39,289 bases of DNA from Clostridiales bacterium. GTDB lineage: Bacteria > Bacillota > Clostridia > Oscillospirales > CAG-272. Location of the stretch: contig JAEEKG010000078.1 of assembly GCA_016282315.1 (NCBI GenBank), positions 1-39,289 of the forward strand, written 5' to 3'. The notes below the pieces were generated by a model. The model did no database searches and was not told where the DNA came from. It saw only the letters and a list, made by a program, of their open reading frames with translations. Of this stretch, positions 1 through 39,289 are shown piece by piece. The first letter of the stretch is position 1; the number at the start of each line of letters is the position of its first letter. A program made the position numbers and the translations under genes.

Positions 1-36
1 ACGTGTACACTTTGTGAAATCAATTAAATCACTCAT
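1..36 (-). CDS. 5' end of a HipA/CtkA-like kinase gene (partial, runs off window)
   Basis: Only 12 codons are visible, reading MSDLIDFTKCTR. An ATG at 36 is preceded by a good ribosome binding site (GAAAGGAG, about 42-49), and the gene begins 14 bases after the stop codon of the XRE regulator, so the two are almost certainly cotranscribed. The opening 'IDFT-x-C' resembles the N-terminus of HipA-family kinases of the CtkA type as I remember them, and an XRE repressor directly upstream is the usual HipB-HipA arrangement. Twelve residues cannot prove a family. The start is well supported but the product name is a guess from motif and context. Confidence 0.45.
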   Translation of the reverse strand, partial: MSDLIDFTKCTR

Positions 37-50
37 CTACTACTCCTTTC

Positions 51-458
51 TCACCACAAATATTTCTTTCTTAGATAATCTGCATGTTCATGAGTTATGG
101 CATTATCATCTATTTCAGCTATATTGATACTTCCATACAGTTCTCCCCATAGACAATCCATTACTTTTGAACCATTTTTCAAACCGTCTTTGTAAGCATC
201 CAAATCATGTTGAAGATATTTGGGAAGCCCGGTTTCATATGCTTTTTCTTTTTCAGAATCCCTGATTCCACTTTCTGTTAACAATTCCATAGAAACACCT
301 AGAGCTTTGGATATTTTGTAAATCGTTTCTGCATTGCTCTTTTCTATTTTGGATTTTCCACTGCAAATATCGCTGAGAGTTGTATATGGAATACCGGATT
401 TTTGAGCCAATTGGTATTTTGTTATTCCTTGTCTTTTTAAAATTGTTTCGATTATCAA
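51..458 (-). CDS. XRE-family helix-turn-helix repressor, likely antitoxin-type
   Basis: Small DNA-binding protein of 135 residues. The N-terminal 60 residues form a Cro/CI-type helix-turn-helix (KYQLAQKSGIPYTTLSDICS is the helix pair). The remaining 70 or so residues are an uncharacterised tail ending in HADYLRKKYLW, a type seen on HipB-like regulators. A longer reading from GTG at 467 is possible, but the Shine-Dalgarno sequence GAGGTGAT covers that GTG, so the TTG at 458 is the better start. The gene lies just upstream of a HipA/CtkA-like partner. It has its own promoter, whose spacer contains a perfect palindrome, which fits autorepression. Function as an antitoxin is inferred from context. 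Confidence 0.8.
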   Translation of the reverse strand: MIIETILKRQGITKYQLAQKSGIPYTTLSDICSGKSKIEKSNAETIYKISKALGVSMELLTESGIRDSEKEKAYETGLPKYLQHDLDAYKDGLKNGSKVMDCLWGELYGSINIAEIDDNAITHEHADYLRKKYLW

Positions 459-477
459 GTTAATCACCTCTTATATT

Positions 478-506
478 ATTATATCGGTATACCGAAATAT
501 ATTCAA
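478..506 (-). promoter_or_regulatory. Promoter of the XRE gene with palindromic operator in the spacer
   Basis: On the minus strand TTGAAT (506-501) and TATAAT (483-478) are separated by exactly 17 bases. Within that spacer lies the perfect 12-base palindrome TCGGTATACCGA (484-495), abutting the -10 box. An operator here would block RNA polymerase directly, the classic layout for a self-repressing XRE regulator. The predicted transcript starts near 471, leaving a very short leader before the GAGGTGAT ribosome binding site. Confidence 0.8.
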
Positions 507-510
507 GCGT

Positions 511-538
511 AAAAATTATGCCCCAAAGCTGGGGCATA
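511..538 (-). terminator. Rho-independent terminator of the dnaD-dnaI transcript
   Basis: The inverted repeat TATGCCCC / GGGGCATA (517-524 with 531-538, loop of 6) lies 7 bases beyond the dnaI stop codon. On the minus strand it is followed by ATTTTT (516-511). It separates the replication genes from the XRE module. Confidence 0.85.
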
Positions 539-545
539 TACTTTG

Positions 546-1517
546 TCATTGATTCTTTAGCTTCTGCATTCTTATATCTTTTCCTTTAAATAGACACACC
601 GAATAGTTGCCAAGCAACCTGGAAGTAATTCTATCTGAATATCTGTCCAGCATCTCTCCTTGAGTTAAATTGGTGCTTATAATTGTACTTTTCTCAGAAT
701 TGATCCTGGTATTGATAATGCCATACAATGCCGATGAATTGAACTGGCTCTGCATTTCAGCACCCAGATCATCGATTATGAGCAAATCACAATCTTCATA
801 TTTTGCAGAAGGATATTCTCCTTCTGTATTTTTCTGTGCTCTTCCGAATCTCTCATCTTCGTAATCTTTGAACACTTTCTGAGCAGTTTCGTACACCACA
901 TCAAATCCTTTATCTATTACTACTTTTGCTATAGATGTTGACAGGTGTGTTTTACCAAGACCAGTGCCTCCTATGAACAGAAGATTTTTCATTTCATTTT
1001 TAGTAAATGTCTCAGCAAAATCTTTAGATGCTGCATAGATATTTTCTATGTTATTTCTGTCATCGCCAGTGTAGTAACTGAAATCAAAGTTATCAAAATT
1101 CTCTTTCTGTATCAGTTTGTATATCCCTGAAGACTGGTAACCTGCAACTGCAAGTTCCTTTTTCAGACATGAGCACATTTTGCCATCAACATATCCTGTG
1201 TCTTTGCAAATAGGACACTCATATTTCACATCACTATAATCACCTGGATATCCTTTTTCTATAAGAAAAGCTGTTCTTGCTTCGTTTATGGCAGCAACTT
1301 CTTCAAGAATTGAGTTTACTTTTTGCTGAACATTATCTCCAGATGAAGAAGCAGAAATAATTCTTATTGCTGTTTTAGATAATATGGCATCCATTTCAGC
1401 AATCTCGGGGAATTTGTTTCTCAATTCCTGGGCCCTGGCTTCAGCAGCATTTTTGGCTTCAAGATTTTTGCTTTGATATCTCTTCAATACTTCTTCGTAC
1501 TTTTCGTTATAAGCCAT
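546..1517 (-). CDS. dnaI: DnaI/DnaC-type replicative helicase loader (AAA+ ATPase)
   Basis: Loads the replicative helicase onto DNA at initiation or restart. Visible features, counted from the ATG at 1517: a helical N-terminal region (1-95), a zinc-binding cluster CPIC...CSC (C101, C104, C115, C117), Walker A GGTGLGKTH (183-191) and Walker B LLIIDDLGAE (245-254). This order matches DnaI of Bacillota. An ATG at 1523 also exists, but AGGGG lies only one base from it and seven bases from the ATG at 1517, so 1517 is preferred. It directly follows the DnaD-domain gene, as in many Firmicutes, and is closed by a terminator. dnaI is the Bacillus name; clostridial copies are often labelled dnaC. Confidence 0.93.
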   Translation of the reverse strand: MAYNEKYEEVLKRYQSKNLEAKNAAEARAQELRNKFPEIAEMDAILSKTAIRIISASSSGDNVQQKVNSILEEVAAINEARTAFLIEKGYPGDYSDVKYECPICKDTGYVDGKMCSCLKKELAVAGYQSSGIYKLIQKENFDNFDFSYYTGDDRNNIENIYAASKDFAETFTKNEMKNLLFIGGTGLGKTHLSTSIAKVVIDKGFDVVYETAQKVFKDYEDERFGRAQKNTEGEYPSAKYEDCDLLIIDDLGAEMQSQFNSSALYGIINTRINSEKSTIISTNLTQGEMLDRYSDRITSRLLGNYSVCLFKGKDIRMQKLKNQ

Positions 1518-1519
1518 AA

Positions 1520-2464
1520 TCATTCCCCTTTCTTTTCACTTTGTTTCCCACGCTTTGAAGCGAGTTCGAAAAACTCGTCTATATCAAAACTTGAGTTTTC
1601 ATTTTCTTTCTTTTGTTTCTTTTTTGATTTGAATTGTTTTTTGCTCTCTTCAACCTTTTCAGGAGTATCAATTGATTCCCTGTGCCAGTTAGTCAGTATG
1701 GAATTCATATATTTCATACTTGGCGTCGGGATTTTTTCCATCATTTCGTAGTATGCTTTTTCTATTATAATCCTGGATGCAGAATAATCACTGCTCCATG
1801 TTTTTATATACTTAATTTCTGTTGGAGTCAGTGCCCTTTCGCCGAATCCAAATAATTTTCTGACACAATACTCAACATCATTAATCTTACTTTCCTCTTT
1901 AAGGAATGCATCTAAAGTATCAGTGCTGTCTATACCTCTGTCACAAAGCCCAATAGCGGTTTTTTCAACATACCTCAAATTTGTGTGTCCTTTGTTCTTA
2001 CAATAAACACAAAGCATCCATATGTATTCGCTTTCCAATCTCAAATGATCATACAAATAAACAATGACATTACATTCAGAAATTGAAAATGTTTTTTCGA
2101 GTATAACTTGAGCCTGGTCAATAATTCGGTTGAGTTCTTCATTGTCTTTTCTGATTTTTTCTATCTCTTCGCCCGTATATGAGTATGATTCGGGTTCGGG
2201 GGCACTTATTCTGCTTTCTTGTTCTTTTTCAGGTTCTTCGCTTTGTGCTCGGATAATACCTGTGCCTCTCCAAAAACTCAGAGACTCTTTTACAGCAGAA
2301 GAAGACATTCCTATCTTGTTTGCAATTTCAAATTCGTCGGAAGGACCATAAGCAGATAAAGCTATCAAAACTCTTGCATCTTCACCAGTTGCTTTAACTA
2401 AATAATCCTTAACATTTGCTGGCAAAAATATCGCATTATTGCCCAGCACAAACTCATATTTCAA
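1520..2464 (-). CDS. DnaD-domain replication initiation protein
   Basis: DNA-remodelling primosome protein that works with the helicase loader encoded next to it. The first 75 residues look like a winged-helix region. They are followed by an acidic linker (SEEPEKEQE) and two DnaB_2/DnaD-type helical repeats (roughly 115-185 and 195-255), the second ending in the YMNSILTNW form of the Y-x4-I-x2-W motif. The C-terminal tail is a highly charged Lys/Glu stretch. The start codon is TTG at 2464, strongly supported by AAAGGAGG eight bases upstream. The stop is 2 bases before the favoured dnaI start. Whether it is orthologous to Bacillus DnaD or DnaB cannot be settled by eye. Confidence 0.88.
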   Translation of the reverse strand: MKYEFVLGNNAIFLPANVKDYLVKATGEDARVLIALSAYGPSDEFEIANKIGMSSSAVKESLSFWRGTGIIRAQSEEPEKEQESRISAPEPESYSYTGEEIEKIRKDNEELNRIIDQAQVILEKTFSISECNVIVYLYDHLRLESEYIWMLCVYCKNKGHTNLRYVEKTAIGLCDRGIDSTDTLDAFLKEESKINDVEYCVRKLFGFGERALTPTEIKYIKTWSSDYSASRIIIEKAYYEMMEKIPTPSMKYMNSILTNWHRESIDTPEKVEESKKQFKSKKKQKKENENSSFDIDEFFELASKRGKQSEKKGE

Positions 2465-2500
2465 GTTATCTTCCTCCTTTGCTTAATAGTTTTCCAAACC

Positions 2501-2653
2501 TTTTCCACATGTTTTTTGATATTTTATACAAATGTTATTTCCACATTTTCAACAACTTTTTCAACGTTTTTGGCCTAAAACAGGCGTTTTTAGTGGCTTT
2601 TGGGCTGTTTTTGTGGAAAACTCACTCACATTTAGTGGAAAACTTTTTCCACC
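2501..2653. promoter_or_regulatory. Cluster of DnaA-box-like repeats upstream of dnaD-dnaI
   Basis: The 192-base gap between tsaD and dnaD holds repeated TTTTCCACA-like nonamers. Exact copies lie at 2501-2509 (plus) and 2612-2620 (minus). Near copies are TTTTCCACT at 2634-2642 (minus), TTTTCCACC at 2645-2653 (plus), ATTTCCACA at 2537-2545 (plus), TTTTCAACA at 2546-2554 and TTTTCAACG at 2558-2566 (plus). Two of them make a perfect inverted repeat, GTGGAAAA-CT-TTTTCCAC (2635-2652). TTTTCCACA is one base from the canonical DnaA box TTATCCACA and is itself a known box variant. DnaA binding is inferred. Confidence 0.6.
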
Positions 2654-2656
2654 CAA

Positions 2657-3670
2657 TTATTCCTCAAATCTGGATGCTTCCGCATTTAAATTCAATTCTG
2701 CTTTTTCTCCCGACAAGTATTCAAAGTAACCGGCTGCTGCTATCATAGCACCATTATCTCCGCAGTACTTTAACTCGGGCATAAACAGTTTTAATTTATG
2801 TTTTTTACTGAATTCAACAAGTGCATTTCTCAAATGAGAATTGGCTGCCACACCACCTGCCAAAGCAATTGTTTTTATATTCGGATATCTCTTAAATGCT
2901 TCGCCGAGTTTTACAATAACAGATTCTACAGCTGCTTTTGTAAATCCAGCTGCGATGTCTGCTTTATTGAATTCTTCACCCTTTTGATTTGATGAGTTAA
3001 TATAGTTCAAAGCAGCTGTCTTTATACCTGAAAATGAGAAATCCAATGTATCGTCTTTGATTGCAGCTGATGGAAACTTAACGGGATTTTTACCCTCATA
3101 ACTGAGTTTGTCCATTGCCGCTCCGCCTGGATAAGGCATTCCCATAACCCTTGCTATTTTATCAAAGGCTTCCCCCATCGCGTCATCTCTTGTTCCGCCA
3201 ATGACTGTGTGTTTTCTATAATCTTCAACAAGGATGATTGAAGTGTGTCCGCCTGAAGCAACAAAAGCTATAAACGGGGGTCTTAAATCATTTGTCAGAT
3301 AATTTGATGCTATGTGACCTTTGATATGGTCTACAGCATATAAGGGCAAGTTGTTTTGATAAGCAAACCCTTTTGCAAAATTCACTCCAACTAATAATGC
3401 ACCAATTAATCCGGGGAAGGCTGTAACTGCAACCGCATCCAATTCTTTAGGGTTAACACTTGCATTATTGAGCGCTGTTTTTACCAGATTTGTAATTGTT
3501 TCACAGTGTGCTCTGCTGGCAATTTCAGGAACTACTCCTCCGTATCTGGCATGTACCTGTATCTGAGAAGCTACTTCATTGGATAATATTTTAAAGTCAC
3601 GCTCGCCGCTGCATTCCAATACTGCAACGGCTGTTTCATCACATGAGCTCTCAATTCCAAGTATCCTCAT
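2657..3670 (-). CDS. tsaD: tRNA N6-adenosine threonylcarbamoyltransferase
   Basis: Transfers the threonylcarbamoyl group to A37 of ANN-decoding tRNAs (t6A). The protein is 337 residues, normal for the family. It shows the Kae1/TsaD ASKHA fold: GIESSCDET at the N-terminus, the metal-binding HIKGH motif (H115, H119), ASGGHT (138-143), AGGVAAN, and a C-terminal CGDNGAMIA carrying the third metal ligand. The ATG at 3670 has GGAG six bases upstream and lies 3 bases beyond the stop of the phosphatase-RimI fusion, so the two are coupled. The usual partners tsaB, tsaE and tsaC are not in the window. Confidence 0.97.
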   Translation of the reverse strand: MRILGIESSCDETAVAVLECSGERDFKILSNEVASQIQVHARYGGVVPEIASRAHCETITNLVKTALNNASVNPKELDAVAVTAFPGLIGALLVGVNFAKGFAYQNNLPLYAVDHIKGHIASNYLTNDLRPPFIAFVASGGHTSIILVEDYRKHTVIGGTRDDAMGEAFDKIARVMGMPYPGGAAMDKLSYEGKNPVKFPSAAIKDDTLDFSFSGIKTAALNYINSSNQKGEEFNKADIAAGFTKAAVESVIVKLGEAFKRYPNIKTIALAGGVAANSHLRNALVEFSKKHKLKLFMPELKYCGDNGAMIAAAGYFEYLSGEKAELNLNAEASRFEE

Positions 3671-3673
3671 TTT

Positions 3674-4534
3674 TCACTCCACCAAATCAAGTTTGTACAC
3701 CACTGCATCATCTACAGGAGTATCGTAATAATCCTTTCTCAATCCAATCACTGAAAAACCTATTTTTTCATACATAGCTCGTGCGGCCACATTGTTCTTT
3801 CTGGCTTCCAGGAATATGGTTTTTATTCCATCATTTCTGCAGTCTGAAATCATTTTATTCATCAATTCTTGCCCAAGGCCATGTCTTCTGTATTCAGGTC
3901 TAACTGCTATAGTCATAACCTCAGCTTCATCAAGAACATGTCTGTAATTGAGATAACCGCAAAACACGTTATATGAATATACAGATATTAATCTGCACAA
4001 TTCTCCGCTCTCGTTTGGGATGTCAAAAGGATGTGCGAATGTTTCTTTTTCAAGTTCCCATGCCAAAAGCATAGATTCTTTATCCATTATTTTGTAATCG
4101 ATAGAATCATCTTTTAAAGAAAACAAATTGAACAATTCACTTTTGATTGTATATAGCAATGAGTCTATTTGATCCGTTGTGAAAACATCCGGCAAATCAG
4201 ATGAGAAAGTCCTGTATTTGTCTGAAAACTGAGGGTATTTGTTTTCCAAAATACTCTTGTGACTTTCAGTTGCACAATACACCACATCGCAACTATTCAG
4301 TATTTCTTCATCAATTTGTGTCGATCTGAACGATTGAATGTCCTTTTTAGGATAACCCTTTTGAGAAAGAACTTCCGCCAGATTATTGCTCATTGGAATT
4401 CCAGAAGCAAACAAACCCGCGGAAGAAGCTACGTACTTTGAATAACCAAACCTATCAAGAACGAACTGTGCCATAACCGAACGCATGGTATTTGTTGTGC
4501 AAACAAATACCACCTTTGTTCTGTTATCTGTCAT
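3674..4534 (-). CDS. Fusion: YwlE-like low-molecular-weight phosphatase + RimI-type acetyltransferase
   Basis: Two domains in one 286-residue chain. Residues 6-140 are a low-molecular-weight phosphatase with the P-loop CTTNTMRS (C12 nucleophile, R18) and a DLPDVF loop (113-118) supplying the general acid. Thr at the fourth residue after the catalytic Cys (T16) is the feature that marks YwlE-type protein-arginine phosphatases; tyrosine phosphatases carry a bulkier residue there. Residues 147-286 are a GNAT acetyltransferase of the RimI type, with acetyl-CoA loop RRHGLGQ (216-222) and a conserved NNVAARAMYEKIGF segment. RimI acetylates the N-terminus of ribosomal protein S18 and is commonly encoded beside tsaD. 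The gene overlaps the end of mrp by 11 bases and lacks a strong ribosome binding site, so translation is probably coupled. Confidence 0.85.
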   Translation of the reverse strand: MTDNRTKVVFVCTTNTMRSVMAQFVLDRFGYSKYVASSAGLFASGIPMSNNLAEVLSQKGYPKKDIQSFRSTQIDEEILNSCDVVYCATESHKSILENKYPQFSDKYRTFSSDLPDVFTTDQIDSLLYTIKSELFNLFSLKDDSIDYKIMDKESMLLAWELEKETFAHPFDIPNESGELCRLISVYSYNVFCGYLNYRHVLDEAEVMTIAVRPEYRRHGLGQELMNKMISDCRNDGIKTIFLEARKNNVAARAMYEKIGFSVIGLRKDYYDTPVDDAVVYKLDLVE

Positions 4535-5393
4535 CGCGTTCTAATACAGGTTGTGACATAACTGCATCAACCAGTTCTTTCAATTCTTTATCGCAGTCAT
4601 GCATCTCTACTATACCTAAGTCTGCCTGACTTGCCAATTCTTGTTTTATAGGAAGTTTTGCCAAAACGGGTATATCGAATTTTTTAGCCGTCTCTTCAAC
4701 TTTGCTCTTTCCGAATACTTCAATTTTCTTTCCGCAATCCGGACACTCAACATAACTCATGTTTTCAACTATGCCTAATATAGGAATATTCATCATCTGA
4801 GCCATCTTGACTGCTTTTCCGACAATCAGTTGAACCAGATCCTGAGGGCTGGTTACTATTACTATGCCATCAACGGGTATAGATTGTAGAACCGTAAGAG
4901 GTACATCACCTGTTCCCGGAGGACAGTCAATAACCATTGTGTCAACATTTCCCCAGTCAACTTCAGTCCAGAATTGTCTTATCATGTCAGAAACAATAGC
5001 GCCTCTCCATACTACAGGTGCAGTTTTGTCAGTGAGCAATAAATTAATGCTGACAGCTTTTATTCCTGTAGTAGTTGTAGCAGGAAGAATAAAGTTTTCA
5101 GGTGAAGCGTAGCATGGGTCTTCAAGTCCGAAACATTGTGGAACAGAAGGACCTGTTATATCAGCATCCATTATGCCCACAGACAATCCCTGTCTTCTCA
5201 AACTTGTAGCGAGCATACTGGAAACCATTGTCTTTCCAACTCCGCCCTTGCCGCTCATTACTGCTATTGTCTTTCTTACTACACTGTTTTTATTTAATTT
5301 TGAAAATGTAATTTTCCTTGAAGAGCATGATGCACCGCATGTCGAACAATCATGGGTACAATTCTCATCAGGTTTGTTGTTTTGTTCGCTCAT
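4524..5393 (-). CDS. Mrp/ApbC-family P-loop ATPase, iron-sulfur cluster carrier
   Basis: A cytosolic SIMIBI-class ATPase that binds and transfers Fe-S clusters. The deviant Walker A is SGKGGVGKT (47-55), with MDADITGPS (75-83) and VIDCPPGTGD (154-163) following. A CPDC motif (217-220) is the usual bridging cluster site. An extra N-terminal Cys-rich segment (C12, C16, C19, C23 in the stretch NCTHDCSTCGASC) resembles the Nbp35-like N-terminal cluster site and is common in clostridial members. Length is 289 residues. The ATG at 5393 has AAGGA seven bases upstream and lies 10 bases after uxaC. Confidence 0.93.
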   Translation of the reverse strand: MSEQNNKPDENCTHDCSTCGASCSSRKITFSKLNKNSVVRKTIAVMSGKGGVGKTMVSSMLATSLRRQGLSVGIMDADITGPSVPQCFGLEDPCYASPENFILPATTTTGIKAVSINLLLTDKTAPVVWRGAIVSDMIRQFWTEVDWGNVDTMVIDCPPGTGDVPLTVLQSIPVDGIVIVTSPQDLVQLIVGKAVKMAQMMNIPILGIVENMSYVECPDCGKKIEVFGKSKVEETAKKFDIPVLAKLPIKQELASQADLGIVEMHDCDKELKELVDAVMSQPVLERDDR

Positions 5394-5403
5394 AATACTA
5401 TCC

Positions 5404-6855
5404 TTATACTATTTTGAATCCAAAATAATCTTTCGAGTTGTTATAACAAATATCGCACACCATTTGTGCAAGAGTATCAATATCCATCGGATAATTGCCA
5501 TTTTCGACCAAATTTCCGATATATGAGCACAGAATTCTTCTGAAATACTCATGTCTTGTATATGACAGAAAACTTCTTGAGTCTGTAGTCATACCAATAA
5601 ACTTACCAAGTGCAGAGCCTTCACTGATTGTTGCGAGAATCTCTTTGATTCCCCTTACATGATCATTGAACCACCATGCACAGCCCTGTTGCATCTTGGG
5701 CATGTTTATTAAGCCTTCGCTCTCTTCACTTGTATGCTGGAAGCATCCGACAAGTGAAGATACTGCTGTGTTTTCAGCTGGGTTTAATGAATAAAGAATT
5801 GTCTTAGGCAATATGTCATCTCTTTCCAACGCATTGAGCATTGCAGCTGCTGATGCTATTCTGCCTGAACCGCCATGAATCATGTCATAACCGGAATCAA
5901 CTCCGATATTTGACAACATAACATCACTTACATTTCTCAATGCACCGAAGTGTACTTGCATTACCCAATCTCTGTCACTGTAATGCTTTGCCAAGAATCT
6001 GATGAGTGAACTTCTGTAGATTCTTGCAGTTTCTCTGTCAATTGATTCACCTGCAATTGCACGCTTAAACACGATTTCAGCAACCGAATCAGCCTGCGCT
6101 TTTGAAACGCTGTCATCAAACAATACAGTATCATCCATTCCATGGTCTGATGTCTTACAGCCCAAAACATCAAAATATTCAATTCTCTTAGCGAGAATAT
6201 CGAGCATCGTTGCATAATCTTTGACTTCAACTCCGGCCATTTCGGACATTTTATCAATATATGCTTTAAATCCAGCTTGATCAACCTTAAGACATTTGTC
6301 TGGTCTGAATGCAGGAATAACCGGAACATCAAAATTCTTATCTTCTTTGATTGCTATATGTTCAACAAGAGAGTCCGTGGGATCGTTTGTTGTACAAATA
6401 AGTGCAACATTGGATTTTTTTACAATTGCTTGAGCGGAAAACTCAGGAGTTTCCAGTTTTTCTTTTGTCAGATTCCAAATCTCGTCACATGTATCAGGAC
6501 CGATTACTCCGTCATAGTCAAAGTATCTTTTAAGTTCAAGATGAGACCAGTGGTAAATAGGATTTCCAACCAAATAAGGAACTATAGAGCAGAAAGCTTC
6601 GAACTTTTCATAATCTGATGCATTTCCTGTTACGAGTCTTTCACTAATTCCGCAGGAACGCATGGCACGCCATTTATAGTGGTCTGCTCCAAGCCAAAGC
6701 TGAGTGATGTTTTCCCATTTTTTGTTTTCAGCGATTTCACTTGCTTCAATATGACAATGATAATCTATGATTGGCATAACAGATGCATAGTTTTCATATA
6801 AAACTTTTGCAACATCATTTTCAAGCAGAAAATCCTCGTTCATAAAATCCTTCAT
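5404..6855 (-). CDS. uxaC: Glucuronate (uronate) isomerase
   Basis: Converts D-glucuronate to D-fructuronate and D-galacturonate to D-tagaturonate, the first step of hexuronate catabolism. It has the amidohydrolase-like metal motif DYHCHIEASEIAENK near the N-terminus, plus HWSHLELKRYF and the C-terminal EYFRRILCSYIG block typical of UxaC. The ATG at 6855 (483 residues) begins with the family-typical MKDFMNEDFLL and has AAAGGA eight bases upstream. A GTG at 6888 would add 11 residues and also has a possible AGGA site. None of the other hexuronate genes (uxuA, uxuB, kdgK) is nearby. It heads the transcript that continues into mrp and tsaD. Confidence 0.94.
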   Translation of the reverse strand: MKDFMNEDFLLENDVAKVLYENYASVMPIIDYHCHIEASEIAENKKWENITQLWLGADHYKWRAMRSCGISERLVTGNASDYEKFEAFCSIVPYLVGNPIYHWSHLELKRYFDYDGVIGPDTCDEIWNLTKEKLETPEFSAQAIVKKSNVALICTTNDPTDSLVEHIAIKEDKNFDVPVIPAFRPDKCLKVDQAGFKAYIDKMSEMAGVEVKDYATMLDILAKRIEYFDVLGCKTSDHGMDDTVLFDDSVSKAQADSVAEIVFKRAIAGESIDRETARIYRSSLIRFLAKHYSDRDWVMQVHFGALRNVSDVMLSNIGVDSGYDMIHGGSGRIASAAAMLNALERDDILPKTILYSLNPAENTAVSSLVGCFQHTSEESEGLINMPKMQQGCAWWFNDHVRGIKEILATISEGSALGKFIGMTTDSRSFLSYTRHEYFRRILCSYIGNLVENGNYPMDIDTLAQMVCDICYNNSKDYFGFKIV

Positions 6856-6911
6856 GATTTTTATCCTTTCTTTGCTCACCTTGATCACCTTTTTCCTAGT
6901 TTTGTTCTATT

Positions 6912-6940
6912 ATTATATATCTATGTATTTTATTTTTCAA
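6912..6940 (-). promoter_or_regulatory. Promoter of the uxaC-mrp-tsaD transcript
   Basis: On the minus strand TTGAAA (6940-6935) and TATAAT (6917-6912) are 17 bases apart, a near-perfect vegetative promoter. It lies just beyond the stop codon of the GH20 gene. Transcription should begin near 6905, in front of both candidate uxaC starts. No operator-like palindrome stands out. Confidence 0.8.
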
Positions 6941-6948
6941 TCAACGTA

Positions 6949-8790
6949 TTACAGCACGACGCAATTTGAAACAATTACGCCCCAGTTGTTTAAAGTAGCT
7001 TTATCTATATCAGAATCAGATCTCCACAAAAGGCCTTGTTTTTCCTGTTTAGCATCTAACTCTTCTATAGTTGAAATCTTACCACTCAGATATGCTTTGA
7101 GTTTTTCCTGAACGTATTTAAACCTGTTCTGCAATCCTCCCAATCGGACATTCTGAACTTCGAATCCGAATGGTTTGTAATCAGTCATCCACTGTTTCTG
7201 AACAGACTTTTCAAATTTGCTTATCTTCTTAAGAATTGTGGATACTTCTTCGCATAATTCAGTCAATTTCTTTTTATCTTTAGCGTAATATGCTTTGTGT
7301 AGTCTTATACTGAAATCCGCCTTATTTGATAACAAGTCGCAGAGATTGTACAGGGTATCAAAGACATATGCATATTTACCAGCTTTAGTTTTTTCTTCTT
7401 TCATTTTGCTTGCTGTTTTAGCATAAAACTTTGCAAAACCTTCAGGAATAATACTGTCAAATACGCCATACATCGGATCACAATACAACAAATATTTTGT
7501 GGCATTTGAATTCTTTGTATCATCTCCCCTGAAATCAGGATCATCTATACTGATAAAATCATCAAATTTAATACCTGTCAAAGTTTCAAACAGGTCTTTG
7601 TCCCTGAGCGAACCAACATAATTGTATTGGCTGTCAGCAAACATACATGGAAGAGTTGAAAAAGGTGAACACTCGGCTCCGTCGTCGCCCCATCCTGTTA
7701 CAAGATAACTGCTGATGTTGTTCTCTTTTGAAGAATCAATTGATGCTTTTCCGACTTTCATGCTGAATCTGTTGCACGGAACAAAACCAGACCACTTTTT
7801 AGCACCACCTGCAAATGTTATTCTGTCGCCAAATGTATTTTTGAATGCTATAAAGTTTTTGTCATATCTCTCTTTGTCCTGAATCTCATATGCCCAATAC
7901 ACAAGTTCTATGCCACTGGGTATATCGTATTCCGTCTGAGCTCCTTTTGCATCCACATATCCGTATGCTTTTTTGAAATACATATCTCCCCACATCTGGA
8001 GTTTCAAATCATATTTGTCACATATTTCTTTGATTTTGTATATATGTTTGCTCATGACAGTTGTTTTGTCTTCGTACCCGTTAATGTCTAGATACTTGCC
8101 TCTTCCGACAAGATATGCTTCGTCCAATCCTATATGGAATACTTTTGTATCAAAACACTCAGTACATCTCTTGATTATTTTTTCAATGAGAGCATACGTT
8201 CTATCATCACCAACAAGAAGTATATCCGTACAATCAAAAAATGGTTTGTAATCTACGTAATTCACCAATTGATTCAAATGGGCTAACAGTTCAAGATAAG
8301 GTCTTACTTCAACTCCCAGTTTTTTACCGTAATCATTGATTTCACGCAGTTCTTCTTTTGTGTATGCTCCTCTCATGTATCCGAAATGAGGTTCATCATC
8401 AATGCACAGGGTGTCTTCCATGTAAAGGCCAAACAGGTTATATCCCATCAAAGAATATACTCTTATCAGCTTCTTAACTGTTTCAACGTTACCAACACCA
8501 TTTCTTGACACGTCGAGCATGTATCCGAACTCTTTGAAAGCTGATTTTTGTTTTACATTTGTTTTTCCTGAAGCAAGATGTAAAACTGCTCTGGAAAAGT
8601 CAACTTTTGAGTTATATGAGATACAAGCATTTTTTCCCTGTCTTTTCAAAGAAAATCCTTCTTCATCAGTCTGTTTTGCGCAAAGCAAAACATCAGGGTT
8701 TGATTTAACGGTTTTAACATTAATTTCTTTGCCTATTTCATAAAGAATGCTACTTAATTCGTTGTCTTGATTTACTAGTTGTATTTTCAT
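6949..8790 (-). CDS. Glycoside hydrolase family 20, beta-N-acetylhexosaminidase-like
   Basis: Predicted to remove terminal N-acetylhexosamine (or a related sugar) from oligosaccharides inside the cell, as there is no signal peptide. Residues 1-85 resemble the small GH20b-type N-terminal domain. The TIM barrel follows, opening with FGYMLDVSRNGV and carrying the diagnostic HIGLDEA motif (catalytic Asp-Glu pair). About 180 helical C-terminal residues lie beyond the barrel. At 613 residues it is normal for the clostridial branch. The ribosome binding site GGGGAG overlaps the mnmA stop region, and the gene follows mnmA by 11 bases. The exact substrate cannot be told from sequence. Confidence 0.85.
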   Translation of the reverse strand: MKIQLVNQDNELSSILYEIGKEINVKTVKSNPDVLLCAKQTDEEGFSLKRQGKNACISYNSKVDFSRAVLHLASGKTNVKQKSAFKEFGYMLDVSRNGVGNVETVKKLIRVYSLMGYNLFGLYMEDTLCIDDEPHFGYMRGAYTKEELREINDYGKKLGVEVRPYLELLAHLNQLVNYVDYKPFFDCTDILLVGDDRTYALIEKIIKRCTECFDTKVFHIGLDEAYLVGRGKYLDINGYEDKTTVMSKHIYKIKEICDKYDLKLQMWGDMYFKKAYGYVDAKGAQTEYDIPSGIELVYWAYEIQDKERYDKNFIAFKNTFGDRITFAGGAKKWSGFVPCNRFSMKVGKASIDSSKENNISSYLVTGWGDDGAECSPFSTLPCMFADSQYNYVGSLRDKDLFETLTGIKFDDFISIDDPDFRGDDTKNSNATKYLLYCDPMYGVFDSIIPEGFAKFYAKTASKMKEEKTKAGKYAYVFDTLYNLCDLLSNKADFSIRLHKAYYAKDKKKLTELCEEVSTILKKISKFEKSVQKQWMTDYKPFGFEVQNVRLGGLQNRFKYVQEKLKAYLSGKISTIEELDAKQEKQGLLWRSDSDIDKATLNNWGVIVSNCVVL

Positions 8791-8801
8791 ATCTTTCTCC
8801 C

Positions 8802-9863
8802 CTACATAATTGTTCCGCCGCCAAGCACAATGTCTCCATCGTACAACACTGCTGACTGACCTGGTGTAATTGCTCTTTGTGGTTCATCAAAGTGAATATG
8901 AACTTTTGATTTCCCAGTTGAAGTTACTGTAGCTTCTTTTTCTTGTTGTCTATATCTAATTTTTGCCTTGCATCTTATCGGCTTGTCCGGTACTTCTCCC
9001 GAAATCCAGTTGAATTCTCCAACATTTACGTCATAATCATACAATTCGTTTTCTGCACACAATACCACTTCGTTTCTGTCCGGATCTATTTTCTTTACAT
9101 ACATTGAAAATGGAAGAGATAATCCAAGTCCTTTATGCTGGCCTATTGTATAGTTTATTATTCCCTTGTGTTGACCCAACACCTTTCCGTTTGTATCAAC
9201 AAAGTTGCCCGGTTTAGATTTTACTCCGGTCAATAGTTCTATGATTGAAGCGTAATCACCATTCGGCACAAAACATATATCCTGGCTGTCGGGTTTATTT
9301 GCATTAATAAACCCATTTTCTTCAGCTATTATTCTTGTTTCGGTCTTCTTAAGATTGCCAAGCGGAAACAACACATGAGCTAATTGTTCCTGAGTCAATG
9401 AATATAGGACATAGCTTTGATCTTTTGTGTCATCGAGTGCCTTTTTTAACACAAACTTATTTCCGATTTTTTCAACCCTCGCATAATGGCCTGTGGCAAC
9501 ATGATCACAAGATAGTTCAATTGCTCTTTCGAACAATTTATCGAATTTCATGTATTTATTACAGTCGATGCAGGGGTTTGGCGTCATACCGTTCAAATAG
9601 CTTTGGACAAATTTGTCCATGACCTTTTCCTTAAAGCCTTCCTTGAAATTGAAGACGTAATAAGGCATACCGAGTTTATATGAAACATCTCTTGCATCGT
9701 TCACATCTTTCAAAGAGCAACACGTGCTCTCTTGAGATATTCCGGCATCTTCATTGTCAAATAAACGCATAGTGCAGCCTATGCATTCATTTCCACCAGA
9801 TACTAAAAGCTTAGCAGCGACACTGGAATCAACTCCGCCGCTCATTGCAACCAATACCCTCAT
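8802..9863 (-). CDS. mnmA: tRNA-specific 2-thiouridylase MnmA
   Basis: Installs the 2-thio group at U34 of Glu, Gln and Lys tRNAs. The PP-loop motif SGGVDSS is at residues 8-14, TPNPCIDCNKYMKF at 94-107 carries two cysteines in CxxC form (C98, C101), and the partner cysteine lies in SQDICFVPNGDY. GQHKGLG and the beta-barrel C-terminus complete the family pattern at 353 residues. The CxxC plus C arrangement is the type reported to hold a [4Fe-4S] cluster, unlike the DxxC form of E. coli. An ATGA overlap with the glycosyltransferase-CsaB stop codon shows translational coupling. Confidence 0.97.
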   Translation of the reverse strand: MRVLVAMSGGVDSSVAAKLLVSGGNECIGCTMRLFDNEDAGISQESTCCSLKDVNDARDVSYKLGMPYYVFNFKEGFKEKVMDKFVQSYLNGMTPNPCIDCNKYMKFDKLFERAIELSCDHVATGHYARVEKIGNKFVLKKALDDTKDQSYVLYSLTQEQLAHVLFPLGNLKKTETRIIAEENGFINANKPDSQDICFVPNGDYASIIELLTGVKSKPGNFVDTNGKVLGQHKGIINYTIGQHKGLGLSLPFSMYVKKIDPDRNEVVLCAENELYDYDVNVGEFNWISGEVPDKPIRCKAKIRYRQQEKEATVTSTGKSKVHIHFDEPQRAITPGQSAVLYDGDIVLGGGTIM

Positions 9864-12046
9864 GCGCCCATACCGTTCTTTCTCATTGAATGTAATATAT
9901 TTCTTATCTCTTCTTCATTGGATTCTGAAGCATCCTTTGTCACACTTAATAGATAATCTCTTATAACGACTCTGTTTTCATCCATGTAATCAATTGTGTC
10001 TATTATGCTTGTAACGTCGAAGTCATATGAATATGAAACAGTCTTGCCCGTTATCTTTTCTTCTTCCAGAGCAAATTTGTAGTATTTTAATTTTTCATCA
10101 TCTGAAATTGAGATAAATGGTGTTCCGCTGTTTCCGGAAATGACTAACGCATGCAATCTGCTGCTGATAACGGCAATAGAATGTGAAAACAATTCAGATA
10201 TATCTTCAGCATCATTTGAATTGAACAGTTCAGCCCCGCAATTATAGCAAAGTTTTTGACAAATGCCTTCGTCTTCTTTTTCGTGAAAAGGAACAACAAA
10301 GATTTTTGCTGAGTATTTGCTCTTCAATTCATTAATAAGTTTTTCCGTCTTTTCTTCATTTAAGTCATTTGTTTTCTTCGGCGCAATAACAAAATACTTT
10401 TCTTCTGTGTCTTTCAGTTTTGGAATATAACAGTTAACTGCGCTGTCAAAGGTAGGGATAATTTTCTTACTGCACAATTCACTTGCAATTCTTACTGAAT
10501 TGTCATCCCTCAAAGAAACATAATCTGACAATTCCAGAACTTTTCTTATATACTTTTTGCTCTTTTCCCTTAAAATAGGTCCCAAACCATTTGACAGCAT
10601 TACCACTCTTGCGCCGTTTTTCTTTGCTTTTCTGACTATCGAGTAGTAATAGTACAACGACCTGAAACTTGTCTTATCCTGTAGGATATTTCCGCCACCG
10701 AGAATAAGCTGTCCGCTCTGCTTGATTAACTTGTTGATTTTAAATATGTCGAATCTGCTGACACTTGTTACTATGTACTGTCTTGATGTCTTTTTGGGGT
10801 TTCCTGAGATTACACCTATGCTGATTGAAGGTTTGAAATTTCTCAACCCGGTCACTATAGATCTAAGCAATAATTCGTCTCCGACATTACCTTTTCCGTA
10901 ATATCCGCATATGACAGTGTCAGGCACGGCTTTTGTCTTGACTCTGCAGATAATGTCATAAACATCTGTGTACTGCTTTGTCATCTTTTCAACAGAATAA
11001 TTGTCTAATATAAACTTTCTGCTTGACTGGCCAATATCATATAACGATGATTTGTCCATGTTTAAAAGCAGGTGCAAATCAGTTAACAATTTATCTTTTT
11101 CAAATATGTCTTTGCCTCTTCCGCAAAGGTTTGTATCTAAACATACTTGTTTTTTGCTGTCATCATAGCAACCTATATATCCCTGATGGCCCGCGATTAT
11201 GGTCGGAACGGCACAAGACATTGCTTCCATAGCAGATCTGGATGGAGCAACGAAAATGTCGGAAGCTGAAATGTATTTATACACATTATCTGTTGGACCT
11301 ACTATCCTGACTATTTCTATTCCGCACTCATTATTAATCAAATGCGCTTTTTCAGTAAGTTCTGTTCTTCTGCTTCCGTCACCGACAATAATAATCAGGA
11401 TATCCTTATTCTTTTCAAACAACTCTTTAGATAAATCCAACAGAGTTTCTGCTACTTTTGATGGAAGCTTGTCAAGCCTGCCTGTGTGTAGGATGACCTT
11501 CTTTCCCTCTGCTCCGATTTCGCTCTTTGCTTTCTCTAAATCTTTTGTTGGCGAAAAAGCAACCGTGTCAATTCCGTTTACTGCGCGTGAAATCATCTTG
11601 GAGGGAATCCTGTATTCATTTTTCAGATAGTCGTCAATATCCTGGCTTATTGAAAATACATGTTCTCCCCAATCGGTGTATTTTTTTGTAATCCCCAGCT
11701 TGAAATTAAAGTGACATGTTGTCACAAATCTGAACCCGTATTTTCTCTGCAATTTACCGCATAAGAAAGCCGGAATTCTGGCATGTGCGTGAACGATATC
11801 ATAATTGCCTGATTTTATAATTTTCTTTAAACCAAAGTATGATTTGATGAAAGCAAAAGGGCTTCTCTTGTTGAGAGGAAGCTTGTGATGAATTATTCCG
11901 GACTGTTCCAGTTTTTTTACAAATACTCCATCAGCAGATGCTATCTCAACTTGATATCCTATGGCTTTTAAGGATAAAGATAAGGAGAGAATATGTGTTT
12001 CTGCCCCGCCTATATCCATACCCATAGTGGCAAGAAGAATTTTCAC
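9860..12046 (-). CDS. Fusion: GT4 glycosyltransferase + CsaB-like polysaccharide pyruvyl transferase
   Basis: A 728-residue two-enzyme chain. Residues 1-370 are a GT-B glycosyltransferase of family 4: donor-side glycine loop MGMDIGGAETH near the start, HTGRLDK, and the E-x7-E-type region SRSAMEAMSCAVPT around 269-281. Residues 376-728 match CsaB, which ketal-links pyruvate to cell-wall polysaccharide so that SLH-domain proteins can bind: GYYGKGNVGDELLL (381-394), LILGGGNILQD, SRLHALVISGNSGTPF. The start is GTG at 12046 with AGGAGG eight bases upstream. No S-layer protein gene is in the window. The role in pyruvylated wall-polymer synthesis is inferred from the domains. Confidence 0.88.
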   Translation of the reverse strand: MKILLATMGMDIGGAETHILSLSLSLKAIGYQVEIASADGVFVKKLEQSGIIHHKLPLNKRSPFAFIKSYFGLKKIIKSGNYDIVHAHARIPAFLCGKLQRKYGFRFVTTCHFNFKLGITKKYTDWGEHVFSISQDIDDYLKNEYRIPSKMISRAVNGIDTVAFSPTKDLEKAKSEIGAEGKKVILHTGRLDKLPSKVAETLLDLSKELFEKNKDILIIIVGDGSRRTELTEKAHLINNECGIEIVRIVGPTDNVYKYISASDIFVAPSRSAMEAMSCAVPTIIAGHQGYIGCYDDSKKQVCLDTNLCGRGKDIFEKDKLLTDLHLLLNMDKSSLYDIGQSSRKFILDNYSVEKMTKQYTDVYDIICRVKTKAVPDTVICGYYGKGNVGDELLLRSIVTGLRNFKPSISIGVISGNPKKTSRQYIVTSVSRFDIFKINKLIKQSGQLILGGGNILQDKTSFRSLYYYYSIVRKAKKNGARVVMLSNGLGPILREKSKKYIRKVLELSDYVSLRDDNSVRIASELCSKKIIPTFDSAVNCYIPKLKDTEEKYFVIAPKKTNDLNEEKTEKLINELKSKYSAKIFVVPFHEKEDEGICQKLCYNCGAELFNSNDAEDISELFSHSIAVISSRLHALVISGNSGTPFISISDDEKLKYYKFALEEEKITGKTVSYSYDFDVTSIIDTIDYMDENRVVIRDYLLSVTKDASESNEEEIRNILHSMRKNGMGA

Positions 12047-12079
12047 AACAATTCCCTCCTGTTAAATTTTTGTTTGCTA

Positions 12080-13024
12080 TTACTTTTTCATTGCGACAGC
12101 AGCTTTTGCTTTTGCAACAATGTTCTCTACTGTTAATCCGTATTCTTGGAGAAGAGTCGGTACTTTTCCGGATTTTCCGAACTTGTCTTCAACTCCCACT
12201 CTCAATACAGGCACAGGACATTTACCGGAAAGTGTTTCACAAACCGCTCCGCCAAGTCCTCCGATTATTGAGTGTTCTTCCGCAGTAACAACTGCTCCTG
12301 TCTTCTTGGCACTGGCAACTACAAGTTCTTCATCCAAAGGTTTGATTGTATGAATGTTGATTACTTCAGCATCTATTCCTTCGTTTTTGAGAACTTCTTT
12401 TGCCTGAATTGCCATGTGAACCATAAGTCCGTTTGCGAATATGCTTACATCTTTTCCTTCTGAGAGAACTATTCCCTTGCCAACTTCGAACTTATATGTT
12501 GCAGGGTCGTAAATATATGGAACGGCATATCTACCGAATCTCATGTAAACTGGTCCGTCTATCTTTAAAGCTGCTTCTACACATGCATATGTCTCTGTTC
12601 CGTCAGCCGGACAAATAACTGTCATACCCGGAATTGCTCTCATTAATGCAAAGTCTTCGTTACTCTGGTGTGTAGCACCATCTTCGCCTACTGAAATGGA
12701 AGCGTGTGTTGCTCCGATTTTTACATTAAGATGTGGATAAGCAATGGAGTTTCTAACCTGATCATATGCTCTTCCGGAAGCAAAAATAGCGAATGTTGAA
12801 GCAAATGGAATTACACCTGTTGAAGCAATACCTGCTGCAACTGACATCATGTTTCCTTCAGCAATACCGCAATCAAAATGTCTTTCCGGGAATTTCTTTT
12901 TGAACAAAATTGTTTTTGTAGCTTCTGCCAAATCAGCATCCAAAACAACAAAATTAGTATATTTTTCACCGAGGGCTGCAAGCGCTTCGCCGTAAGCCTG
13001 TCTGGTTGCAATTTTATCTGCCAT
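12080..13024 (-). CDS. Transketolase, C-terminal subunit
   Basis: The pyrimidine-binding and C-terminal half of a split transketolase. It works with the product of the gene immediately upstream to move two-carbon units between sugar phosphates. Visible features are DADLAEATKT, the thiamine-pyrophosphate glutamate region HFDCGIAEGNMM, TFAIFASGRAYDQVRNS, and the C-terminal EEHSIIGGLGGAV block. At 314 residues it is the standard length. ATG at 13024 follows GGAGGA with an 8-base gap, and the previous stop codon is 14 bases away. Confidence 0.95.
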   Translation of the reverse strand: MADKIATRQAYGEALAALGEKYTNFVVLDADLAEATKTILFKKKFPERHFDCGIAEGNMMSVAAGIASTGVIPFASTFAIFASGRAYDQVRNSIAYPHLNVKIGATHASISVGEDGATHQSNEDFALMRAIPGMTVICPADGTETYACVEAALKIDGPVYMRFGRYAVPYIYDPATYKFEVGKGIVLSEGKDVSIFANGLMVHMAIQAKEVLKNEGIDAEVINIHTIKPLDEELVVASAKKTGAVVTAEEHSIIGGLGGAVCETLSGKCPVPVLRVGVEDKFGKSGKVPTLLQEYGLTVENIVAKAKAAVAMKK

Positions 13025-13038
13025 AGCTTTTATCCTCC

Positions 13039-13869
13039 TCAGTTATCCAGTGCAGAGAGATCTGCAATTGCCTGTTTGTATTCATCTTCATTAGGTGCTT
13101 TTCCATGCCAACCCACTTTGTTCTCCATGAATGAAACACCTTTGCCCTTTATTGTTTTGGCAATGATTACTGTAGGTTTGCCTTTGCAGCTCTTAGCTTG
13201 CTGAACAGCTTTATCTATCTGTTCAATGTCATGTCCGTCGATTACGATGACATTCCACTTGAATGCTTCAAATTTCTTGTCGAAAGGAGCAGGATCCACA
13301 ATTTCTTCAATAGGACCATCGATCTGAAGGCCATTGTAATCCAAAAACACCGTGAGATTGTCAAGTTTGTAGTGAGCAGCAAACATAGCAGCTTCCCAAA
13401 CTTGTCCCTCTTCGCTTTCACCATCACCGATGATGCTGTATACTCTGTAGTCTTTATTCTGAATCTTTGCAGACAAAGCCATTCCGCAAGCGGTTGAAAT
13501 ACCAAGACCAAGAGAACCAGCTGACATATCTACTCCCGGTATATGTTTCATATCCGGATGTCCCTGGAGAATGCTGTCTGCCTGTCTGAATGTCTTTAAC
13601 AGCGCTTTGTCAAAGAATCCTCTCTCAGCAAGTGTTGCGTATAAAGCGGGACATGTATGACCTTTTGAAAGAACAAATCTGTCTCTGTCTTCACATTGCG
13701 GGTTCTTAGGATCAACTCTCATCTCATGAAAATACAGATACGCTAAAATATCTGCGATGGATAAAGCTCCACCGGGGTGACCCGAAGAAGCGCTGAATAC
13801 TTCTTCAATTATGTCTTTTCTAATCAAATTGGCTTCTTTTTTGATTAATTCAATTTGTTTTTTGTCCAT
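13039..13869 (-). CDS. Transketolase, N-terminal subunit
   Basis: The thiamine-pyrophosphate-binding half of the split enzyme. The TPP motif GDGESEEGQVWEA...DYNGLQIDG is plain, together with SGHPGGALS near the N-terminus, LSKGHTCPALYA and GSLGLGIS. It is 276 residues, the normal size for split clostridial and archaeal transketolases, so this is not a frameshifted gene. First gene of a five-gene transcript (tkt-N, tkt-C, GT-CsaB, mnmA, GH20) with its own promoter. The pair supplies the non-oxidative pentose phosphate pathway. Confidence 0.95.
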   Translation of the reverse strand: MDKKQIELIKKEANLIRKDIIEEVFSASSGHPGGALSIADILAYLYFHEMRVDPKNPQCEDRDRFVLSKGHTCPALYATLAERGFFDKALLKTFRQADSILQGHPDMKHIPGVDMSAGSLGLGISTACGMALSAKIQNKDYRVYSIIGDGESEEGQVWEAAMFAAHYKLDNLTVFLDYNGLQIDGPIEEIVDPAPFDKKFEAFKWNVIVIDGHDIEQIDKAVQQAKSCKGKPTVIIAKTIKGKGVSFMENKVGWHGKAPNEDEYKQAIADLSALDN

Positions 13870-13903
13870 GACTGACCTCGATTTATTTAATAATTGCTTA
13901 ATT

Positions 13904-13932
13904 AGTATACTACAAAGTATAAATTATATCAA
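13904..13932 (-). promoter_or_regulatory. Promoter of the transketolase operon
   Basis: Minus-strand TTGATA (13932-13927) and TATACT (13909-13904) are spaced by exactly 17 bases, about 35 bases upstream of the tkt-N ATG. A GAGGT ribosome binding site lies in the leader. Confidence 0.75.
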
Positions 13933-13945
13933 CGAAATGAACTTT

Positions 13946-13992
13946 AAAAAATGAAAAAGTGGCAACTAATACCTCTTGGTAAATATGCCACT
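13946..13992 (-). terminator. Terminator of the regulator-ABC transporter operon
   Basis: Arms AGTGGCA (13958-13964) and TGCCACT (13986-13992) enclose a second short stem, TACC/GGTA (13970-13973 with 13978-13981). On the minus strand the outer arm runs into TTTTTCATTTTTT. It lies about 50 bases beyond the stop of the ATPase gene and just upstream of the transketolase promoter. Confidence 0.7.
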
Positions 13993-14039
13993 CTCGTTTA
14001 TTATTCAAAATTATTGGGCTAAGACACATGTGACTTGGG

Positions 14040-14642
14040 TCATGAGTTGTTCTGTGTCAAATTCAAGTTAAAGATCGATAATATCTTATCCGTAAAATAC
14101 TCGGCTTCCTTAATATCGTGTGTAACCATTATAACCAATTTGTCTGAAAGATATTCTTTAAGATATTCCATTGTATCAGATTTGGTTTTATCGTCCAGTC
14201 CTCTAAATGGTTCATCAAGCAAATATATCTCTCTATCTGATGCCATAGCTCTTGCAATTGACACTCTTTGAGCCATTCCGGTAGAAAGGTTTTTGGGCTT
14301 TGTCTTATATTCATTTTCAAGTCCTAGTTTGTCCAGAATGGTTTTGGCAACTGCTTCATTATTCTTTTTATCGCCATTCATCACGCAAGTCACATTATCC
14401 AGAACGCTTACGCTGTTAAACAAATTTGTTTCTGCAAAAACATATGCAATTTTGCCTTCGACCTTTATGCTTCCGGAGTCAGCTTTTTCAAGTCCCGAGA
14501 TCAGTCTCAGAAGAGTCGTCTTACCTGTTCCCGACTCGCCCATTAAAGCGACAAATCCGGAATCAATTTTGTAATTAATGTCATTCAGTATTATTTTTCC
14601 ATCATAGGATTTAGATACATTTTCAAGCAAAATACTAGCCAT
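14040..14642 (-). CDS. ABC transporter ATP-binding subunit (NitT/TauT-like), short, altered Q-loop
   Basis: Energy subunit of the transporter encoded by this operon. Walker A is GESGTGKTT, the signature LSTGMAQR, Walker B IYLLDEP, and the switch histidine lies in VTHDIKEAE. Two things are odd. The chain is only 200 residues, against about 250 for SsuB/TauB proteins, the missing part being the C-terminal end. The Q-loop position usually reading VFQ reads VFAE, so the conserved glutamine is absent. The gene overlaps the permease gene by 8 bases. The other motifs are intact, so it is probably functional. The substrate is unknown. Confidence 0.88.
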   Translation of the reverse strand: MASILLENVSKSYDGKIILNDINYKIDSGFVALMGESGTGKTTLLRLISGLEKADSGSIKVEGKIAYVFAETNLFNSVSVLDNVTCVMNGDKKNNEAVAKTILDKLGLENEYKTKPKNLSTGMAQRVSIARAMASDREIYLLDEPFRGLDDKTKSDTMEYLKEYLSDKLVIMVTHDIKEAEYFTDKILSIFNLNLTQNNS

Positions 14643-15390
14643 TTGTTATTTTACCTCCCACTTTGGAAATCAAAGAAATCAGGAGTTTTTCAATTATGAA
14701 ACTCAGAATGATCACAACAATTGTCCAGGCAAACAAATCCTTTGATTCAAGATATATTTTTGCCTCATAAAGCATAGTACCTATAGAAACAGCAGGAACA
14801 CAAATTACTTCAGCTGCAACTCCCGCTTTCCATGCAATGCCAAGAGCAGATTTACTTCCCGCCACAAAGTACGGCATGATGGAAGGAATCAAAAGCATTT
14901 TTATTCTTTTTCCTTTTGATATGTTGTAAATATTCGCAGTTTCAACAAGATTTTGCGGAACATTGTCAAACCCGTTCTTTATGTTTTCATAGATGATAGG
15001 AACAACTATGAGTACAGACGCCAGTATTGGTATTATTCCTTTGACAAAAATGAATAGCAAAAGAATAATTATCGAAGCAATCGGTGTTGACTTTATTACG
15101 GAAATTGCCGGAGATATTATGGCATCTGCAATTGACGACAATTTGCTGAGAGTGGCTAATAAAACACCCAGTAATACACCTAAAACGAGTCCGGAGAAAA
15201 TCCTTGCAATAGAATTCAGACACGTCAAGTAAAAATCTCCGGTTATCAGCAATTCACCAAGTCTTACAGCAACATCTACAGGAGAAGGCAGAATGACTGC
15301 CTTCCCCACTATAAGACTTATTATTTCCCAAATTGCAATCCAAAAGACGAGAGCTATAATTGCCCTTAGTATTTTACGTTTTTTAGTCAT
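14635..15390 (-). CDS. ABC transporter permease (NitT/TauT/SsuC-like)
   Basis: Membrane subunit of a binding-protein-dependent importer, 251 residues with about six hydrophobic helices. It shows the usual opening FWIAIWEIISLIVG, the substrate-passage domain around STPIASIIILL, and a coupling helix with the EAA-like motif PYFVAGSKSALGIAWKAGVAAE. The gene overlaps the binding-protein gene by 8 bases and the ATPase gene by 8, so the three are one coupled unit. The family covers taurine, sulfonate, nitrate, cyanate and thiamine-precursor importers, and sequence alone does not choose among them. Confidence 0.9.
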   Translation of the reverse strand: MTKKRKILRAIIALVFWIAIWEIISLIVGKAVILPSPVDVAVRLGELLITGDFYLTCLNSIARIFSGLVLGVLLGVLLATLSKLSSIADAIISPAISVIKSTPIASIIILLLFIFVKGIIPILASVLIVVPIIYENIKNGFDNVPQNLVETANIYNISKGKRIKMLLIPSIMPYFVAGSKSALGIAWKAGVAAEVICVPAVSIGTMLYEAKIYLESKDLFAWTIVVIILSFIIEKLLISLISKVGGKITNG

Positions 15391-16369
15391 TTACAATTGC
15401 GTAGAATTCATCTGTAGGAAGCTTTCCGCCTACAGCTTTGGGATTAGCCTCAAATAGTACACCAAGCATTGCTTTCATATAATCAACACCCTGTTTTCCG
15501 TAAACACAAACTATATTGCAGTTTGGAATTGCGTTCAAAGCAACTTTTTCATTTGGAACAATGCCGTATTTGGCAACTATTTTAGCTGCATCTTCTTTGT
15601 TATTGTTAATATAATTCACTGAATCAGTGTAATCTTTTAAGAACTTCTTTACTGCATCCTTATTTTCCTTGAGCAGCTTGTTGCTTACAACTATTACGCC
15701 TTGAACAAGTGAAGTTTCACTAACTTTGTTCCATTCCTCAGTCAGATTGAGAGCTACTCTGTAATTGTTAGTCTGAGAAGCAAATTTTGTACTTGTTACA
15801 AAAGGTTCAGGAATAATTGCAACATCTATTGTACCAGCTGCAAGTTTTGAAGAGATTTCCGAAGTATCTGCAACAAATTCAAGGGTAAGATCTGTTTGTG
15901 GATCAATATCATTTTGTTTTAAGACATAATTGATGATGTATTCAGGAGTTGCTCCCTGACCTGTTGTATAAACAGTTTTGCCTTTTAAATCATTAAGAGA
16001 ATTAATGTTGTTTCCGTTTTCAACAACATATAGTACTCCCAAAGTGTTTACAGCTAGAAAACTATAATCTGCTCCTTTGTTAAACACAACTGAAGCAAGG
16101 TTTACAGGCATGGCAATTATGTCATAAGTTCCTGCAATTGCAGCAGCTGAAACATCGCTTGTATCTGTTGTGAGAGTAACCTCATATTTGTTTTCTGTGA
16201 GATTATTATCTGAGTTGTCCCAAAGCTTAGATAAACCGATTCCTGTCGGTCCTTTCAAAGCCAATACTTTTAATTGTGCTTTTTCTGTTTTATTTGCATT
16301 GCACCCTGTCAACACAGAGATTGACAAGAATAAAACAGCCATTACCAATGCAATAATTCTTCTTTTCAT
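15383..16369 (-). CDS. ABC transporter substrate-binding lipoprotein (NMT1/SsuA-like)
   Basis: Solute-binding lipoprotein, 328 residues, with signal peptide MKRRIIALVMAVLFLSISV and lipobox LTGC (lipidated C23). The mature part opens with LKVLALKGPTGIGLSKLW and continues in the NMT1/ABC-type pattern, with GTYDIIAMPVN, LNDLKGKTVYTTGQG and TIDVAIIPEPFV. It is anchored outside the membrane and feeds the permease encoded next to it. ATG at 16369 follows a run AGGGGGG. Because the regulator gene ends only 16 bases upstream with no promoter between, all four genes should share one transcript. Confidence 0.9.
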   Translation of the reverse strand: MKRRIIALVMAVLFLSISVLTGCNANKTEKAQLKVLALKGPTGIGLSKLWDNSDNNLTENKYEVTLTTDTSDVSAAAIAGTYDIIAMPVNLASVVFNKGADYSFLAVNTLGVLYVVENGNNINSLNDLKGKTVYTTGQGATPEYIINYVLKQNDIDPQTDLTLEFVADTSEISSKLAAGTIDVAIIPEPFVTSTKFASQTNNYRVALNLTEEWNKVSETSLVQGVIVVSNKLLKENKDAVKKFLKDYTDSVNYINNNKEDAAKIVAKYGIVPNEKVALNAIPNCNIVCVYGKQGVDYMKAMLGVLFEANPKAVGGKLPTDEFYAIVND

Positions 16370-16385
16370 TTTGTTTTCCCCCCTG

Positions 16386-17033
16386 CTATTTCAGAATAAG
16401 TTTTTCTCTTGATAGTATCTTGATTGTCCCATTCTGATAATCTATGGCTTTAATTCTTTGAAGTTCACTTATGGCTCTGTAAAGAGATGATCTTCCTATG
16501 TTCAATTGTTTAGACAATTTTGCAGCCACTACTTTTATTTCATCAGCGTTCTGGCATAACAAAAACCTTGCCAACGAATGCTCTGTTGTCGGTGTTGCAA
16601 AAGTTGATATCTTTTTGTTCAAGAATCGAATTCTGTCAGTCAAAAAAGCGATATATGCCATGTTCAAACCTGTGTCTTCAAGGATATACCTTTTTATTGT
16701 TTCTTCAGGTATGAACATTATTTCAGATTTCGTTTTTGACACTAAACAGCTCACGTGTTCTGCGTCACTGGAAAAAAGTGTAGTGACACCGAAAACATTG
16801 CCTTCTTTTAAAGTGTTCAAAGGCACCTTGCTGCCGCTGTTTTTTTCTTCAGCTAAAACCGTTCCTGACAAAATGACACCAATCTGCTTCATAGCATCTT
16901 TGCAAGAGGATATTATTTCTCCTTTAGAAAAACTGCATATTTTTTCTTTTGACAATTTTTCAATCGTGTTCTTGCTTGCATTTTTGAAAATATCTGCGCA
17001 AGATAGCATTTCGATTATCTTTTCTTTCGTCAT
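16386..17033 (-). CDS. Crp/Fnr-family transcriptional regulator
   Basis: Two-domain regulator of 215 residues: a cyclic-nucleotide-binding-like sensor (about 5-125), a connecting helix, and a C-terminal winged helix with recognition segment LSKQLNIGRSSLYRAISEL. It has no Cys cluster of the Fnr type. A GTG at 17063 gives a longer reading, but the predicted transcript starts about there, and GGAG sits five bases before the ATG at 17033, so the shorter start is favoured. It heads the ABC transporter operon and probably controls itself and the transporter through the inverted repeat at its transcription start. The effector is unknown. Confidence 0.88.
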   Translation of the reverse strand: MTKEKIIEMLSCADIFKNASKNTIEKLSKEKICSFSKGEIISSCKDAMKQIGVILSGTVLAEEKNSGSKVPLNTLKEGNVFGVTTLFSSDAEHVSCLVSKTKSEIMFIPEETIKRYILEDTGLNMAYIAFLTDRIRFLNKKISTFATPTTEHSLARFLLCQNADEIKVVAAKLSKQLNIGRSSLYRAISELQRIKAIDYQNGTIKILSREKLILK

Positions 17034-17046
17034 AAATTCTCCATTT

Positions 17047-17066
17047 TGTGTCCCATTTGGCACACA
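17047..17066. promoter_or_regulatory. Putative Crp/Fnr-type operator at the transcription start
   Basis: Inverted repeat TGTGTCCCA-TT-TGGCACACA, matching at 8 of 9 positions, of the general TGTGN-type used by Crp-family proteins. It covers the predicted transcription start (about 17063) of the regulator gene, a position that normally gives repression. That it is bound by the adjacent regulator is inferred. Confidence 0.6.
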
Positions 17067-17069
17067 TTT

Positions 17070-17098
17070 ATATTATCACAAGTCTATGACAAAGTCAA
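17070..17098 (-). promoter_or_regulatory. Promoter of the regulator-ABC operon
   Basis: Minus-strand TTGACT (17098-17093), 17 bases, TAATAT (17075-17070). It is divergent from, and about 20 bases away from, the asnS promoter. Confidence 0.75.
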
Positions 17099-17119
17099 TC
17101 GCTTTACAACTATTTGGTG

Positions 17120-17148
17120 TTGTATTATATAATTATTTGATTTATAAT
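17120..17148 (+). promoter_or_regulatory. Promoter of the asnS operon
   Basis: TTGTAT (17120-17125), 17 bases, TATAAT (17143-17148). The expected start is near 17155, leaving a leader of about 30 bases, too short for a T-box riboswitch. Confidence 0.6.
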
Positions 17149-17186
17149 GATTTGGTGACAAATATTTAGAAAGAGAAATACTAATT

Positions 17187-18581
17187 ATGGAAAGAACATG
17201 GGTAAAAGATATTTACACTGACATGACATCATTTGATGGTAAAGATATAAAGGTGTGCGGATGGGTACGATCCGTTCGTGCTAGCAACGCATTTGGTTTT
17301 ATCGTTTTGAACGACGGAAGTTGTTTTGGCAACATTCAAGTTGTTTTTGAAGCAGATAAACTCAGCAACTACACAGATATTTCAAAACAGAATGTTGGAG
17401 CAGCATTAAATGTTACAGGAAAGCTCATATTGACTCCTGATGCTCCGCAGCCTTTTGAAATACATGCTTCTGAAATCGAAGTTGAAGGAACATCAACTCC
17501 TGACTTCCCCATTCAGAAAAAACGTCATACAGCAGAATTTTTGAGAACGATTCCTCACCTCAGAGCGCGCGCTAACATTTACAACGCAGCTTTCAGAGTT
17601 AGATCTGTTTCGGCATATGCCATTCACAAATTCTTCCAGGAAAGAGGATTTGTTTATGCACAAACTCCGCTTATCACTGTTTCAGACTGTGAAGGCGCTG
17701 GAGAAATGTTCAGAGTAACATCTCTTGATCTTGACAACCCGCCAAGAACAGAAGACGGAAAAATAGATTTTTCTCAGGATTTCTTCGGAAAAGATGCATT
17801 TTTAACAGTTTCAGGCCAGCTTCAGGGCGAGACAATGGCTCAGGTCTATTCCAAGATTTACACATTCGGACCTACTTTCCGCGCTGAAAAATCTTATACA
17901 CAAAGACATGCAGCTGAATTCTGGATGATTGAACCTGAAATAGCATTTGCCGATCTTGAAGATGATATGCAGCTTGCCGAAGCAATGACAAAATATGTCA
18001 TCGGTTATGTTTTAAACAACTGCAAACAGGAACTCGAGTTCTTCAACAAATTTGTAGATAACGGTTTAATCGAAAGACTCACAAACGTTGTTTCAAACGA
18101 TTTTGCAAGAGTCTCATATACTGATGCCATCGACCTTCTCTTAAAGAGCGGAGTCGAATTTGAGTACAAACCATTCTGGGGTTGTGACATGCAGACAGAG
18201 CACGAAAGATACCTCTGTGAACAAGTGTTCAAAAAACCTGTTTTCGTTTACAACTATCCTAAGGAAATCAAGGCATTCTATATGCGCTTGAACGACGATG
18301 GAAAGACCGTGGCTGCAGCCGACATGCTGGTTCCTGGAATCGGAGAACTCATCGGTGGATCACAGCGTGAAGAAAGACTTGATAAGCTTGAAGAAGCTTA
18401 CGCAAGATTCGGATTAAACCCGGAAGACTACTGGTGGTATACCGAACTCAGAAAATACGGAAGCACACACCACGCAGGATTCGGTTTGGGATTTGAGAGA
18501 TTGATTATGTATGTAACAGGCATCTCAAACATTAGAGACGTTGAACTATTCCCGAGAACAACAGGTAACGCAGATATTTAA
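17187..18581 (+). CDS. asnS: Asparaginyl-tRNA synthetase
   Basis: Class IIb aminoacyl-tRNA synthetase charging tRNA-Asn. The OB-fold anticodon domain (residues 1-105) contains [23 protein letters not shown]. The catalytic domain shows motif 2 around [25 protein letters not shown] and motif 3 [15 protein letters not shown] near the C-terminus. At 464 residues it matches the family. Placing it with an aspartate aminotransferase links it to aspartate/asparagine metabolism. It is the first gene of a four-gene plus-strand operon. Confidence 0.97.
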
Positions 18582-18592
18582 AGAGGCAAATT

Positions 18593-19879
18593 ATGGCAAA
18601 AAAATATGTTGAAATGACCAAGTCTGAGTTGACACAAGTCAATGCAGAACTCCAGAAAGAATATGACAAAATAGTTGAAAGCGGAATTTCTCTTGATTTG
18701 TCCAGAGGAAAGCCTTGTAAAGAGCAATTGGATGTTTCAGATGATCTTTTCAGAACACTTACCAGCAGCTCTCAATGCATTTCAAAAACAGGTTTTGATG
18801 TCAGAAACTATGGTTTGCTCCAAGGAATTGAGGAAGCTAAAGAATTGTTCGGACAACTTTTGGGCGTTCCCGCTGAAAACATTCTTGTCGGCGGCAACTC
18901 AAGTCTTACAATGCAGTATGATGCTTTTGCAAGATGTATGCTTTTCGGAGTAGGCGAACACAGAATGTCCTGGATTAAACAGGGAGACGCTAAGATTTTG
19001 TGCCCTTCTCCCGGTTATGACAGACACTTTGCAATATGTGAAGAGTTCAGAACTCCTATGATTCCGATAAGACTCACAGGCCACGGCCCGGATATGGATC
19101 AGGTAGAAGAATTGGTCAACAACGACCCTACAATCAAGGGTATGTTCTGCGTTCCGAAGTATTCTAACCCAACTGGCGAAACATATGATGAAAAGACAAT
19201 AAGAAGAATAGCTGAACTCAATCCTGCAGCTAAAGACTTCAGATTGTTCTGGGACAACGCATACCTTTACCACGATTTCGGAAAAGAAACAAAGGTTGCA
19301 AATATTTTTGATTACACATTCGGCACAAAGAATGAAGATATGGTATATGAGTTCTTCTCAACATCCAAGATCACATTCCCGGGTTCCGGAATAGCAGTAA
19401 TGGCAACAAGCAAAAACAACATAGACTATGCTGTTAAGCACCTGTCTGTACAGAGCATTAACTCAGATAAAATCAACCAAATGAGACATGTACTCTATTT
19501 GAAGAGCCCTGAAAATGTAAAAGATCACATGAAAAAACATGCTGAAATATTAAAGCCAAAATTTGAACTTGTAGAGCAGAAGTTCCATGAGGCCTTTGAT
19601 GAAGCTGGAATAGCAACATGGACTGAGCCAAACGGAGGATATTTCATTTCTCTAGATATATTCCCAAACACAGCTAAGACAACATTTAATCTCTGCAAAG
19701 CAGCCGGATTAAAGATTACAGGTGCAGGCGCTACATTCCCATACAAAAAGGACCCTGACAGCAAAAACCTGAGAATATGTCCTTCATATGCAAGCTTAGA
19801 AGATTTGGAAAAAGCGTGCGATGTTCTCTCAGTATGTGCTAAACTCGCAGCCACAAGAAGACTGCTTGAAATGGAATAA
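18593..19879 (+). CDS. PLP-dependent aminotransferase, aspartate-type (subgroup Ic, AspC-like)
   Basis: Fold-type I aminotransferase of 428 residues, related to the bacterial aspartate aminotransferases typified by mycobacterial AspC rather than classical AspAT. Visible features are LSRGKPCKEQLD near the N-terminus, the cofactor-binding GGNSSLTMQYDA, CVPKYSNPTGETY, WDNAYLYHDF, and the PLP-lysine site FFSTSKITFPGSG. GAGG lies seven bases before the ATG, and the gene starts 11 bases after asnS. Interconversion of oxaloacetate and aspartate is the likely reaction, but specificity within this subgroup is inferred. Confidence 0.85.
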   Translation: MAKKYVEMTKSELTQVNAELQKEYDKIVESGISLDLSRGKPCKEQLDVSDDLFRTLTSSSQCISKTGFDVRNYGLLQGIEEAKELFGQLLGVPAENILVGGNSSLTMQYDAFARCMLFGVGEHRMSWIKQGDAKILCPSPGYDRHFAICEEFRTPMIPIRLTGHGPDMDQVEELVNNDPTIKGMFCVPKYSNPTGETYDEKTIRRIAELNPAAKDFRLFWDNAYLYHDFGKETKVANIFDYTFGTKNEDMVYEFFSTSKITFPGSGIAVMATSKNNIDYAVKHLSVQSINSDKINQMRHVLYLKSPENVKDHMKKHAEILKPKFELVEQKFHEAFDEAGIATWTEPNGGYFISLDIFPNTAKTTFNLCKAAGLKITGAGATFPYKKDPDSKNLRICPSYASLEDLEKACDVLSVCAKLAATRRLLEME

Positions 19880-19885
19880 TTCATT

Positions 19886-20914
19886 ATGGTTAAAGATAAA
19901 AAAGTTGTAGTTCTTTCAGGCGGTTACAGCCCTGAAAGAGATGTATCTCTTGTTACCGGTTCCCTTGTTGCCGCTGCATTGAGAAGACAGGGTTATCCGA
20001 CGGCACTAGTAGATGTTTACATGCCATTCACAGGAGATTATGAGAAAGCATTTACTCTTGAAACCAAAGAACTTGTAAAAGAAGTGTCGACAAGAATACC
20101 TAACCTTGAAAAACTCAAAGAAAAATACGGCGAAGGCGAAAGGCTTATAGGACGTGGTGTAATTGAACTCTGCTCACACGCAGATGTCATATACAACGCA
20201 CTTCACGGCGGCATGGGCGAAGACGGACGTCTTCAGGCACTCTTTACCTCTTTGGGAATGAAATATACAGGTTCAAAATTTGAGCCTTGTCATGTTTCAA
20301 TGGACAAGTCGTTGACAAAGGCAGTCCTGGAACAGCACAACATACCTACAGCTAAATATGTTGTTCTCGATGAAATGACAATTCCGCTCGGCATTAAGTA
20401 CCCGTGCGTTATCAAGCCTTGTTCATGTGGTTCTAGTGTCGGTGTTTCATTTGCTAACAATGAAAAAGAACTCAGAAAGAATATAGAAAAAGCTTTCAAA
20501 TTTGACAACAAAGTAATTATAGAAGACAAACTTATAGGACGTGAATTCACCGTGGCTGTTCTCTTTGGAGAAGCTTTACCAATAATTGAAATCATTCCGA
20601 AAACCGCCTTCTATGATTATGAAAGAAAATATCAGGCAGGAGCAACAGAAGAGATATGCCCTGCAGTATTGACTGAAGAACAAACGATAAGACTTAAGAG
20701 CTTGGCAGTACGCGCTTTCTTTGCGATGAGACTTACCACATACTCTAGATTTGACTTCATTTTGGATGAAGAGACAAATGAGTTTTATTGTTTGGAAGGA
20801 AACGCTCTTCCGGGCATGACAAACACAAGTCTGGTTCCCTTGGCCGCCAAAACAGCAGGAATCAACTATGATGATTTGTGTGAAAAAATATTGCTGGATG
20901 CAAGTGTAAATTGA
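19886..20914 (+). CDS. ddl: D-alanine--D-alanine ligase
   Basis: ATP-grasp enzyme making the D-Ala-D-Ala dipeptide for peptidoglycan. It shows LSGGYSPERDVSL, the HGGMGEDGRLQ loop, CVIKPCSCGSSVGVS, and EGNALPGMT near the end (usually NTLPGMT). The omega-loop reads FYDYERKYQ, the Tyr-Lys-Tyr pattern of ordinary D-Ala-D-Ala ligases, so there is no sign of a vancomycin-resistance D-lactate or D-serine ligase. It has 342 residues and lies 6 bases after the aminotransferase, with only a weak ribosome binding site, so it is probably coupled to it. Confidence 0.95.
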   Translation: MVKDKKVVVLSGGYSPERDVSLVTGSLVAAALRRQGYPTALVDVYMPFTGDYEKAFTLETKELVKEVSTRIPNLEKLKEKYGEGERLIGRGVIELCSHADVIYNALHGGMGEDGRLQALFTSLGMKYTGSKFEPCHVSMDKSLTKAVLEQHNIPTAKYVVLDEMTIPLGIKYPCVIKPCSCGSSVGVSFANNEKELRKNIEKAFKFDNKVIIEDKLIGREFTVAVLFGEALPIIEIIPKTAFYDYERKYQAGATEEICPAVLTEEQTIRLKSLAVRAFFAMRLTTYSRFDFILDEETNEFYCLEGNALPGMTNTSLVPLAAKTAGINYDDLCEKILLDASVN

Positions 20915-20921
20915 GGTGTCC

Positions 20922-21749
20922 ATGAAAACGATAATAGGAATTGATGTGGGTGGAAGCACAACAAAAATAGTTGCGGCTAAAAACAACACTTTACTTAATC
21001 CGATTCTTGTCAGCGCAAACGATCCCATAACATCAATCTATGGTGCATTTGGTAAGTTCACAAATGAAAACTCCCTAGAACTAAACGATGTTGACAAGGT
21101 GGTAATCACAGGTGTCGGCGCATCATACGTTGATAAACCGATTTATGGTCTTAAATGCGAAAGCGTTTCAGAATTTGAATGTTTTGGAAGAGGCGGTTTG
21201 TACTTATCCGGACTTGATGAAGCTATAGTTGTCAGCATGGGTACAGGTACTGCCAATGTGTATTCAAAAAAAGTCGGAGATAAGATTACAAATGAATATT
21301 TAGGTGGAACAGGTGTCGGAGGAGGCACTATGGTCGGCCTTTCAAAAAAAATGCTCAACATGGACAATGTTGAACACATATTGGAACTGGCTGAAGAAGG
21401 AAATCTTGACAATGTTGATTTGAAAGTCAAAGACATTTATAAGCACGTTAAAGACAATTCACTTCCTCAGAATTTGACTGCATCTAACTTCGGAAAACTA
21501 TCCGATGTTGCGACAGATTCCGATGTTGCGCTTGCAATAATCAACATGATATTTGAAACTGCTGCTATGCTTGCTGTCTTTGCTTCAAGAATGAAAAACA
21601 CAAAGAACGTTGTTCTGACAGGCAACCTTTCAAATTTCAAACTTGCTAAAGTTATTTTCCCTGAGCTTGGCAAATTGTTTGATACAAATTTCATCATTCC
21701 GGAAAATTCTCAATTTGCTACAGCAATAGGAGCTGCCCTAATCGAATAA
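20922..21749 (+). CDS. coaW: Type II pantothenate kinase
   Basis: Phosphorylates pantothenate as the first step of coenzyme A synthesis. This is the ASKHA-fold type II kinase known from Staphylococcus and from some clostridia. It has phosphate-binding GIDVGGSTTKIVAA at the N-terminus, VVSMGTGTANVY, and GGTGVGGGTMVGLSKKML. A GTG at 20916 is in frame, but it lies inside the GAGG ribosome binding site (20913-20916), so the ATG at 20922 is the start (275 residues). It is the last gene of the asnS operon and is followed by a terminator. Confidence 0.88.
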   Translation: MKTIIGIDVGGSTTKIVAAKNNTLLNPILVSANDPITSIYGAFGKFTNENSLELNDVDKVVITGVGASYVDKPIYGLKCESVSEFECFGRGGLYLSGLDEAIVVSMGTGTANVYSKKVGDKITNEYLGGTGVGGGTMVGLSKKMLNMDNVEHILELAEEGNLDNVDLKVKDIYKHVKDNSLPQNLTASNFGKLSDVATDSDVALAIINMIFETAAMLAVFASRMKNTKNVVLTGNLSNFKLAKVIFPELGKLFDTNFIIPENSQFATAIGAALIE

Positions 21750-21772
21750 TCAATCTTAATATAAAAAACTAT

Positions 21773-21806
21773 GGTGCTGAAATCGTGTAAACGAAAAATC
21801 AGCACC
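21773..21806. terminator. Bidirectional terminator between coaW and birA
   Basis: GGTGCTGA (21773-21780) pairs with TCAGCACC (21799-21806), with an inner TCGT/ACGA stem. It is followed by TTTTGTT on the plus strand and, read the other way, by ATAGTTTTTT. It therefore serves both converging genes. Confidence 0.88.
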
Positions 21807-21838
21807 TTTTGTTATCTTATCTGAACACAAAACAGTTT

Positions 21839-22822
21839 TTACGAATATCCCATCAAACCTCTTATAGATACTTCTCCGCTCTTTATTGATTCAGTTATTC
21901 CGTCGCTGTATTTAACAAGAAGAGAGAAATCTTCATTAATACCTAAGGCTTGGGCTTCTATGCCTTCTTTTGTTTTCATTACAAGTATTCTTTTGCCTAT
22001 GTTTAAACAATCGTTTTTGTATTTATCTAGATACAAGCGCTGATTGCTATATAAGTCAGAATACATTGTATCAAGTTCTTTTAACAGGCAAGCGCACAAT
22101 GACGCTCTGTTTGTGTTTTTTCCGCATCCCATTTTTATTGAACCGGCTATATCTTTTAATTCTTTTGGAAAATCTTCTTCATTCTGATTAACATTGATTC
22201 CTATTCCTATAACGACATATTGTATTTTTCCAGTCTCGCCTTCAACGCCCATTTCAGTAAGTATTCCGCATACTTTTTTATTATTCATTATTATGTCATT
22301 AGTCCACTTGATGCTGGGTCTTACACCGGTTACTTCTTCTATAGCATTGCACAAACAAACAGCAGTCATTGCGGTGAGAGAAGATATATGGTCTATTATT
22401 TCTGGTTTTATCAACACGGATAAATATATACCGACACCCTTATCTGAAACAAAGCTGCGTCCGAGCCTGCCCCTTCCTTTTGTCTGACTGTCGGATATGA
22501 CAACCGTTCCGTCACTTAATCTGTCATAATTGTTTTTAATATAATTGTTTGTCGAATCTATTGTGTCAAAATACAGCACATCTTTTCCGATAGTTTTTGT
22601 TTTTAACAGAGGCTTTATTTCCATTTCGGATATTCTGTCGGGTTTAGAGAGCAGCATGTATCCCTTGTTAGTAACTGAATCAATTACATAACCTTCTCTT
22701 TTTAATGCTGAAACTGCCTTGTTTACCGAAACTCTTGAAACACCCAATTGTTTACTTATATACTCACCCGAAACATATTCGTTATTATTACTTAATAATT
22801 GTAATACTTCGTTTTTTGTCAT
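21839..22822 (-). CDS. birA: Biotin-protein ligase and biotin operon repressor
   Basis: Bifunctional BirA of 327 residues: an N-terminal winged helix (1-60, GEYISKQLGVSRVSVNKAVS), a catalytic domain with the biotinoyl-AMP loop GRGRLGRSF (116-124) and WTNDIIMNNKKVCGILTE, and a small C-terminal SH3-like domain. It attaches biotin to carboxylases, and when biotin is plentiful the biotinoyl-AMP-bound dimer represses transport or synthesis genes. It is divergent from bioY, with a matching operator between them, so the regulatory target is visible here. GAGAGG supplies a ribosome binding site upstream of the ATG. Confidence 0.95.
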   Translation of the reverse strand: MTKNEVLQLLSNNNEYVSGEYISKQLGVSRVSVNKAVSALKREGYVIDSVTNKGYMLLSKPDRISEMEIKPLLKTKTIGKDVLYFDTIDSTNNYIKNNYDRLSDGTVVISDSQTKGRGRLGRSFVSDKGVGIYLSVLIKPEIIDHISSLTAMTAVCLCNAIEEVTGVRPSIKWTNDIIMNNKKVCGILTEMGVEGETGKIQYVVIGIGINVNQNEEDFPKELKDIAGSIKMGCGKNTNRASLCACLLKELDTMYSDLYSNQRLYLDKYKNDCLNIGKRILVMKTKEGIEAQALGINEDFSLLVKYSDGITESIKSGEVSIRGLMGYS

Positions 22823-22825
22823 TTT

Positions 22826-22839
22826 GATTGTTTACAATC
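22826..22839. promoter_or_regulatory. Palindrome with a BirA half-site in the birA leader
   Basis: GATTGT-TT-ACAATC is a perfect 14-base palindrome a few bases upstream of the birA ATG. It contains GTTTACAA, which matches one half of a BirA operator, but no second half at the normal distance. It may overlap the bioY -35 box (TTTACA, 22831-22836). Confidence 0.4.
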
Positions 22840-22852
22840 CTCTCTTTTTGTG

Positions 22853-22889
22853 ATATTGTTAACCTTGCTTAAAAAGAGGTTAACAATAT
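22853..22889 (+). promoter_or_regulatory. BirA operator covering the bioY ribosome binding site and start
   Basis: Two perfect 12-base arms, ATATTGTTAACC (22853-22864) and GGTTAACAATAT (22878-22889), are separated by 13 bases. This contains the TTGTTAAC-N15-GTTAACAA form expected of BirA sites in Gram-positive bacteria. The right arm includes the end of the GAGG ribosome binding site and two bases of the bioY ATG. A possible promoter is TTTACA (22831-22836) with TATTGT (22854-22859), so the left arm covers its -10 box. Confidence 0.88.
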
Positions 22890-23466
22890 GGCCAGATATA
22901 GAATAAAAATGCTTATATTATGTGCTCTGTTTGCTGCATTAACCGCAATAGGAGCTTTTATACAAATCCCCACACCCATTACTTCGTTTACTTTACAATT
23001 ATTGTTTGTGTTTTTGTCAGGAATTATACTTGGACCCAAGTATGGACCCTTGTCCCAGGCAATATATGTACTACTTGGGTTAATAGGCCTTCCCATATTT
23101 ACCGGAGGCGGGGGATTTGCTTATGTGCTTAAACCATCATTTGGTTTTACAATAGGTTTTATAGCCACTTCTTTTGTTATAGGGCTGATAACAGATAAAA
23201 ACAAAAGTATCAAAAGAATACTCGTCTCATGCGTTGTCGGATTGTTGACAACATACGCAATCGGCCTTCCTTACATGGCTGTAATACTAAATGTTTACAT
23301 GCAAAAAGCCATGTCTGTTTGGCAGATACTTATGAGCGGAATGGTGATTTTCCTTCCATTTGATGCTTTGAAAATTCTGGCAACTGTTTTGTTGTCTAAA
23401 CCTCTTCTCAAAGTAATGGATCACATTAATCCAAAATCAGAACAAACCGGAGATGATCCCAAGTGA
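22888..23466 (+). CDS. bioY: BioY biotin transporter, ECF substrate-specific component
   Basis: Membrane protein of 192 residues with about six helices that captures biotin for an energy-coupling-factor transporter. The family pattern is clear: [20 protein letters not shown], then [12 protein letters not shown] with a glycine-rich [15 protein letters not shown] loop. The genes for the shared ECF module are not in this window. It is regulated by the BirA operator at its start. Its last 30 bases are also the end of fhs on the other strand. Confidence 0.95.
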
Positions 23467-25104
23467 GTCAACATCTATTTTTTCAGCTGCGGGAACAGGA
23501 GGCAGACCAGGCATTGTTAATATGTTGCCCGCATATACCACTATAAATCCAGCTCCTGCTGAAATCTTTACATTCCTTACAGTTACCCTGAAGCCTTTCG
23601 GTGCCCCCTTTAGCTGGGCGTTATCTGAAAGGCTGTTTTGCGTTTTGGCAATGCAAACGGGACAATTGTCTAGGCCAAGAGAAGTGAGTGTTTTAATGCT
23701 CTCTTCAGCTTGTTCAGAGTAATCAACACCATCTGCTCCATAAATACTGGTTGCTATTTTTTCTATTTTTCCCTTTATTGTGTCATTTAAATCATACGAG
23801 AACTTAAAGTCGGATTTTTCTTCGCAGAGCTTAACAACTTCTCTTGCCAGCTCTTCTCCGCCTACACCGCCTTTTGCCCATACATCGGACAACACAACAT
23901 TAACATTGAGTTCTTTACATTTTGTTTCAACTAATTCAATCTCTTTTTCAGTATCTGTAGGGAATTTATTAATGGCAACAACGACCGGAAGATTATATAT
24001 TGTTTTCATGTTAGAAACATGTTTTAACAAATTGGGCAAACCTTTTTCCAGTGCCACAAGGTCTTCTTCAGTAAGTTGCGTCTTATCTTTTCCGCCGTGC
24101 ATCTTAAGTGCCCTGACAGTTGCCACAATAACGCAAGCGGATGGTTTGAATCCTGTCATTCTGCACTTTATATCGCAGAATTTTTCAGCACCCAGATCTG
24201 CTCCGAATCCGGCTTCTGTAATTGCATATTCACCAAGTTTCAATGCAAGTTTTGTTGCTAAAACTGAGTTACATCCGTGTGCAATGTTTGCAAAAGGTCC
24301 GCCGTGAACAAAAGCAGGTGTTCCTTCCAAAGTCTGAACAAGATTAGGCTTTAATGCTTCAACTAGTAGTGCTGTCATTGCGCCTTCTGCCTTCAGATCA
24401 TGTGCTGTAACAGGTTTTCCTTCATAAGAATAACCGATTATGATTCTAGACAGTCTTTTCTTTAAATCTTCAATTGAAGATGACAGGCAGAATATTGCCA
24501 TGACTTCAGAAGCTACAGTTATTTCAAATCCGTCATTTCTCTCTCTTCCGTTCTTTTCCCCGCCAAGACCATCACGAATATATCTCAATTGACGGTCGTT
24601 CATATCAAGAGCACGTTTCCATGTGATTCTTTCGGGGTCTATTCCGAGCTTATTGCCTTGATAAATGTGATTGTCTATCATTGCGGCAAGCAAATTGTTG
24701 GCTGCGCTTATCGCATGAATATCTCCTGTAAAATGCAGGTTAATCTCCTCCATCGGTACTACTTGGGAGTATCCTCCGCCGGTCGCTCCGCCTTTTACAC
24801 CGAAAACGGGTCCGAGAGAAGGCTCTCTCAAAGCCACAATTGATTTTTTCCCTATTTTCCTCAGAGCATCGGCTAGACCTATTGTAGTTGTGGTCTTTCC
24901 TTCTCCGGCAGGAGTAGGAGTGATAGCGGTAACAAGAACTAGTTTGCCTTCTTTTTTACCTGGCTCTTGGAAGATGGATAAATCCACCTTTGCCTTGTTC
25001 TTTCCGTACATCTCAAGATATTTTTCATCAATGCCGGCTATTTTGGCAATTTCACTTATTGGTTTTAGCTTTGCTCTTTGAGCTATTTCAATATCTGTCA
25101 GCAT
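23437..25104 (-). CDS. fhs: Formate--tetrahydrofolate ligase
   Basis: ATP-dependent synthesis of 10-formyltetrahydrofolate, feeding one-carbon metabolism and, in acetogens, the Wood-Ljungdahl methyl branch. It is 555 residues with P-loop [13 protein letters not shown] (about 62-74), [33 protein letters not shown] and the canonical C-terminal GIISGLF. The rest of the one-carbon pathway is not nearby, so acetogenesis cannot be claimed. The gene begins 15 bases after the GH31 stop with AAGGGG upstream of its ATG, suggesting cotranscription with GH31. It overlaps bioY tail to tail by 30 bases. Confidence 0.97.
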
Positions 25105-25119
25105 AGTTAAACCCCTTAA

Positions 25120-27525
25120 TTATTGTGAGATATTTTCTTTGATTCTTTCCTTTACACTATCCGGAATAGCAGACTCATCGAGCTTCTTAATTGCACTATC
25201 CAAGTCTTCACATTGACGGATGCTTTCATATATTCTGTTTTTCTCTCTGTTGTTATAGCTGAGAATTGAGAATTGTTCCAACAAGGTATGCTTGAATTGC
25301 TCGAACTGAGTCTCTTTTTTGGCTTTAACTTCGATTTCGTATTTTGCTCCTGTTTCAAAAGCAAAGCTCATGGATAAGAAATCGCCATACAATTCTTCAA
25401 ATTCTTTCTTTACAGAATTCACTTTAAGGGTTATTTTTCCCTCTCTTATGTTTTTGAATCTAACAATTACTTTTCTGTTTTTTGGAACTACGTTTTTGTC
25501 GCCCCAATAACTAATGCTTAACTTTTCAGTATATTCTCCGTTATCTTTTTCCTTATATTCAGAAACAAATTGAGTATATCCACTTGCATTTTTTCCTCTT
25601 TCATACATCTCACTTGATTTGTTTCCGTTATATACCCAAAGCTCAAGTGTTTTGGGATTATCTGAAACATTGCCTTCATCACGCGAGAGTGTTAAAACTG
25701 TTCCTTCTTTTGCTAAAACGGGCATTGTGTCAAGAGTTCTTTGAAGCTTGTACTCTTTACCATCTGAAACATACTGTTCTCCCGTAAATATATCTGTCCA
25801 AGTACCTTTTGGAATGTACATGTCTACTTTTGCAAGACCTTCTTTATTGATCTTGTTAGTAACAACGGATACCAATAAGTCTTTGTTGAACAAATATTCC
25901 TGTTTATATCTGTATGCTTCTTCCTCTTTCCACTCGTAGTATAAAGGTTCGATTATACCTTCTCCATGCCAGTGGTTTCTTGCATTTGCAGAATATAGAT
26001 ACGGGATTAATGAGTGCCTGAATCTCAACCACTTTTCAGTAATCTGTCCAATGCCGTTTTTGTAGTATCTTGGCTCTTTTGTTATTACATTTTCACATGT
26101 GCTGTGAAGCCTGTTAATCGGGCTGAAAACTCCGAACTGAATTGATCTGACATACAATTCATCGTTCTTGTATCCACCCATGTGTCCGCCAATGTCATGA
26201 CTCCACCAGGTGTATCCTATATTGCTTGATGTGGCTGTGAAATACGGCAAATACTTCAATGTATCCCAAGTAATATGTGTATCGCCTGAAAAGCCTACTT
26301 GGTATCTATGAGAACCGACACCTGCGTATCTGGATAAAATAATGGGCTCTTTGCCGTCTTTTCCGTTATTGAGGTATAAATAGTGATTGAACGCCCACAG
26401 TGGGTCAAGACCATCTATTTTTGTTTTTGTTCCCTGCTGCCAGTCCATCCACCAGAATCTGACTCCGTCTTCTTCATATGGATTCAGCAGCACATCAAAA
26501 TATGCATTTATAAAGTTTGTGTCTGTAACATCACATTCAACAACTTGTTTTGTCTTGGGATCTATTCCGCATCTCTTGCTGAATTCTTTGTATTGTTTTT
26601 CAAAGAATCTAACCCCGGAGTGCGGGTGCAGATTCAAAGTGACTTTGTAATTCTTGTCATTTAAAATCTTGAGGAATTTCTTGTAATCCGGGAAAAGATG
26701 CTTGTTCCATGTATATCCTGTCCAACCGGATTTTCCTCCGTGAAATGAATCAGCAAGACCTTGCTCTGTAATCTTGAATTCTTCATCAACGGTTGTTGAG
26801 TAGTGCCAGTCCATATCTACTGTTGCAACAGTGAAAGGAACTTTTGAATTTTCAAATTCCTGGATAAGATTCAAATATTCTCTGTCCGTATAATCGTGGT
26901 ATCTGCTCCACCAGTTTCCAAGTGCAAACCTTGGAATCATAGGTACTTCACCCGTGATTTCATACAGTGCTTTCACAGCTTCTCTGTATTCATCCCCGTA
27001 AGCGAATACATATTCATCAATTCCATCAGCTTTTTTATCAAATGGTTCGCCATTTTCATTTAAACAAATTGTTTTTGAGTCATCAAGAACAGCTACGCCT
27101 GTTGTTGAGCACACACCATTGCCCAGATTGACTTTGTGCCATTTGCCATACTTGTCTTCAAACATGTTTCCGTTACATCTGTCAAGCGTTCTGTAAGTTC
27201 CGCCCAAGTTTCCTTCATTTGTAATTCTTACATTTTTTCCGCCTATTATGACATAGCAGTCTCTTCTTTTGCTCTTCAAAACAAGTGTTACATACTCTGT
27301 TTTTATTGACGCTTCTTCATCATTGCTTTTAAACTCATACTTAACTTTGGGCAGATCTCTGTACCAAATTGACAGAGTTGCTTCATCTCTGTATTGATGT
27401 TTTCTGCTCTTTTCAATTCTGAATAGTCTATCTGTCAAGACTGTTACCCTATAATCTTTCCAGAACACAATATTTTTCTTTTTTGCCAACGGATAAGTTT
27501 TTACAATAAGTTCGCTATTAAGCAT
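25120..27525 (-). CDS. Glycoside hydrolase family 31 (alpha-glucosidase/xylosidase-like)
   Basis: Predicted cytoplasmic alpha-glycosidase of 801 residues with no signal peptide. It has an N-terminal beta-sandwich, the barrel beginning near IPRFALGNWWSRY (197-209), the nucleophile Asp in WWMDWQQG (D361) and the acid/base Asp in GFSGDTHITWD (D415), then C-terminal beta domains. The nucleophile motif is WMDWQQG rather than the common WxDMNE, pointing to a distinct subgroup whose substrate I cannot name. The last 65 residues form an extra charged, helical tail. Start at ATG 27525, with GGGGG six bases upstream, is preferred to the in-frame TTG at 27540. Confidence 0.9.
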   Translation of the reverse strand: MLNSELIVKTYPLAKKKNIVFWKDYRVTVLTDRLFRIEKSRKHQYRDEATLSIWYRDLPKVKYEFKSNDEEASIKTEYVTLVLKSKRRDCYVIIGGKNVRITNEGNLGGTYRTLDRCNGNMFEDKYGKWHKVNLGNGVCSTTGVAVLDDSKTICLNENGEPFDKKADGIDEYVFAYGDEYREAVKALYEITGEVPMIPRFALGNWWSRYHDYTDREYLNLIQEFENSKVPFTVATVDMDWHYSTTVDEEFKITEQGLADSFHGGKSGWTGYTWNKHLFPDYKKFLKILNDKNYKVTLNLHPHSGVRFFEKQYKEFSKRCGIDPKTKQVVECDVTDTNFINAYFDVLLNPYEEDGVRFWWMDWQQGTKTKIDGLDPLWAFNHYLYLNNGKDGKEPIILSRYAGVGSHRYQVGFSGDTHITWDTLKYLPYFTATSSNIGYTWWSHDIGGHMGGYKNDELYVRSIQFGVFSPINRLHSTCENVITKEPRYYKNGIGQITEKWLRFRHSLIPYLYSANARNHWHGEGIIEPLYYEWKEEEAYRYKQEYLFNKDLLVSVVTNKINKEGLAKVDMYIPKGTWTDIFTGEQYVSDGKEYKLQRTLDTMPVLAKEGTVLTLSRDEGNVSDNPKTLELWVYNGNKSSEMYERGKNASGYTQFVSEYKEKDNGEYTEKLSISYWGDKNVVPKNRKVIVRFKNIREGKITLKVNSVKKEFEELYGDFLSMSFAFETGAKYEIEVKAKKETQFEQFKHTLLEQFSILSYNNREKNRIYESIRQCEDLDSAIKKLDESAIPDSVKERIKENISQ

Positions 27526-27561
27526 ATATGACCCCCACAATCAATTTGTTCTTACACTCCA

Positions 27562-27590
27562 ATTATATATTATTTTGCGTACTCGTTCAA
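27562..27590 (-). promoter_or_regulatory. Promoter of the GH31-fhs transcript
   Basis: Minus-strand TTGAAC (27590-27585), 17 bases, TATAAT (27567-27562). It is back to back with the GH3 promoter, the two -35 boxes being about 30 bases apart. Confidence 0.75.
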
Positions 27591-27619
27591 TTATAAGTAT
27601 TAATATATTCCTTACTTCA

Positions 27620-27648
27620 TTGACATAAAAAATATCGGCAGATATAAT
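27620..27648 (+). promoter_or_regulatory. Perfect-consensus promoter of the GH3 gene
   Basis: TTGACA (27620-27625), 17 bases, TATAAT (27643-27648): both boxes and the spacing match the vegetative consensus exactly. Transcription should begin near 27655, with GAGG at 27671-27674. Confidence 0.88.
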
Positions 27649-27677
27649 TAAATCATACTACAACAAAGTTGAGGTAA

Positions 27678-29984
27678 ATGTATATGACAAAATGGGCAAG
27701 AGCAAGATATCAGCCATGCCTTCCAATAGGTCCTAATGGAACAAAAATCACAGCGTGCGAAGATAATCTGAATGTATCTAAAGAAGCCGCAAAAGAAGGA
27801 ATGGTCCTTTTAAAGAATAACAATTCGTTGCTCCCATTCAAAAAAGAAACAAAGCTGGCTATATTCGGAAAAGCTCAAATAGACTATGTTCAAGGCGGAG
27901 GCGGTTCCGGAGAAGTAGTTTCTGTAAAACCAATCAGCATTTATGAAGGATTAAAACAAAAATCCAAAAAAATAACTGTTCTTGACTATTTGTCAGATTA
28001 CTATAAACAGTATGTTGAACAGCAGCATGCAAATGGTATCCAGTGCGGAATGCTCAGTGAGCCCAAAGTTCCAACTGACTTATTAAAGAAGGCATCTTCT
28101 GAAACAGATACAGCTGTTATAACAATTAACAGATATTCCGGAGAAGGCGGCGACAGAAAGAGCAAGGGCGACCCATATATAGAGCTCAGCAATGAAGAAA
28201 AGAAAATGGTTAAAGCAGTCAAAGACAATTTTAAACATATTGTGGTACTGCTTAATATAGGTGCACCAATTGAAACGGGTTGGTTTGCAGATGATGACAG
28301 AATTGAGTCAGCCATGGTTGTATGGCAGTGCGGCTCAAGAGGAGGCCTGGCTGTTGCAGAGTTGTTAACAGGCGAAGACACTCCTTCAGGAAAACTTGTA
28401 GACACATTTGCTAAATCCATAGATGACTATCCTTCAACAAAAGGATTTGATGAGTCTGTGTATTATGTTCAATACAGCGAAGACATATTTGTAGGCTATA
28501 GATATTTTGAAACAATTCCGGGAATGAAGGAAAAAGTAGTCTATCCATTCGGATATGGTCTTTCCTACACCACTTTTGAAATAAAAGAAGTTGAGACAAA
28601 ACTGAAAAAAGACAAAATAAGTTGTACTGTAAGTGTAAAAAACACAGGTAAGTATTCAGGAAAACAAGTCGTTCAACTCTATTATTCAGCCCCCGAAAAC
28701 AAATTGACAAAAGCAGCAATAGAACTGGTTGCTTTTGCAAAAACTAAAAAGCTCGCACCTAAAGAAACCGAAACAATCACTTTGACATTCAATGTTAAGG
28801 ATATGGCAAGTTTTGATGATCTTGGTGTAATCAGCAAGAGTGCATACGTACTTGAAAAAGGTACATATTCATTCTTTATAGGCGACAGCGTAAGAAATGT
28901 TGTTAAGTCAGAATATGAATATGTTCTGAAAAAAGATGTTGTGGTTGAACAACTGAGTTCCCACTGTGCTCCGATGAGACTCAGAGAAAGACTACTCAGC
29001 AATGGACAATATGTAAAAGCGGAAAATGTGGATGAATACCACGAAACAATTGATGATCCTTACGATTGTCCATACATTCCTCCAAAGACTCCTAAAGACA
29101 AGAAATACCTCATAGATGTCTATAAAGGTACAATTAGTATTGATGAATTCTTGTCTCAGTTGAACGATAGTGAACTCGTTGAATTGGTCAGCGGTCATGT
29201 AAGATTCGGTATCAGTCCGACTGGAGGCATGGGCGATGTAAGAGAATACGGGGTTCCAAAAGTTCAAACAGCAGATGGTCCTCAGGGCGTGCGCGTTATG
29301 GAAGACTGCGGTGTAAAAACAACAGCATTCCCGATAGCTACTCTATTGGCGTGCACATGGAACACTGACTTGGTTGAAAAAATAGGAAAAACAGTGGCGC
29401 TTGAAATGATAGAAAACAACGTTCAGATTTGGCTTGCTCCAGCTTTGAACACTCATAGGTCTCCTCTTTGCGGAAGAAACTTTGAGTACTATTCAGAAGA
29501 CCCATTGATTTCAGGAAAGATGGCTGCTGCCATGGTAAGAGGAGTTCAATCAAGAGGTGTTGCTGCAACTCCAAAACATTTTGCTTTAAATAACAAAGAA
29601 GGAAACAGACGAGGCTCTGATTCAATAGTTTCAGAAAGAGCTTTGAGAGAGATTTATCTTAAAGGATTTGAAATCTGTGTTAAGGAATCCAGTCCTCTGA
29701 TAATGATGACTTCATACAACCTGCTCAACGGATGGCACACATCTGAAAACGCCGGTCTCATTAAAGGAATCTTGAGAGGTGAATGGGGCTATAAAGGTGC
29801 CTTGACCACCGACTGGACAACAAAATGTACTCATTACCGTGAAATAATTGCCGGCAATGACATAAAGATGCCATGCGGTGAACAAGAAAGTGTGTTAATG
29901 CTTCTTGACTATTGCAACATAAACAGAAATCAAATTGCATCATGTGCAAAAAGGGTTTTGGAATTGATACTTGCTTTGGATTAA
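27678..29984 (+). CDS. Glycoside hydrolase family 3, domain-permuted beta-glucosidase-like
   Basis: A 768-residue GH3 enzyme, predicted cytoplasmic, whose domains are in reversed order. The alpha/beta sandwich domain comes first (KEGMVLLKNNNSLLPF at 39-54, acid/base region YSGEGGDR with E156). A fibronectin-III-like domain follows (about 285-390). The TIM-barrel domain comes last (about 480-768), with KHFALNNKEGNRR and the nucleophile Asp in TTDWTTK (D712). The same order is known from rumen beta-glucosidases such as that of Ruminococcus albus. ATG at 27684 has better spacing from GAGG (9 bases) than ATG at 27678 (3 bases); the difference is two residues. It is followed after 25 bases by a lipoprotein gene. 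Confidence 0.9.
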   Translation: MYMTKWARARYQPCLPIGPNGTKITACEDNLNVSKEAAKEGMVLLKNNNSLLPFKKETKLAIFGKAQIDYVQGGGGSGEVVSVKPISIYEGLKQKSKKITVLDYLSDYYKQYVEQQHANGIQCGMLSEPKVPTDLLKKASSETDTAVITINRYSGEGGDRKSKGDPYIELSNEEKKMVKAVKDNFKHIVVLLNIGAPIETGWFADDDRIESAMVVWQCGSRGGLAVAELLTGEDTPSGKLVDTFAKSIDDYPSTKGFDESVYYVQYSEDIFVGYRYFETIPGMKEKVVYPFGYGLSYTTFEIKEVETKLKKDKISCTVSVKNTGKYSGKQVVQLYYSAPENKLTKAAIELVAFAKTKKLAPKETETITLTFNVKDMASFDDLGVISKSAYVLEKGTYSFFIGDSVRNVVKSEYEYVLKKDVVVEQLSSHCAPMRLRERLLSNGQYVKAENVDEYHETIDDPYDCPYIPPKTPKDKKYLIDVYKGTISIDEFLSQLNDSELVELVSGHVRFGISPTGGMGDVREYGVPKVQTADGPQGVRVMEDCGVKTTAFPIATLLACTWNTDLVEKIGKTVALEMIENNVQIWLAPALNTHRSPLCGRNFEYYSEDPLISGKMAAAMVRGVQSRGVAATPKHFALNNKEGNRRGSDSIVSERALREIYLKGFEICVKESSPLIMMTSYNLLNGWHTSENAGLIKGILRGEWGYKGALTTDWTTKCTHYREIIAGNDIKMPCGEQESVLMLLDYCNINRNQIASCAKRVLELILALD

Positions 29985-30009
29985 CTATTCTGTAACGGAG
30001 GTATTTCAC

Positions 30010-31557
30010 ATGACAAAAAGATTATTATCACTGATTTTGTCAACTCTATTGTTTATATCGGTTGTTTTGTTTGTGGTTTCCTGCAGTTCATCTGAAAAAA
30101 CAGAGACAACAGCTAAAGAAACAACCCAAACGACCGAGACAACTACAAGCAGCCAGCAGACAGAAACCGAAAAACAGGTTACTACCGAAGAGCAAACCAC
30201 TGAAGAAGTGGAACTCACAGGAAGAGAAAAAATGCCAGGATACGAAGATATTGATTTCGGAGGATTGACATTCCTTATCAATGCAACAGTATCGGATCCT
30301 GCAGAAAACTGGCACGATGACAAAACAATTTGGGTTGAAGGAATCACAAATGACTCAATAAATGATGCAGTATGGGAAAGAAATGACGTAATGCACAAGT
30401 TGTACAATTGCAATATTGAAGTTGATTCATCAGGCGGTACTGCATATGACGCAGATGTAGCAGCAGGAAGCGGAAGATATATTGGTACCACTCACTGTTA
30501 CAAGGCATTGGCAATTGCAAGCGACAAGTATTACAACGTTTTGAAATTGAATGTTGATTTCACTCAGGATTGGTGGGATCAGGATTTCTTCAGAGATTTA
30601 AGTTGTGACGGAAAACTGTTCTCCATGTGTGGTGCATTTTCACTGATTGCTAAAAGAGCTGTGTGGATTTGTTACTACAACAAAAATGTTTACGATTCCA
30701 AATTTGAAGGAATAGACATTTATCAGATAGTCAGAGATAAACAGTGGACATTTGACAGAATGATCGATTTTATAGACAAAATTAAATACGATGCAAATGG
30801 AGACTCAACATATACTTTCTCAGAAGGAGCAGATGCGGATATTCTAGGTTATATGTCAACTGCCCACAATTACAGAAGCTTGTATTTTGCAGGCGGATGC
30901 AGGTATATAACTAAGAGTTCAAATGATTACAACGGCCATTTTGTGGCATCACTTGTTGATCCTAATGGACAGGAAACAATACAGGCAGCTATTAACCTGA
31001 TTTCAAATGATGGTTATCTTGAATCCGGTTATTCAAATTGCGATAAGGCTATGGCTAACGGAACAACACTGTTTGTTTCTAATGTTCTAGGTCAGCTGAT
31101 AGATGTAAAAGATGCAGAAGGCTTGAGACTTGGTGTTCTTCCTATGCCAATGGCAACTGAAAATCAGGATGGTTATCATCATTTACCTGACAATCATGCA
31201 ACTTTTTTGAGTATTCCGACTTCTTATGCAGATATATCAACGGCATCGGAGTTTTTAACATTATTTGCGTACCACTCATATATGCTTGTGTACCCTGCAT
31301 ATCTGAACACTTACAAATATGTGTATGCTCACGATGAAGAGTCTGGGGAAATGGTAGACATTATCCTAAATTCTATCTGCTATGATCCAGGGTATCTTGC
31401 CAATTTTGCTGATTCATTCAACGGATATGTTTCAACTATGATTCAGCAGAATAAACCTGGTCAATATGTAACTGCAGCCACAAGATATTCTCAACAGGCA
31501 GAACAAAAAATAGATGAATACAGAGAGCTTATTTCAAAGATAGATGACAACTATTAA
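30010..31557 (+). CDS. Solute-binding-type lipoprotein, paralog A
   Basis: Surface lipoprotein of 515 residues. The signal peptide ends in lipobox VVSC (C25), followed by a low-complexity Thr/Glu/Gln linker to about residue 66 and the conserved entry motif LTGREKMPGYEDIDFGG. The rest resembles large clostridial extracellular solute-binding proteins: WVEGITNDSINDAVWERND, YNVLKLNVDF, WWDQDFF, and IYQIVRDKQWTFDRMIDF before a DANGD segment. It ends IDDNY, as its three paralogs do. ATG at 30010 has GGAGGT seven bases upstream; an upstream in-frame ATG at 29971 lies inside GH3 and would bury the signal peptide. It is cotranscribed with GH3. The ligand is presumably a saccharide, by context only. 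Confidence 0.82.
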   Translation: MTKRLLSLILSTLLFISVVLFVVSCSSSEKTETTAKETTQTTETTTSSQQTETEKQVTTEEQTTEEVELTGREKMPGYEDIDFGGLTFLINATVSDPAENWHDDKTIWVEGITNDSINDAVWERNDVMHKLYNCNIEVDSSGGTAYDADVAAGSGRYIGTTHCYKALAIASDKYYNVLKLNVDFTQDWWDQDFFRDLSCDGKLFSMCGAFSLIAKRAVWICYYNKNVYDSKFEGIDIYQIVRDKQWTFDRMIDFIDKIKYDANGDSTYTFSEGADADILGYMSTAHNYRSLYFAGGCRYITKSSNDYNGHFVASLVDPNGQETIQAAINLISNDGYLESGYSNCDKAMANGTTLFVSNVLGQLIDVKDAEGLRLGVLPMPMATENQDGYHHLPDNHATFLSIPTSYADISTASEFLTLFAYHSYMLVYPAYLNTYKYVYAHDEESGEMVDIILNSICYDPGYLANFADSFNGYVSTMIQQNKPGQYVTAATRYSQQAEQKIDEYRELISKIDDNY

Positions 31558-31565
31558 TTAATAGT

Positions 31566-31590
31566 TTGAGCCCGGAACATCCGGGCTCAA
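31566..31590 (+). terminator. Hairpin terminator after lipoprotein A
   Basis: An 11-base perfect stem, TTGAGCCCGGA / TCCGGGCTCAA with loop ACA, begins 8 bases after the stop codon. The downstream tract is only moderately T-rich (TTCATTTTGC), so the second hairpin nearby may complete termination. Confidence 0.75.
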
Positions 31591-31602
31591 TTCATTTTGC
31601 AT

Positions 31603-31642
31603 AAAAAACAATCCCAGGCATTGAGTCTGGGATGCTGTTTTT
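31603..31642. terminator. Bidirectional terminator between lipoproteins A and B
   Basis: ATCCCAG (31611-31617) pairs with CTGGGAT (31627-31633). The flanks AAAAAACA and TGTTTTT give a T tract on either strand, so it serves both converging genes. Confidence 0.85.
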
Positions 31643-31650
31643 AATTCACA

Positions 31651-33231
31651 TCAATAATTGTCATCAACATCTTGTACAGTTTTTCTGTACTCATTGAGTG
31701 AAGTTTCTAGTGTGGTTGTATATCTCTTTGCAGCAGCAGTGATTTTGTTCTGTTTATTTGAAACGATTGTTGCAATGTAACCTATAAAGTCTCTACATCC
31801 CTGCAATTCAGCTATATTTGAAAAGTCATATACAACAGAGTCGAGGATTAAACCAACAATTTCTGCTGATTCTTCGTCACTTGTGTATGTGTACTTATAT
31901 GTGTTCAAATATGCCGGATATACAAGTTTCATTGAATGATAAGCAAACAATGTGAAGAATTGTGAAATAACTTCAACGTTGCTGTAAGATGTAGGAATAA
32001 CAAGCATGGATATACCACGTGGTTGTGCATAACAATAATATCTTCCCTGACTCTCATCGATCATCGGAAGCGGTAATACGCCTACTCTCAAATCTTCAGC
32101 ATCTGACATTCTTCTAAGTACGTCAAGAACTTCTCCTCCGAATAAAGTTGTTTTATTCTTAAGAGCAACCGGTACATTGGTGTAGCCTGTTTGAATATAT
32201 GACTCACTATTACATAACTCAATTATTCTATCTACGACATCTGAGTTTCTGTCATTGGTTATTGTATTTACATAATTACTTGTTCTGTAATCTGAACTGC
32301 TCTTTGATGTAGTTGTCAGACCAGCTGCGTAATACCATCCTTGGACACATTGTTCTGATGTAACCATTCCGACAATATCTGCATCGCTTCCATCGCTGAA
32401 TGTGTAAGCAGAGTCGCCGTTAACATCGTTTTTAATTGTCTCCATCATGTTAAGCATTACATCCCAGGTCCACTTTTTTTCTCTTACAAGCTGATATATA
32501 TCTGTACCAGCAAACTTGGATTCATAAACATCTTTGTTGAAGTATATTATCCAAGTTGAGTTCATTGAGTGCCAGCCCCAATAACCATTCATTGTAAACA
32601 ATTTGCCGTCAGTACTGAAATTGTTAATGAAATCGTGATTCCACCATGGCTCATCAAAATCAAATCCCAGTTTGAGCAAATTATAATATCTGCTGTTAGC
32701 CAGCTTACTTCTGTTTACAAGAGTTGTTGCTGCTATATATTTTCCATCTCCTGATGCAACAGATGCGCTGAAACCATTTTCCCAACCGCCATTATCAACC
32801 GAGATTGTGCAGTTGTAAAGTTTGCTCATGACGTCGTTTCTGTCCCATACAGCATCGTTTACGGCATTATTTGTTATGGATTCAACCCACCACTCACTGG
32901 CATCATCCCAGTCTGGATCTCCTTGACCCTGGTTGTTTGATGCAATCAAGAAGTTAAGTCCACCAAAATCCACATCTTCATGACCGGGCATTTTTTCTCT
33001 TCCGGTTGGTTCAGTTGATTCAGTTGTCTGTTCTTGTGTAGTGATTTCTTCTGTAGTTTGACTTTCAGTTGTTTGACCTTCTGTTGTTTGTTCAGTCTGT
33101 TTTGCCGTCGTTTGAACGCTTTCCTTATTTGTTGTTTCTGTATCACTTTTCTGAGAACAAGAAACTGCAAAAAGAATAACTAAAACAACCATTAACAGAG
33201 AAATCAAAAGCGAAATTATTTTCCGTGACAT
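31651..33231 (-). CDS. Solute-binding-type lipoprotein, paralog B
   Basis: Lipoprotein of 526 residues with signal peptide and lipobox AVSC (C25). It has the longest Thr/Gln/Glu linker of the four (about residues 28-75, repeated TTE and QTTE units), then TGREKMPGHEDVDFGG. The body has the same landmarks as the others: WWVESITNNAVNDAVWDRND, LYNCTISVDNGGW, a tryptophan-rich WGWHSMNSTWIIYFNKDVY segment, TFSDGSDADIVG, and the C-terminus VDDNY. GGGGG lies just before the ATG, and the gene starts 24 bases after paralog C. It is the last gene of the D-C-B operon and is followed by the bidirectional terminator. Confidence 0.82.
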   Translation of the reverse strand: MSRKIISLLISLLMVVLVILFAVSCSQKSDTETTNKESVQTTAKQTEQTTEGQTTESQTTEEITTQEQTTESTEPTGREKMPGHEDVDFGGLNFLIASNNQGQGDPDWDDASEWWVESITNNAVNDAVWDRNDVMSKLYNCTISVDNGGWENGFSASVASGDGKYIAATTLVNRSKLANSRYYNLLKLGFDFDEPWWNHDFINNFSTDGKLFTMNGYWGWHSMNSTWIIYFNKDVYESKFAGTDIYQLVREKKWTWDVMLNMMETIKNDVNGDSAYTFSDGSDADIVGMVTSEQCVQGWYYAAGLTTTSKSSSDYRTSNYVNTITNDRNSDVVDRIIELCNSESYIQTGYTNVPVALKNKTTLFGGEVLDVLRRMSDAEDLRVGVLPLPMIDESQGRYYCYAQPRGISMLVIPTSYSNVEVISQFFTLFAYHSMKLVYPAYLNTYKYTYTSDEESAEIVGLILDSVVYDFSNIAELQGCRDFIGYIATIVSNKQNKITAAAKRYTTTLETSLNEYRKTVQDVDDNY

Positions 33232-33255
33232 GTGTTCCCCCAGTGTTACTGCTTA

Positions 33256-34815
33256 TCAATAGTTGTCATCTATAGCCAAAATGTCATTTCTGAAGTTTTC
33301 AATATTTGTTGTAGATGACTTAGCAAATTTAGTAGCTGCTTGTGTGTAGTTGTTTTTCTTGTTTGAAATGATAGTGCTTACATATCCGTCCATGTCTGTG
33401 CTGATTTTTGTAATATAACCAGGATCATAAACACGGCTGTCGAGAATGATATCAATCATCTCAGCTGATTCTTCATCACTTGAATATGTGTACTTAACAG
33501 TATTAACAAATGCAGGTCTTACTATCATTGATGAATGATATGCAAATAATGTGAGGAAGTCTGACAAAACAGACATGTCTGAATATGCCACAGGCGCAAG
33601 CATTATGTACATCTGATCGTTGACATAGCAATAATATCTTTCCTGATTCTCATCAAACAATGGCTGTGGCAAAACACCTACTCTGAGGCTTTCAGCTCCG
33701 GACATTCTTCTCAAAACGTCCATAACTTCACCTGCAAACAATGTTGTTCCGTTTTGAACTGCCTTCTGTACGTTAGTATATCCGCCTGAAATGTATCCAG
33801 GTGTATTACATACTGCGATAAGTTTGTCCATTACATCAACTGCGCTTGGCTGGTTAGTCAATGCAGATATATATGAACCATCTGTCGTACTATCTGTTTT
33901 TGTTACATATCTGAGTCCTGCTGCAAAATACAATCCTCTGTCGTTATGAGCAGTTGTCATAATTCCGACTATATCTGCATCAGATTCTTCAGAAAACGTA
34001 TATTCTGAGTCACCATTTGCATCATATTTAACTTTTTCAATGAAATCCATCATTGCATCCATGGTCCATTTTCTGTCTTTGACCATTTGATAAATATCTA
34101 CATCTGAGAACTTAGATTCATAAACAGCTTTGTTAAAGAACATTATCCATGTTGCACTCATGGAGTGAACAGCGAAATCGCCTATAATTGAGTACAATCT
34201 GCCATCCGTACTTGTGTCAGCTATATAGTTTTGATCCCACCAAGGCTGAGACCAATCTACGTCCAACTTGAGCAAATTGTAGAAATTGCCGCTCTTTGCC
34301 TGGCTGTTGGTAGCTGTACTTGTGCAAGTGCCTAGAATATATCTTCCATCTCCTGATGCAATGGATGCGTTAAAGCCATTAGCCCATCCTCCATTGTCAA
34401 TCTCAATTTTGCAGTTATACAATTTCTGAATGATATCATTTCTATCATATACTGCATCATTGATAGCATCGTTTGTTAGGCTTTCTACCCAGAAATCTGC
34501 TGCGTTTGCCCAGTCTGGATCATCACGAGGATCTGTAGCAATGAGGAATGTTTTTCCACCGAAATCTACATCTTCGAAGCCCGACATTTTCTCACGCCCT
34601 GTGAGTTCTGTTTCAGTTGACTCTTCTTCGGTTGTTTCTTCTGTTGCCTGCTGAGTTGTTGTATTATCCGCACTTGTGACATCTTCATGTGTAGTTGTTT
34701 CTTTATCACTGCTTGCAGTAGTTGTGGTCGAAGGCTTTTCGCCACATGATGCCGCAAACATAACAACGGATATTAGCATCAACAAAGCGAGCAAAATTGA
34801 AAATCGCTTTGACAT
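33256..34815 (-). CDS. Solute-binding-type lipoprotein, paralog C
   Basis: Lipoprotein of 519 residues: signal peptide, lipobox AASC (C24), Thr/Ser/Glu linker to about residue 70, then LTGREKMSGFEDVDFGG. It is clearly closest to paralog D, sharing long identical stretches in the C-terminal half around GGYTNVQKAVQNGTTLF and the DVLRRM segment that follows. Body landmarks are WVESLTNDAINDAVYDRND, LLKLDVDWSQPWWDQNY and IYQMVKDRKWTMDAMMDF. It ends IDDNY. The start is supported by GGGAG seven bases upstream; the gap to D is 33 bases. Predicted to bind an extracellular solute, probably a sugar oligomer, but no ligand can be named. Confidence 0.82.
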   Translation of the reverse strand: MSKRFSILLALLMLISVVMFAASCGEKPSTTTTASSDKETTTHEDVTSADNTTTQQATEETTEEESTETELTGREKMSGFEDVDFGGKTFLIATDPRDDPDWANAADFWVESLTNDAINDAVYDRNDIIQKLYNCKIEIDNGGWANGFNASIASGDGRYILGTCTSTATNSQAKSGNFYNLLKLDVDWSQPWWDQNYIADTSTDGRLYSIIGDFAVHSMSATWIMFFNKAVYESKFSDVDIYQMVKDRKWTMDAMMDFIEKVKYDANGDSEYTFSEESDADIVGIMTTAHNDRGLYFAAGLRYVTKTDSTTDGSYISALTNQPSAVDVMDKLIAVCNTPGYISGGYTNVQKAVQNGTTLFAGEVMDVLRRMSGAESLRVGVLPQPLFDENQERYYCYVNDQMYIMLAPVAYSDMSVLSDFLTLFAYHSSMIVRPAFVNTVKYTYSSDEESAEMIDIILDSRVYDPGYITKISTDMDGYVSTIISNKKNNYTQAATKFAKSSTTNIENFRNDILAIDDNY

Positions 34816-34848
34816 TTTAACTCTCCCTTTCTGATTTTTTATTTGATA

Positions 34849-36396
34849 TTAATAATTATCGTCAACAGCCATCAGCGCACTTCTGTATTCATCAATCTTT
34901 GCAGTAGCAGCTGTTGAAAATTTATTTGCCGCATTAACATATTGATTTTTTCTATTTGAAATCATTGAACTGATATATCCATCCATATCAGTTGAGAATG
35001 AATTAATGTAGCCTACATCATATACACGGCTATTAAGTATGATGTCAACCATTTCAGCTGAATCTTCATCACTTGCATATGTGTACTTATATGTGTTTAC
35101 GAATGCAGTACGAACCAGTTTGCTTGAATGGTATGCAAACAATGTTAAGAAGTCAGACAATATTGACATATCTGAGAACGAAGTGGGTATTACCAAAATG
35201 GATGCCTGGTTGTTTACATAACAATGGTAATCTGTTTGTGTTTCATCAAACAATGGTTGTGGAAGAACACCGACTCTAAGGCTATCAGCTCCGGCCATTC
35301 TTCTCAAAACGTCCATAACTTCCCCAGCAAACAGAGTTGTTCCGTTCTGAACAGCCTTTTGTACATTAGTGTATCCACCTGAAATGTATCCCGGCATGTT
35401 GCAAACCTGGATGAGTTTGTCTATTACATCAACAGCATTTGGCTGATTTGTCAATGCAGTGACAAATGATCCGTCAGTTGTCTGTTCGGTCTTAGTAACA
35501 TATCTAAGCCCTGATGCAAAATACAGTCCTCTGTCATTGTGAGCTGTTGTCATCATTCCGATGGTATCAGCGTCAGCGCCTTCGGTGAATGTGTATTCTG
35601 AGTCACCGTTTGCGTCATTTTTGATTTTGTCTATAAAATCTGCCATAGCATCAATTGTCCATTGACGATTTCTTACCATTTCATAAATGTCTATGTCAGA
35701 AAACTTGGATTCATAAACATCCTTGTTGTAGAACATAATCCATGTAGCGCTCATTGTGTGGATTGAGAAATCTCCAACTACACCAAACAACTTGCCATCT
35801 GTACTTGAGTCGTTGATATAGTTTTGATCCCACCAAGACTGAGACCAATCAACGTCCAACTTGAGCAGATTATAGTAATTGCCGCTCTTTGCTACTCCGT
35901 TAATTCCGTAACAAGCTGTTGAACCTGCGATGTATCTTCCGTCTCCGGATGCTACAGATGCGTTAAATCCGTTGTTCCATCCGCCATCATCAACTTCAAT
36001 TTTGCAGTTGTAAAGCTTACTCATGACATCATTTCTGTCATATACTGCATCGTTAATGGCATCATTTGTAATGCTTTCTACCCAGAACTCTGATGCATTT
36101 GCCCAATCTTGATCATCGTATGCATATGATGCAATCAAGAATGTCATGCCGCCGAAATCTACATCTTCGTGATCCGGCATTTTTTCATAACCTGTGAGTT
36201 CTGCTATTTCCGTGGTCTGTTCTTCTGTTTCAGTAACTGTTTCAGTTTCTGTTTGTTCTTCTGTTGTTACCACATCAGTTTTCTTATCTGTAGCTGTGGT
36301 TTCAGTCTTCTTGTCTGGATTACAGGAAACCGCAAACAACAAAACAGCAAATACCATCATTACTGATATAACCAATGAAATTATTCTCTTTGTCAT
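34849..36396 (-). CDS. Solute-binding-type lipoprotein, paralog D
   Basis: First gene of the three-lipoprotein transcript, 515 residues. Lipobox AVSC (C25), a Thr/Glu/Val-rich linker to about residue 66, and the entry motif LTGYEKMPDHEDVDFGG (Tyr in place of Arg at the fourth position compared with A-C). The body contains WVESITNDAINDAVYDRND, LYNCKIEVDDGGW, LLKLDVDWSQSWWDQNY, WIMFYNKDVYESKFSDIDIY and IDAMADFIDKIK. It ends VDDNY. GGGG lies seven bases before the ATG. It has its own promoter and a palindrome in the leader. It lies downstream of the rhamnosidase gene with no visible terminator between, so read-through from GH78 is also possible. Confidence 0.82.
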   Translation of the reverse strand: MTKRIISLVISVMMVFAVLLFAVSCNPDKKTETTATDKKTDVVTTEEQTETETVTETEEQTTEIAELTGYEKMPDHEDVDFGGMTFLIASYAYDDQDWANASEFWVESITNDAINDAVYDRNDVMSKLYNCKIEVDDGGWNNGFNASVASGDGRYIAGSTACYGINGVAKSGNYYNLLKLDVDWSQSWWDQNYINDSSTDGKLFGVVGDFSIHTMSATWIMFYNKDVYESKFSDIDIYEMVRNRQWTIDAMADFIDKIKNDANGDSEYTFTEGADADTIGMMTTAHNDRGLYFASGLRYVTKTEQTTDGSFVTALTNQPNAVDVIDKLIQVCNMPGYISGGYTNVQKAVQNGTTLFAGEVMDVLRRMAGADSLRVGVLPQPLFDETQTDYHCYVNNQASILVIPTSFSDMSILSDFLTLFAYHSSKLVRTAFVNTYKYTYASDEDSAEMVDIILNSRVYDVGYINSFSTDMDGYISSMISNRKNQYVNAANKFSTAATAKIDEYRSALMAVDDNY

Positions 36397-36407
36397 AATA
36401 ATACCCC

Positions 36408-36422
36408 ATATCTTAAAGATAT
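36408..36422. promoter_or_regulatory. Leader palindrome before the D-C-B lipoprotein operon
   Basis: ATATCTT-A-AAGATAT is a perfect 7+1+7 palindrome between the predicted transcription start (about 36425) and the GGGG ribosome binding site (36404-36407). Its position suits a repressor operator, but AT-rich palindromes of this length can arise by chance. Confidence 0.4.
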
Positions 36423-36431
36423 CTATATATT

Positions 36432-36460
36432 ATTTTACTAAAGTAAAAGTACACCTTCAA
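36432..36460 (-). promoter_or_regulatory. Promoter of the D-C-B lipoprotein operon
   Basis: Minus-strand TTGAAG (36460-36455), 17 bases, TAAAAT (36437-36432), in the 93-base gap between the GH78 stop and the paralog D start. Confidence 0.65.
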
Positions 36461-36489
36461 TAACACTTTTTTCTTATTTTAAGTACATA

Positions 36490-38661
36490 TTAGACAAAAA
36501 TTTCATTAATTCCTTTTGCAAGTTGCTGATTTTTGCCTTTATATACCAATGTTGCACAGACTCCTTCCGGAATTATGCATACAATTTGTTTGTCATCAGC
36601 TTTGACCGAAATCGATTTTCCGCCTCCGATATTCATCGAACAATCAATTCTTTGAACTTTAGAAGATAGCTTAGGAGAAATGACAACTTGTTTATATCCG
36701 ACGCTTCCTTCTACCTGTTTTATACCGGCCAAGGCATCAAAGAAATGTTTGATGAAAGCTCCGTATGCGTGATGATTCTGTGAATATACTCCGTCAAATC
36801 TTTCCCACAAAGTAGTGGCTCCGCTTTCAATCATTTTTTTAAATGTTCTTTCAAGAAGAGACACTATTTCATCTGTTTTTCCTGCGTCAATAAATTGGCC
36901 TACAAGTCTTTCGGTAGCAAAGAATCCAGTGTCGAGTATTTCTCTGTTAGAATAATCTGAAATGAGGTTTGACAGAGCCCTTCCGTCATTATCTAAGCCG
37001 CACCAGACAGCAAATGCATTAGCACCTTGTGCGTCATCAGCCCAACTGCCTGTTTTGTCATTGTAATACTCTTTTCTTATAGCCTTTTCTGCTTCTTCTT
37101 TCAGAGCAGAATAGTATTTTTCATCTTCAAAATTGCCTGTCAGCTTGCATATTTTCATCATGCTCTTCAAAGAATCAATAAAATAGCAAGTGTTAACGAA
37201 AACTGCTGGAATAGCCATATTCCCAACTGCATCCCAGTCACCCAAAAAGCACCATTTTACAATGTTTTCAGGAGCCGATTCTTCTCTTACAATCAAACCG
37301 TTTTCACGCCTTGTTTCAAGGTATTCGATCCAATGTTTCATCTTTGGATAGTACTTGTCTAGAACGCTCTTATCTCCGAAGAATTTATAGTACTCGTACG
37401 GAACAATAATTGCTGCACAGCCGAATGCTCCGGGACCTCCGCCGCCGCCCATCAAAGGTGATGTATGTGGTATATGACCGGACTTTTTGTCCTGTGATTC
37501 GAATATGTCATCCATCCATTTCAAGTACAATGATTGAGTTTCCAAACACATCAATGCCGAAACAAATGTTCCCTGTCCGTCACCGGTATATCCAAGTCTT
37601 TCTCTGTGAGGACAATCTGAAGGAATACATCCGTGATAATTGCCCATTTGTGCTCTTAAATATGCATCATATAACCAATTCAATGTATTATTATCTGTTT
37701 TGAATCTGGATGCTACCGAAATGTCCGTTCTGATTACTTCAACTTCAATTGCTGTTATGTCGCCTACAACTTCTATGTACCTGAATCCGTGCCATACAAA
37801 TTTGGGCTCGAACCACTCATAATGGCCATTGCAAATGAATTCATCACACTGCCATTGCTTTGAGCCATCGGACATGTTCCAGTTGGCACCTGTTGAGTTG
37901 TAATCCAGTGTTTTGTCTTTGTTTATAACTTCACTGAATTTCAGTGACACTTTTGTGCCTTCTGGACCGCCTGCTAGAACCCTGGCAACTCCCGTAATAT
38001 TTTCATGACAATCGTAGATTTTTATCGAGCCGTTTTGCCTAACTAAATCCGGAGTAATCCTGTATATTATTTTATCTGTAGGACACGTCTGCAAAACCAT
38101 ATTTGTTTCAAATGACTCAACAATACTTACGTTTTTAGGTTCATCATCGTGATATCTTGAATCAATTACTTCGCCTTTATATAGGTTACTGAAGCGAATT
38201 TTTGAATTTGTATATGTTTCGGTTCCGTCAGAATAAATGTAGCTAGTACCACTGTTGCTTGTGAGTTCTATCTCATATCTTGCCATTGTGATTTTGCTGA
38301 AACTGACATTGCCTTCACCTTTTCCAAGTGACTGAACAAAGAATCCGGGCCCAAGATATATTTCCATCAAGTTATGTCCGTCTTTTAAGTACTGTGTAAT
38401 GTCATACTTGAGATAGAATGTCTTGTATTCCATGTCATGATCAAGTGGAAATTTAAAGCTCATAGTATCTCTTTTACAATAATTCGTAAAAGCGGGGGTA
38501 AATTTATCTTCACTTACCTTTTTACCATTAAGAAAGAGTTCAAAATATCCAAGACCTGTTATTTCAATAACAGCCTTTTCCGTGTTACTGGATTCAAATG
38601 ATCTTTTGATTTTCGGGACAGAAGTTTCAGTTCCGCAGGTAATCCATTTTGATTTTTCCAT
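36490..38661 (-). CDS. Glycoside hydrolase family 78 alpha-L-rhamnosidase
   Basis: Predicted to release terminal alpha-L-rhamnose, for example from pectin (rhamnogalacturonan) or plant glycosides. It has 723 residues and no signal peptide, so it probably acts on imported oligosaccharides. The N-terminal sandwich domain shows ITGLGYFELFLNGKKV and a Y-x-K-R-D loop. The alpha/alpha barrel holds the acidic catalytic block PSDCPHRERLGYTGDGQ, followed by LYLKWMDDI. The family's second conserved glutamate region is TTLWERFDG followed by NHHAYGAF. A C-terminal beta domain ends with GINEIFV. It is the only rhamnose gene in the window, with no rhaABD nearby, and it stands immediately upstream of the lipoprotein operon. 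Confidence 0.92.
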   Translation of the reverse strand: MEKSKWITCGTETSVPKIKRSFESSNTEKAVIEITGLGYFELFLNGKKVSEDKFTPAFTNYCKRDTMSFKFPLDHDMEYKTFYLKYDITQYLKDGHNLMEIYLGPGFFVQSLGKGEGNVSFSKITMARYEIELTSNSGTSYIYSDGTETYTNSKIRFSNLYKGEVIDSRYHDDEPKNVSIVESFETNMVLQTCPTDKIIYRITPDLVRQNGSIKIYDCHENITGVARVLAGGPEGTKVSLKFSEVINKDKTLDYNSTGANWNMSDGSKQWQCDEFICNGHYEWFEPKFVWHGFRYIEVVGDITAIEVEVIRTDISVASRFKTDNNTLNWLYDAYLRAQMGNYHGCIPSDCPHRERLGYTGDGQGTFVSALMCLETQSLYLKWMDDIFESQDKKSGHIPHTSPLMGGGGGPGAFGCAAIIVPYEYYKFFGDKSVLDKYYPKMKHWIEYLETRRENGLIVREESAPENIVKWCFLGDWDAVGNMAIPAVFVNTCYFIDSLKSMMKICKLTGNFEDEKYYSALKEEAEKAIRKEYYNDKTGSWADDAQGANAFAVWCGLDNDGRALSNLISDYSNREILDTGFFATERLVGQFIDAGKTDEIVSLLERTFKKMIESGATTLWERFDGVYSQNHHAYGAFIKHFFDALAGIKQVEGSVGYKQVVISPKLSSKVQRIDCSMNIGGGKSISVKADDKQIVCIIPEGVCATLVYKGKNQQLAKGINEIFV

Positions 38662-38704
38662 GAGTCTAGCCTTTCACTGTAATGCTTTGTTTTTCTTCAA
38701 CAAT

Positions 38705-38751
38705 ATTATATAACTCAAACTCGGTGTATGCCACAAAAATGTTGTAACATT
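38705..38751 (-). promoter_or_regulatory. Probable GH78 promoter region with upstream palindrome
   Basis: A perfect -10 box TATAAT lies at 38710-38705 on the minus strand, but no good -35 sits at 16-18 bases; TTGTGG at 38736-38731 is 20 bases away. Just upstream is the palindrome AATGTT-GT-AACATT (38738-38751). A strong -10, a poor -35 and a nearby palindrome suggest an activator-dependent promoter. This is an inference. Confidence 0.45.
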
Positions 38752-38756
38752 AATAC

Positions 38757-38779
38757 AAAAACGGCGGTTGTCCGCCGTT
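38757..38779 (-). terminator. Terminator of the right-edge gene
   Basis: AACGGCGG (38760-38767) and CCGCCGTT (38772-38779) with loop TTGT form a GC-rich stem. On the minus strand it runs into TTTTTGT, and the stem touches the stop codon of the gene it ends. Confidence 0.88.
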
Positions 38780-39289
38780 CAGGTTTTTTTGTTTTTTGAT
38801 TTTTTGTTTTTTCTCTCTTTTAATCTGTTTTTGTTTTCCAGTATTTTCTGGTCTATCAACGAGCTGACTTCTTCCATAAGTGTTTCTGTATCAGGATTTT
38901 TGCCTGCTATTTGCACCATATGATTATACAGTTCAATTTCTTTGTAATAGTGCTCCAATTCGCTCAATGTATTCAGGTGATAGTGGATGGGCAAATAGAA
39001 TTCCCGATTATCCAATACGGCAAATGCATATTCACGCCACAAATACAGCAAACTGTAGCTTTTCACATCGAAAGGACATGTAATTAGAGAAAACACCAGT
39101 CTCTTGTATCTGTTGTAATCTGTATACATCAGAGAAATCTCTTTGAACAAATCATATGCTATTTTTAGATTCTGGTGCTTAATCAGATCAGAATCATTCA
39201 AATTGTTCCATGTCGACAGCATCAGATCCAAATCGATATCGGAGTCGAGGAATTCTTTCGGAAACGGAATGGAAATTGTCAAAGATATG
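38779..39289 (-). CDS. Unrecognised protein, 5' end beyond the window
   Basis: The reading frame is open to the edge of the window. A TTG at 39282 exists but has no visible ribosome binding site, so the true start is probably outside. About 170 residues are seen. The sequence is mostly helical and rich in Leu, Tyr and Asp/Glu (YLWREYAFAVLDNREFYLP, then LSELEHYYKEIELYNHM), and it ends in a strongly basic tail (RKNKKSKNKKT), which may bind nucleic acid or be disordered. It has no signal peptide, Cys motif or catalytic motif that I recognise. It ends at a strong terminator, so it is not part of the GH78 operon. I do not assign a function. Confidence 0.6.
   Translation of the reverse strand, partial: ISLTISIPFPKEFLDSDIDLDLMLSTWNNLNDSDLIKHQNLKIAYDLFKEISLMYTDYNRYKRLVFSLITCPFDVKSYSLLYLWREYAFAVLDNREFYLPIHYHLNTLSELEHYYKEIELYNHMVQIAGKNPDTETLMEEVSSLIDQKILENKNRLKERKNKKSKNKKT

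What the first reader, a model, noticed from the sequence alone, without database searches (positions are those of the whole stretch)
2465..2656. DnaA-box-like cluster in front of the dnaD-dnaI helicase-loading genes
Seven TTTTC[CA]AC-type nonamers, two of them exact TTTTCCACA and in opposite orientations, crowd the 192-base gap downstream of tsaD and upstream of dnaD. One pair makes a perfect inverted repeat (2635-2652). TTTTCCACA differs from the canonical DnaA box by one base. The cluster could control helicase-loader expression by DnaA, or titrate DnaA as the dispersed DnaA-box clusters of Bacillus subtilis do. As I recall, one of those also lies next to gcp (tsaD), which would make the position conserved; that recollection needs checking.
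Basis: partly seen in the sequence, partly recalled or inferred. Interest (0 to 1): 0.72.

Follow-up and report, generated by a model that had tools for sequence, protein, structure and literature searches.

The report
Conserved DnaA-box array beside dnaD
The short gap between the genes tsaD and dnaD holds a real cluster of binding sites for DnaA, the protein that starts chromosome copying; most of it is an ancient array that follows tsaD in many Clostridia-type bacteria, and in this genus it lies on top of the probable promoter of the helicase-loading genes, which suggests that DnaA controls the supply of its own partners.

Summary
The 192-bp tsaD-dnaD gap is the densest DnaA-box cluster in the 448 kb of this genome examined (0 of 2000 shuffles match it). 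TTTTCCACA/TTTTCAACA is also the oriC box type of the relatives. It lies downstream of tsaD, same strand, in 33/150 genomes of the class and 29/149 of the phylum sample (about 0.02 expected), never on the opposite strand. The element follows tsaD, not dnaD: where the two genes are apart, dnaD usually lacks boxes. In this genus a likely promoter is superimposed: -35 in box 2, an invariant -10 just after box 3, then dnaD-dnaI. In Lachnospiraceae the same triplet sits between murC and dnaD instead. Best reading: an ancient extra-oriC DnaA-box cluster (titration type) that here also serves as operator of dnaD-dnaI. GC skew excludes an origin in four genomes tested. DnaA binding, titration and repression are inferred, not shown. 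New variant of a known kind.

The parts
2465..2656 (.). tsaD-dnaD intergenic gap holding the whole DnaA-box cluster
2537..2566 (-). DnaA-box triplet CGTTGAAAA-AGT-TGTTGAAAA-TGTGGAAAT (starts 0/12/21)
   Evidence: same register and strand downstream of tsaD across class and phylum
2558..2566 (+). DnaA box 1 of the triplet, TTTTCAACG
2546..2554 (+). DnaA box 2 of the triplet, TTTTCAACA; contains the putative -35
2537..2545 (+). DnaA box 3 of the triplet, ATTTCCACA; fills part of the -35/-10 spacer
2645..2653 (+). DnaA-like box TTTTCCACC, one arm of the inverted repeat
   Evidence: TTTTCCACA in two sister species
2634..2642 (-). DnaA-like box TTTTCCACT, other arm of the inverted repeat
2612..2620 (-). 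exact DnaA box TTTTCCACA
   Evidence: identical in three species
2501..2509 (+). exact DnaA box TTTTCCACA, just downstream of the predicted transcription start
2490..2498 (+). weak box TTTTCCAAA
2547..2552 (-). putative -35 TTGAAA of dnaD-dnaI, inside DnaA box 2
   Evidence: reading; not returned by the consensus scanner
2521..2536 (-). AACATTTGTATAAAAT with putative -10 TATAAA (2523-2528); core ACATTTGTATAAAAT invariant in five genus members
1520..2464 (-). dnaD (PF07261, E 1e-28), TTG start
546..1523 (-). dnaI-type helicase loader (IstB/AAA+ ATPase)
2657..3670 (-). tsaD (gcp), PF00814, the gene the array is linked to

Best explanation
The gap is an extra-oriC DnaA-binding cluster of the B. 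subtilis 'DnaA-box cluster' type. Its core, a same-strand triplet of boxes at 0/12/21 (outer boxes two helical turns apart), is an old element that lies downstream of tsaD in many Clostridia and related classes and probably loads several DnaA molecules cooperatively, holding initiator away from oriC. In this genus a sigma-A-type promoter for dnaD-dnaI has been built on it: -35 in box 2, -10 directly after box 3, further boxes on both sides. DnaA bound there should exclude RNA polymerase, so helicase-loader synthesis would rise when free DnaA is low and fall when it is high. Shown here: cluster, geometry, conservation, linkage to tsaD, box type shared with oriC, conserved -10 region. Inferred: DnaA binding, cooperativity, titration, repression.
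For: Densest cluster in 448 kb, 0/2000 shuffles. Triplet downstream of tsaD on the same strand in 33/150 class genomes and 29/149 phylum genomes (18 families), none on the opposite strand nearby. 33 of 89 fetched tsaD loci have it at <=3 mismatches; reversed-sequence controls never fall below 4. Same-strand box distances peak at 21, 12 and 9. The A/T choice in the boxes tracks that of oriC in the same genome (Spearman 0.82, n=28). Box columns far better conserved than the rest of the gap, and ACATTTGTATAAAAT invariant in five species. B. subtilis DnaA binds downstream of gcp in vitro (PMC4447404). Deletion of six B. subtilis clusters causes early initiation (PMC5295017 citing Okumura 2012). 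Separate arrays stand before dnaD in Lachnospiraceae with a conserved extended -10.
Against: No binding or expression data for this lineage. The dnaA gene is missing from this assembly, so its own oriC could not be read. The promoter was not returned by the consensus scan and rests on conservation and spacing. The oriC/tsaD box covariation is confounded by phylogeny (mainly one order versus the rest). About 78-80% of sampled genomes have no <=2-mismatch triplet at tsaD. The B. subtilis sequence itself could not be fetched, so shared descent of its gcp site is not tested. Where dnaD has moved away the array stays with tsaD, so control of dnaD cannot be its original role.
Confidence: 0.68

Rival explanations
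1. Pure DnaA titration (or nucleotide-state) site that merely happens to precede dnaD here; no effect on dnaD-dnaI transcription.
For: The array stays with tsaD when dnaD is elsewhere: 26 of 28 dnaD upstream regions lack an exact box. In B. subtilis the gcp site lies between two gene 3' ends. Downstream neighbours vary widely.
Against: The genus-invariant -10-like block abuts box 3 at a fixed place and boxes straddle the predicted start. Lachnospiraceae have comparable arrays in front of dnaD.
Confidence: 0.22
2. The cluster is an operator for another regulator that binds GTGGAAAA-like repeats (for example MraZ), not DnaA.
For: A second copy of the triplet in this genome lies just upstream of mraZ, next to about 10-bp GTGG repeats.
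Against: Boxes match TTWTNCACA and in other lineages are exact TTATCCACA; box type tracks oriC; the 12/9 register is not a 10-bp repeat; same element at dnaA-dnaN, mnmE and dnaD.
Confidence: 0.04
3. The gap is a functional replication origin or second half of oriC.
For: Box density and head-to-head pairs resemble dnaA-dnaN regions of the family.
Against: GC skew changes sign at dnaA and not at tsaD in G013 and G011, and shows no switch at tsaD in G081 and G350; tsaD lies hundreds of kb from dnaA in complete genomes.
Confidence: 0.02
4. RNA-level feature (terminator, attenuator or riboswitch) between tsaD and dnaD.
For: The inverted repeat 2635-2652 could form a short hairpin.
Against: No terminator-like site, no Rfam match, and the conserved unit is direct repeats in register on one strand.
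Confidence: 0.03

Closest known systems
B. subtilis DnaA-box clusters outside oriC, in particular the gcp/ydiF cluster (Okumura 2012 as cited in reviews; IDAP-seq region 4 in PMC4447404)
   Same: Cluster of DnaA boxes directly downstream of tsaD/gcp, away from oriC; box type as in oriC.
   Different: Here the next gene is dnaD-dnaI on the same strand with a putative promoter inside the cluster; in B. subtilis the cluster lies between two gene 3' ends. The 0/12/21 triplet was not compared with B. subtilis because that sequence could not be fetched.
DnaA-repressed promoters of B. subtilis (trmE-noc, ywlC, ywcI-sacT, vpr; PMC4447404)
   Same: Boxes at or over a promoter; triplets before mnmE (trmE) also occur in Oscillospiraceae.
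   Different: Target here is the helicase-loading operon; that DnaA represses it is inferred.
E. coli datA / DARS
   Same: Conserved non-coding DnaA-box arrays outside oriC.
   Different: No evidence here for IHF sites, ATP hydrolysis or nucleotide exchange; not tested.

Membership tests
B. subtilis-type extra-oriC DnaA-box cluster | three or more DnaA boxes with short mean spacing in one intergenic region, above background | tested here: met
B. subtilis-type extra-oriC DnaA-box cluster | outside oriC | tested here: met
   GC skew and dnaA location in four relatives; own dnaA not assembled
B. subtilis-type extra-oriC DnaA-box cluster | box sequence is the one used at oriC | tested here: met
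   in relatives
B. subtilis-type extra-oriC DnaA-box cluster | position downstream of gcp/tsaD as in B. subtilis | tested here: met
B. subtilis-type extra-oriC DnaA-box cluster | bound by DnaA with high affinity | not testable with these tools
   needs footprint, ChIP or IDAP-seq
B. subtilis-type extra-oriC DnaA-box cluster | removal advances initiation | not testable with these tools
   needs genetics
DnaA-regulated promoter | boxes overlap or flank core promoter elements | tested here: inconclusive
   one search supports by conservation and spacing; consensus scanner did not return it
DnaA-regulated promoter | transcription responds to DnaA | not testable with these tools
   needs reporter assay
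chromosomal origin (oriC) | GC-skew switch and dnaA-dnaN context | tested here: not met
datA/DARS | IHF-dependent ATP hydrolysis or nucleotide exchange on DnaA | not testable with these tools
   biochemistry needed

The most novel reading that the evidence does not exclude
A DnaA site with fixed 0/12/21 geometry has been kept downstream of tsaD through much of the Bacillota as a dedicated initiator-control element, and has repeatedly been wired to helicase-loader supply (tsaD-dnaD here, murC-dnaD in Lachnospiraceae), giving a feedback loop that matches loader synthesis to free or ATP-bound DnaA.
Probability: 0.35. Interest if true: 0.8.

Novelty: new variant of a known kind. Interest (0 to 1): 0.63.

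Why it matters
Extra-oriC DnaA-box clusters are established in the Bacillota mainly from B. subtilis, where their purpose is debated. A positionally conserved array with fixed spacing across Clostridia and other classes says that the tsaD site is under long-term selection and not a Bacillus peculiarity. Its merger with the dnaD-dnaI promoter, with a parallel in Lachnospiraceae, would add the helicase loader to the DnaA regulon and make a feedback model of initiation control directly testable in cultured species.

Tried and rejected
Own dnaA/oriC not in the assembly, so relatives were used. Rfam: nothing. Terminator scan: nothing. Origin hypothesis rejected by GC skew. The idea that the array belongs to dnaD was rejected for most lineages but holds in Lachnospiraceae, where tsaD is followed closely by an ispD-like gene with no array. 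Okumura 2012 is not in the library; its findings are taken from reviews. Literature searches found no report of DnaA boxes at dnaD in Clostridia, within an open-access library only. The one-per-family sample was not drawn blind to the triplet hits, so prevalence is quoted only from the full lists.

Full report
Observation. The gap between tsaD (2657-3670, minus) and dnaD (1520-2464, minus; PF07261, E 1e-28) followed by a dnaI-type loader (546-1523) was read directly. It contains six exact TTTTC[CA]AC octamers and two variants. Two are exact TTTTCCACA in opposite orientation, and 2635-2652 is an inverted repeat with perfect 8-bp arms. In 448 kb of the same genome, sliding 192-bp windows reach the observed counts only here, also when limited to AT-rich windows. 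None of 2000 dinucleotide shuffles of the gap reaches them. The loose motif is not enriched over the window as a whole (135 found, 141 expected), so the signal is local.

Box identity. The assembly lacks dnaA, so oriC was read in relatives. In the genus and family, dnaA-dnaN gaps use TTTTCCACA and TTTTCAACA, often as a head-to-head pair with a 3-nt gap; several tsaD clusters of the family have the same pair. Over 28 genomes with at least three oriC boxes, the A/T choice at the variable box position in the tsaD triplet follows that of oriC (Spearman 0.82).

A fixed geometry. Downstream of tsaD in relatives the boxes recur in register: three on the tsaD strand starting at 0, 12 and 21, TGTKNAWAA-N3-TGTKNAWAA-TGTKNAWAA. 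The window copy is 2537-2566 minus (CGTTGAAAA-AGT-TGTTGAAAA-TGTGGAAAT). Of 89 fetched tsaD loci 33 have it with at most three mismatches, while reversed-sequence controls never fall below four. Same-strand distances peak at 21, 12 and 9; 21 bp is two helical turns, and some genomes keep only the outer pair.

Depth of conservation. With at most two mismatches, 33 of 150 class genomes with a listed tsaD carry the triplet within 1.5 kb downstream on the same strand, against 66 places elsewhere in those genomes; about 0.02 would be expected at that density. In the phylum sample 29 of 149 genomes in 18 families do so, all on the same strand (one of them is 1.6 kb away, the rest within 0.5 kb). No nearby opposite-strand case was seen. 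B. subtilis DnaA binds a ten-site region 'downstream of gcp; downstream of ydiF' with Kd 0.15 uM (PMC4447404).

tsaD or dnaD? In 28 genomes with retrievable dnaD, mostly ones where tsaD and dnaD are apart, 26 dnaD upstream regions have no exact box, while the array is found after tsaD in most of the same genomes. The array is thus tied to tsaD. In one further family it lies after the replicative helicase gene. In the murC-dnaD gap the triplet lies on the strand opposite to dnaD, a second 9-bp-spaced array follows about 170 nt on, and then a conserved TGTGNTAT extended -10. In those genomes tsaD runs closely into an ispD-like gene and has no array. So a DnaA array in front of dnaD occurs in two different gene contexts.

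Promoter overlap in this genus. Among the three closest species box columns are identical in 67/72 positions against 56/132 elsewhere (p = 9e-14). The block ACATTTGTATAAAAT directly after box 3 is invariant in all five genus members. Read as a promoter, TATAAA (2523-2528) is the -10; TTGAAA (2547-2552), inside box 2, is the -35; the spacer is 18 nt here and 17 in two species, with box 3 inside it. The predicted start near 2516 puts the box at 2501-2509 just downstream. A simple consensus scan did not return this promoter, so it rests on conservation and spacing.

Not an origin, not an RNA. GC skew changes sign at dnaA, not at tsaD, in two family members that hold both on one contig, and in two complete genomes of other families there is no switch at tsaD. 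No Rfam family and no terminator-like site match.

Mechanism. Most likely the array binds several DnaA molecules cooperatively. Ancestrally this would reduce free DnaA, as the B. subtilis clusters are thought to do (deletion of six gives early initiation; PMC5295017, PMC13220808). In this genus DnaA on boxes 2 and 3 should also block polymerase at dnaD-dnaI. Binding, titration and repression are inference. The alternatives and the results that would refute them are listed in their own sections.

Noticed in passing
G000 contig C92:9163-9192 (L117): A second near-perfect triplet in this genome lies just upstream of mraZ (start of the division gene cluster), beside about 10-bp GTGG repeats that look like MraZ sites; possible DnaA-division link.
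   Followed up: partly
L157, L162, L169, L210, L219, L236 and about 20 other loci: In Lachnospiraceae the exact triplet sits between murC and dnaD-dnaI with a second 9-bp-spaced array near a conserved extended -10.
   Followed up: partly
L181, L193, L207, L212, L228: Exact triplets upstream of mnmE/trmE in Oscillospiraceae; B. subtilis DnaA also binds upstream of trmE.
   Followed up: no
L381, L382: In family f43 a triplet lies downstream of a replicative helicase (dnaB-type) gene.
   Followed up: no
L392, L393, L395, L385, L386: Other triplets lie next to hpf/raiA-like or comF-like genes (named by eye, not searched).
   Followed up: no
window 3674-4534 minus: One ORF reads as a low-molecular-weight phosphatase domain fused to a RimI-type acetyltransferase, next to tsaD (by eye, not searched).
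   Followed up: no
G000: dnaA is missing from this 94%-complete assembly.
   Followed up: yes
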